From NCBI GenBank assembly GCA_021904315.1, contig CM038919.1, positions 20,191,666 through 20,255,665 of the forward strand: a stretch of 64,000 nt of DNA, read 5' to 3'. Below the pieces are notes generated by a model. That model did not search any database, was not told the DNA's origin, and saw nothing but the letters and a program-made list of their open reading frames with translations. Below are positions 1 through 64,000 of this stretch, one piece after another (the stretch's first letter is position 1; every line of letters starts with the position of its first letter). A program made the position numbers and the translations under genes. This stretch comes from Sphagnum magellanicum (Eukaryota > Streptophyta > Sphagnopsida > Sphagnales > Sphagnaceae).

Positions 1-230
1 TTAAAATTTGAATTAAGAACACAATGTTAAGTAACAACTCATTAAAGGAAGCTTTAAATTAATGTTAAATTAATAAAATGTTTTTCAATGGTTCTCTTCA
101 GTGTGAATTAAACCCAAAAAAAGAGTTAATTCACTTTTAGGTCAGTTCTAACTAGAATGGTCTTTTTTTTTATAAACATGATATTATTTAAATATTAGTT
201 TACTTAACCTTATTAACTCAAGGTCTGATT

Positions 231-420
231 AAGTAGGTAGGGAATGTAAGTGGTTATTATCTAGGTAGGTGAATAGGTAACACCACTCGGTGGTACTATA
301 GTTAAGTATGGTAGGGAATGGAAAGTGGTTACTATGTAGGTAGGTAAGGCACTTTGTGGCTATTAGATAGTAGGTAAGTAGATGCACCTGGATGGTTAGT
401 AGATAGGCAGGCAAACTACA
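231..420. repeat. GTAGG-type degenerate short tandem repeats
   Basis: Irregular units of GTAGGTAG / TAGGTAGG with interspersed GTGGTTA. The same motif class recurs at 33.18-33.65, 46.31-46.49, 59.89-59.95, 60.94-61.14 and 61.38-61.83 kb, often inside or next to CACTA-like elements. Confidence 0.6.
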
Positions 421-3265
421 TACCCTGGTTAGCTACGGGAGAGGAATACAATGAAAAGAAAAAAATTCTGTCCCACACACCATCCAACTTGCATGGTGCA
501 CTATTTGACCCTGGTTAACTTTGGACCCTTTGGTTGGGGTGTGCATTCCCCTAGGATACACTATGTGAGAGGTCTACCTGCATACAAAAAGACACAAGTA
601 TCTCATCCACTTCTGCATCCCCGAGATGCTCACAATGAGGATCATCCATCTGGACATATTTTTTCATCCTCCTTCCCTCCACTTTCTCATCTTCATACCC
701 TCCCCTTGGAGACACAAATAGTAGTAATAGGAACAAAGAACTTTGGGAACGGTAATGGAACACCATTTTGGGAACATGAGGTGGGGAGGGGGTGGGGGAG
801 AGTTTGTGACCATTGTGGTTTTTTCCACTAGTAGCATCACATCTAACCTAATTGTAATGTCAAAGTAATTAGTTTGAAATGATTAATTATGTCCATTTTG
901 ACTAAAATGAAAACTAAGTATGTCCATTGTGATTAACAAAAAATGTTTTTTTGGTCAAATCATACATGTTGATGTACATTTGGTGGATCTAGCACCTATG
1001 TGGATTTCTATATCTATTTTTTTGTTGATTATGTCTTTAGTTTCATTAATTACATTGACTTTAGTAATTTTTTTACTTTCAAAATTTATTAAATTAATTT
1101 TAAATGTCAATTGCAAAAAAAGAAAAAAAATTGATTTTTGATTTGGATCATAGATTCGAATATAATGTAGTTAATTTATTTATCTGTTTTCATTTAATTT
1201 AATGATTTAATTCAAATTAATTTTAATATTTGAATATGGGCCATAAACTCAAGTAATTTTTTTATTTTAAATGAATTTCACTTGTAAAACCATATCACCT
1301 ATATTTTATTTTATTTTATTCCATAATTTTAGTTTTTTTTAATTTTTTAAATCTCAAATTTTAAGAGAGTATGTTGGTTGAAAAAATATTCAAAAAATCT
1401 CAATGAAATTTCTTTTATCTTAACATTTTAATTATGTAGTTTGTTATTGAAATTAATTTTCATGTGAAAATTTTAATTAGAAATTGATTCTAACATTTGA
1501 TAGGTTTTTGAAATTTTGCTCCTAAATATATGAAAATCTAAAAATATGAGGACCATATTACTATTGTTTTGATAATTAGTTTTAAAAATATATATATTTG
1601 GGTGATATGGGCCATTATCTAATGTCACATTGCTATTTTAATGTAACGTATGTCACAATAAAAAAACACCACATATTGTACATTTGTAATGGATGAAACC
1701 ACAAAGTTTATCTCACAAATGTGTCAAGTCATGAATAATGAATTTTTGTGAAAAGAAAATCACATTTTCTCGTAATGTCATCTCAATCATTGTGGACTTG
1801 GTCAAGTTTGTGGCATAAACAAATGGGTCCATTCTTAATGGAACCAAAAGTGTCTTTTGTTTGATATGACTAAATTTCCCATGCTAAAAATTAAAATTAA
1901 AAATAATTAAATAATTAATAATTTTTAAAAAACATCATAAGATTTCCATACATTTTAATGGACAAGACCTTTCCAACTTTGACTAGTTAACTATGTGCAT
2001 GTGATAGTACATGTACCACATTACTTAAAACATAAATTTCTTGTGGGAATAATTAGTATATGCAATCTTTGGAGAAAATTTGTTGAACTTTACTTATTCA
2101 AACTTTTTTTAATTTAAAAAAAAAAAACCACTTTACTTATGCACACAAAACATGTGTTTTTCTATAGAATTCAACATTTTAAAAAAATTACAATTTCAAA
2201 GGAAAGTCAATCTACACATAACACTGACTTCAGCTTAAGGTCAAGGACATTTATTCCTAGTGTAAACCCAATTTGAACCAAAGAACCAACACATGATTTT
2301 CACCCCGCTCATCTTTTGTTCCTTTTATCCCCAATGATATCCCTTATTTTGACCACAATATTTGAACATTAAACTATGAGTTTCTTTCCAAGAAATTTCA
2401 CATTTTTTTCATTATAAAGGATTTTCATATGTGAAGGTTGTGAATTTTTTTTCCTATCAACTGAAATGTGTTATAATTGGACATTCTCAAAGAAGGCCCA
2501 TGAATTTAAATTTCGGCCATGGAAGGGATAGGCCACATCTCTTGAGAATTTTGATTCCACCCTTGTGATTGTGAGTAATCTCCATATTCGGATTCTCTAT
2601 GAACAAATAATCTAGTGCAAAAAGCTTCGACATCTTGAAGAGCTTCAAAAATAAATTAAAGGAAAGAGATGATTATTTTAAAATTATGTTTAGGGTTTAA
2701 GCACCAAAAGTTCCTTCCAAGTTTACATTCCAAAAAAATTATAAACATTAGTAGAAAATATCATAGATATTTATCATAGTGGGTGGGGATTTTTGGGAGT
2801 CATGGGCTACCAATATTTGGGCTATAACACCTTCTTCTTCTTTTTCCTTTTCAGGCGCAAGCAATAATATCCATAGCATTCCATGTGGAATTCCAACGAT
2901 CTTTTTTCATCCAAGTCCATTTGTTTCAGCCTAGGCCTCAAACTAGTAATGTGAATCCAAATTGACCACCCTTTGTGCTTTGGATTAAATTAAAAATCCC
3001 TTGGAGAGATTTTAAAATTTTGTGGTCCTAAAGCCCAAGTGCTCTAGTATTAACTGCCCTAAATTCCCAATTTGTTGTACTTGTTACCATAGCCTAACAT
3101 GTTTGTGTTTTTTGCCCAACAAAATTTGCCATGGTAGGGAAATATTTCCTAACATCATTTAAGACATAACTTTTTCACTTTTATCATAAAGAAAAAATTT
3201 AATCAAATTTTAAACCCTTAAAATGGATAATTATAAGAATAATTATAATGGATTCTCTGAATACA
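421..3265. other. AT-rich intergenic DNA, no gene recognised
   Basis: Long A and T runs and no coding-like composition. The open frame at 451-831 (+) has a His/Pro-rich, low-complexity translation with no recognisable family, so I do not call it. Near 890-950 there are GTCCATTTTGACTAA-like motifs resembling the subterminal DNA of the CACTA-like repeats further right. Confidence 0.4.
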
Positions 3266-3316
3266 CACTACAGGAATCCTGGCTGGTCTTCACACCAGTA
3301 ATTTTTCTTTTTTTTA

Positions 3317-4381
3317 TTTTGTGATGTAGCCAAGGTCATCATCATCCATAAGCTGATTTAGCCAAATTTGTGTATTAAAAATACAAAAAAAATCCTTATA
3401 TATTTTTGGCTACCTACTTGAACCATGTGTAGAAATCTTGTTTTTTTTTTTTTTTTTTTGAAGTTTCTTGCTAAGAAATATTTTCAAAAATTTCACAATA
3501 GTGCAAAATTTTGCACAATAAGAAAAGGCTACTTCACACATTAGGGATGCAATTTTCATTCATTTAAGTTTTGGTTAATCCTTAAATTCCTCCTAATAAG
3601 GCAAACATGGCTATTTTTGGAGTTTCAAATGGATGTGGGCAATGAAAATTAAAATATTTGTTTAGTTGTGTTTTTTGGGGGGTTTATTGGGGGGCGGGGG
3701 GCTTTCAAAGGTCTTTAAAATGGTCTGCTAATTGAGAATTTCCATATGGATTTGAGTGGCATTTTGCTCAAATAATTGCATGCATTGAGCCTCTAGGTAC
3801 ACTCAAGACTACACCAATGAGAGTGGTGGGAAGTAGGAGGCTGACCTAGGAATTAATTTGTATGCTGACCCAAGTCTTTCTAAGTAACATTTGAAGGGAG
3901 GTGGGAGGCTGACCTAGAAATTCATTTCTATGCTAACCTAAGAGTTTTAAGTAACATTTAGGATTACACTTGATGTTTTTGCCCCTAACAAATCCTCACA
4001 TCCACATTCCCAAAACTTTCAAGTTTGATTCTTATTTGAAAACCCACATTTTGGCTTGAGTTATTTTTAATGAGTCCTTACCTTGGTCATTCTCAATGCC
4101 ATATTAAGATGCTTGCATTAGTGTCATGTTGAACATCTTTTTTTGGTCACTTACACAATAAAGAAAAGAATTTGTCATCAAATTCATTTTTTATTCCAAA
4201 AAGTTGCCAAATTCCAAGGGAAAAGTTTTCAAATCCACCATATTACATGCTAATTCATAATAGATTGTTGCTAGAACATAGCAGGTTTCTTAACACTTGC
4301 TAATTACCTCTCTTACCTATAGCCAAATTCACCTAAGACCTCTTGTGGATGGTCGCCAACCTACCTACCTCACAAAATTGA
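3317..4381. mobile_element. Non-autonomous TIR element, TAGCCAAATTTGG family
   Basis: An inward-facing copy at 3317-3371 (GTGATGTAGCCA, then TCATCCATAAGC and TTAGCCAAATTTG) is the inverse of 4319-4381 (TAGCCAAATTCACC, then CTTGTGGATGGTCGCC and CACAAAATTG). The two ends bracket about 1.07 kb without an open frame. Related ends occur at 5181-5240, 5461-5521, 5620-5680 and 21.24/21.93 kb, so this is a dispersed family. The pairing of ends is inferred. Confidence 0.45.
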
Positions 4382-5180
4382 CAAAAGAAAAAAACGCCTT
4401 GCCTCCGAGCTTCCCTCTTTCTCACCTCAAAGCAAAAGATCACTATATCCCTATCAATGGGTGTTTATTTTCTTTATTTTATTTTTTAAATTTAAATTTA
4501 ATAAATTTAATAAATTTCACACAAGTGGTGAATTAATGCTGCATGAACATATTTTACAATGAAATTTTTATTTTATTTTTTCCCCTCAGCCTAATTTGTT
4601 TTGCAAAATAGCAAGATCCATCACCAAAAAATAACTCCTACTTGGTTATGGTGTGTTATTGACATTTCATCACTTGAAAGTGTAAAGTGATAAATGGCCC
4701 CAGCATTTTATAATGTTTGGATATTCATATATCCAAGGGCTGACTTTGGGCCAAGTCAACTAGTCATGATCTTTACCATAGAAAATTCAACAATATGCAA
4801 CAAAAGCAATCCTTCCATGAGCCACTTTCGTCAACCCCTTGTGTTTTGAATGAACATCAACACAATGATGCAATTGTTTCAACTATTTTCCTTATTCACC
4901 TTTCTAGCACCCTCGAGTCTAAACATTCATTTGAAATAGTGACTATTTGAAACGTGTTCAAAAGACCCCTCAAAAAAATTGCACAAGACTTGAATTGAAC
5001 TAACTAAATTGAGTTGAATTTTGCTCAATTCATGCACATGTGAATTGAGCAAATTGAGACTATGGACCAAAATTTGCCAAAAGATGATTTTTCTTTTTTT
5101 TTAAATCCTTAAAAATCATCACAACTGCAAGCACAACATGATAGGGTGCTTAAGATTTTTCTACTTTTGTATTTTGAGTT

Positions 5181-5680
5181 TTGCCAAATTTGGTTTAATT
5201 TTCTTATGGATGATCACCACTTGAGCAACCTCACAAATTGGGGAGGAAAAAAAACATTGCATACACACCAATTATAAGAAAATTTTGGTATTATGTTTGT
5301 GGGACTCATACACAAAAACAGAAATAGGGTACCTTTTCCTCTAAATAATTTTACATGCCAGTCATGGGACTTCATTGTGCTTCATTCAGTGTAATTCATT
5401 ACTACCATCAGATGTTAAATGGAACATGTTTAAACTTTTATTACTTTCATATCTCATCTATAGCCAATTTTGGCTAAATCTTCCTATGAGTGACCATCAC
5501 TTTGGCTATGTCACAAATTTGTTTTCCAACCTATTTTGATTAATGCAAAAAAAGAAAAAAAAAGTTTTTTTTAGTGATTTGGCATTGTCAAGTAGTCACA
5601 ACCAGTGTTTTTTTTTCCCCTCAAATTTGTGAGGTAGGTGGGTTTGTGATCATCCACAAGAGGACTTAGCCAAATTTGGC
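5181..5680. repeat. Further ends of the TAGCCAAATTTGG TIR family
   Basis: Three more end-like copies: 5181-5240 and 5461-5521 in one orientation (GCCAAATTTGG, then GGATGATCACCACTT and CTCACAAATT) and 5620-5680 inverted (AAATTTGTGAGGTAG, then GTGATCATCCACAAGAGG and TTAGCCAAATTTGGC). 5620-5680 matches 4319-4381 closely in inverted form. The arrangement suggests nested or fragmented insertions. Confidence 0.45.
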
Positions 5681-5994
5681 AGCAAATTCAAGAGCAAACT
5701 AGAAAAATGTAGGATTCCCTTTTTTTAAAATAAAATTTGTGACATGTTAAAACCTATTTTTAAAAATATGGCAACTTCAGATTTTATTTTTTCTTCCCTC
5801 ATAGCATAATGTGACAAATTGGGCCCATTTTTTTTTTCCAAAAACAGCCCTTTGTTCTTTCACACCTACATTTTTTCGGTCACCAAGATGGAAAATTTTC
5901 CCCCCACCCCACCCCCCAAAAACACACACACACTATTCACGATAGGTTGTAACTAAATACTAATGACGATTATTATAGATAATGCTATTTACCC

Positions 5995-6226
5995 TACTAC
6001 CTAGGCTGGTTAGGTACTAATTTATTTATTTTTTCAATGGCAAAAAATTGTGAAAAATACATGCCTACCATGCCAAAAGTCTGAATGAAGCTGTTAAGCA
6101 CAATAGCTTCATTATTTAGCACAATGAAAAATTGGAAATTATTATTAAATTTTATTGCCAAACATAACTAACAAAGATTTCTATATTATTAGGCACCTTG
6201 CTGCCCGAACCTGCCTAGGTATGTAG
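5995..6226. mobile_element. MITE-like repeat, copy 1 (TACCTAGGC..GGTTAGG)
   Basis: About 230 bp beginning CTACCTAGGCTGGTTAGG and ending GAACCTGCCTAGGTATGTAG, so the ends are imperfect inverted repeats. A second diverged copy in the same orientation is at 18495-18731. Shared internal blocks include CTACCATGC, TAGCTTCATTATTTAG and TTGCCAAACATAAC. There is no coding capacity, so it would need a transposase from elsewhere. Confidence 0.6.
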
Positions 6227-8635
6227 TTGTTTACATGCATGACATTGTCTCTCCAAATCATGAACATTATTGGAAATGATAATTAGAAATCCCAGTTGGT
6301 CCCTTTACATGAAAGGCACAAATAATTTGTATAATTTCAAATTAAGTTATAATAGAATGGAAATGAAGTTACCAAGGTGAAGTTTAGGGTTTTTGAAAGT
6401 TAAGTAACCTTTTGAAAACCCAATTGTTGAAATTTTGAAATGCATATATTCATGAGTTTAAAACATTCAAATAGCCCTAATTTTTACAAGGCACATTCAC
6501 AATCATAATGAGTAGAGGTGCTACTTATCCAAGGATTGTGGGATCATTTGGCCTTGGCCTTTCCTATGTTGAGTACCTATTGCCCCCAATATCTCACTAG
6601 TTGCTCTAGATTGTCAACATTAAATAAATATTCATTTTTAAATGCGTGGGGCTTGTGGTTCTTTTGAAAAATGAATAAACATTATCAAAATACTTGCATT
6701 CTTCTATTTTCTCATATTATAAGTTATGATTTTTCTAAAAATACATCAAGTACATTATGATTCATTTTCATGTGACAATTTTTTTTTGAAATTCAAACAT
6801 ATTGGAAAATTCAAATATTCTTTAAATATTCCTTTTTTCTTTTTAGTAATATGTTTTTTTAATGTGCTTAGTGATTTCCTAATGCACAAGAACTTTTCAA
6901 TGGTAACAAGTTTTTTATTTTACAAATTTAAGGGGTTTCATTGCAAAACAAACATTATTTAACACAATAATTATTCAATTTCAAAGGTCTTTAATTTAGA
7001 ACAAAACCTAAAATTGGATGTAATGACCCTTCAAAAATGAATCAACATTCCTATTAGTCATGTGGCACATTAAGTTGCCATGATTGTCAAGACTTTCAAA
7101 TTGCACCACATTATGGCATATCATTTTGTACAATTTCCAATAGGATCTAACATTATTTTTAGTTTTTATGATTGTAACCCATGATGAGTGCAAACCCAAA
7201 AAATAAACATAGGGAGCACAAAAGTTTTTGCTACATAAAGAGCTTTTTAAAAAATTGAGAATATTTTTAAATGCTATTTTAAAAATATTTTTAACATAAA
7301 TCTTAACATGATAGTATAATGAAACATTTTTTTGAATCATATATTTTTTAATTAATTAATTTTAACTTGTAGATCATGAAATAAGGATATTTTCTTGAAT
7401 AATCAATCATGTTTTGCCAGATCGACTTGATTAACTAACCCAATATTTTCACCAAAGAGGACGTTGTTGATTCCTTATAGTGTGACTACACCCGCTTCTT
7501 ATATTATTGTAACTCATAATTCTTGTTAACATTTGAAATGGTTGAATGCATGTCCATTGTTTATAACATCCTTATCAAGGTCATAAAAGCATGAGTTCAC
7601 AAATTTCCCCTATACAAGGTTCACCATACTAATAATCAAATACTTACAAAACACTAATTCTTTGGAAATATCTTTTCAACACTTGTCAACCTTGTTTTCT
7701 CAAATGAATTGTAATGTGCTTTACCTACATTTAATAAAACCAATATTGGTCAAATATAAATTTGCAGATCTGGTAGCATGAATATCATTTTCAACATTTT
7801 TGCTTGAAATATGTACAACTCAAAAATCAAATTTACGAAGAAATGATGACACAAAATTGTTGAAATTGTTTAAAGGGTTTAGGATCAAGGTGAAACCCCG
7901 AAACCTTAGACTCTACTAAGAAAGTTATAAATTGGTTGCGAGTATTTTACCAATGTTAGTCTGGTATCAACTTTTGAACATGCCAACCTGCTCCTGGTAT
8001 GCAGCATTTTTAAAATCTTCATCCTATCATGGTCCTGGTACTTGTGTACGTTTTATGATTTTCAGCATTTCATACTGAGATTTAATAAAATGTCTTTACT
8101 TTGCAGATACCACTGAATGAGGGGATAGGGAGTCAAAGGATGCCCAAAGACAGGGTGAACACAGGGTTACTTTACGGATAAGTCTATTGGATCTAAAACT
8201 TTCATACCAACTTGGTCCTTGTTTTTAAACCGTTAAATCAGGGACTGGTTTTCAGCTGCTATAATGCAGGTGTACATAGTACATACAAGTGTTGGTCAGT
8301 TCTTCCTAATTTTTAATACAACTTGTGCTCTTGGTTTTTGATACTTTCAAATAATTTGGGTAGATTTTCTAAGCATAGACTTGAGCCCAGTCCTCCAAAT
8401 TTCTAAGCTTGCAGTTTTTCTTTTGGGCATTTTCAGAACCTTCAAGCTTGAATAAAATATTGGGTCCAGTTGTATATACATACACGCTACTAAACACTCC
8501 TCAAGACCACAGATCAAATAGATACAAAGTTTCACAACAATTTATTAAAGAATTAAGAATTATATAAGAGTTTTGCAACAAATTAAAACTAATCACATAC
8601 TTATAAAATTCAACCTACTTACTAATTCTTCAAAC
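6227..8635. other. AT-rich intergenic DNA, no gene recognised
   Basis: Open frames here (for example 6726-6962 and 7008-7340 minus) translate to Phe/Asn/Lys-rich low-complexity sequence typical of AT-rich DNA. I see no family motif, RNA gene or clear repeat. Confidence 0.4.
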
Positions 8636-8636
8636 A

Positions 8637-8925
8637 AGTTCAACTTAAAAGAACCTGAACTTATGTTCAAGAGTAACAAGTTCACCTTGCATACTTTAAA
8701 AAGAACTTGAACTTATGTCCAAGAGTAACAAGTTCAACTTGCATACACTCAAAGAACCTGAAATTCAAGAGTAACAAGTTTAACTTGCATACTTTCAAAG
8801 AACCTGATGTTCAAGAGTAACAAGTTTAACTTCCATGCTTTAAAAGAACCCAAACTTATGTTCAAGAATAACAAGTTCAACTTGCGTAATTCCAAAGAAC
8901 CTGAACTTAAGTGCAAGAGTTTTCT
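8637..8925. repeat. Minisatellite, about five units of 55-65 bp
   Basis: The unit reads roughly AGAACCTGAACTTATG, TTCAAGAGTAACAAGTT, CAACTTGCATACTTTAAA. It is repeated about five times with small indels. A GTTCAA/TTGAAC inverted motif sits inside each unit. Confidence 0.8.
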
Positions 8926-9654
8926 TTCACAGTTTTGATTTTAGCAATTAATTATAGGATTTGAATCTTCTGCCAGTTTCACCTAAAGGCCACCCAATTG
9001 GGTCCAGGTCACAAGAATATGACCTGTTTTAAGGCTCCACACTGGAGAACCTACTAATGCTGCTATATACATAATACTATATACCTGACATTGAAACTGG
9101 TACAAGGCTGTGTCCTTGCTGCTATTGTTGATACTGGATACCAGTATTGATACCAAGAGCAGGCCTCTCTATACAAGGCCACTCATATTTTCATCCCTAG
9201 TCCAGCTGAACAACTTAAAGAGGTTAGCAATTTCTTAAAGAAGTTGGAAAATTATGGCCAAACGTGAACAATTAAGTCCCACATGTGGCTATACTCCCTG
9301 TACCTTCTTGAGCCACACTCACTTACCATAAACTTAAATTTAGTCAGCTATTTAGTCGGTGAGGGGGCCTTTTCTCTCTGGACTCTTCACATCATAGCTG
9401 ATTCCATATTAAGAAACCATAGCATGAAGTTGAGAAATTTCCACTACTGTACTTGGAGGGCAACTTAAATGCTTGAATGTCCCTCCTAGAAAACAGAAGG
9501 GATCTTGGACCTCAAACTCCTTAAAAGTTAAAAGAGTGTGGAAGAGATCTTATGCCTAAAACTCCTTAAGAGTGTAAGAACTAAGAACCATTCCTCTCCT
9601 TGCAGCTCATAATCCACACATGTTGAGAGGTTCATGATAAAATGCCACCTCATT

Positions 9655-9706
9655 TGGACTTTAGCCATTGACGTTCCACCTCATGCTTTTCAATGGCTAA
9701 AGTCCA
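9655..9706. other. Perfect 17-bp inverted repeat (hairpin)
   Basis: Left arm TGGACTTTAGCCATTGA at 9655-9671 and its exact reverse complement at 9690-9706, with an 18-base loop. There are no poly-T tails or flanking TIR signs. Confidence 0.75.
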
Positions 9707-11050
9707 CATGCAGGGAGACACTCAGGCCTTATACTAGGCCCCTTATTTTGGGAATGCCCGCACCCTAGGGCTTTACCCTACACATAAATTGTCATCATCT
9801 GAACTTCCTTAAGATGGCTGTGGGGACATGCAATGGATATAAGGCATCCATTTCTTCAGACTGCATCTCAATTGATATGTTGTATTGGACACAGTTAGCA
9901 GATCAACAAGAAAATCATTGATCCCGTATCCAAGGCTCTATCTAATGTTACAATATGCAGGCACATTGCACATTGTGTGTATAGTGATAATTTAACATTG
10001 ATGGTGTTTTGCACTAGGGACTAAGGAGTAGGTCAATATGAACATGTTTGTTCCTTAGTGAATATAAGAGCCTGGAGTGTCCTCCACATCATAGGAAAGG
10101 ATTTAGGTGACAATTTTTTGAACAAATAACTGCTGTTTATTCCAGTATCATCTCGACTCTCCACTACTCTCCATTTCCACTTTTCTTTCTTTAAGGTCGA
10201 CCTCAATGGACTCTTAACACTCTAACATACCACAATTGAGGAGCACACGTAATGGCATCTTCAAAAAGTACTGGCCTCTCGTGCATCCACATCGCTTCAT
10301 AGTTGAGAGATCCTAAATTCTCAATCCTAAATGATCTCAACTACTAAGTGAAGTGGACACACCAGAGGCCTCAATGAAACATTGAAATCTTAAACAAGAT
10401 CTCAAAAGTCTAGTAAAGAACTGGTAGAATATTTTGTGTATGTGGAGAGCGCCTTACCCTAGTTCCCCTTCTTCTCAAACAAACTAGGAGTGGTTAAAAT
10501 TCTACCAGATCTTTATGCCAGATAATGACCTCGAAGAGGGCAGTTCTGGGATTTCAGGTCCCCTGTTCAGTTCCCACCTCATTCTGGGCCCTCATTCCCA
10601 GAACAGCCCCATTCTCAGTCCTTACCCTACATGTAATTTTTCTCTATCGGTACACACTTTCTTACGAAGGGTTATTAGCCCAGGCCCAAAATGGTGAGGA
10701 ACAATTGTAGGAATGAAAATTTCACGAAGCCAATGAGACAGATCAACATGTACCCAGGGAGAAATGGTTAGAGCACCACATAGGTGAGCAATACTGGAAC
10801 AGAAAACAGCAGTGGAGAGGAAGGTGAAATAGTTGTCTTTGATGATTCAAGAGAGTTGACATACCAGCAAATCACCTTCAAGAGGATCCATTTCTTTCCT
10901 CCAGAGGAGCAAGTTTCCCAATACCTAATCGTCACAGGGCAAGAGCATCACCACAGCACCAAATATTGCAAGAATGAAGTAAGAGAAAGAGGCAAGTCTA
11001 TAACAATAGATGCAGCCATCTTTAAGTTATCAAGAGTCTTATTGTTATAA
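9707..11050. other. Intergenic DNA of unknown nature, less AT-rich
   Basis: Composition is closer to that of the Myb gene than to the rest of the intergenic DNA. Short open frames exist (10515-10697, 10784-11050 plus), but I recognise no domain and see no consistent splice pattern. It could hold remnants of an old element or a distal 3' part of the neighbouring gene. Confidence 0.3.
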
Positions 11051-11380
11051 ATACATAATTGAAATAAGAGAATTTTCAATGCAATGCAATCTCTGTCAGG
11101 ACTAGTGTGCTGCTGTACACAACAGCTGCAGCACCATCAAAACTTGAAGAAGAAATTGAAGGATGAAACTGGAAAAGCGAGTGCACACAGCATTTCAGCA
11201 CCATCACAACTTCTCTCATTGCATAAAAGTAGAGCTGTGATCTGGTTCTGGCAGTAATCTGCTTACCCAAGTTGTCTCCCCAGCATATGAGATTTGATAA
11301 CATGCTTTGCAAAATGGCCACATGCCTTCAAGAGAATTGATTGTGGTATGAAGGAAAGCTTTCCCCATCAGTGAAGGTGT
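11051..11380 (-). other. 3' flank / probable 3' UTR of the Myb protein gene
   Basis: Sequence downstream of the TAA at 11383-11381 on the minus strand. It has no convincing reading frame, and its base composition resembles the gene more than the AT-rich intergenic DNA. A canonical AATAAA is not obvious; an AACAATAAG-like stretch near 11045-11035 on the minus strand is a weak candidate for polyadenylation. Confidence 0.3.
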
Positions 11381-14300
11381 TTAATCCAGGGGAGGGGGAG
11401 CAGTAAGCCCCTCTTGCAGTTTCATCTCCAGCTTCTTAACTGCTTTTCTCCACACATGGGTAGCTGCTTTGATTGATGCTCGAAATCCTGTCTTTGACAT
11501 GTCCTTGCCTTCCAGTGACTGTGAATCTGGGTTGTTAGTACTGCTTAGACTTTCAGTATCAGTCTCAGTTGCTGATTTTTTGTGTGGAAAGATCAGATGA
11601 GTGTCCAAGTCACATGCTGTAACACCCTCTTCTGCATTAAATGCTGGTGCTTCTGCAACTGGAATCAGCTCTGTTGCATCTCTGAGCATGTGATCAGCTT
11701 CACCTCCTTTCACTCCTATTGCTTCATGACTAAATTCAAAGGGCTTTGACTTGGCTTCATTGTCTTCATTGAGCATTATGTTCTTAAGGGAGTTTAGAAC
11801 ATAAGTTAAGTCTTCATCCTTGTTTTCGGTCTGTAGTCCCCTTGGCTCCTCACCAGTTTCTTCCCGCAAATGTCTAGACAACTCAGTTTGCTGCTTCACA
11901 CTCAGCTTCCGCAGCAATCCTCCCCACAGACCCTTGGGTTTCCCCGTGTTCTCACCAGCCAATTTTAAGGAATCCTGGACACAGGAAAAAAAAATGAGGT
12001 GATGAAGTTGACTGAAAAGAGATGCATCAATATGGCACAAATATCCTCAGCAACCCTTGATTCTTTGACTTTATTTCTTACCTCTAGGTTTAAGAACATA
12101 GCAAGATTCAAATCTGTAAAGCGGTCTGACTAGTCACATATTGCACGGTGATTCCAACCTGATCATGCCTTACCTCTAAATCAACACTTCCAGTTGTAGC
12201 AGCTCTGGCTGTTGAAAGAGCTGGTGAGAAGACATTATGCAGAGGACTATCATGAGCAGGGGAGGAGCCAGCTGAATCCCCATCCTTTTGAAGTAGTACT
12301 TGAAGCCACTTGTCAAGATTGGACTTACCAATCTGCCACTGTTCCTCATCCTGAGAGTCTGAACCTTGCTCGGCACCAGCTTCATTCCTCTGTACTCTAT
12401 TCACATGAGTTGTCAACACCTGCAATAGACGATTCAAGTGCAGGCTTTGTTTACTTGGAATGGAAAAAGAACAACAAGGAGATTGCAAAGAATAACTAAA
12501 AAATGAGTTTGCTGGCAAGAGGGTGGGGAAGGGGGGGACAGGTTGGAGCTTCAAAACTGACCTGCTGAAGCAACTCATCAAAATTCTCTTCTTGCTCACA
12601 ACTTGGTTGACAATCATCAACTCTCCCCTCTGAAACCTGTGTCATTTGCATTTGAAGCCTGACCTGCTGCAGCAGTTCAGCTGTGTGTTTGTATGTTTGT
12701 TGAGCCCCACAGTGGATTCTCACCTCTCTTGCCATTGCATTCCTCTGAGTTTGCTCTATTATAACATTCTTCTGGTCCTCCTGCTTGCAATCAGGTCTGC
12801 TCTTATCAACAAGTAACTCTTCTATCAATGCTTCACTGGCTAGAGGATGACCACTGTAACCATCAGGTATAATACTGGTGTCATCTTCAGTGCCTCCAGA
12901 AGATCCCTCTCCATTTTGATCCCCTCCATCCATCTCAATTTTGATGACCTGTTCTGTCACTAGTGCATCTTGGACCCCATTAAGGTCACAGCTCATCTCA
13001 TCATCAGCAAAGTCACTTTCTCCTTCCATTCCTGCAAACATTGCCACTTAAATATCCAGATGAGCACCAACTTGAAAGATGCCAAAAGAACAGGATAAGG
13101 TAGCGGTCAGAGCTGTCAGAGATGTGCAGCCAGTGCTGGGTTCAACCTCTCAGCACCTCTCACTAAAAGTTTGGGCATCATTGGCATCTCACCTTTGCAT
13201 CCATTCTCATTATCAAGTTCAGCATTTGCCTCATCCTCCCTGGCTCTCTCTTCAACTTTCAGCAGTTGAACCCACTCCTCTTCCTGATCTGGGGCCTTGG
13301 CATCCTGATACAATGTCACATCTGAAGCACTTTTGGCTTCATTAACACTCCCTCTCTGTCCAGATCCACCTACAGAAATAGAAGACAAACATGACTTTTA
13401 GTTCAGAAAGAGTTCATTACGATGACTTATGGAGCCCACTGTTCAATGGCTTGTTCAACCCTGTTCATGAAAATCACATAAATTTCTCTTCGCTCACCAG
13501 TGACTGAGTAGTTATCCGGATACTCTTGTTCGACCTGTTGCAACTCCTGTGACTGAGAAAGCTGCTTCTGCAATCTGTAGATTTCATTGGCTTTCTCATC
13601 CTCTCTGTCACTCCAGCCATCTCTCTCATATTCAACATCTTCTCGATGGACACTCTCCTCACCTTCATGCTCCTCATTTGTCGCAAATAGTGATACACAG
13701 CTGCTGACATCCACAATGTTCTGCCCCCTCAAGCATGGTCTCTCTTCAATTTGCCTCATGTCACTACTAAGTGTGGCTGCCAAGGCCTCTCTGTGGGAAT
13801 GGCATTGGAGCAGGTCTTTCTCAACAGCATCACATGTGACCTTCTGACAGTCAAGGCGAGCCATCAGGGCATTGCAAGCTGCTTGGTTCAAGCGAGCTTG
13901 CTCCTTATATGCCATGCTCCTGTGCATGACAAAGCAACACCACTGGTATCAGATTTCCACACACTGAAATGTTCACACAATCTTTCTTCATGAACAAACT
14001 AGGACATTGTAGACAGGCACACACAAAGCAACAGAACATTTCCAACTATAAGTTAAGCTAGAAAAAGCACATTGATTTTTTTCTGAAGGACAAGAAAGGC
14101 ATTGGTGAAAGAGAGAACATACTGATGCATTATATCACGGATCATTCGTTCCAGGCACAGCCTGTATGAAGATTGGGTCTCTGCCCACCTCCGGTGCTTC
14201 TCAACTTCTTGTTTCTGATTTCTTAGCACATCCTCAAGTTCAAGCAAAGCTAATCTCTCTTTCTCATTCTGTTGCCTTAGTGTTGCCACAGTTTCCTGCA

Positions 14301-16652
14301 GCTGGGAGATATCTTCCTCTTTCTCCCTCTTCTCCTCTTCTCTCATAATCTTCACACGCAACTCCTACAATTTGAAGAGCAACAGTCAAGCATGTCAAAC
14401 CTGCTACTATTCCATAAAATTGGACATGCATTACACAATAAACATCCACATCAGCAGCATCCTAAGCACACACACAGGCCAGTGTGCACACAAACTGTCA
14501 TTTCTCAACAGATGCAGTTGAGACTAAGTCCACAAGAACCTGCAGAATTCCTGCTCAGCAAGAATAAGAAGCTGGGTAATAAGAGGTGAAACCTTTTGCA
14601 GATTGATTGTTGCAGCTGATTGCTCATCAAGGTACTCACTTCGGCCATTGCATGAAGTACTGATAGCAATGTTTTCTTTCCCAGATTTCCACTCCCCTCT
14701 CATCAAGCGGAACTGCACCATAGGTCATGATGCCTTAATGCATCACATTTAAGCATTCACAAACAAGAGCATGAGATCAAAGGGAGCAAGCAGAACTCAG
14801 CTAATAGGGTAGCCAGTGCACATTAGAGCTTTCCATTACCTTATCTTTGATCTGGGCTGTAGAACGATTTGCAAGAGCAGGTTCACTTTCCTTGATCTCC
14901 TTCCAACAGCCTGGTCCAAATCTTTGCAGTGATCTCTTCAAGGATTCCTCTTCCTCAGCACTCCATCGCCGCCTCACTGCTGTCCCTGATGCTGGGGCCC
15001 CAAGATGCCAGATCAATTCAGAGGTCCTTTTAGTAGTGCCCTTGTATCAGGATGCTGCTAGAGGCACAATGAGATGAACCTGCCAAGAGATACAGGAGGA
15101 GGGAAGTACATTAAATTCTTGCCCTATTTACACTTCCTCTTACCAGTGGGTGTTACTGTAACAGAGCTGGCAAACGCAGCCCTTGTTGACTGGGCAATAT
15201 TGAGCATGTCTTCATTGTCCTCCCTTAATGGAGACACAATGGCAGCAGCTGCTAGTCCACACAACACCTTCTTCTCCCGGAATTGCTGAGGCCAAGGGCG
15301 GCATTCTCCCACATGCTCCCTTGCTACCTTCTCATCCTCACCCCCTGCAAAGAACAGTGCAAATGATCGCCGCCTGCAGTGGACAAAAAAATCCACCCAG
15401 CATCACTGCCTGGGATCTAGCATTTGGCATAATATATCCATGACAGAGCTAAAATTCTTAAGAGAATCTGAAGGTGCCCATCACAAGCATGGCAAATGTA
15501 GCAAGCTCCAAAATCTCTTACCTGAAATCTGAATTCTTGGAAGCAAAAGCAGACAGGAACTGATTAATGGAGACACCATGTTGAAGATCCCACCATGGCA
15601 CCAGAAATTCTAGCCGGTTTTTTTTCCGCTGGTGGGCCTGCCATTGCACCACTCGCAGATTGCTTACTACAGTCTTCCCTCCCCCTGCATTTCATACAAT
15701 GTAGCTAGTACTCCATTAGACAACTATTGTAGATCCTTCAATTCACAGTGAACTTGAGCATGATGACCCTTGCACAGAAACAGTGCAATTCCAGTCGAAT
15801 GGGTGGAGTTTTTTGATACTTACGTGAGTGAGGATACCAATGGTCAACTTCCCAAGCAAGTGGAGAGGAAGGATCCGCATTCCAGTACACCACATTACCA
15901 TAAGCATCAACTCTGAACTTTGCGGGATCAAACCCTGCATTCCTGCACAATGTGTACATCTTCTCCATTATAAGCTGCCTCAGGATGGGACGAGTACTAG
16001 AGACATCCCAATGCCTGACAAAGGAATATATTGCATTTTCTCTACCTATGGGTGAGATCATGTCTACTAACCCCAAGTGGTCAAGTTGCTGCCATAGCTC
16101 TTCTGCATGGTTGCGTGCATTTGGAGGATCCCTAGTGTCTACCTCCTCCACAATGACAGGGAATAAGCTATCCCACTCCTTCAATTTCACAAACTGCAAA
16201 AGCGTCAAAGCCTTTCAGTCACCTCTTTCTCTCACATAGACCCTGGAACATTTGTGATAGAAGCTGGAGGAGGGAAAAAAAGAGAAAAGGACACAGCACT
16301 TAGGGCTTGTAGATTGGACAGTGGTGACAATGTCGGGACATAAAAGAAGTTGTATGTCCTAGTGCTGCCTGTTTTGGGAAGTAGCTTCAGATGCAAGGGC
16401 ACAGTTTCTATATGTAATTTGTGCGTGTGTGTGTTTTTTTCTGTTTTCAGAGAGAAAACTCACATCTTCCGCCTGCGGAGAATAAGGGAGGAATCGCTGC
16501 GGTGGGCCTTCCGTAAACGGCGTGAGCTGTAGGCCATGCTGCAGCTCCGCGGTACTCGCATGGCACCGACATAGCTTCGCGTAGCCATGAGGATAGCCCA
16601 GCTGCTCGTCCACTGTTTTCTCCTCCTCCGTCAGAGCCAGTTTTGCAAACAT
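11381..16652 (-). CDS. Plant-specific Myb/SANT protein with HNH-like segment (12 exons, 1,124 aa model)
   Basis: Exons read from 5' to 3' on the minus strand: 16652-16464, 16193-15824, 15684-15522, 15373-15144, 14991-14840, 14712-14593, 14364-14123, 13919-13498, 13369-13193, 13031-12562, 12419-12174, 11974-11381. All introns (127-270 bp) are GT-AG. Every phase matches, and the total of 3,375 bases is an exact multiple of three ending in TAA. The order is an N-terminal region (residues 1-160), an HNH-like segment (about 170-235), a SANT/Myb repeat (about 324-375), a coiled coil (about 409-490), a conserved NQAACNALMARL block, then an acidic low-complexity C-terminal half. I recall a plant family with the same HNH-like, Myb and coiled-coil blocks and think it is the Arabidopsis DRMY1/DP1 (At1g58220/At1g09710) type, but I could not check this. 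A nuclear DNA- or chromatin-binding role is inferred from the Myb repeat. The start ATG at 16652 is the best in-frame Met upstream of the first donor; an earlier exon is possible. The weakest splice call is the acceptor at 14992. Confidence 0.85.
13498..14364 (-). other. Coiled coil and conserved NALMARL block of the Myb protein (exons 7-8)
   Basis: Exon 7 (14364-14123) encodes a charged heptad-like helix (EKREKEEDISQLQETVATL, then NEKERLALLELEDVL) leading into ERMIRDIMHQ. Exon 8 (13919-13498) completes the Gln codon and continues SMAYKEQARLNQAACNALMARL before becoming acidic. A coiled coil suggests dimerisation or partner binding. The MIRD.MHQ..YKEQ.RLNQAA block is the most family-specific part I recognise and fixes the exon 7/8 junction. 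Confidence 0.75.
14593..14991 (-). other. SANT/Myb repeat of the Myb protein (exons 5-6)
   Basis: Exon 5 (14991-14840) encodes RRRWSAEEEESLKRSLQRFG, then PGCWKEI and STAQIKDK; exon 6 (14712-14593) begins FRLMRGEWKSG. The regularly spaced aromatics Trp327, Trp347 and Phe369 are the core of a single Myb repeat, with Phe in place of the third Trp. The IKDKFR third helix resembles the LKDKWR helix of telomere-repeat-binding type Myb proteins. The intron falls inside the recognition helix, just before the third aromatic. DNA binding is inferred from the family. Confidence 0.8.
15522..16193 (-). other. HNH/beta-beta-alpha-like segment of the Myb protein (exons 2-3)
   Basis: Exon 2 (16193-15824) ends with AWEVDHWYPHS and a split Arg codon. 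Exon 3 (15684-15522) continues GGKTVVSNLRVVQWQAH, then RKKNRLEFLVPWWDLQHG. The spacing Asp180-His181, Asn195, His204, followed by Lys-rich sequence, follows the DH...N...H..K pattern of HNH nucleases. The 139-bp intron between them is in phase 1 and the joined reading is smooth, which strongly supports the model. The LEFLVPWWDLQ stretch is, as I recall it, a hallmark of this plant family. Whether the fold binds metal or cuts DNA is unknown; it may be a structural relic. Confidence 0.75.
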
Positions 16653-17957
16653 CTCGACACTCCTGAGGCTATCCGTTTCTGTACATGTGCATGCAGGCCG
16701 TAAACAAAGAGCTTCACAATTACAATTATGCAAACGATCTATCCCCGACTGCGAGGAGGAGAACTCGAGACCAATCTTCAGGGCGCAAATACTGCAGATG
16801 CAATACAGTTTCATCGACAATGCATACACGAAAGTTTCCAGGGGAAAAAAAACGCAGAGAAAGAAGAACATTCAAGCGCAAATTGACGATTCCAAGTACT
16901 AAGGATATTATCTGTAAAAGCGACATCAATACGAGTACTAATAGCATGGGAAAACAGAGAAAGAAATCGGATACCGGAGCTGCAGTTGTGGAATCGTTTC
17001 TGGAGGAGATGACGATGATAATGATGATGACGATGATCCACGCATCAATGTTGTTTTTCTGCCTCTTCAAGAACGCAACACCAAAACGCCAACAAAAGAA
17101 AGAGAAGAAGAAAAACCAAAAAAAAAGACAGACAGACAGACAGAAACAAGACTTCTCTCTCACAAATACCGAATTTCCAAAACTAAGAAACAAAATCCGC
17201 ATTCGTAACACATGGCTTGTTGCAAAACAGATAGTCACAGAAAAAAAACGAGACCGTCGAGGTAAAACCAAATCACAACAAATTTTCTTTAAGACAACGA
17301 AACCAGTCTAGTCTACTGAAAACCAAACCGCATACGGCTCTCTCTATCTAGAGACCTTAACAACCAAATTCCCGTTGCTGAAAGCTGCGATGAATTCAAA
17401 ACAGGTCGAAAGATTTGCAGATTTCGCACTACAATAATGTGAGAAACCAAAATGCAAAATGCAAAAAAATTGAATATTTGTTTTTGGATTTGCATGTAAT
17501 TTGTGAGAAACAAAAATGGCAAACTTAGAAGGAAAAAAAATTCTGATTTGAAAATATGTTTGAAGGAGGAAGTAGCAAGTCAGCGAGCGAGCGAGCGAGG
17601 GAGCGAACGAGCAAGCAACGGGGAGCGAGAGAGAAAGAGAAACAGAAGCGATCGAGAAGGCACAACAGAAGCAAAACATTTGAAGGCGCAAAACTTGTAT
17701 TTATGGGTACAGTGACAGAAAACAAACTGGATGAATTTGGAGCAAAAGGGAGGGAAATTTTTCTTTTGTTTGTAAGGGTTTTTTTTAATTTTATTAACCC
17801 TGTCTGTATACAAACAACAAGGGTTATTATACCTACTACTAGTAGTAGTAGTATTAAGAAAAGTTTTTTTAAAAAACCAAAAACATCAACCAAACATTGT
17901 TGAAATAACACACCTGTGCATTATGCACAGGGTTCACACTAGTTATTATTGTTATTA
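16653..17957 (-). promoter_or_regulatory. 5' flank and probable promoter/5' UTR region of the Myb protein gene
   Basis: Upstream of the ATG at 16652 the minus strand is pyrimidine-rich, with TC and TCTG runs (seen on the plus strand as GACA repeats near 17130 and GAGC repeats near 17583-17600). Base composition is more balanced than the flanking intergenic DNA. Many overlapping open frames on both strands here (Lys-rich or Ser/Phe-rich) come from low complexity and are not called genes. I see no reliable TATA box or start site. Confidence 0.35.
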
Positions 17958-18343
17958 GAGCAGCTCCACCCATGCTCAGTATGTGTGGCCTTGAAAACAT
18001 TATTGCTCACATGCACGATCAGTTATTTACTTTCTCCCAACCTTACCTATAATAAAACTCAAATTGGGACTGCACAAAATGGAAGACCACTAGGGTGGGT
18101 ACCTAATAGCAACCCACCTGGACCAATCAAACCATCTAGCCAATTAACAGCAGGTGCTAGGCTTTCCTCTGCCTTTTGTCAGTCTCCAGCATAGGTACTT
18201 ACTGTGCAAAAATGCTGGGCCAAAACCATTTTGCTGGGCCAAAACCATTTTGCTGAGCCAAAATCAATCCTTGGTCATGTATGTTTTGACTTTTCTTCAT
18301 CCAAATTTTGGTCAATAGTCAGAGTGCATCCCTGGAGTTGCTC
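17958..18343. mobile_element. Tourist-like (PIF/Harbinger) MITE with TTA target duplication
   Basis: 386 bp starting GAGCAGCTCCACCCATGC and ending GCATCCCTGGAGTTGCTC, whose reverse complement is GAGCAACTCCAGGGATGC. Direct TTA flanks at 17955-17957 and 18344-18346 match the 3-bp TTA/TAA target sites of PIF/Harbinger and Tourist elements. The interior has a short tandem repeat of TTTTGCTGGGCCAAAACCA at 18210-18265 and no coding frame. It lies just upstream of the Myb gene's 5' flank. Confidence 0.85.
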
Positions 18344-18494
18344 TTACTTTAGTCTCTTATGTAGAGGGTGTTGAATAGGTTTGTGTGTGTAAGTGTAAAG
18401 AAAAAATTGTTCTGCCAATGAAATTGCTGGATTGGTGGTGTAACTCGTTTTTTTCTTAGTTATCTTGAGTGAACTAACGGGTAAATGTGCACCC

Positions 18495-18731
18495 TAGTAC
18501 CTGGGCAGGTTAGGCACTAATTCAATTTTTTTTTGGGATTGGTGAAATTTCTATTAAAAAAAAAAAAACCTATCTACCATGCTAAAACTCCAAAGGAAAT
18601 TCTCAAACATACTAGCTTCATTATTTAGTATAATGCCTAATTGTAAAATATTATTTCTTTTACTGCCAAACATAACCAACAAAAAAATAATTAATTATTA
18701 GGCACCTTTGATGCTGAACAAGCCTAAGTAG
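18495..18731. mobile_element. MITE-like repeat, copy 2
   Basis: Diverged copy of 5995-6226: starts TACCTGGGCAGGTTAGGCAC and ends CAAGCCTAAGTAG. The blocks ACCATGCTAAAACTCC, CTAGCTTCATTATTTAG and TGCCAAACATAACCAAC are shared in the same order. It sits 150 bp from the Tourist-like MITE. Confidence 0.6.
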
Positions 18732-20131
18732 TTCGGTAATAGGGTTTGATAAGCTTGTGAGAATTTTAGAGGACCAATGGAAATAGTAGAAAGGGACCAT
18801 TATTTTCAATGTTCAGCAGAATAATAAGGTTGTTTGTAGGCTTGAAGTATTTTTATTTTTTTTCCCAGGCCAATGGGATTGCTGGATCTGGTGATTTTTT
18901 TTTCTTAGTTTTTTTTTTTGAAAAAGTGAACTAATAGTTCAATTTGTAAATAGCTTATTTTTCAGACGAGGTTCTCTCCGACACTCCTTGTGCACTTTGT
19001 TATTAATGACTGGAACCCAAACGGCCCGGAAATGTGCTTTCAAAGACCTTGTCTGTGTCTTGATAATATTTTCATAAATAGGTATTTAAAGTTCTTGTCT
19101 TCTTGCTCTCTGTTGTTGTTGTTGTTGGGTCCTCCAAGGCTCCTTTCCCAGTCATCGGTTTGTCTGCCGTGAACGGTCCTATATGCATTGAATTTTTGTT
19201 GGACAAAAATTTTGTCGTTCTCTCTCAACTGAAATTTTTGGAAAGTTTAATTTTTTTTCTAGTCTAAATTTTACTAATTTTGCTGGCCAAATTTTCGATA
19301 TCACAAAAAAAAATTAAAATTAAAAAAACAAAATGAGGGGTGTGTCACATTGTGGCCTTGCCATTTACATTTAAAAGTATCTTAAGGCAAAAGAAAGAAT
19401 TATGGAAATTCAAATATTTCACTATGCAAAAATATAATCTTCAAAAAATGATCTAAAAGAAACCAAAATCCTTCAAGATATTATAACTCTGTAACTAATC
19501 TCAAGTTCAACACAAGCCAAAATATCATCTTTCAAAAATCCTCATGTAAAAATAGACCCATTATTACCTAGGAGCCAAAATCCCTTAAGCTACTATACTC
19601 TATAATGAATCTATACACAATATCCTTGCCTTGGTAGGCAAGGCCAATAAAACCCTGGCCTATATATTCCTAAGGAATTTTTTTTTCATTTTCCTTTGAG
19701 TCCAACACTAAAGCCCAAGGGTGTGGGCATTCCCAAAAGAAGGAGCCTAAATGCAGGAGGGTTCTTACACTTACTCCTTCGGGAGTGGGCGGGATCTTAC
19801 ACCTATAAGTAGGCATAGATCCCCTCCCACCCTTAAAATATAGGGGGTAAGATATCTCCTCTTTTCCATTCATGGATACAAGGTGCCCTTCCAATCTGAT
19901 GTACCCATATTGACATTCCCCATTCAACTTGGAACTTTGACCTTATGCAAAGGGTCATATAGGATCTTTAAATCCAAGGCACATTCACTACCATACTTTG
20001 TTAGAAGAAACAATCACTTGTATAAATACTTGATTATAAGAACAAATAAATAATCCACCAGAAAAAAATATGATGCCGAGTCAAGGAAATAAAGCCTTAT
20101 TCAATATGATTCTACAATTCCCTAGTTATTT
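18732..20131. other. AT-rich intergenic DNA, no gene recognised
   Basis: Contains A and T runs, a short GTT microsatellite near 19114, and low-complexity open frames without recognisable domains. Confidence 0.35.
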
Positions 20132-20294
20132 TAACCTTAGGTCATTCATCTTGATGCCAAATTACATAGGATCCTAGCCTAAGGTTAGGTATTAAGGTTA
20201 CATCTTCTCTAGTTATTTAACCTTAGGTCTTCTATCTTGATGCCAAATTACATAGGATCCTAACCTAAGGTTAGGTATTAAGGTTACATCCTCT
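20132..20294. repeat. Tandem duplication, period 77 bp, two copies
   Basis: The block CTAGTTATTTTAACCTTAGG, then CTTGATGCCAAATTACATAG and GGTTAGGTATTAAGG, is repeated with very few differences at 20132 and 20209, which suggests a recent duplication. Confidence 0.85.
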
Positions 20295-20627
20295 CTTGTG
20301 ATGGGAGGATATGGCATACTTGGTAATGGTCTGAAACTAACCGTTATATGTAAGGGAAGGCATTTATGCAAAAGAATCTAGTGAGAGCCTCGGGAAGAAT
20401 AAGCCTTCCGTAGCTTCTTAAAACTCCTCTCGGAAGTACATTAACTTATTCTAACTCGCAAGTTCTTTAAATTTCTTTCCGGACTACAGATTCCAGAAGG
20501 ATATGATCCCTCGTGACTCAATAGAGGCACTCATTATGGAATCCCAAAGGAGCCAAATCGACAAGATTTTGTCATGGACAAATTGGAAAAGACCTTCTTC
20601 TGACTCCAGAGGTAGGTTCTATGTCAG

Positions 20628-20651
20628 ATAATAATAATAATAATAATAATA
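20628..20651. repeat. (TAA)n microsatellite
   Basis: About eight uninterrupted TAA units. Confidence 0.85.
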
Positions 20652-20811
20652 AAAGGAGGAGGAAATTTCTTTTTTTTTAGAGTGCATTGTAATTTGTGAT
20701 ATAAATTCAGACCTTACTCCAAGCTTGATTTTAATAGGAAGGTTTTTAATAATTAAGAGTATTAATTTTTTTTAAATGCTCCCCAGTTGGTAAGTAGGGT
20801 TTACCCTAAAC

Positions 20812-20822
20812 CCTAAACCCTA
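20812..20822. repeat. Short interstitial plant telomere motif (CCCTAAA)n
   Basis: Consecutive CCCTAAA units around 20804-20823 follow an inverted GGGTTTA at 20798, giving GTAGGGTTTACCCTAAACCC. The plant telomere unit is TTTAGGG. Such short tracts also act as telo-boxes in promoters, but no gene lies nearby. Confidence 0.7.
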
Positions 20823-21243
20823 ATGAGAGTTCACTAAACTCTAGAATTCACATAGACTCTTTTTTTTTCTTCATTTAATAGGGGGAATTTATTTCCAGGC
20901 GCATCTGAGCATAAGAGTTTGAAATAAATAAGAGCACAATTTTTTGGGAGGGGGGGAATTTGTTGTGAATGAATGCAGGTTTCCCAAGTCAACACCTCGA
21001 ATCAAATAAATGTATTATGGAATTTATATGGATTTTTAAAAATTCATTTAACTTACCCACCCTACTTTGGATTGGCATTTATTTTATTTTATTTTTATTT
21101 TTTAGGAGTCTTGATTTGGGTAGGTGGGGAATATATAAATTGAGCTAAAATTGGGGAATTGAGTTGTTGAGTTCGAAGTATTTTTTGAACTCAATGGTTT
21201 TTGTAATTTGATAATGAGCAGTGTTTTTTCATAGGAACTTGGA

Positions 21244-21930
21244 AGATGTAGAAAAAGTGGCCATCATCCTTAGGAAGATTTAGCCACATCTGGCTACAAA
21301 TTAGATATGAAGTATAAAACTTTAATCATCCTTTTTATAATTTTTGCTACGCACTCAAAACCAAATGTAGAAGTTTGGTGATTTTTTTCCCTCGCTTTTG
21401 GTAATTGAAAACCTCCAAAATCACTTCATTTTCCAATTTTTCAAATTTTAATTTTTTTTTTTTGTGAAATTTCGCCAATTTAAAAAAGGTTGGTAATGAG
21501 GACTCAAGAGTAGGTGTCTATGGTGACTTGAAAGAAAAATGGAAATCCTTGCCCTTTCTTTGCAATGTTTTGCTCACTTTGGAAGAAGCTTTTGGTGTGG
21601 AGGACAAATTTTTTTGCCATTTGCACCTGGGATTGTAGATTATTTGACAGCCATTTTTCTAATAAGAATCAAGTGCTCTCAATATGTTTTTTTGGCAAAT
21701 TTATAAAATTCAATGTGACTAATAAAAAGGGTTTTTGTGAGAAAAAAAAAGTGCCAAAGTAGCCAGATCTAGAGTTAAAATTTTCTGAAATCAACATCTT
21801 TTAGACAATAGGTTCTAGCAAGTCATCAAATATAGCAGGATTCTTGATTGTATTAAATTTTCCACCTGTAGCCAAATTGGCTAATTGCTCTTGTGGATGA
21901 TCACCAGTGTGGCTACATCACAAAATTGAA
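21244..21930. mobile_element. TIR element, TAGCCAAATTTGG family, second locus
   Basis: The left end (GATGTAG, then GGCCATCATCC and TTTAGCCACATCTGGCTAC) at 21244-21300 is the inverse of the right end (TGTAGCCAAATTGGCTAAT, then GTGGATGATCACCAG and TGTGGCTACATC) at 21867-21930. The interior is AT-rich and its open frames are low complexity. Same family as at 3.3-5.7 kb. Confidence 0.5.
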
Positions 21931-22466
21931 TGGCAAAACCCTAGAGTCTCATGGCTTGGGAATTGATCTTAAATTTTCCCAATTCAACAAGCAATACTGA
22001 AAGCCGTGAGAACAATCGTATTGCAGCCACGGAGATTGGAAATATTTTTCTGAACACAAAAAAAGTTATGTGTAAAGTCATCCTCTCTTTCACCCTCTAT
22101 CCCGTCTTTCAATCGGCAAAGTAAGGAAAATTTATTAAATCTCAGTATGAAATGCTGAAACTCAGCATTTAATGCACAAGGTTCAAGTGTAATTATAGTA
22201 GTTGTACAGGTAGGAACAGTGAAAACATATGTAGCAGCACTGGATGCGCTAAAGAAACATGAAAGAGGGGATGAAACACTTTGCATCTATAGTCTAGAAA
22301 GGAGATACTAGACCCCTTAATATCCTTCCATAGTTGCAGGAGGCTTTTTTTCCCAGAGTGCCTGAAAAAGAAGACAACAATAATGTAATTCTGAAACTGA
22401 AATGAGTGGCCGATTTCAAATTTTGGCAGGAAATGCAAAAAGTACACCAGCTTTTGGCTACCAACA

Positions 22467-22650
22467 AATTTTGCTCATGAACCGTAATAACATCTGCCCG
22501 GAAACAGAATTTTTTTCACAACCATAATAACATCTGCCCAGAAACAGAATTTTGTTCATGAAGGTAATAGCATCTGCCCAGAAACAGAATTTTGTTCATG
22601 AAGGTAACAGCATCTGCCCAGAAACAGAATTTTGTTCATGAAGGTAATAG
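22467..22650. repeat. Tandem repeat, exact 40-bp period, about 4.5 units
   Basis: CATCTGCCCAGAAACAGAAT, then TTTGTTCATGAAGGTAATAG, starts at 22491, 22531, 22571 and 22611, with partial units at both ends. The last two units are almost identical. Confidence 0.9.
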
Positions 22651-24360
22651 CATTTCGGAAAATGTCTGTGGGCATTGGTGTTTTACATTGTGTAAGGCCC
22701 TCGGGCCGTACCCTACACAAAATGTTCGGCATTGGAATTTTTTTTTAAAAGATGTCAATTTTCTTTACGGGCAGATGCTTACTAGCTACCCTAAAGTATC
22801 ATGTCACAACTCCGGGCATCCATAACAAAAAAAATTATCCTTCCAAGAATGTTTAGTTTTTTAAATGTGTGTACCAATAAGTTGGAAGTTTTGTTGGGGC
22901 CCGAGGTTGCAAGTTTTGTCGGTAAGGGGCAAAAACAACAAACCAGTTGATCGGGCTGACGATCAAAATTCCAAACCCGTTTCCAGTTGTGATGATGCAC
23001 TTACTTTGGGAACACCCTGTCCTTGGGTGTTACCACGTGTAAAACCTTACAAGATCGAGGGTCTGATAATTAGAGAATCTCTAGTGGTGCTTAGGATGTC
23101 ATCCTGCGTAGTAAAATTGGATGAAAAAAAGTCAAAACATGCCGGTTTGGCTCAGCAAACTGGTTTTGTCACAGCACAATTCCACTATAGGCTCTGGCAT
23201 GTAAAGGGCGCAGCAACTAAACTGTGTGAACTTTTAGAAAAGAGTGTAATAAATATGATCTGACTGTTGCTCAGTGATTCTGATTGGCCCATCATAATAA
23301 TTGGTTCAGGTGGTTTGCTATTAGTAGTCCCCCACCTATTTGCTGTCACTGTCTCAGACTTATGGGCGGTGTTGCAAAAAAGTAAATAACGAAACTTGGA
23401 TGTGAAAAATATTTTTGCAGGGTCGCTTAGTGAGCACCCCGCTGGAGATGCCCTTAGTGTGGCAACCCAGAACCTGCCAAAACTGAAATTGACTGAAATT
23501 TTTAAAAATGTTTGCAAAAAGCATTTTGAGTGCAGTCTTTCTTATAGTTGTTAACAATTAATTGCCATGCCAAGATTATGATGACACTCACTGGTAAACT
23601 TAACTGGGAAAGCAATCATATTCAAGGATGAGCTAAGAGAAATTGGCTTCATTCTAATTATTGTATGTAGATTTGTTTTGTACATTACCTCAGAACAACC
23701 CAGAGTCTCAAATGCAGGTTTTTTTCTTTTTTCTTTTTTTTAAATTATTTTATTTATTTACTGAAGCACAATAGTAGACCTCACCTACAACCCCATTGGC
23801 ACCCCCAACTCAAGAACTGCAACTTCTTTAGAACTTCATAACACTAGTCTCTCAAGTCTCAACCCCATGGGGCCGTGACATTGTGCATTACATGTATGTT
23901 CAAATAACTCCGCCACCAGCAACAATGACTTAGGTCCCAACATGACCTTACCGTAGCGTATTTCATCATTAGATAATGCTTTAAACATTGAAATGATTTT
24001 TTTCAGTGAAAATATGAAACCTTAGCTCAGCAATGATTTTTTTCTTTTCAAATTTCAGACATTGCCCCATAGGCTAGCATCCAAAGAGGGATTTAGCATT
24101 AAATGGCAACAGGTTTTACAACTGGTCTAAACCATAAAACAACTCGTTACAAACCTGAAATGTTCCAGTTGCAGGTACTAGTACAAATGTAGTGGAAAAA
24201 ACAATTCTCTAAATTTGATGATTTTTTCTTTTTTTTCACATTTTGGCGAAACTTCACACAAAAGAAAAACCACTGTTGCTGAGGTGTTGAAAACAGTCAT
24301 AATTATCCCAGGCCATGATCGGAATAATTTCACTACTCATAAGACAACATCATTGTAAAT
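22651..24360. other. Intergenic DNA, somewhat GC-richer at 22.65-23.5 kb
   Basis: The open frame at 22865-23263 (+) has no recognisable domain. The stretch ends near 23435 with GAGCACCCCGCTGGAGATGC, which resembles the end of a plant Harbinger/Tourist element, but I could not find its partner end. The rest is AT-rich and featureless. Confidence 0.3.
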
Positions 24361-24655
24361 CATGCAAAAACCAACAATTTCAAATTTTTGAAAATGAATC
24401 GATAGTTTTGAAATATATATATTCGTTTCATCAATGCCAAAACTAACTATTTCAATTTTTTTTAATTAATTCATATTTTGAAATATATACTTGTTTCATC
24501 AATACAAAAAATAACTATTTCAAATGATTAAAAATGAATTGATATTTTGAAAAAGAAAATTTGTCTCATCAATGCAAAAAATAACAATTTCAAGTCTTTT
24601 TAAATGAACTGATATTTTGAAATATATATATATTTGTTTCTTCAATGGCAAAGTT
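24361..24655. repeat. Tandem repeat, about four units of 65-75 bp
   Basis: Unit: CAACAATTTCAAATTTTTGA, AATGAATTGATATTTTGAAA, TATATATTTGTTTCATCAATG. Copies differ by substitutions and AT-run length. Confidence 0.75.
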
Positions 24656-26472
24656 GACCATAGGCTAAGGTATGGAAGTGATGGGCCCTCAAGAGACTTG
24701 TGGGGGGCGGAGATGCTAGCTTGTAGTTTCATGTAAGGTAAGTCAAAGCCCACACAGGTGGGGTGCATTCTCAAAAGAAGGGGCCTAGGATGAGGTGTTA
24801 GCCATGCATGTCCCACCCCTTATTTTGGGAATGTTCACACACCCATGGCCTTACCCATAGTAAAGTACAAGGAGAAGGTAATCATGAACCTAAACATATG
24901 TCCATAGTGAGGCATAGTAATATCCTTCTTCATTTCTAGGAGGATATCCAGGCATATAAGGTGCCCCCAAAATACATTAGGAACTTTCTCCAAGTGCTTT
25001 ATAAAAATACAAATATTGCAATGGGCATTTTGATATAAGAGGTATTTTATAGTAGTGAGCATTTTTGGTACACCGAGTTTATTTTGTTTTTGCACACAGA
25101 ACAAGGACTGAAGATCAAATTGTCATGCTAAAACACCCAACCCCTTACATGAACAAACTTGCAACTACCAGTTGAACCAAATCATCAACATTTTCTTAAC
25201 AACAAACTTACTTATATTGGAAACTAAAATTAAATACTGAATAAGTGATATGAATTCAGTGAAAATTTGAAATGAATCATGAAGAAAAAAATAAACTGTG
25301 TTTTTTCCTTTTGAAACTTGCAATAAGCTTAGATGGTGTGAAACCCGGTCCTAATTGCATTGTAGCTAGGCCTATCACTATCGCCCAACTTAAAATGGAG
25401 GTTGCTTGCATTCTTTGCAAGGTAATGAAATCCAGTCCTAATTGCATTGAGGGTTCTTGTGCATGTCCAATTCCATGCATAAATCCTTTGCTTTGGGTAG
25501 ATTATAGTCCGGATACATATGTATCAAGACTATGTATATAGAACTGACTTCTTACAAGGTGAAACCATATTAACTCAGACTCAGTTGAGGTTCATTCACA
25601 ACTGAGTCATAACTAGTGTGCCTTTGGGTGCTGGTTTCACTCTGGCCCAGAAAATGAGTAGGGTTTAGGGTTTACCCGGGCTTAAGGCTTACCCTAGAAC
25701 ATTCAAAATTGGTAGTGATTCAAAGCTCAGAACTGAGAATGGAAGATTGCCAGATTCAGATGCTAAATCTGTTACTACAAGTTTTATAATTGTGTGTTTC
25801 TGGTGCTGCATTTATTAGTAGTGTCTGTCAGTTTCACAGATTGTACTACATGCTGCCATGTACATGAATTTTGTTAGGATCCTGAGTCCTGGCTCCTCCT
25901 CTTTCCCACACCCATGGATCTCACTTATGTCTCATGACAGCGACCTGGAAGAGCTTCATACCATGATGGGTGGCTTGCTGGCTGGTTTGAGTGTGGCACT
26001 TTGATGATTTGGTATCGGCTGCTACCCTTTATTCCTCTTTCTGGTACTGGGTACCATTGTTTGCTTGTTCGTTTTTTTTTCAAGTTTTTTATTTTTGCAA
26101 AAGTTGGGTTCTCTTTTTTTCTGAAAGAACACATTTTTTTCTGACTTCTTCTCCCCAAAATCCTCTCCAAATAGCTAAAGATTCACCTTAAAAACAAATC
26201 CCTGCTCACTACATGCCAGATCTAGAATTTCCTTGTGTAGGTAATCTACACACTATATATGACTTATCTTGTTCAAAATTGTTTGCCCAAATGCAACAGA
26301 TGTTTCTTCTTCTTTCATTTTCTTAAATTTCTCAAAAGCAGCAAATCTTTGATTTAAAGTACACATTCTTCAAAGTTTTTCCCAAAAATGAATTTCACAA
26401 ATGACAAAAAATTGCAACAAAAAAAATCACTAGTTATAATATAACGTGAGATGCTAAATAACGCCTGCGGTG
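24656..26472. other. Intergenic DNA, no gene recognised
   Basis: Includes a telomere-like GTAGGGTTTAGGGTTTACCC at about 25660. Short open frames (24835-25104 minus, 25272-25541 plus) lack recognisable motifs. Confidence 0.3.
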
Positions 26473-26498
26473 CCCCCCCCCCCCCCCCCCCCCCCCCC
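26473..26498. repeat. Uninterrupted poly(C) tract, 26 bases
   Basis: 26 consecutive C residues in otherwise AT-rich DNA, next to the truncated end of the Ty3/gypsy fossil. Length may be unreliable in an assembly. Confidence 0.85.
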
Positions 26499-26689
26499 GC
26501 GCAAAAATCAAGTTTTGTCAACTACTATGTTATTCTAGGACATCACGCCCCACCACCAAAACTTCCACTTGCCCAAATGGGGTTAACACACCTTTTCCGC
26601 TTGTTGCCTTGCACTCCAAACACCTCGCTAAGTTCCTCTTGCATCAACTCCTTTAGCTCCTAGCTCATTCACCCCATGGCACACTTGGT

Positions 26690-27250
26690 TAGTCCCAAAG
26701 TCCCAACTGCTCAAGACAGACTCAAACTCTCTACTTAAACTCGCTAGACTTCACTATCAAAACTAATTCCTAATCTAACTCGAAGCCAGCCATGGGCCTA
26801 ATTCCCAAAGCCAACCCAAATAACCTTAAAGCCAAGCCAACCCCAAGTTGACTCAGGGGCCTTGCAAACCCAACTCTGAGAGTTGGTTTGATGAGGACTT
26901 CAACTAGCATGACCCAAGTTGTCTCAAGGCCAAGCCTCTTCTAGCGACTTCAAAGTTTTAAAAGGATAGCTTATAATCATCCCAAATGCTTTAATGAACC
27001 TATCCCCTTGGGTTGGCCTAAGACAACGCCTAATTGTCCATTGAGGGTTTTAAGGGGATAGTGCTTCACACTATAATCTAAAGGACAACCCCTAGTCGTC
27101 CTCTTGGCCGACAAAAACCCAAACTCCCACTTTAGCCCATATGGACCCCTAGGTCTGAATGTCCCCTGACTCTTAAAGGAATCAAACCTCGCATAGCCAT
27201 TCATGGCCTAACTTTCATATCGTTTCAGTGCCCCACTAAAGTGCTCCCAA
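26690..27250 (-). repeat. Left LTR of the Ty3/gypsy fossil
   Basis: Matches 33943-34500 in the same orientation over its full length. Shared blocks include CTTAAAGCCAAGCCAAC-like, TTGGGTTGGCCTAA and GACAACCCCTAGTCGTCC. The minus-strand outer end probably begins TGGGAGCACTTTAGT. Confidence 0.75.
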
Positions 27251-27999
27251 AAGGCTTGAAGGTTAACTCTCATGCATAGGCATGTTTTTCTCAATGACCT
27301 TGGGGAACCACACCATGGTATGATTATGAAACGTGTTAATAAATAGTGTTAACTTGGACTTAACAAAATCAAGCCCTATTTGCCTTAAAAGGACATCGTC
27401 GTAATTCCATGCACTAGAAACCTCACTCCCACAAGTTTATTCTCAGTTCAAGGACATGCCATTTAATGCACATGCATCACTACCACAATCTTGCCTAATT
27501 GATCCCTTCAAATTTTTTCTTTTGAATTCCACTCCTTAGGTCTATTTCCATTGATTATCATCACCTCAATTCAACCTTCACTTACTTCTTCCATGGTCTA
27601 CCCATTTTCATGCATCCTAATTTTAAATTGATTATCATTTACCTTAGTTTTCAATTTAGATATACATCCATTCTTCTAGGTTTCGCTCTTACCCCCCACT
27701 TTAGGAAGTTGATGCATTGGACTTATTTTTATGCATTTTTATATTTCCCATCTCATGGCCATGCTCTTGTTCAAACTTTTCAACCACCTTCGCTAAGTGG
27801 TATAAATGAATGAGCTTCACCCATTGAGACTCTTTCAGGTGACATCCTTTCCACATGACTAGGTATTACTGTTAATTTGCCTAGTTTGTTTCATAGCTAA
27901 AATGCACTCAATTTCCCCAACAAGTTTATGTTCAATGAAGTCAAATATTGGGTGATAGGCATGTTTATGGTTCTTTCTTTTCTTATCATTACGAATTAA

Positions 28000-28973
28000 T
28001 TTCAATTTGGACACATGAAAGGTTGGGTGGTTACCAATGTCATTGGTAATTGCAAAGTATACACATCTGGGTGGGGTTTACGAATGACATTATAGGGACC
28101 CACAACTTTGGAACAAACCTATTTGCCAAAGTTTCGGGCATCTTAAAGTCCTTTGTATTTAAACACACTAAGTCCCCCACCTCAAACTCAATATGCTTTC
28201 GCAATTTGTTGGCTTGTTTTTCATGACTAGTCTATGCCTTCTCCAAGAGCTTAATGACCCGTGATTTCCTCTCTTCATGATCCTTGGCCATCTCTTCAAC
28301 ATCCATACCACCTTCGCAACATGTGCCTCTTGTTTTAAGAGTGGTTAAATCCATGGGTTATTTTGCTTCAACTCCCAAGGCCAACTAAAGGGATTCATTT
28401 TAATGGCCAAATGTTTTGTGGAGTAGTAACAAAATTTTGCCAAACCTAGATGGTTGCCCCAATATTTATGATTGTCGGTAATATAATTGTAGAGATATTA
28501 ATTCAATATCTCATTGACCCTCTTGGTCTACCCATTGATTTGCAAATGAAAAACGATATTAAATTTTAACTTCATCCCCACCTTCTTCATTAATAACATT
28601 CAAAATTCTAACGTGAATTTCACATATTGTCACTCATTATGAACTCCGGAATACCATTATGTTAAACCCACATGTCAAAAAATAGCTTCACCATCCCTAC
28701 CACTATTACGTTTATTTGGGTTAGTGTGAATTTAACTAGTTTCAAAAATTTGTCTACCACCACGAAGATGGCATCCGTCCCTTCTCATTTTAAAAAGCAT
28801 GTCATAAAGTCCATTGAGACACTTTCAAATGGACCCAAAGGGATTGGAAGGGGCCTACACAGCCCGAACTTCTTTTTGTGTATTGATTTGGTACTTGGAC
28901 ACTTTACACAAGTACGGACATAATGTTCCACGTCTTCCTTCATTTTGGGCCAATATAAAGTCTTCCCCAACAA
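28000..28973 (-). pseudogene. Integrase region of the Ty3/gypsy fossil
   Basis: Minus-strand readings include YWPKMKEDVEHYVRTCVKC, an H2C2 zinc-finger stretch, followed by PLPIPLGPFESVSMDFM, the usual entry to the catalytic core. Near 28.1-28.2 kb a stretch reads FEVGDLVCLNTKDFKMPE, typical of the integrase C-terminal domain. Broken along with the rest of the element. Confidence 0.85.
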
Positions 28974-29597
28974 CTATCTTGTTTTTTTTTCTCCACAGTG
29001 TCATGCCATGTGCGCATCATGCACTTCTTGCATGACCTTCGTATGTAACTTTCCATCCGACACAAACACATGATTGCTTCCATCTAAGCAATATGTCTAG
29101 AAATGTGATCCCTCTCACCTTCTTATTCTACACAAGTTTTTAAAATAACTTTGCACCAAGCGATCTTCCACATACGCCTCTTGTATTTTCCTTTCTAAAT
29201 CTCTTTCTCCGACAAACATAGCTTGGAGGATTTGAGTACTTTCCCAATGCATCTCCCCTCAATATTCCTCTTTGCAATTTAATGCATTTAACACCACATT
29301 ATCTTTGCCAAGTTTATGAATCAACTCAATGTCCATAAAGGCCAAGGTATCATGCTAATACAACTACTTTGCTATGGACCTTGGTTGGATTTCAAAATAT
29401 CTTAGGGATACATTATTTGTAAAAACGTTAGTTTTATTAAACCCCAAGTAATGTTGCCATGCCAACTCACTACTACAATTTAATTTTTTCATGAGTTGGC
29501 CATTTCAATTGGCCAATGTTAGCTTTTTGTTTTCAAAGGCAATTGGATGTCATTCATGTATGAAGACCCCACTTATCACAAATCCACTGACATCAAA

Positions 29598-30476
29598 ACA
29601 GGGGTAGAAGGGCATGTTGGAGCTCCGGGATGGGACTAGGAAGAGTTGATAAGCTTCACTCACTCACACGGGCCTGCACACAACCCACACAAAGTGGTTA
29701 GTGCAAAGTTGGAACACCCTTGGTGCTAGAACGAGCCACGGGCAACACGGACACACAAGACTCACCACGGCCCGGACTTGGCGGAAGCCACCACCTTCTT
29801 CTCCCTTATAGTATACTCTGCAGCTCTCCACGGAGGCTACATCCAAATGAGTATTTTTCCCGGGACTCCCGAGTGGGAGTCCCGAAATCGCGCCAAATGG
29901 GACTCCCGCGACTTTGGAGCCCCATAACTTTGCGAGCAGACCTCGGATCGCGATGCGGTCTGAAGCAAAGTTATAGCTCTCGTCAAGAGCTTTCCAACGA
30001 TATGTGGCACGCCCCCTGCAGCTAAGTAAATCGGGTCGATTCCCGACTTTTTATGGTCGGGAGTCAAACTGGCAGTTCGACTCCCGGCCCTTCTTTTGGC
30101 CATAACTTGTGTTTCAGATGTCCAAATGAGCAATGCGAGCCCATTTCAGACATCTACGCTTCAAGAGCTTTTCAATGATATAAGGAACGCTACAAGAAAT
30201 TAAGGTTTGACCCCTGCAATCGCTCTCTGAAGTTTTGGAAGTCCACCGGGACTCCATCTCCCAAAGTGGGAGTTGCCTTGGGAGTGTGAGTGTTCACTCC
30301 CTCACACTCCCTCACACTTTCTTACACTCCCGGGAGTATGTGATGTGACTTCCCGGCTTCCTCTTTGGCCCACACCCTTGCAATGCCTTTGCCTTGACTC
30401 CTGGGCTTCTTTCCTCTTGGCCCGCAACCTTGCAACCCCTTTGCCTTGGTCGCGAGCCCAAGGCTAGGGTTGCGAC
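29598..30476 (-). mobile_element. GC-rich LTR-like element, copy A, inside the Ty3/gypsy fossil
   Basis: About 880 bp, far more GC-rich than its surroundings, flanked by identical 32-bp direct repeats at 29566-29597 and 30477-30508 (ACCCCACTTATCACAAAT, then CCACTGACATCAAA). On the minus strand it starts TGTCGCAACCCTAGCC, as copies B and C do, and ends within TCTACCCCTG, shorter than B or C. A TATA-like element, a GTGAGT...GCAG intron-like segment (29674-29765) and repeated GGGAGTCCC motifs are shared with the other copies. There is no protein. It is probably a lone LTR or LTR-derived piece, but the class is not certain. Confidence 0.7.
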
Positions 30477-30774
30477 ACCCCACTTATCACAAATCCACTG
30501 ACATCAAATATACACTTCAAATGGCTTTGAAAATCGCAACACTAGTGCTAACAACAACTTCCCTTTTAAAAGGTCGAATGTCTTTTATTGTTCACCTTTC
30601 CATTCAATTGATCCTTCAAAAGATTAGTGAGTGGTTTAACCAATGTTAAAAAGTCCTTTCTAAACTTCTTATAGAAGTTGACCAATCCTAAGAATGACTT
30701 CACATCTTCAACGGACATTGAGTGTTGCCATTCCTTAATGGATTCAATTTTTTTAGGTCGAGTCTTACCCCTTC

Positions 30775-31300
30775 CTAGAACAACACATGCTCCAAAAATT
30801 CTATCTCCAAACTTGCAAACTCACTTTTCGCCTGATTGGCATATAATTTGTTTTCCTTTAACTTTTGCAACACAAATTCCAAATGCATCACATGTTTCTC
30901 TATGGACTTGGAATACACCAAGATGTCATCTATGTAAATGATCACAAAGTCATCTAACTTCTCATGAAAGATAAAATTCATCGACATGGTGAATGTAGAA
31001 GGGGCATTATAAAGCCCAAATGGCATGACCAAGAACTTGTATGATCCATATATTGGTCTCATGGCAATCTTTTCGACATCTATTTTTCCCATGCGAATTT
31101 GATAATAGCCCAACTTCATGCCGATATGGATTAAATAACAAGCCCCATTTAAACAATCAAAAAGATCATTAATTCAAGGCAAGGGGTAGTTATTTTTAAT
31201 GATGATTTTGTTCAAGGTGCGATAATCTATGCACATGTGCAATTTTTTGTCCTTTTGGTCCACAAACAAAACAAGTAGTCCATAAGGTGATTTACTTGGC
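30775..31300 (-). pseudogene. Reverse transcriptase region of the Ty3/gypsy fossil
   Basis: The minus strand shows LGYYQIRM, then MPFGLYNAPSTF and FVIIYIDDILVYS, the standard Ty3/gypsy reverse transcriptase core with the YIDD catalytic box. Part of the broken element at 26.6-34.5 kb and not a functional gene. Confidence 0.9.
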
Positions 31301-31399
31301 CTAATATATACCTGTTCCAAAAGTTAAAGACACGAAGGTTTGGACATACTTCCCCATCGCTCTTGGCCCATCAAATTATGTAAACTCAGAAGTTCATGC

Positions 31400-32600
31400 C
31401 CAAAAATTCCTATTCAAAAGTTCTTGTTCAGGCTTTAAGATCTAGTTGTGGGGAGTGAATATTTCATTCAATTTGGCCTTGAATGCGCTACAAGGCAAAG
31501 TCCCCATCCAGTTTGGCGCAACATCCTTTTGTGTCGTCCACCATTCTAAGGCATGGTCCTTCAAAAGAAAGTGTGCCAATCTTAGCCAATCAACATCCAT
31601 GTTGATCGCTTAAGACTTGAAGTAGGCCTCCACTTGGAAAGCCCACTATTTGACCCTTTATGCTCTTTCCCATGAAAGGCTCTACCGTTTGGGTTTTCAT
31701 GGCCTTTGCGGTTTCTTGAAACTTCTTGCAGCTTTTCTGCTCGGCCTTGCCCCTTGTCCTTCTTAGCTACTTTTAATTCCAAGGTCAATTACACATTGGT
31801 TTCTCCTTGATTCACCATAATGGTTTGCACCACTTTTATGAATTTTTCCATAACGTGCATGGACAAAGAGGGAAGGACTTCTTCCCCTTGAAGGACCTTA
31901 ATTTTGACCCACTCCAACTCAAACTTCATTCAAACTGCTTATTTCGCAACTTGGAGGATCTGTTTTGCCTCAAGGTGGAGTTTTGCCTCTTGGGCTTCTT
32001 TTGCCTCTTGGGCCGCCCTTGCTTCTTAAGCTTCCTTCACCTTTTTGGCCTCCTTCACTTGCTTTTCCAATCATTTATTCATGATCGGCTTCTTCAGAAT
32101 GCTAGTGTGTTCCAGGTTATTTTCTTCCTCTTCACTTGAATCCAAGGAGTTGAAGGAAGATCAAACTTGCTCCACCAAATGGACTTCATCCTTGGAGGCT
32201 TCCTATTTGGAAGACTCCTTTTTTTTTATGCCCCTCCATCCATGTTTTTCGAGTTGAAGGGCCCAAAGGCCTCTTCATTTTCGCCCTTAGGCATCTTGGG
32301 AAGCTTTTTTGGCAAAACCTAATTCGGTTGTGGCAAAGTTGGTCGTTTTTTTGTCCTTGTGAACCTCTTTTGTAGTGGCCTTTTCCACCTCGACCACTGC
32401 CATTTTCACCTTGGTCCGACACAAACACTTTGTGACAAGGGACACAACAATTGCTTCCTCTCCCATCTTTTCATTTGTCGAAACAAGTTTCTACTTTAAT
32501 ACCAATGACATGCCCTTTCCCACTTGCCACCTTGTGTTCAAGCACCTTGCCAAGTTCTTCTTGTGTCAATTCTTTTAACTCCTAGCCACCTATGCACCTC
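31400..32600 (-). pseudogene. Gag-like region of the Ty3/gypsy fossil
   Basis: Located between the right LTR/leader and the reverse transcriptase on the minus strand. Open stretches are Lys/Glu-rich (for example 31582-31788 and 32186-32428) as expected of plant gag, but no zinc knuckle was recognised. The assignment rests mainly on position. Confidence 0.45.
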
Positions 32601-32619
32601 ACAACAAACTTGGTTAATC

Positions 32620-33939
32620 CACTTTAAGAAATATTTGATTGGAAAACTAAACCAAAAACTAGTCATTTTGGCATTTGGTCAATTTGGCCACTTAATCATA
32701 CTAGATAAATTGATTTGAACACGTCCAACTTTACTGATGGATTTTCTGACTAACCATAAAATGGTCTTTTTGATTAGTCAAATTGGACAAAAATTTGGGC
32801 AGCCCAAAAAAATAATTAAAAAATAGCTCAATTGTAAATATAAAAATGTAAATAATAAATACCTACCTACCCGCCCACCCATGACCTACCTACCCACCAT
32901 GGCCTCCTACCTACTTATCCACAACCCACCAATGTATTATACATTTACACACATGTATAAGGTATATATACAAATATACATACTCCACATAATATATGTT
33001 GGTAAAGGAAATTGAACCTTGGTCCCCTTAGTTCCACACCAATGTCTTGGCCATCAAACCACCCCATCACTTTGTAAAACAATATGATACTTAATGGATT
33101 TAAGATGTATCCTTGAACTTCCATGAAAGTTTTTATCAATGTGTATAACAACATTTGAACTTCAATTTTTTTCATAAGTAGGTTAGTAGGTACCTAATTA
33201 GATAAATGGGTAGGTACACATGCCTACTTACCTATGTTTTAAAATGTTCATACTTACTTAGGTAAACTATAGGTTGGTATGTGAATAAATAATAGGTAGG
33301 TAGATAAATAAATAGAATATAAGTAGGTAGGTAGATAAATATGTAACTTTGGTAAATAGTAGGTAGATAGTATTAGGCAAATAAAACATAGGTAGGTAGA
33401 TGGTAAGTAAGTAGGTAAATAGGTAGGTAGGTAGGACATAGGTAGGTAGATGGTAGGTAAATAGGTAAATATGTAGGTAGGCAAGACATAGGTAGATAGA
33501 TGGTAGGTAAGTAGTTAGCTAGCTAGGACATAAGTAGGTTTTAATAAGTAACTAGGTAGGTAGGGAGGTAAGACATAGTTAGATAAATATGTAGGTATGT
33601 GTTAGGTAAGTAGGTAGGTAGGTAACTTAGTAGGCATAGTAGGCATAGTAAGTAAGCTAACTAACCAAATTAATATGTCTAATTTGACTAAACATGGCCA
33701 TTTAATACGACCGATTTAACTATGCCATGGGCATCTTGATGGACCATTTAAAAATTTTGTCCTTCTTGACTAGATGTACAACTTAACACTTAGTCAAAAT
33801 GGTCACTTTAGTAAAAACCAACCAAAATAATCATGTGTCTTTCATGCCCCATGCCTTTAGCCAAAATGAACATCCTTTTGGTCAATGTGAACATTTTAAT
33901 CAAATTTAACCCTTTGAAAAACCATGATTTCTTATAGTG
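32620..33939. mobile_element. CACTA-type non-autonomous element inserted in the Ty3/gypsy fossil
   Basis: 1,320 bp starting CACTTTAAGAAAT and ending ATTTCTTATAGTG, whose reverse complement is CACTATAAGAAAT. Flanking triplets are ATC (32617-32619) and GTC (33940-33942). The uninterrupted sequence GGTTAGTCCCAAAGTC survives at the left LTR (26688-26703), showing the empty site and a 3-bp duplication as made by CACTA (En/Spm) elements. The interior has TTGACTAGTCA-like subterminal motifs and TAGGTAGG tandem repeats (33180-33650), with no transposase frame. Confidence 0.85.
33180..33660. repeat. TAGGTAGG tandem repeats inside the 32.6 kb CACTA-type element
   Basis: About 480 bp of GTAGGTAGGTA units with GATAAATA interruptions. 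The open frame 33254-33484 (minus) is only this repeat translated (Tyr/Leu/Pro/Thr). Confidence 0.85.
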
Positions 33940-33942
33940 GTC

Positions 33943-34500
33943 CCAAAGTCCTAACCATTTAGGGCGGACTTAAACTCTCTATTTAAATTCATTAAACTTC
34001 ATTATTGAAACTAAGTCTTAATCTAATCTGGAGCCAACCATGGGCCTGACTCCCATAATTGGCCCAAATGGTCTTAAAGTCGAGCCAACATTAGGTTGAC
34101 TCAAAGGCCTCAAACCTAGTGCCCAAAGTTGGTCCAATGAAAATTTCAACTGACATAACTTGAATTGTCCCAAGGTGCCCAACCTTCGTCTGGTGACCTT
34201 GAAACTTTAGAAGGATAACTTTTATCATCCCAAACACTTTAGAAGGCCAAACCCTTTGGGTTGGCCTAAAACATCGCTTAATCGTACATTGAAGGTTTTA
34301 AAGGGATAATGCCCCACATTATGATCCCGAGGACAACCCCTAGTCGTCCCCTTGGTCAACAAGAGCCTAAGCTCCCACATAACCTAACTAAACCCCTAAA
34401 TTGAAATGTCTCCTGAGTCCTAGAGAAATTGAACCTTGTAAAGCCATTTTTGGCATAACTCTCATATCACCTTGATGCTCCACTAAAGTGCTCCTAATAT
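33943..34500 (-). repeat. Right (5') LTR of the Ty3/gypsy fossil
   Basis: Direct-repeat partner of 26690-27250; it begins immediately after the CACTA-type insert. Its outer boundary is approximate because homology fades near 34500. Confidence 0.7.
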
Positions 34501-37500
34501 GAGGCCCGCTCTCACTTAAAACACTTCTTAAGTAGAAGGGCACAACAAGGGCCCTACCTCACGTTATCTGCAAAACACCATCAAACATCCTCTTAAGACT
34601 TCACTATAAACTATGATCTCAATGTGGTCTACATAACACTTGCATGTTCTATGCAAATTTCCACCTACACATAAATTTGAAATCCAACTAAAATAAAAAA
34701 TTTCAAGGTTTTTAATTTTTGACACACAAAGCTTAGGATTATGGGTGTAGCATAACCATAACAAAGTTGTAAATATTTTTTAGGTCTAAAATTAGACAAT
34801 TTGTGAGAAGGTTCACAGCCAACCCACAACCATATCTTGATGCAAACCAACACAACATGTTGCCATGGCTTCAAGTTTTCTTGTGGCAAACTTGAATCAC
34901 TGGTTTTTTTTAAAAAATGGTTTTGTTTTAAACTCCATCTACAAAACAAGATTCTTTGCTCAAAATAATTAGGAAATTGATTTCCTATATGTGCTTGCAA
35001 GAAAGTTCAAGGTTACATTAGTCTTTTGTTATGTCCTTTTTAATTGTTTGCAAACCTAAATGTTTCTCACAATTTTGGACATCTAACGAAGATTTTGAAT
35101 GATGCATACTCAACATTGTGGCTTCCATTATGCCTTTCTTGTTATTTATCGAATATATGGATTTAGGGTTGAAGAGAATTTTCAATTATAGCTCATATTC
35201 AACCTAGATCCAATTCTTGCATAGTCTTATTTAGAATTTAAAATTCATAACCAACGTGACAAATCATTTATGGAACTATAAAGTTTGATTATTGCAATGC
35301 CATGCCAAGATTACAAAATTGTTGTGGATGTTGCAAGTATCCCAAAAATATTGCAAAATGAACCATTTATTGTTTTATGGGAAAGGATTAATTCAAACCT
35401 TGAAAGAAACAATGTAATATCCTCCTCTTGGACCATTTCAAATACATGATATCAAGTGGTTTTTTCATGTCACAACCAAACATGGCCTTCATAACCATAC
35501 TAAAATTATGGTCATTCCATGGGATCGGTTTGAAGATTTTGTCCAAGGGGAACAAAATAATTTAGAGTTCCCTTGCAAATTTACAAGCACAAAGGAACAT
35601 GTGAGGAATTCTTGCACACCTTCAACATGAAGATATGCACTCACAAAACCCGTTTGGAAGTGAAACTACTATGTAGTTGTAGTCTAACAAGTAAGGTGGT
35701 TCAATGTAATGCAATGAAGTTCACTAAGAATCTAATGCGTTGTGTCCACTTAGAAGATACAAAGACATTATGGGAGAATCGTAACTCACCATGATGGAAT
35801 GTGAAGGGGCATTATGTTGATGTTCATTCAATGTCACGCTCGATGGTTGAACCCCTTTAGTTCCATTCGTCATAACATCTACATACAACCTCCTAATCTA
35901 TCATGCATTGAATTTTTGAAAAGCTAATCTGAAAAGGAACCATGTTACAAAATCTTATAAGTTTTTATTTATTTTTTGATCAAGAGTTAAGCCTTGGGAT
36001 TAAAAATCACTTTGCTTAGATTGAGGAAAAAATAGACAATTTCAACCCCCTCTACTTCCGACAAGTGTAGCTCCCTTACATCAAACCTGATGATGCTGAA
36101 ATTTGGAGGGAACCTTCTACACCTCCTAAACAACAATTGTTTTAAGTTTGACACAAATCCAACAGTGGATTTGGAAGGAACAACTATTTGAAATAAAACT
36201 CCAAAGGTTTTGTCATGGAATTCCTTCCATGTTTATTTCTTGCACACATCTTTTGCATGAACAACACCTTCCCACACATAAGAACTAAACTTTTCTTCAC
36301 ACATTCATTCTCTTCCTTTCCCTTTCCCCCAACACAAGATACTCCTCTCTCTCTTAGTAAGCCTCCATGACCTTTCCTTGAACTTATTCCCCTTGTCCAA
36401 TGGAAGTTTCAGAATCCTCCCTTCCAATCAATGGCCTCCTCATCACTCAAGAGTCAATGAGAATTGAGAATGATTTGCCCTCCAATTGATTTTAGGATGA
36501 TAATTTTTGGGCCCAATGAGACACAAAAAATATTCCATCCTCCAATCAAATAGGATGACAATCCTCATGACTAATGGGATTGGAGGAGTCATCTTTCCCC
36601 TTATCTTTGATATTTTGATGAGGTTCTTGAGCTTAATCCTTATCCTTTCCATCCGTTGACCCGCACATCCTACTTCTTCATCCTAATTATTTCAAGTAAC
36701 TAACTACTAGGACAATTTATCAGTAGTAACAAGTAAACATCCTTGAGTCCTTACTTGACTAAATCAATTCAATGGTTGAAGTAACATCCCCACATACCAT
36801 TTACTCTTTTGATATCCCTTACTTATTTTTTCTTCCATGCACTAATTAACTATGTAGCACATAGTAAATTGGAATTAAAATTTGCATCACCAAAAACCCC
36901 CACATACTTCTAGATCCATTGTCGAAATTAGGGTTCGATGAATCCATTAGATCTAGGATGTTCGAGTTTTCATGAGGTTCCGGCATCACTCCCACACCTT
37001 ACGCCTACCCTAATTTGTTAAATAAAAAAGTCTCAAACCCTTCTAAACGCAAGTACCCCATCGTTTTTGATACCCTCTTAATTTTTGTTAATGCAGGTGA
37101 GAATCTAGTCATGGCGAATGATGTCGTTACGCCCTCGAATCCTCTAGTTCACTAGTAGAAAAGGAAAAGTTTGAAGAAGCACCGCTTGACGTGATTATCT
37201 TTCAACGGTCGCGTGAAGAAGAATCGTCCAGAAGAGTGATGCACACTCGAATCGATTGTCTCCTAACCCACATGCCTTAACAATCTATTTAGAATTTATT
37301 CCTACTTGTGGAGCCGTACCAAAAAGGTTTGAAGAGTGTTAATGTGAAAACGACGATGTTCGTCTTCATTATCGAACTTGGTTTCCGGTGATGGCCATTA
37401 TCGTTGGCTATGAAGCCCCACCAACCCCCTTTCCATGGAGCATCGAGCCAAATACCTAGCTCGCACCATTCGTCGCATTTTGGAGTTTTTGCAATTGTGA

Positions 37501-40500
37501 TCTATCCCCTTTAAGTTGTTTATTAAGTTGTATTTCACTTGAGGCCAGTCAGGTGGAAATGTTAATACCTAAGTTTGATTTTGATTCTATTTAAGAGTCT
37601 GATAGAAATGAAAACTAAATAAAGATGTATTAGGACTACATCTTAGAAATCTTTCAAGTACATCATTTGTGCCTGAAGATTATTCTACATACTAACTTAA
37701 TATTGTCATGGCGAAATGTTATTATTAATTATGGGCTTGTATTTCCAATATATCAATAAATCACATCTAATTCTACATCCCCTTTCCCTTCTCTACAACA
37801 TAAAAGGATAATGCACTTAAAAAGGTTTACTAGGTCCTAAAATTAACTAAGCCTTGCATCAATTTAAATAAAAGAGTCTTCTACGCTAAAATATCCAAAG
37901 GATAATTCAACTTTTAATAATTATTACTTGGAGGTTTATCAAGATTCAAATCATTAATACTAAGGAAAATTATGGAACTCAAGCTTAACAATTTATGGTA
38001 TTATAATCCATGATTCACAGAACACAAAATTTATAATCCCTCAAACACATTGACACACCCTAGAGCAAATTCAACATCATTTATTTACAATTATTATCTT
38101 ATATTTAAAGTTCTCCTTCTTCAAAACAACACATTTGGGTTTATATTTGTTTGTTGCCATTCATTGCCAACTAGGTTTTGAAATGTTCCATATTTGAAAC
38201 AGTTTGTTTTCTAGGTCCCAAGTTGAAATGACCTTGATCATAATTAGGTGCAGAGCAACATTGCACCATTGTGTAAAATTTAGCAACTTCCAATTTTTTT
38301 TTTTTTGAATTGTTAATCAATAGACTCTATCATCCCCATTCCAATTTCTCCTTAACTATTTCCAATGTCTATTATACCTCACTCTTCATGATGTGACTTT
38401 TTTTAATTGTTTCATGTCATGTGGTCTTTGTTTCTTATTTCCAACTTGAGGAATTTCCCGTATTATCTATGTTAAACCTTAATTTCATATGGGTTATGAT
38501 GTTTTGTACTATTTCATGTTCTACTACCCTAGACCTTAGTTTTATATGGGGTTTGATTATTAATTTGATTTGCCAATGCAACTTGTGGAATGTTCACATA
38601 TAGTCAATTATGACTTTTTATTTATTCCTACCAAGTGTAAGTCATTCAAAGCCATTATATTTGTTTTGCAAATATTTTTCCTTGATTTTCGACCGAAAGA
38701 TAAAACTAATTAATGTTTTGCTTGAAGACATATAAAAACTTCTTTTGTCTACACAATAAAAATGTGGCTAGAAGAGTGAAAATGAATTATTACCCATAAA
38801 AAAGGAAAAAAAATTTGAACGAATTTCCAAAATCAACCAACATTCACAACCCAAATTTTGAATTATGAAAACAAAGTAAGGTATCATGTCCATTAAGCGA
38901 CTTTATCAATGAACATTCATTGTTGAACAACCATATTTAGACCAAAGTCTTTATCAGCTAGTATACTATGAGGTGATTTTCTATCCTTCTACTCCCAGTT
39001 CTATGAGGTGATTATATTCGAAACGTATGTTATTGGTGAAAGGAAAATGCGAAATGTATTTCTAGATATTGAATTACGTTTATATTTGAAAAATAAATAG
39101 TTTTCTTTTTATGCATCACTTATGATTTGTAATTGATAGATATATTTTCAAAGTTCAAACTCCCTAAATCCTAGAATTTTATGTTAAACTATCACCCACT
39201 TAAACCAACTTTTAAGGAGTTGACATAATGCTCAATTTGATAGCAGACCTCTAGTCACTCAAAACATTGTTGTCATCACATACATTAACCCAATTTAACT
39301 TGCATTAATTCATTGGAAAGTTAACTACAAGGCGTAACTATTTGCCAAATTTCAAACTTTGCACCTAAATCAAGAAAAAATTATGTTATAAAACCCAAGA
39401 GGTTTTATGAACAATCTCTAAAATTTCAAGCTCCAAATCTACCCCTATTCATTTCCATTCTTTCAAAGGTATTGTTATGATCCAATTTATTCTCCCTCTT
39501 TCCATCATCTACAAAGATTCATTACTTTTCTCTTCCCAAGGAAAGTTATAGGAATAAATTTTTCAAATATTCAAATCGGAAATCATGTCCAAAAATATAA
39601 ATACAAATTATTCAAATTCGTGCTTTTAAAGAAAAAGAGAAGGAAAACCCCAACTTGGTGGCCAATGTAAGGTTCCAAATTTGGTGACCCTTGGAATGTT
39701 CCATGCTTGGAGGTCAATGGGGAAGCATCTTTTTTGATGGCCAATGGAAGGTTCTAAGTTTGGTGGTGAATGAGGAAACATCTTACTTGGAGGCCAATGG
39801 AAGGTTCCAATGTTTGGTGGCCCTTGAAAGGTTCCAAATTTGATGGCCTTTGGAAGAAGAAAGAAAAACATCTTTTTCACCTCCTTCCACTTTTCACCCC
39901 ATAAAATTTTACTTTACCATGGTTTTAGACCATTGCTTCATTTCTTGCCTTCCTTTTCCTTGACCTATAAATTACAATCATGCATCTCGAGGTACCAAAT
40001 TTTCTACACATTCATCACCAAGTCAATTTTGATTGAAGATTTTTTCCCTTCCTTAAATTCATAACATCGTGCATGATTATGTCTTACAAGCTTCAAGTTG
40101 CATAAATCAACAAATCGCCACCCTGGGAATCATCCCTAAATTTGACACTAACCTAACAAGTTCGCGATGAAAATCCCAAATCACAAGAGATGCCCCTTCC
40201 TCTCAAAATCAAACCCCTTTAAGCTTGGTATTATCAAAATTTTCCGAACTTTCGTACCTTGGTGATTTTGTTGCAATTGACTTTGCTTCTAATAATGAAC
40301 CTGAAACTATCTGTGAAGTATTTTATAAAACTAAACACATTTTGCATGGTCTTCAAATCCCGATGTTGGACACTATCATTGGTTAGGCGGTTCGATTCGT
40401 TGACTGCCTCCTAACAACAAGGTGGATTATTTAATTCGCACCATTCAACACATATTAAATTTCATGTAATTATAAACTACCACAGTGGCATAAGCTAGGA

Positions 40501-40799
40501 TTCAACATGTATTTGTAATTCCTCCTTGAGTTTTTCCATAACTTGAATAAAACTCATTCATCATGAAACCATGTTATAATTGCCACCCTATCACCCTACT
40601 CATTTAAATTATTATGTTGTCTCACATTAATCTTACATGCTTATAATGTTTGAAAATTATTCTATATCCATTGGACCTTTCATTGACACCCTTTAATTGC
40701 TTCAAGAATCTCAAATTATCTTTGCTTACACAACTATCCACTAAATACTAGAATTGTTGAGAATTCAAACTCAACTAGTTAGGTTTCATTAGTTACTAA
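34501..40799. other. AT-rich intergenic DNA with unclassified repeat remnants
   Basis: No gene recognised. About 37.36-37.52 kb and 40.34-40.49 kb are diverged relatives: ATTATCGTTGG, then CTCGCACCATTCGTCGCATT and CAATTGTGATC, against ATCATTGG, TTCGCACCATTCAACACAT and GTAATTATAAAC. This suggests two copies of an old unclassified element (translation like LARTIRRILEFL). At 39.66-39.85 kb GGCCAATGGAAGGTTCCAA is repeated in several diverged copies. Confidence 0.35.
39655..39850. repeat. Degenerate tandem repeat, GGCCAATGGAAGGTTCCAA
   Basis: Units of roughly 25-40 bp containing TTGGTGGCC / AATGGAAGGTTCCAA recur about five times between 39655 and 39850. Confidence 0.65.
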
Positions 40800-41935
40800 T
40801 GTCGCAACCCCACTTTGGCCAAGTGTGGGGGTGAAGCCTAACACTTGGAAAAGTTGGAGTTTGGGAGTCTTCCGGGACTCCCGAATGTTCAGAGCTCGAC
40901 AGCAAGGGGAAAAACACCTCGCATTGGGGTGTTCTTGGTGTCATTGGAAAGGTCTTGAAACGTAGATATCGAAAATGCCCTCGCATTGGCAATTCGAACA
41001 TCTATAGCCCAAGTTATGGGCAAAAGAAGGGCCGGGAATCAAACTGGCAGTTTGACTCCCGACCACTAAAAGTCGGGAATCGACCTCTTCCCGACGTTCG
41101 ATTTGAGCGTGCGACATGGCGTTGGAAAGATCTCGACGAGGGCTACAACGTTGCTTCAGACCTTGACGCGATCGGAGGTCAGGGCGAGAAGATATGACCT
41201 CCCAAAGTCCCGAGACTCCAACCGAGACGATTTCGGGACGATTTCAGGACAATTTCGGGACTCCAACTTGGGAGTCCCGGGAATTTGTGCCATTTGGATG
41301 TAGCCTCGGTGGCGAGCTGCAGAGAATACTATATGGGGGAAGGTGGTGGCTTCCCCCGAGTCCGGGCCGTGGTGAGTCTTGTGTGTCCAAGTGCCCGTGG
41401 CAAGTCCCAACACCAAAGGGTGTCCCGAATGCTAAACTAACCTCGTGGGGTTGGTTTTTGGATGCAGAATCACACAAGCTAAGCTAGTCCCTCTTCCTAG
41501 TCTAATCCCGGGGCTCCCAACTCGTCCCTCTACCCCTTTCTAGAGTTGGAAGCCGGGAGCGTGCTACCAAGTTCAACTTTCCGCAACTTGACTTTGTGAA
41601 GCCCTCAAGTGGGTTTCACCCCGTGACTTGGGAGCGCGTCACTAGAGTAGGAAAGTAACTAGGTTACTTTCACAAAGTTGAATTACTTTCGTTACTTATT
41701 TTAGTTTGGTTATTTGTGGTTTGGTCTTGTAATTAAATACCTTGGTGTTGATGGTTTGGTTCTCTTTTCTTCATTACACAAGTTTGTGTATTTCATGTGA
41801 CAAGAACCTTGGAGAGTTCTTGATGTTGTGTTTTGTGTTGTGAGCATTATGTTGTAGTTTCCTTTCAATAAATATTTATGTTTGCACTTGAGTAGATCTC
41901 CTATTTGTTAACAAGAACAAAACCAACATTTTTTT
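40800..41935 (+). mobile_element. GC-rich LTR-like element, copy B
   Basis: Starts TGTCGCAACCCC. It shares with A and C the blocks CATTGGAAAGGTCTTGAA, CTCGCATTG, GTTGGAAAGATCTCGACGAG, TTGCTTCAGACC, a TATA-like ATACTATATGGGGG near 41325, GGTGGTGGCTTCCCCC, GTCCGGGCCGTGGTGAG and a GTGAGT...TGCAG segment (41372-41467). It continues past C into an AT-richer tail with AATAAA near 41867, so it may be the longest copy. The right end (near ACCAACA, 41935) is a guess. No protein-coding frame is supported. Confidence 0.6.
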
Positions 41936-42428
41936 AAACATTATAAATTTTGTTGTTTACTTTTAACCCCAACCCTTTACAAACTTTTCACCTCAAATCA
42001 TGCAATTAAAGTTTTAAAACTATGATTATTAGCTTTTGTTGATGAAAAAAAAATCGAATTCACAAAAAAAAACCTCACACATCCATGCACACCCATCATT
42101 CCTCAATCCTAACATGAAATTGTTAAAGACCCCTAATAGCGTTATCATGCCCCAATATCCCGAATGAAATTCTTGAAAATTGAAACCATCGTGCATGGCT
42201 GTGTCGATAGGGCTGACATATACCTACATGGAAAACAAGAAAACAAATAAGGTCAAATATGCCACAAGAAAGGTTTACTTGGATACCACCATGACAAGGG
42301 ATTTTAATTATTAAATGGTATTAAAACACACTTGATGGGACTTATATGACAATACCTTTCTCCTATTCAAGTAATGGTTCATCATAAGGCCTATGTTAGG
42401 GATAAGGCATTGAACAACAAACTTATGA

Positions 42429-43413
42429 TGTCGCAACCCTAGCCTTGGCTCACGACCAAGGCAAGGGGGTTGCAAGGGTGCGGGCCAAAAGGAAGCCCGA
42501 GAGTCACATCAAGACTCCCGGGAGTGCAAGAAAGTGTGAGGGAGTGGACCCACACACTCCCAAGGCAACTCCCATGTTGGGAGTTGGTGAGAGTTAGAGT
42601 CCCAAAAGGACTCCCGAAACTTCAGAGCACGTTTTGAGGGGTCAAAACTCAATGGCTTGGTGCGCTCTTTATATCAATGGAAAGGTCTTGAAGTGTAGAT
42701 GTCTAAAATGGGCTCGCATTGCTCATTTGGACATCTGAAACGCAAGTTATGGTCAAAAGAAGGCCCGGGAGTCGAACTCGCGGGAGTCCGCCAGTTTGGA
42801 CTCCCGGGCACTAAAAGTCGGGAATCGACCCGAAATACTTGGCTGCTGAGAACGTGCGACATACCGTTGGAAAGGTCTCGACGAGATCTACAACTTTGCT
42901 TCAGACCGCGCCGTCATCGGAGGTCTGCTCCGAAAGTTATGCGCGTTCAAAGTCCCGGGAGTCCCGCTGGGCGGGATTTCGGGACTCCCGCGCGGGAGTC
43001 CCGGGACTCCCGGGACAAAATGTCCATTTGGGTGCCACCCCCGCGACGTGGCACAGAGTATACTATAAGGGGGAAGGTGGTGGCTTCCCCCAAGTCCGGG
43101 CCGTGGTGAGTCTTGTGTGTCCGTGTTGCCCGTGGCTCGTCCTAGCACCAAATGTGCTCCAACTATGTTCTAACCACTTTGTGTGGTTCCATGCAGGCCC
43201 GTGTGAGTGAGTGAAGCTTGTCAACTCTTCCTAGTCCCATCCCGGAGCTCCAACACGCCCCTCTACCCCTCCAAGTGTTGTGAGCTAGGGAGCGCCTCCC
43301 GACCACTCCCACTTCCGCTGTCTCTCACTTGGACTCACATTTGAGTCCTTCGAGTGGTTAGGAGTGCGTCATATGACCCATGACACTTTTGTGTTCCCAT
43401 CTGAGGTGAAAGA
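42429..43413 (+). mobile_element. GC-rich LTR-like element, copy C, inside the Mutator-like element
   Basis: Starts TGTCGCAACCCTAGCC and follows copy A closely through GGAGCTCCAACACGCC. The right boundary is near the A run at 43415, where Mutator-like coding sequence resumes. It has a 22-bp perfect palindrome (42981-43002, arms GGGACTCCCGC), a TATA-like ATACTATAAGGGG near 43060, and an intron-like GTGAGT...TGCAG segment (43106-43196). Confidence 0.65.
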
Positions 43414-43429
43414 CTCAACAAAAAAAAAG

Positions 43430-43934
43430 TTGATGAATTACAAAAAACACCTCAAGGATCCTATCAGTGTCAAAATGTGAGTTTTGAAAAGCCCTAATTC
43501 AATTTTTTATTATGTCCAACATGTCCTTTTGGACTTGAATCTATCAAACCAAGATGATACATTATTCACGCTCAAAATTCAAATGCCATGGCAATTTGAA
43601 ATTATAAAAAAATTTGGAAACCAAAGTTTAGTTTCATTTGATGGAACCTTTGGAACAAACCAAAACAAAGTATGTTTTCTTCTTTTGTTGAATGAAATGT
43701 AGTGACAAAATCATTGATTAGGAATGTAGTGTGCATAATATTTGTTTGATGTTTTTTGTAGTACACTTTGTATACCTTGATGGTGTTTAATGAATGGCAA
43801 AATGGCATACTAAGTGCTTTCATTGCCATTGGAAAAAGTTGGGAGATTGATTTGTGCACCCAATTCTCCAAGCATTATCAAGACGATTACTAATCAATTG
43901 GATGCCCAATGTTATCATTATGGACGATGTGTAA
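43430..43934 (+). pseudogene. MULE transposase, N-terminal/DDE part
   Basis: Conceptual plus-strand readings give PNSIFYYVQHVLLDLNL, then FTLKIQMPWQFEIIKKFG, NQSLVSFDGTFGTNQNK, YTLYTLMVFNEWQNGIL and WMPNVIIMDDV. SFDGTFGTNQNK holds the first catalytic Asp and IMDDV probably the second. The reading is interrupted by a stop after KM (43479) and by a break after LLLLNEM. It ends at GATGTGTAAGC, a good splice-donor-like site. Confidence 0.75.
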
Positions 43935-44571
43935 GCTAAAATTAATGTTTGAAGGTAAAAACATTTGGGTTCAACAATATTTTACCACTACACCAAAACA
44001 AGGCATCCATGACTTGATCATATACAATTAGCGTTTCAATTTAGTCATGGAGTAATATATGTTTTACAACTATGCCATTTTTATGATTGTAGTCATTTTC
44101 ATGACTACACAACTCTTTAACTATAATCATTTTTTAAAAATTACTAGGTGTACCATTGACCTTATTTGACCAAAATTTCAAAATTGGACACCATGGTGAG
44201 GGACTTACATTTGCAAATTCAAACCATGGCTCACCCTTGAAAAAATAATGCATGGTTATTATCATGTTTATTGGATCCAATGGGTTTTGTAATGTATTTA
44301 AAATTTCATATATATAATTTGGTCTAATATTAAATCCACAAATTTCAACCTACCTTTGATCTAATGATATGTCTAATATATTTTAGAATAAATATTACAT
44401 ATATTTTTATAACATTGAATTTATCTGAAACTTTTTATTATATTATGGTTTTCTTAGGGTCTTTTTTTTATCAAGCTTGTGGTTTTGAAACTTTAGTGAT
44501 TTTTCCAATATTTTTCTAACTTATTTATTTTTTAACAAAAAATGTTGAAATTATTCAAATTTTAACTATCA

Positions 44572-44802
44572 TCACAGGCATAACCATAAAAAAATCATTA
44601 AAAAAACATGAACTATTATTAACACATTATAAATTTGATGATTTCCACCAAGAATTTGATTGCCAGGTTGTGCTAATTCCATATGAATTAGTATTGAAAA
44701 ACATGTACCCATTACTCCAACAATGGCATTGAAAATACAATATAGAGTGCCTATATCTTTGTGGTTTATAGAAAACAACCATCTTTGTGTAAAATTATTC
44801 AT
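44572..44802 (-). pseudogene. cox1: cox1 5' fragment within the NUMT
   Basis: Cytochrome c oxidase subunit I, N-terminal 76 codons. [31 protein letters not shown] and [16 protein letters not shown] match plant mitochondrial COX1 with scattered changes (for example Arg to His before MELAQ, as expected from decay at CpG). Only the first of twelve membrane helices is covered. It carries the start codon and no promoter. Confidence 0.92.
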
Positions 44803-45091
44803 TTTATAACCCCATCTTTCAATAATATCATGCTTTGTTGAACTAATTTTGATTGATGTTCTTGCAATTTGGAAAAGCGAATTTTGTCACAAACTGTTTT
44901 GCGAAACAAGTTAGTATCTTCTCTTGTAGACTGATGCGAGAATGCTCATGAATAACTAACAATGTTTTAAACTTTTGCTTTATTTGTTGGCGCAACACAG
45001 CTTGCACTATATGTTTGCACTTAGGTGCACAATGCGTAATTATATCATTTATACATGATTCTCCGATTACTTGTGTACTTTGAAGCCACAA
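44803..45091 (-). pseudogene. atp4: atp4 (ymf39/orf25) 3' fragment within the NUMT
   Basis: [16 protein letters not shown], then [20 protein letters not shown], then in the shifted frame [20 protein letters not shown], fit the C-terminal part of the plant mitochondrial ATP4 protein as I remember the bryophyte sequences. Its TGA stop overlaps the cox1 ATG (ATGA at about 44799-44802). The assignment rests on memory of the family; cox1 next to it supports a mitochondrial origin. Confidence 0.72.
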
Positions 45092-45622
45092 TGTGAAAAT
45101 TCATCCCAAAAAATCATCAAGGGACTTTCACTCAAAGGTTATTTTGATGAATATCTTCCTTGAGCTTTTTGACATTAATAATGATATATATTCTTATTAA
45201 TTATATCCAATATATCTAAAGAAAAATTCACAATGTGCCCCAAAATGGAAAGTTGTCATATAATGAATAGCCAAGAATATAGAACTTGATCCCTATAATT
45301 TTTAGGAAACTTATGAAAAAATTTCAAATTATTTTCTTATGGAAAATTATTCCACCTTCCTTTTCATTATTTTTGAGAAGTGAAAAGAAATGGAAAAAGA
45401 AAATGCAAAAAAGGAACAAGGGTCAAGTTCTAGGGCTAGGGTGAAACTTATTTATTAAATTATTTGCTAAATATTTATAAAAACTATGACCATAAAAATT
45501 GGGGAAAATATTATAATATATATTAAATCACATTCAATAAAATGAAAACGCCTTTTCTTGAAAAGACAAAAAATTACTATTCATAACAAAATTAATGAGA
45601 ACTCTATGATATTAAAATATGT

Positions 45623-45649
45623 TGTGTGTGTGTGTGTGTGTGTGTGTGT
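45623..45649. repeat. (TG)n microsatellite
   Basis: About 13 uninterrupted TG units inside the CACTA-type element. Confidence 0.9.
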
Positions 45650-46884
45650 ATTAGTAATTATGAAATTTACATAATATGTTAATATTTTAAATAATCTTTT
45701 ACATACTATTATATATTTAATAAAATAAATAAATTGATTTTAATTTTAATTTTAATAATTTTAATACAACATTGATTGATTCAATATATCTTTAAAAGGC
45801 GGGGATATTTAATATTTTAAAAATATTTTCCCACAAAACCTTTTCAATGTGGATTTTAAATAGGCTTATTTACAAATCATTTTAAAGAAAAAAAATCTTC
45901 AAGACATCATTATTGTTGAAATCTATTAAATAGTGACAATTAAAATGCATTTTCAGTCAAATTATTTTATATATTTTTTCTTAAAAACACTATAGATGTG
46001 TACATCTTGGAAAAATATTTATGAATGAAGTTTCAATTTTTTCATTTGGACAAAGTATGAAAAAGATAAACAATGGTTAAAGTTGGATACTTTAATTTGT
46101 ATGGGACAAAAGATGATGTGGGATAGAGTTGGAATGTTTCCCTTTCACTAAATTTATCCCATATCTTTTGTCAAAAAAATTCACTTTGTAAACTATATAA
46201 CTATGTGGAAGAATGTTGTACATACAACACATACACTAGATTTAATATTCAAAGTGGAAGGAGCACTTGTGATGAACCAATGAAAAATGGCTTGTGACCA
46301 AAAAATTAAATAGGATCTTACGCACCTACCTATAATAGGCCTACCTACCTATGCCCACCTACCTAAGTTTTTAACTTAAGCTTTTAGGCTACCTAGGCTA
46401 TCTAACCTATGTAGCTAGCCTATGTAGTTCAAGTTGTAAGTTGCTAGCCTATGCAAGGTTTATAGGCTAGATTAATAAAATAGGTAGCTATATAGTCCAC
46501 ATGGCATGATTATGTTTAAATGCATGACTTCATTTCATAAGTCAATAAATATATGTTATTTAATTATATTTCTTAACTATAGTAATAAAAGTCACATGAC
46601 TGATGACATAAATTACTTTGACCATAAATATTACTAATGGCATAAGCCACGAATCTTGATTTGCTACATAATCATGTAGTAATATATGACCTATATTACC
46701 ATAAACAAAGTAATATATGAAGTAATATATGCCATGTTTTGGCGTAGTGTACCCATAATTGTCCTTGTGATATAAATCAAAGATCTTAAATATTTACTTT
46801 CATACCATCCCATGTTGGAGGATCTTTGTTTGTGAATCCAAACATCTTAGCTTAATTCTCAAGTTCCTTTTGTAGCAACATTTG

Positions 46885-47640
46885 GCCTAGACCCAAAGTG
46901 TTCTTATGCATGTGGCATGTTTGCAAAACATGGGTTGAGAATATAGTCAAAAGGATTATTAGCAGGAGGAGTAATCAAAAGTTTGATCTACTCCTAGAAG
47001 CATTGTGTATTTTCAAAAATATATACTTGATGTAGAACTTGTCTTGTGGGTAAAACAACAAATTGAACTATTGGCAACCAATTACTTTGATTCAACCCAC
47101 TTTTGTAAATACCTAAAAAAACAATGGTTGCATAAAGCAAGGATTTGGTGCATTAGAAATCAGAACATCCCCCATGTAGGGCCAAACACCAATGCGGTTG
47201 TGGAATCATTTCACAACAACATGAAGAAAATTTTGTATTATTTTGAAAAAGGCTTATGGGACATAGGATGAATTAGTTCATCTACAATGTTGTTGGTGAT
47301 CTCCTACTTCACTATTGGTACGGGGTGCAATGCCAAATTTTTGAGTATGCGAGAAACAAAAAAAAGAAGGAATTGTTGCCATTACCCTCTTGTGAACTTG
47401 TGATATTCTAGATATGAATGTCCTATTACACCCAAATGGGGAGGACATTGCATTTGTGGCATCCACCAACCACCTAAAAAAAATGTGGATTGTACACGCT
47501 CTAACTTTAGTATGGCCATAATGCCATTACCCCCTTGAAGCACAAGCCATTATTTGCAAGCATGTCATGAAATTTTTCAAGATGCCTCTTCCAAACATTG
47601 GTGATGGTTCAATTGTTAAAGAGATTGGTACTTCGCACAG
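46885..47640 (+). pseudogene. MULE transposase, C-terminal part with SWIM-like finger
   Basis: After TTTTGTAG at 46884 the reading SNIWPRPKVFLCMWHVCK continues TWVENIVKRIISRRSNQKFD with few breaks. The 47005-47271 frame contains QWLHKARIWCIRNQNIPHVG and NTNAVVESFHNNMK. Further on a Cys/His-rich SWIM-like segment ends ICKHVMKFF. These are standard blocks of plant SWIM-type MULE transposases. Confidence 0.75.
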
Positions 47641-47700
47641 GGTCGTGTAGGGTGGTGCAATTCCCAAACACAATAATATTCAATGTGGGCTTGGAGATGA

Positions 47701-50700
47701 TGATACCACAAACGAACAACCTAAACAAAAAATAATCTTATAGCTCACAAAACATCATGAATCCAACACATATGGAGACATAATTGACAAGGTCTTCTCA
47801 TACCTTAAAGTTGCGATTATGGAATTTCCACTTCTACAGTTGCATTTACTCTCAACATTGAAAGTTCTAAAAGGCAAACAACAAAACATTTTAATGCAGG
47901 GTGTTTTTAAATTGGCACACCTAGATACCACAACTTTGTTCCCATATGCAATAGGTGATAATGGTTTAAAAAGCCAAAGAAGATTGCTTGAATCCCCTAC
48001 CCAAATACACAACCATTTTAAGCATAAAACAACAAGGCATAGGCACATCTAAAATTTAGTACCTCAAGGTGGGGTAAATTTAAAGTTTCTTCAGTGATAT
48101 ATTGGGGTTTGCAATTATACCAAATCATGTCTATTGGAATATGAATACAATTATTAGCTTATCTACATTTTTGGGTGTTTTTGTTTAACACTTTATATTT
48201 GGGTTTCAACATTTTTTTGGGTTATCCTAGCTTGCAATCATAGCTCTACATGTTATAATTATTACAATGGAATCAAATAATGATTTTGTGCATTATTTAT
48301 GTTACATTATACAAGGAATTACATGAACATGTGATAAACATTATTGTCACCAAAAATGTAATAACAAACAATGTTTATAGGCTTTTACTTAAGCATCTCC
48401 CAATCTAATAAGTGTAACTCGGGGGCTTAAGTGTATGATTAGTATGGGAATATGATTATCTAGATTGAAAATGGTAAATTGTATGATCCACATTCTATGG
48501 TAAGCATTTTGTATTCAATGTTTTGAATCCGTTTTTCTTATGTAATCATTGCTTGTTATTGTTGTTCACATGTACCATTTTAAACATGTTGCATTACACC
48601 CAAGTGATAATATGTGTCTTACATCAAATCCCATACTGTAACTCACCCAAATTTACTTACATCATCTAGCTAACAACATTATAAAATTGCACATATGGAA
48701 GTAGTAGACCAATGATGCAACTATAACTACAACGTGGAAATCACATATGTATGTGACAAACCAATAATGCAACAACTACAACATAACAACCTTGGGTTCA
48801 AACAATCCATAGATTGGGCACAATTAATAAATTAGGTCTACTACTTGCAATAAATTATTGCCTTACACAACAAGGTGTATTCATGATTGGGTTACCAAAA
48901 AGGAATGACCTATATTTAAAGGATTACAAATGACAACTTTGGATTTTTGTTTATTTTACATTATTATAGTTGTAGTGGATTGTTGGCATTAATACAAATA
49001 TTTTAAAATAATTTGGATATTATGTAAATGTCATTTTGAGTCCTGTAAAGTAATTATATCAAATGTCTAAACTACACATTTTAAAAAAGGAATCAAAAGG
49101 AATGCATAAAGTCATACAATTGATTTCAAACTTTTGGTACCAAAAAAAAAAACCTTTATTTAATGAAAGTACATGTTCATTAGATGAAGTTGATGAAAAA
49201 CCAAATTATATGAAAATTTCGATTTTTTGAAATTTTAAAGGAAAGGCTGCAAGGAAAAGGAATCAATTTTAAAATCATTTGATAAAACAATTATGTTCAA
49301 TGAGTTCAAAATGTATAGCTTCAAGTGCAAGTCACATGTGTAGGAAATAATCTTGCCAAAGAACATGTTTGGTTATCCATTGGAACTCATTTCGAGAATT
49401 ATGCGTGTATGGCTATAAACCAAAATATTCATACACAATTATGTACCAATGTGAAAACTCACCACCACCACATGAATTATCTTAAATTAAATTATTCATT
49501 TTTTCACTTAAATTTGTTTCAAGTTAATGTTATTTGCAAAATATAGCCCCACAAAAGTCTTGGAATCCTTTTTCATTTTTTGGGAACCCCAATCATGAAT
49601 AAGCCCAACAACCACATAATGTCTAGCAATCTTGCAAAACATTTGGCCCAAATTTAAAGCAAAAAACATACATAGTGGAGATGGAAACATGTTAATGCTA
49701 TAGTGCAACCACAAACCAATGGCACCAAAAAAAATCAAAACATATGCACATCATCTAGACATCTTACTTTAAGACCTTTCTATATGTGACTTATTGTTTG
49801 AAAATAATAGGAGCTATATTTTTTCGTGTGGTTAGTTCGCTGCACTCCTATTATGATGTCAAATTGTGTTGAAGTAGATTGTAAACCTTTAGTTGGCATG
49901 TCCAACCCAATTGTCCACCTTATCTATGATCACCTTGATTTTTGTAGCCTACATCTAAGATTGCAATTTACAATGTGTCAAAAGCTTGAAAGGTTGCAAC
50001 CTTTGAAAACATGTTAGATGTCACCTACATTCACCAAATCCAATAGGTTAGGTTGCATTATTGAATGTGCTACAAGCACATATAGATCTACCAAGATTTC
50101 AAACATTATCATACTTAAATGCTACCAAACTTATTCGCACACTTCCATTTGCAATAGGAGGTTATGACAGTCATAACATAAAACCACATTCATAGTTTGA
50201 CTCTTGTTGTGGCTTGCTTCCAAGTGGCATTTCGAAACATGGGACGTTACTTGACAATCGACAATTTGGCAAAAAACCAGTGCACCAATGTAGACAAGAA
50301 GATGTTTTCAATCTTCATAGGGTCATAGTGTAGGAGTTCTTTCATATTCATTATAATCATGCTCTAATGGTTGGCATACTACACTAGGATTATGAGGTCC
50401 TTGACATATAGTGGGATTTCCAAATTCCTTTGGACAAATTGCAACACATTCAATTTTGATTCCCCTCTTTCTTTGGACCAATTTTTTATAATGTCTTAGA
50501 GGTGAGAATGGGTGATGTACACTTGCTGTGAATCAATGTGCAAGTGTGAAAACCACAACCTGAAAAAGTCCATGGCATCCATGCTTAGGTGCTTGGTGGG
50601 GTTGTCCAGATGGGAAATATTCCACATTAAACCTCAATTTTGCATAATGTTACAAGATCTAAAACAAGTGCGTTACCTCTTTGGTACCCCCCTTGCTAAT

Positions 50701-53290
50701 AATGAACTCATGCACAAAGGATGTCAACTTGCAAGTAACAAGATGTTTTATTGCAAATTTTCTTTGTTGGACATCCTAAACCCATATAACCATAAAAACA
50801 TTATAAACTTGTAGAACATAGTTCCCAAATCTAAAACAACAATGACAAATAAGAAATTGTAGCATGTACAAAGCAATATTGTTAATGCCATGGTTGAAAG
50901 CTTGTATTTTTTCTTATAATCTCCCTTCTCCTTTGTTAGTTGCTTCCACTTTTGTAATAACTCCTAGGGTAGGCTCCACCATGATATTAGGGTTGGGAAT
51001 GGGAGGCATGGGGCTATGTTCAATTTGTAATGGAAGGCATTTTAATGAAAATTTGCAAATTAAAAGGGAGGTGGGTTGTACAAATTGAAGTAGCCAGGCT
51101 TGGATTAGACACATAACATTGCACTAAATCAACTTCCTTTGATTTTTTTTCTTGCACAAGACTAGGTGGAAGAGTCACATTAAAAGCATGGACAACTAGA
51201 GATGTGAATATGATTTTACTACATTCTCATTGGAATGAGTTACGTTGCTAAGGATGTTGGTAATCAATCCCAAATCCATAGGCAACATCCTTTGTAGTTG
51301 CTCCTTAACCTCACCCACATAACTCCATTGTGGAACATTTTGTTTCTTATATTAAAGACATAATACAAATAAATAGTGCATACATTCACCCATAATAAAA
51401 GAACAAACAAGAAGGTAGAACATACTAGCATGCATAACATAGATAAAATTTTGAAATAATATGGCAACATACCTAGGTTAGTGGTGTTGTCCATTGTTGA
51501 AATAATAGTAGACACTTTAATGTTGCCATTTGTTTGTTAACCATCATTATGAATGTTTTTAGTATTGTTTTAATGCACTTTGTGATAGGTTCTTTTCACA
51601 TATGTAGTGACACCCTCGAGGTCTTTGTCCTTGCCCAATTTCACCATGATGCCCTGCAATTGATAATACCAAAATTCAACGAGATTATTTTTGCATCTCC
51701 CTAAAATGAGATGCAAGGCAATTTCCTCCTCCAAGTTGACCTTACCAACAAACAACCAACCAATGTCTATGTCCTCCCTTAACAATAAAATGTCATTGAC
51801 AACTTGAACAAAATGAAAACAAGAGCATATTACCAATCTTAACAATAATGCTTAAAAATAACAACAACTAAAACCTTGTAGGAAGAGGAAAGGTAAAACC
51901 TTGTGGGTTGTGGTCATCAAGCCAAGGAGTTGGTGTTATTTAGGAGACAATGTGTCATTGCACCACATGTCTTCCAACAACTTAATATTTCCAACATGAT
52001 GTATGTTAGCAATTGCTGTATGGGCAATCTTGTAAATAAAACCCCAAATTTTTCCAATAACAATATGTTGTTGTTCATGGTTGAAATTTAGAAGCCCCAA
52101 CAAATCATGTCAAGATTGAAAAACATTTTCATTACTTTGATGATCTTGGGAAACCATGCAAACCCATAGTCAATGACATCTTGAACTACAACTATAAGGT
52201 GGAAAAAAATGAGCCGTATCACAAGCAAAATGCAAGATGTTGCATTTCATTAAACCATGAGTAGGATGAATAAATAGATGCAACCTATGGAAATAGAATG
52301 TTCAGGGAATGTGAGAATTACAATAACATTTGCAACTCGTTTAGGAAGGAAATCTACTTCATTTAAAGTAGAGTGCTTCTTTTGGTTGGGTATGGTCTTG
52401 CCAAACTTCACACCTAATTTTATTATTTCCTTCATTTCACTCTTGTTCCAAGTTAGGTACATCTTCAAAAGCTCCCTCCCCTTGTAAGAAAGTCACTGGT
52501 TCACATTTTGTGATAAGAAATAATGTTCTTATCTTTCATGCAAACCGTGTATTTACATTAAAAAGGAAGGCCGATTATTGATAGGGTTGTAAGGCCACAC
52601 TTGTAGAAAATGGCCAAGATAAAACCACTTTATCTATGACAACACATGATTACTAATTATTTGCAACTACCTTTGGACATTTTTCCAATTACTTCTTGTG
52701 TTGGTCATGTTTACAGCTACATTACAACTAATTTGCGAATATTTTGGTTTTCATCCTTCTATGTGAACAATATTTAATATATGTGTTGTTCATTTGTGGT
52801 TTACAAATATAGATCTCCAATTTATTTTGGACCCATATGTAGCTATAACATATTGCACATCATGTATGACAAAAATAGATAAATCAATAACATCATAATC
52901 ACATTTTATAATACAAAAATGCATTACAAATAAAATATAAATATAAATACAATAATTCAATAATTCAATAATTTATTTTTTAATGTTCGACAAATTATGG
53001 TTGTTCAACTTGTTGTTTACCTTGTTTAATTTAATTTAAATTCATTAATACATTTCCTTTTGAAGAACACATTTTTGTGTTAAAACCACAAGTTACAATA
53101 AATGAACTAAAGTTATATTCAATTAATATAATTTGTCCATCAATCATACATAAATATCTTAATTATCCTAATCATTATGAATCGTTATCATTATTAGAAT
53201 ATTGTTATTTTTATAACATAAATTTTTTTTTTTTTGAAATGTGACAAACCCAAAATTATCAAGTTTGTAAACTATAATAAACATACATAT
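47701..53290. other. AT-rich intergenic DNA, no gene recognised
   Basis: Several short open frames have fairly balanced composition. 51570-51845 (minus) reads LGRCKNNLVEFWYYQLQGIM, then KDKDLEGVTTYVKRTYHKVH, and 50512-50814 (plus) is another. They may be remnants of mobile-element proteins, but I cannot assign a family. Confidence 0.3.
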
Positions 53291-53599
53291 ATTGAAATTT
53301 GGTTTAAAGAACAACTTTTCTTGTATTCACCAATATTTGGAAACTCAAAAAATTCACAATTTGGAACTAATGTCACATGGCATGATACATATTGCCAACT
53401 TCAAGTATAAGTTTTTCAAACAAATATATTTTCAATTACAAAATGTCATATTCAAATACAAAGGAATAAATGATTCAATTTATTTAAAATTAAAATCATT
53501 GCATCTAACTAATATTTGGATGCCATAGGAAAACTTTAGTTTTATAACATTTAATATTGATGGTTAAAAATACATTCAACTTTGAACATTATTTAGCTA

Positions 53600-55430
53600 A
53601 CTAATTTACCAAACTTATCAATGAACACATTAAATACGCTTACATGTCAATATGAACAATTACAACTTGTTGTGGTAGATGAAATATCACTTGTTGGAAC
53701 TAAAATGCTTAATGTTATAAATAATAAGATAAGGTCAATAAAACATATTGAAAACGAATTCTTTGGTGGTCTTGATTTCATAGCTGGATTTTTGAGAATT
53801 TCAAAGATGATGTTAATGCACTAGCACCAAATCATTGGTAAACATATGTCCAATGTTATGAACTAAATAAAATTATATTGCAACAATATGTTATGATACT
53901 CATACAAACTTTGAAAATTTTTAGTATAATGATAAAAATAAAATAAAAAATATTCAATTTACAAATTCAATGTGTTATCAACAACCACTAATAAATTTAA
54001 TTACTCCACATTTATTTTGTACAAATAAACTTGTCCAAAAACATAACAAAAATGTGTTCACTAACACATCAAGTCACATTTATTTTCAAAGCAATGGACA
54101 TTAATCACATATCATGTTTGCCATTTTACAAACTCTCGAATGATCCAAGCAAAACTATAGGTTTGCATTTTACAATTCATATAAGAGAAGATTTGTTAAT
54201 TGAATCATGTGTTGATAATTATGCAACATTTGATGGCCTTGTCAATAGAGTTTATGCCATATTTAAAACATCAACATATAACAACAAAACCATAATATGG
54301 ATAATGTTTCAAAACTCTAAAAATAAAATATTAACAAAAAAATTAGTCATTACTATAATGATAACATTGAATCAAAATGGACGCCAATTGAACCTATCAC
54401 CAAAGACATAAAAGTTGTTAAGACTTGATCATTTATCGTATTAAGGAGTTAGTTTTCAATTCAACTTGCAGCAAAAGAACTATTTATCATTCCCAAGGAT
54501 TATCACTAGATGAATTAGTTTTTGATGCTACAAATGTTAAGAAACATGGGTTAACATATACAACTTTGTCTCACATTTGAACAAAAGAAAATTTTTATTT
54601 ATGAATTTTCCTCCAACATCAAATTTTTTGTGTGGATCCAAGATTCATATAGAAATGAAAAGATTAAAACAATTACAACTTGAATACCATTCATTCCTTA
54701 GTTTAAATATTTACATCATTTTCATGTAATTATACAAGTTTTGAATACAACTTATTTACTCCAACATTATGAAGACATCGACCATGACCATAACCTTCAA
54801 ATGTCTCATATATTATGTTTTATAAAAACAAAAATACACCACACATCAATGATGTGCACAAAATTATGAGTTCATCAAATATGTTTCAATCCATGATGGT
54901 CATGGGTTAATGATGATGTATGACATACACATGCATTTGGATACTTTTAATGGAATAACCAATAATGGTTTAAGGTACATAATAATGATTTTTTGTATTA
55001 ATACATAAAAAGCAATACATATTGTATTTGTACATAAAGCTCATTCATATTCAATTTTTATAGCCCTCACAAAGCTTCAAAATATAATTGAACAATCACC
55101 AAAACTTTGTCCAATCAATATATTATGAAATTTTAATGTTGACATCCTAGAAGACAATAATCATGCCAAAAAACTCAAAAATGATTAAATTTCACAGATA
55201 AGTTTGAATTAAATTCTCATTTTAATGGAAGTGTAATAAAATCAAGATATCAACTAAAGTATATATATATATAGCCAAATGTTTTAAAAAATGAATGCAA
55301 ATTAGGTGTCACATACGCATATTGGTCAGGTTTTCACAAACCAATTTACATTCCATTCAAACCACCAGACACACTCCCAATGTATAACAAAAATCCATCA
55401 ATGTATCCATTTATTTCAAACATAATATAT
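53600..55430 (+). mobile_element. Helentron-type (Helitron) remnant: PIF1-like helicase plus C-terminal endonuclease
   Basis: Plus strand, decayed. 53621-53824 reads QLQLVVVDEISLVGTKML, then FFGGLDFI, the helicase DEx box region of Helitron/PIF1 proteins. 54031-54411 contains LSNDPSKTIGLHFTIHI, NYATFDGLVNRVYAIFK and TIIWIMFQNSK. About 54450-54570 gives the final motifs QGLSLDELVFDATNVKKHG and TYTTLSH. Downstream (about 54880-55420) the frames read HDGHGLMMMYDIHMHLDSF, NFNVDI (where GDFNVD is expected) and YWSGFHKPIYIPFKPPDTLP, an apurinic-like endonuclease/EEP domain. Helicase followed by such an endonuclease is the Helentron arrangement. The Rep domain and the ends were not found, and stops and frameshifts are frequent. 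Confidence 0.7.
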
Positions 55431-57100
55431 GTAACTACATGTGTGGATACATGATGCATTTCCCATTTGGTCACCCCAAAATGATTTAAACATATTTTAC
55501 CTCCAAATGTTGCATCATTTATTGCATGTGGTGCATGTAACCAAATTATTTATTTCTTTTTCAAAGACCGCATGCATAAAGCTTTTTTTACATGGTAGCC
55601 ACAAGATGGCAAAAAATATTTAAATGCTTATTTAACTAAATAGACACACCATTCACAACTACAAAAGATTAACAATTAACATATTTCACTTTAAATCTTA
55701 AACCCAAAATGTAACACACAAAAATTAAAAAAACACTTCCCAAATCTTGAAACTTGAAAGTGGAACGTGTTGGAAGTAAAAAGCAACATTAGAATATTGA
55801 ATAAAAAGCTTTCCCAACTTTTTCATCTAGATTTTGTCCATTCATTATAACCGTTATTTGTGAACATCTAGGTATCTAGTTTTACATTATGCATATTCCT
55901 TGACCCTTTCAAAACATTGCATATGCTTGCAAATATTGTATTTATGCTCTTTAAATTATAATGGGGAACTAAATTTCAATTTGTGAATATGTAAATCATG
56001 TCCAAGTGGGGTCAATAAAGAGTTCATTATGCTAGAACTAATGAAATAAAATGATTTTCATGACTCTTTTCATAAAACCACAAATTTTTTAAACTTGAGT
56101 TTAAAATCAAGAAAACATGTATATTACATATTATAGGACCATTTAAAACATTATTTTAAAACATAACCTCTTGTGGCGAAGCTACTTGTTTAGTATGTTC
56201 ATAGTTCATTCCTAATTAGAATCTTAAACACAATTGATTGTTTTTATAACAACATTTGCACCTTCAACACAAAAATGAAATGAAATTGACATGGCTTTCA
56301 CAAAGCAAGCATTCTCTACTACACTGTTTTTTCAAGACTTGGAGAATATTCATAGATCTTGCATAATGGCCTTACCCAACACCCACCAATGCATTAGTTG
56401 GGGGGATTAAATTATTCAAGCCATTTTTGGATAAACTTAAACTAGGGGACCTTTTTTTTTTCCTTTTTTTTTTCTCCCTACCTCACTTTGCCCTTCAATT
56501 TGAAACCTAACACCTACTTTACCCCTCACTTATCTTATTTTTCCTTCTTCTTATTCCTTATTTTTCTTTGGCCTTTTTTTTTTTCCTTCTTCCTTTTGTC
56601 TTTTCTTCCTTCACAACAACGTTGCTACAACATTCGCTTTTGTAATTGCTGTTAGAATAGGAGCTTTGAGGAGGAGAAAAAAAGGAGTTCAATATAATGA
56701 CACCATTGTTGAAAATGCTAAACAAAGGCAAGGACTAGTGTCTCCCATTGGATCATTGTTGACAATATTGTAACATAAAGAAGGTAAGATTATTTTTACG
56801 TTGTGTGTGTGTGTCCCACATCTATCCACCATCACCAAGGAAAAGAAAGGGAGAAAAAGGGGTTAGTGAAAGAATGTTTATGTGTGTTCCTTGGACTATC
56901 CCACATCTATGTGCCCATCGCTAAAAAGAAAAAGGGTAAGGGTTGGTGATAGATGGGGCTAGTGGAGATAGTTAAAAATTGTAGGTTAAAAAACAAATGG
57001 ATCAATTTTTGTTTTCCCTTTTTACAACATGGTGCAAATTCACAAAATAACATAGATGTGCACCCTAAAACCTTCCATCCTTATGGGTGACCTAAAGGAA
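55431..57100. other. AT-rich DNA with a pyrimidine-rich tract
   Basis: No gene. 56440-56630 is a CT-rich tract. 56800-56950 has two related blocks built on CCCACATCTAT followed by A/G-rich sequence, an imperfect duplication. Confidence 0.35.
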
Positions 57101-58200
57101 GTTGCCCCTAGTGGTGCGATTCCAAATCTTGAAGTTGATGCAATTGATGAAATATTATTTGACTAGGACCATAAGTTGATGAAAATTTGGCTTTACAAAT
57201 TCTTGCAAATGCAAGTATATTTAGTTTAGTTAGTTTTGCAAATTCTTACAAATGCAAGTATATTTTATTTACTTAATATTAGTTAGGATTAAGTCATTGG
57301 ATTAAATTATTTATGTTTCATTAAATCAAACTGTCAAATATGATAAAAGGAAGGTGCAATTTTTTCTCTCAATTTTTTTTGGCAATATTTGGGATTGGAT
57401 AAGTTTGTAATTTGATTTGCATAGTCTTGTGATTGAAGTTTCTAGATTTATTTGCATCTATAGTTATTTCAAATATGACATCCACCAAGCTATGGGGGGG
57501 AGGGGCTAATGTTTTAGATGAAGCCCATGAAGAAGTCTTTCCAGCGTCCCTCGATGTAATATTTTGGGAGGCCCCACCCCCGCTTTGCAAAAAAAGGTGT
57601 TGAATGGGTCAAAAAAGGTTGGAAATGGTCTTGCAAAGTTGGAGAGCGCAAGGAAACATGTGTTGTAAAGTGGATACTAACTGCACACCTAAAGAAGGTG
57701 CATGAGTTCATTGTTGAAAAAGGTAATCCCGTGCACCTTTCAATTGGCGAAAAGGGCCCCCAAAATCAAAATCATTCAGCAATGAATGCCCACATCCTGA
57801 GTGATGCCTAATTGATTTTGTAGTGAAATAAGCAAAATGTAGCTCCTTGTGCATGTTCACATAATTAGTTACATTGGAATGGGATCACTTGGAGGAAGCA
57901 ACATAAAGGCATGAGAAGGTCCTTATACTACTTTTGGTCAAGTTCACTTTAAAAACCATGTTGAAAATTGTGGGCATTTTCAATTGGGGCATGGGGTACA
58001 TCCTTTGATGTGCATTTTCACGAATTGAGAAAAATGAAAAACTTGTGACACCGTCCTTCAATGCAAGTTATATTATGTGAAGAGCACAAAGGTGGCATGG
58101 AATGCTATATTGTAAGAGCGAGAATCTAGCAAGTCCACTTGACTTGAAGAAATGCAAGCACTCCTTGATTTCCATGCATTAGAGACCATTCACAAATGGT
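57100..58200 (+). pseudogene. Decayed coding-like segment with a possible Cys2-His2-like finger
   Basis: On the plus strand at about 57596-57715 a continuous reading gives VEWVKKGWKWSCKVGERKET, then CVVKWILTAHLKKVHEFIVE, spacing two Cys and two His as C-x8-C-x8-H-x4-H. It continues KGPQNQNHSAMNAHILSDA before a stop. The flanks hold other short coding-like pieces. It is GC-richer than its surroundings. I have no firm family; a repeated transposon-associated protein is plausible. Confidence 0.35.
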
Positions 58201-59040
58201 ATGTATTTTCAAACCCTTCCAATATTTTAAGTTCAACTTTTCAATCAAAGTTTGAAATTATTTTTACAAATTGTGTTTATTTTGATTTAGGTTGTGTGAA
58301 ATTATGAAGGGCTAATTTGTGGTTGATGCAATTTGTCTCATTATAAAACATCACCAAATGTACACTCACCATCATGCAACATAGGTGGAGGATGTGGCCA
58401 AAGCTTATCAATAAACTCATAATTTTAATGATGATGTTCATTGAGTAAAATGAATAAGATTTTTTCTTTGTATTTTCTTGAATATTTTTGTACAAATATT
58501 ACATTTAAAACATTTTGGATGTTCCATTAATTTTTATACATTTTTTAATGTAATGTTTCATAAGCCGTATTACAACATCATTTTGAATCACCTTGTTTTT
58601 TTATGTAATATTTTAATGCCTTAACTTTAAGTACGTGCTTAAAATAATGAACTCATAATACTTCCATGAACACACAAAATCCAATAATACCAAAGATGAA
58701 ATACCCTTTCTTTTGATTTGTTTACCATTGGATAAATATAATGTATGTAATATTTGCATGTCATTGACAAAACACACTCAATTTTTTATCTTCAATTGTA
58801 ATACTCACACGGGGGCTCAAAGCACACACTAGATTTTTCCTTTTTTTTTTGTAATACTTGCATTGGGGCTCAAAACACACACAAGATTTTCCTTCTTCTT
58901 TTGTAATATTTGCATAATGATCATAATGTTACATGCATTCAAACATTTTAATATGGTGGATGCAGGTATTGCATTTTTGAATAGGGATTTGTTCAAGGGG
59001 GCATCAACCAATACACAAATCTTTTGATAAGCCTTATGTG
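58201..59040. other. AT-rich intergenic DNA, no gene recognised
   Basis: A near-duplicate pair, 58798-58850 and 58852-58905 (TTGTAATACT, then GGGGCTCAAAGCACACAC and AGATTTTTCC), forms a short tandem repeat of about 54 bp. Otherwise featureless. Confidence 0.45.
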
Positions 59041-59059
59041 TGAATATTACATATCTTTA

Positions 59060-59615
59060 AAATATTCATGGGGTTTAGGTTTTAAGGATTTAAGGTTTAG
59101 GGTTTACAATTTGGGTTTTAAGAAAAAGGTTTATATTTAAAGTTAGGTTTTAGGCTTTGAGGTTAGGTTTGAACATTAGGTGTAAGTTGTAAGATTTAGA
59201 ATTGACATTTAGGTTTTAAGGTTAAATTTACATTTTAAGGTTAAATTTAGGTTTTAGGTTTTAAAGTTAGGCTTTAGGCTTTAAGGTTAGGTTTAAAGGT
59301 TAAATTTTTTGTTTTCATATTAGGGTTAAATTTTAGAGTTAGGTTTAGGCTTTAAAGTTAGGATTTAGGTTTTAATGTTTAGTTGTAGATTTTAGGTTTT
59401 AGGGTAAGGTTTTTAGTTTTAGGTTTAATTTTAAGCTTTAAGGTTAGGGTTAAGGTTTTAATTTTACAACTTTGGTTTTAAGGTTTAAGGTTTTTTGGTT
59501 GGGTTTAGGTTTAGGCTTTAAGGTTAGGTTTTAATGTTAGGTTGTAGGTTTAAATTTTAGGTTTATACTTTAGGGTTTAGGCTTTACAATTAGGCTTTAG
59601 GGTGAAATTTTAGGG
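59060..59615. repeat. Degenerate telomere-like repeat block (TTTAGGG-derived)
   Basis: About 550 bp made almost entirely of GGTTTAGG, GGTTTTAAGG and TTAGGGTTT variants on the plus strand, with scattered units such as GGTTTAGGGTTTA. It looks like a decayed interstitial telomeric tract, or a low-complexity repeat that evolved from one. Confidence 0.7.
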
Positions 59616-60535
59616 GTTATAAATAATTTAAAACATGTAGTGATTAAGTTTTCAATTATTAGTAATTCTTAAAATTATATTTAATAAAAAATTATTTAAA
59701 ATTAAAATTTACATAATAATAACATATTTACACTAGACAATTTTAATAGGGTAATAAAAAAAACTATTCATAATTAAAGGATGGCAATCTTTGTCATTCA
59801 TGTTGATAGGTAGTGCAAAGGTTAAGGACTTGAATCTTCTTAAAGGAGGTGAGGGGTTTAAGTTGTCACACTTGTAACCCATGTGTCATTTAGCTCGCCT
59901 AGGTTAGGTGGCCTACCTACCTAGGTTACATGACCTAGGTAGTGACATGTGTCAACCATTCATTGGATGAAAAAATGAAAAAAAACATTTATTATATATT
60001 TTGAATATTTACATTACTTACATATATATTAATTGTTTTGTTTTAGAAATGCAAGTATTGCATTTTTAGAGCATATTGTGTTTTTGGGGGTTTCCACAAA
60101 TACACAACATGGGGGGGTGCATGTGTGGATATTGCGTAATATTTTTTTGTTTGGTGATGTGGATATGATGATGTAAGAATGACTGTTGAAAAATACTGAC
60201 ACATGGTGTTTTTTGTTAACACCCATATGAATGGGTAATGCATAATGATTTGCAATACCATTCAATTTTTCTTGTAGACATTTCATTTGGTTTTTTCCTT
60301 TACATTTTTAATAATCAAAATATGGAAATAGGTCCATTTTCACAAAATGAATAATACATGCACAATGCAATCTTGATCATCCATGAAAAGTAGTCATCCA
60401 ATTGTGTGTGTTCTAACTACCTACGTATGTCTTTTCAGATATTGTATTATTTGTAATCTCCAAACATAATAATATAATAAGTTATTGATTACTTAAATTA
60501 ATAATAATAATAATAATAATATTGAATAATACATA
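59616..60535. other. AT-rich intergenic DNA with TAGG-type repeats
   Basis: Includes TAGGTTAGGTGGCCTACCTA-type sequence at 59895-59945 and a (TAA)n microsatellite at 60499-60521 just before the CACTA-like terminus. No gene recognised. Confidence 0.4.
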
Positions 60536-63500
60536 CACTACTAGAATTCCTATACTTTTTACTATAATTTTTTGGTAAAAAAGACCCATTTTGGGCAAAC
60601 GTCAAAAAACCTCCCAACCATTTTTGACAAATCGTTTTGAATCTGTGACTAGGGCCATGTACTTTTTGACCAAGCCTAAGTTGGCATTTTTGATTAGTCA
60701 TTTCGATTAGTACTTTTGATTAGTCGTTTTGATGAGTATTTTTGATTAGTCATTTTAACTAATTAATATAATAGTCAAATGAATTTTTGATTGGTCAAAC
60801 ACCATTTTGATTAGGCAAATGTCATGTGGCATTTAAACAATGGCCACTTAAGTTAACCCACGTGGCATTTAAACATTGACCACTAGGTTATGCCATGTGG
60901 CATTTAAACATTGGCCACTAGTTATGCCACATGGATAGAACCTAAATAACCTACGTTAGATTAGATACCTACTCCTAAGGTCCTTATGTTTAGGAATTTA
61001 CAATCTAAACTCCTAGGCCTAGGAGCTTATAACTAACTAGGTATAGAAGCCTAAAGTAGGTTTGGGCAACCTAAACTATGACCTTTACTAGGCTTCCATG
61101 TACACCACCTAAATTAAACTTACACCTAAATGACTTAGGTAGGAAAATCTTATTTCATTTTGAATTTGGCCTTTACTGTGAGCAATTTCAGTTGGCTCAT
61201 CCCAAATGGCCTTCTTTTTAAAAATATTTTTAATGTTTTGGATGCTTATGGTGCATCTATTTATATTGTTCATCATTTGGAAAGGATGACAAAAATATGG
61301 GACAAATTTTTGGGAGAGAGAAACATTTTCACGTCCACACAGCACTAGAACCTTTTAGTTCACACAACATTATTCCTAAATAATTATGTAAGATACATAA
61401 ATTAAGTAAATAAATAAATAAAGAGGTAGGTAAATATGTATATTAATTAAATTAAAATAAAAATTAGCAATAGTTAATGTCTAGTTATTTAGTTATAATT
61501 GATAATTACAATCATATTATAAATCTTTGAATTATATATGATATCAAAATAGTTATAATGTATTATATTGTTGATCGATCCTTACAAGTTTGACCTAATT
61601 GATTATATATTATCAACAATGTATTTGTAATATTTAATATTTAACTATTTAATTACACATTCATTAATGTATTTTAGGTAAATAACTAGTTAACAAACTA
61701 ATAATTTATCATAGGTATATAATTGGCTTACCCTAGCCTATATAACTAGGTTACCTATAGGGCAAAATATAGGTAAATAGGTGGAATATAGGCATGGTAT
61801 GTATAAATAAATACACCTACGTATAAATTAATTGTATTTAAATAATTTTGCCACATACTTACATTACATAAGTTAGGTGGCTAATTTAAACTAAGAAATA
61901 TTAATTATGGCAAAACTAATGATTAGTAAAATAATGTTTAAACCAACCAAAAATTAAAAATAATTATGGAAAAATAACCATGGCTAAACTAAATATGGTT
62001 CAATTAGCTACATTTAAATAAATATGTTGCAATTAACCATGAATATAATAAATAAAGCTAAACTAACTAATGAATAAATATGGCTAAACTAACCATAAGT
62101 AAAATAAATACGGCCAAATTAACCAATGAATAAATATTTTATGATTACACTAGAAATGATTGAACTAACCATGAATAAAATAAATATGGCCAAATTAACT
62201 AAAGAATAAATAATTTATGGTTAAATAAACCGTGGTTAAACTAACCATGAATAAAATCAATATGCCTAAACTAACCAATAAATAAATATTTTATGGTTAA
62301 ATCAACTATGCATAAATTAATTATGGCTACAATATTTTTGGTAAATTTAGCCATGGCTAAGCTAAAAATGGTTACATTAACCATGAGTAAATAAATTTGG
62401 CTAAACTAACTACTAATAAAGTTAATATGGTTACATCAACTAATGAATATATATTTTATGGCAAAAATATTTATGCAAAAATTAATTTTAGTTCAAATAA
62501 ACAAGAATGAAATAATTATGGCAAAATTAAACATGGCCAAACTAAAAATGGTTAAACAAACCATGAATAAATAAATAAATATGGTTAAACTAATGACTAA
62601 TAAAGTTAATATGGTCAAACTAACTAATGAATAAATATTTAGTGGAAAACCAATTATGACTAAAATAAACACGACTGAAATAATCATGATAAAATTCACC
62701 ATGACTAAATTAAAAATGGTTAAACTAACCATGAGTAAAAAAATCTGGCTAAATTAACCAACAATAAATTTAGTATGGTTAAATTAACTAATGAATAAAT
62801 ATTTTATGGCAAAACCAATTATGAAAAAATTAATTATGATGAAAATAAAAATGAATGAAATAATTATGGTTAAAATAAATTTTAATAAAATAATTATGAA
62901 AAATTTAAACATGGCTAAACTATGAATGGTTACACTAACCATGAGTAAATAAATTTGGCTAAACTAATGACTAATAAAATTAATATGGGTAAAATAACTA
63001 ATGAAATTTTTTTTTATGGCAAACCAATTATGCAAAAATTAATTATGAATAAAATAATGATGAATGAAATAATTATGGCTAAAATCAAAATGGTTAAAAT
63101 AGTCATGGCAAAACCAACCATGGATAAATTATTAACCATGAATAAAATGAATTTGGCTAAAACAAACATGAGTGAAATAATTATGGCTAAAATCATTTTA
63201 AAAAATAATTATGGCAAAACCAACCATGGTTGAATTAAAATTTTAGTTTTAAATTAATTATGGGTCTATTGATTATGGTTAAATTTATTAGGGTAAAATA
63301 ATAATATGTTAAAAATAAATATAGTTAGTTTAGTTATGCTTATAGTAACCATGGTTAAATTCATTATGGCAAAACCAATAATGGCCCAAGTAGTAATGAT
63401 TTAATTGATGATGTTAAATTATTTATCATGGCTAAATTTACTAATGCTAAACCAATTATTGTTAAATTGACCATGGTTAGATTAATTATGGTTAATTTTA

Positions 63501-64000
63501 ATTTTAATTAGTTTTTCATAAGTAGTTGAACCATAATTAATTTCAATATAGTCAATTTAATCATAATTAGATAAACCATATGTATAATTAGTTGAATCAT
63601 AATTAATTTGGTCATGATTCTTTTAGTTATGATTCATTTTTACATTTTCCAATTTTTTCTATTTGGACAAACATAGTAAAAATGTTAAATGTAGTCCCAA
63701 CATACCCAACTAGTAGAATTTGTAATTGGCCCTTTTGGTTAGGTCATTGGTCACTTTGAATTAGCTTGCTTAGTTAGCCTTGTTGATTCAATATAATAGG
63801 TGTCCATGTTAACAAGGGCACTTGCTAATTTGACTATATTGGGTGTTCTTATTGACTAGGCTACTAACCAATTTGACTAGGTGGTATTTTAAAGTCTAAT
63901 TTGATTAGATGTCCGATTTGACTAATTGTCAAATAAATCATTCTGGTCAAATTGATCAATCAAAAAGCACTCATTGTCATTCAAGCCTCTGACATTTAGT
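60536..64000. mobile_element. CACTA-like element (left end; continues past the window)
   Basis: Starts CACTACTAGAATTCCTATAC, a CACTA-type terminus, followed by subterminal TTTTGATTAGTCA and TTTGGTCAAA motifs (60590-60800). The right part (63.65-64.0 kb) shows related motifs in inverted sense (TTTGACTAATTGTCAAA, TCAATTTGACT-like). Between are TAGG-type repeats and a long AT-rich degenerate tandem block. The layout parallels the 1.32 kb CACTA element at 32.6 kb. No transposase frame is seen. The right end and target duplication lie outside the window, so the call is tentative. Confidence 0.5.
61900..63640. repeat. Long AT-rich degenerate tandem block built on ATGGTTAAACTAACCATG
   Basis: About 1.7 kb of irregular 25-40 bp units such as AATTATGGCTAAACTAACC and ATGAATAAATAAATATGG. 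The core TGGTTA...TAACCA is self-complementary, so single strands could fold into many short hairpins. Open frames within it are repeat translations, not genes. Confidence 0.8.

Follow-up and report, generated by a model that had tools for sequence, protein, structure and literature searches.

Mitochondrial DNA inside a CACTA-type element of Sphagnum magellanicum: a probable end-joining event in a resident transposon copy

A transposon that encloses a piece of mitochondrial DNA (mtDNA) raises the question of whether the organellar sequence has travelled as cargo or was inserted into an element that was already there. The locus in question lies in a 64,000-nucleotide stretch of the Sphagnum magellanicum genome (C13:20191666-20255665, hereafter the window), where the element is flanked by dispersed repeats on a 23-Mb contig. 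A preliminary description of the sequence had offered two alternatives, namely that a CACTA element captured an existing mitochondrial insert (NUMT), or that mtDNA integrated into a resident CACTA element, and had proposed that copies with the same ends be compared. We carried out this comparison in the window's own assembly, which comprises 438,994,042 bases in 31 contigs. The mitochondrial piece is missing from all 23 of the 26 fetched copies that span the insertion point, pointing to a later NUMT insertion. We consider it very probable that an mtDNA fragment was end-joined into a break in a resident non-autonomous CACTA copy, which now lies within an older dispersed repeat.

The host element and its surroundings

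The non-autonomous CACTA-type host element spans positions 43986..46749 on the plus strand and measures 2764 bp with the insert and 2250 bp without it. Its terminal inverted repeats were located at 43986..44010 (plus strand, starting CACTACACCAAAAC) and 46725..46749 (minus strand, finishing GTTTTGGCGTAGTG). When the last 20 bases are reverse-complemented, they agree with the first 20 at 18 positions, exactly as first described for its CACTAC ends. Copies of a TAC target-site duplication adjoin the element on the left (43983..43985) and on the right (46750..46752), where relatives of the surrounding repeat have one triplet. The CACTA superfamily is recognised here from the CACTA...TAGTG inverted termini and the 3-bp target-site duplication, and the assignment is supported by other genomic copies.

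At least 32 other places in the ~439-Mb genome were found to hold element sequence, some of it partial (40 of 762 candidates scored; grouped by eye), and copies from 26 of the 32 were fetched for comparison. An end was called recognisable at 17 or more of 25 bases, a threshold chosen after the table had been viewed; by this measure, and counting by eye, 15 of the 27 rows (the window plus the 26 fetched copies) pass at both ends. The TAC duplication that had been reported for the window has exact 3-bp counterparts in other copies: 13 of the 15 clean-ended rows, the window included, show one, where chance would give 1 in 64, as opposed to 0 of the 12 rows with poorer ends (13 of 27 overall). Three row pairs among the clean-ended copies have common flanks and, judging from these, are probably duplicated loci; about 11 of 12 independent sites, grouped by eye, then carry the duplication. 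A degenerate 25-base end pattern gave 32 exact matches in the genome and its reversed control gave none. Since both the duplications and the ends recur in sibling copies, the element termini are more than chance, and the concern that the terminal repeats might be coincidental falls away.

Pfam scanning in the element covered the frames of the insert, and the longest stop-to-stop frame was found to be 104 aa, the one holding the cox1 piece, in keeping with the reported lack of a transposase within the element. A comparison by eye of end-pattern matches with Transposase_21 places did not identify a same-ended autonomous partner; among the matches listed (150 of 657 candidates scored), the Transposase_21 place closest to an exact end-pattern match was ~86 kb away. 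Overall, the element behaves as a non-autonomous CACTA family.

The element is itself nested. An older dispersed repeat precedes it at 43372..43985 (plus strand), where it is 72-80% identical to three relatives beside their empty site (L074-L076), and resumes at 46753..48750 (plus strand, right end approximate), with 72-77% matches on C7, C13, C5, C2, C1, C6 and C3, the longest of which stop between query positions 2002 and 2118. Three of the relatives, on C7, C5 and C2, are uninterrupted at the CACTA site and have one triplet instead of two, a single TAC in L074 and a single CAC in L075 and L076. From these three empty sites we conclude that the CACTA element inserted into the older dispersed repeat. 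The nesting originally proposed is therefore upheld, while the label given to the outer repeat, MULE, is unconfirmed. MULEs are marked by terminal inverted repeats and a duplication of roughly 8-11 bp, and the left end of the outer repeat is lost at 43371 beside an LTR-like repeat. Of five window pieces scanned with the MULE transposase profile PF10551, one gave a weak match (19 residues, E 0.33); ten pieces from the relatives gave none, and the badly degraded state of the pieces leaves room for the label. None of 147 PF10551 places (150 of 294 candidates scored) was seen by eye to overlap the ranges of the relatives.

Several further repeats were observed in the window. The LTR-like sequence at 42500..43371 (start set by the query) is a near-identical dispersed repeat, probably LTR sequence, that has at least 40 other places at 99-100% and interrupts the outer repeat at 43372. 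Several of its matches are paired about 6.28 kb apart, as would be the LTRs of a young retrotransposon; no second near-identical copy was found inside the window, and here it appears solo or truncated. A further dispersed repeat, some 620 bp long, lies at 48874-49498 (77-85% to at least 31 places), and overlapping self-matches of 66-70% at 61889-63494 suggest a degraded tandem array. Rfam gave no match at gathering thresholds in 40000-50000.

The mitochondrial insert and its empty sites

The insert occupies 44565..45078 on the minus strand and consists of the 3' part of atp4 followed by the 5' part of cox1. Its identity as an atp4-cox1 piece was borne out, its length being 514 bp and not the 530 bp first given. 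A cox1 N-terminal fragment was recognised at 44566..44802 (minus strand) from its translated frame; the minus-strand stop-free piece 44575-44886 matched Pfam COX1 with E 2.2e-7 and 30.6 bits, under the curated cut-off of 34.8. The atp4 C-terminal fragment at 44799..45078 (minus strand) is distributed over two translated frames, with a match above the cut-off to Mt_ATP-synt_B, the Pfam family of atp4, in the minus-strand piece 44846-45100 (E 4.9e-5); a third minus-strand piece, 44802-44945, had no Pfam match. The closest relative, L037, which is less decayed, gave E 1.9e-24 for COX1 and E 2.5e-17 for Mt_ATP-synt_B. The atp4 stop overlaps the cox1 start codon in the sequence ATGA at 44799-44802, and the insert is collinear with longer NUMTs bearing atp4 and then cox1. 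Its mitochondrial derivation was judged from Pfam and from these longer NUMTs. With both genes cut short and atp4 divided between two frames, the insert is unlikely to have a function.

Among the 26 fetched sibling copies, 23 were informative (L066, L068 and L071 were not), and in all 23 host sequence is present left and right of the insertion point while the insert is missing. The spacing is kept in 20 of them, within one base in 9 and within 7-41 bases in 11. In the remaining three, L055, L060 and L065, a loss of 129-330 host bases to the left of the point makes the absence of the insert weaker evidence. The match of L071 begins exactly at the same point, which could have indicated another insertion there, but directly before it comes left-hand sequence of the family with weak similarity, and this candidate was rejected. 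The three nearest copies, L034, L035 and L036 (83-90% identical per aligned block), read AATTTTA-TTTGAA without interruption, whereas in the window 514 bases separate AATTTTA from TTTGAA. Compared with these copies, the junctions are base-exact, without target duplication, without lost host bases and with no more than 2 bp of microhomology. At the right junction, TT is common to host and mtDNA; the left has 0-1 bp, base 44565 being either an altered mtDNA base or a one-base filler.

Mitochondrial derivation, absence at the pre-insertion site in nuclear DNA and junctions of end-joining type together characterise the insert as a NUMT, and of the two original alternatives it is integration of mtDNA into a resident CACTA element that gains support. 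NUMTs have been described as arising by non-homologous end-joining (NHEJ) with 1-7 bp of microhomology or blunt joins, often with no deletion (PMC2820518, PMC7037861). We propose that a CACTA-family copy would have suffered a double-strand break, and that a linear 514-bp mtDNA fragment, from the 3' end of atp4 to the 5' end of cox1, would have been joined into it by end-joining, the repair presumably following NHEJ or microhomology-mediated joining. The insert would then have decayed by C>T/G>A change. Entry of the NUMT at the element's present site would be the simplest order of events.

Acquisition of host DNA by CACTA elements is documented (PMC8903248). A piece of an existing NUMT might have been copied into the element while a gap was repaired, or acquired when the element merged with a neighbour. 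On neither side of the insert is host sequence missing, replaced or duplicated, and no excess of C>T/G>A changes is shared with any of the ten NUMTs compared (out of the 16 others; L045 and L049, among the ten, are uninformative, see below). Capture of this Pack-CACTA-like kind appears to us highly unlikely.

Other copies of the mitochondrial piece

A search of the genome with 44560-45100 returned 17 candidate places, all of which were scored: the window and 16 others. Five longer NUMTs match the insert over its full length at 86-93%, the upper value being its top identity elsewhere in the assembly. Within about 1.5 kb on each side of the 16 other matches, no host-element sequence was found beyond matches of 31 bp or less, the largest of which, in L023, falls at a GT simple repeat. 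In the wider flanks, fetched for 14 of the 16, an element end occurs solely near L050, 2.2 kb off and directed away. L050, a 200-bp NUMT match, was rejected as a second carrier, because by match strand the interior of the nearby element faces away from the NUMT. The idea of an existing NUMT captured as travelling cargo is thus unsupported, with 0 of 16 other insert matches in the element and no excess of shared decay.

A more restricted form of the cargo idea is that the NUMT entered a CACTA copy elsewhere and that the element then moved once, by cut-and-paste, into the outer repeat. We treat this as a variant of the favoured reading and count its probability as a share of that reading's. The similar divergence of insert and host (p 0.54; for transversions p 0.29) is in its favour; scoring of all 17 insert places revealed no second carrier, and an additional step is required. 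We hold it to be rather unlikely. Were it true, organellar DNA would have been carried as transposon cargo in a moss.

The long NUMT relatives continue past both borders of the insert, and their bases there differ from those of the window; L037 and L038 share 1646 bp around the insert region at 95%, and L037 and L041 share 5003 bp at 89%. It follows from this extension beyond both borders that the ends of the insert are arbitrary cuts in mtDNA and not the ends of a mobile unit. A mobile element of 514 bp was considered and dismissed, since the apparent common borders are those of the query fragment itself and the relatives run on into flanking mtDNA.

A COX1 profile search of the genome gave 31 places, all on C1-C16, with the window at E 1.5e-4, under the cut-off; cox1 NUMTs are therefore numerous in this genome. 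No mitochondrial contig was seen in this search of the assembly. In L045 (C11), positions 2218-2493 directly adjoin the cox1 NUMT and are 96% identical to window 41638-41913, so that this NUMT too seems to border a repeat present in the window. L038, L039 and L040, on C16 and C1, have about 4.4 kb in common at 94%, with internal inverted matches, and are apparently a duplicated block of rearranged mtDNA. A large NUMT, or a duplicated one, is suggested at C5:3445775-3501532, where cox1 pieces lie in two sets separated by about 55 kb.

For the analysis of decay, the mtDNA reference state was a majority base call from the other NUMTs. The call was reset, by our choice, at four sites (three shared with L037 and one with L045) at which copies with less decay have the same base as the window. 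Against this reset call, 31 of 515 sites in the insert are changed (24 transitions and 7 transversions; K2P 0.063), and 23 of the 31 differences are C>T or G>A; 35 differences (28 transitions, 7 transversions) are obtained without the reset. By context, and using the uncorrected call, C>T/G>A changes affect 7 of 26 CG, 5 of 20 CHG and 11 of 133 CHH sites, as methylated nuclear DNA would be expected to show.

An assembly chimera of nuclear and mitochondrial reads, against which the preliminary description had cautioned, is very improbable: the 31 differences from the inferred mtDNA in 515 sites show a nuclear decay pattern, and no other place in the assembly matches the insert at more than 93%.

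The sites of decay shared with the ten NUMTs are about as many as chance would give (L041, 4 against 4.7 expected; L042, 8 against 7.9), with none shared with L037 against 0.7 expected; the highest excess is that of L043 (4 against 2.6, p 0.10), and L045 and L049, having no C>T/G>A decay, are uninformative within the ten. Sharing at chance level favours an origin from mtDNA itself, and we infer that the insert was derived directly from mtDNA and not from another NUMT. A very young NUMT as source would resemble mtDNA itself.

The host copy differs from the sibling majority at 128 of 2093 sites, and its terminal branch measures 0.051 (IQ-TREE) or 0.073 (FastTree). With the uncorrected call, the divergence of the insert (35/515) is like that of the host (128/2093; Fisher p 0.54), as it is for transversions (7/515 against 45/2093, p 0.29). 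Changes other than C>T/G>A make the insert look younger (12/515 against 85/2093, p 0.07, uncorrected), and C>T/G>A changes per GC site make it look older (23/180 against 43/515, p 0.10, uncorrected). Relative dating of insert and host element thus gave no significant difference. Because the two divergences are alike, the age of the insert may approach that copy's split from its siblings; it need be no older than this split, which agrees with the empty sites.

Comparison with known systems

We found no sign of the transposon multiplying or spreading mitochondrial DNA. The insertion is an event of an ordinary, well-known type, of which this case is a further instance. CACTA elements account for about 6.8% of Sphagnum genomes (PMC9946827), so some NUMTs are expected in CACTA by chance and a special process is unneeded. 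In Arabidopsis and sorghum, NUMTs and NUPTs have already been described as lying together with transposable elements (PMC7037861), and no new kind of system is therefore implied. Within the titles and abstract openings of the open-access literature searched, there was no report of a CACTA element with mitochondrial cargo, nor of NUMTs in Sphagnum, and the terms mitochond-, chloroplast, organell- and plastid are absent from the main text of PMC8903248. The locus provides, for a moss, a NUMT empty site resolved to the base, which is of modest use, and, because insert and host element occupy one locus, a possible internal clock.

The host shares with non-autonomous CACTA (En/Spm) elements its CACTA termini, inverted repeats, 3-bp duplications and many dispersed copies; for this family, no autonomous same-ended partner was identified among the matches listed. 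Pack-CACTA or Pack-TYPE elements (PMC8903248) resemble the window element in having CACTA ends that enclose foreign gene fragments. They carry their cargo in mobilised copies, whereas the foreign DNA here comes from an organelle, was detected in a single element copy and is inserted flush into an otherwise intact element, and no sign of capture driven by the element was seen. The closest likeness is to an end-joined NUMT, with which the insert has in common its arbitrarily cut mtDNA, its C>T/G>A decay and junctions that lack target duplication and deletion and have tiny microhomology. Nothing essential differs from such a NUMT; the insert happens to sit in a transposon.
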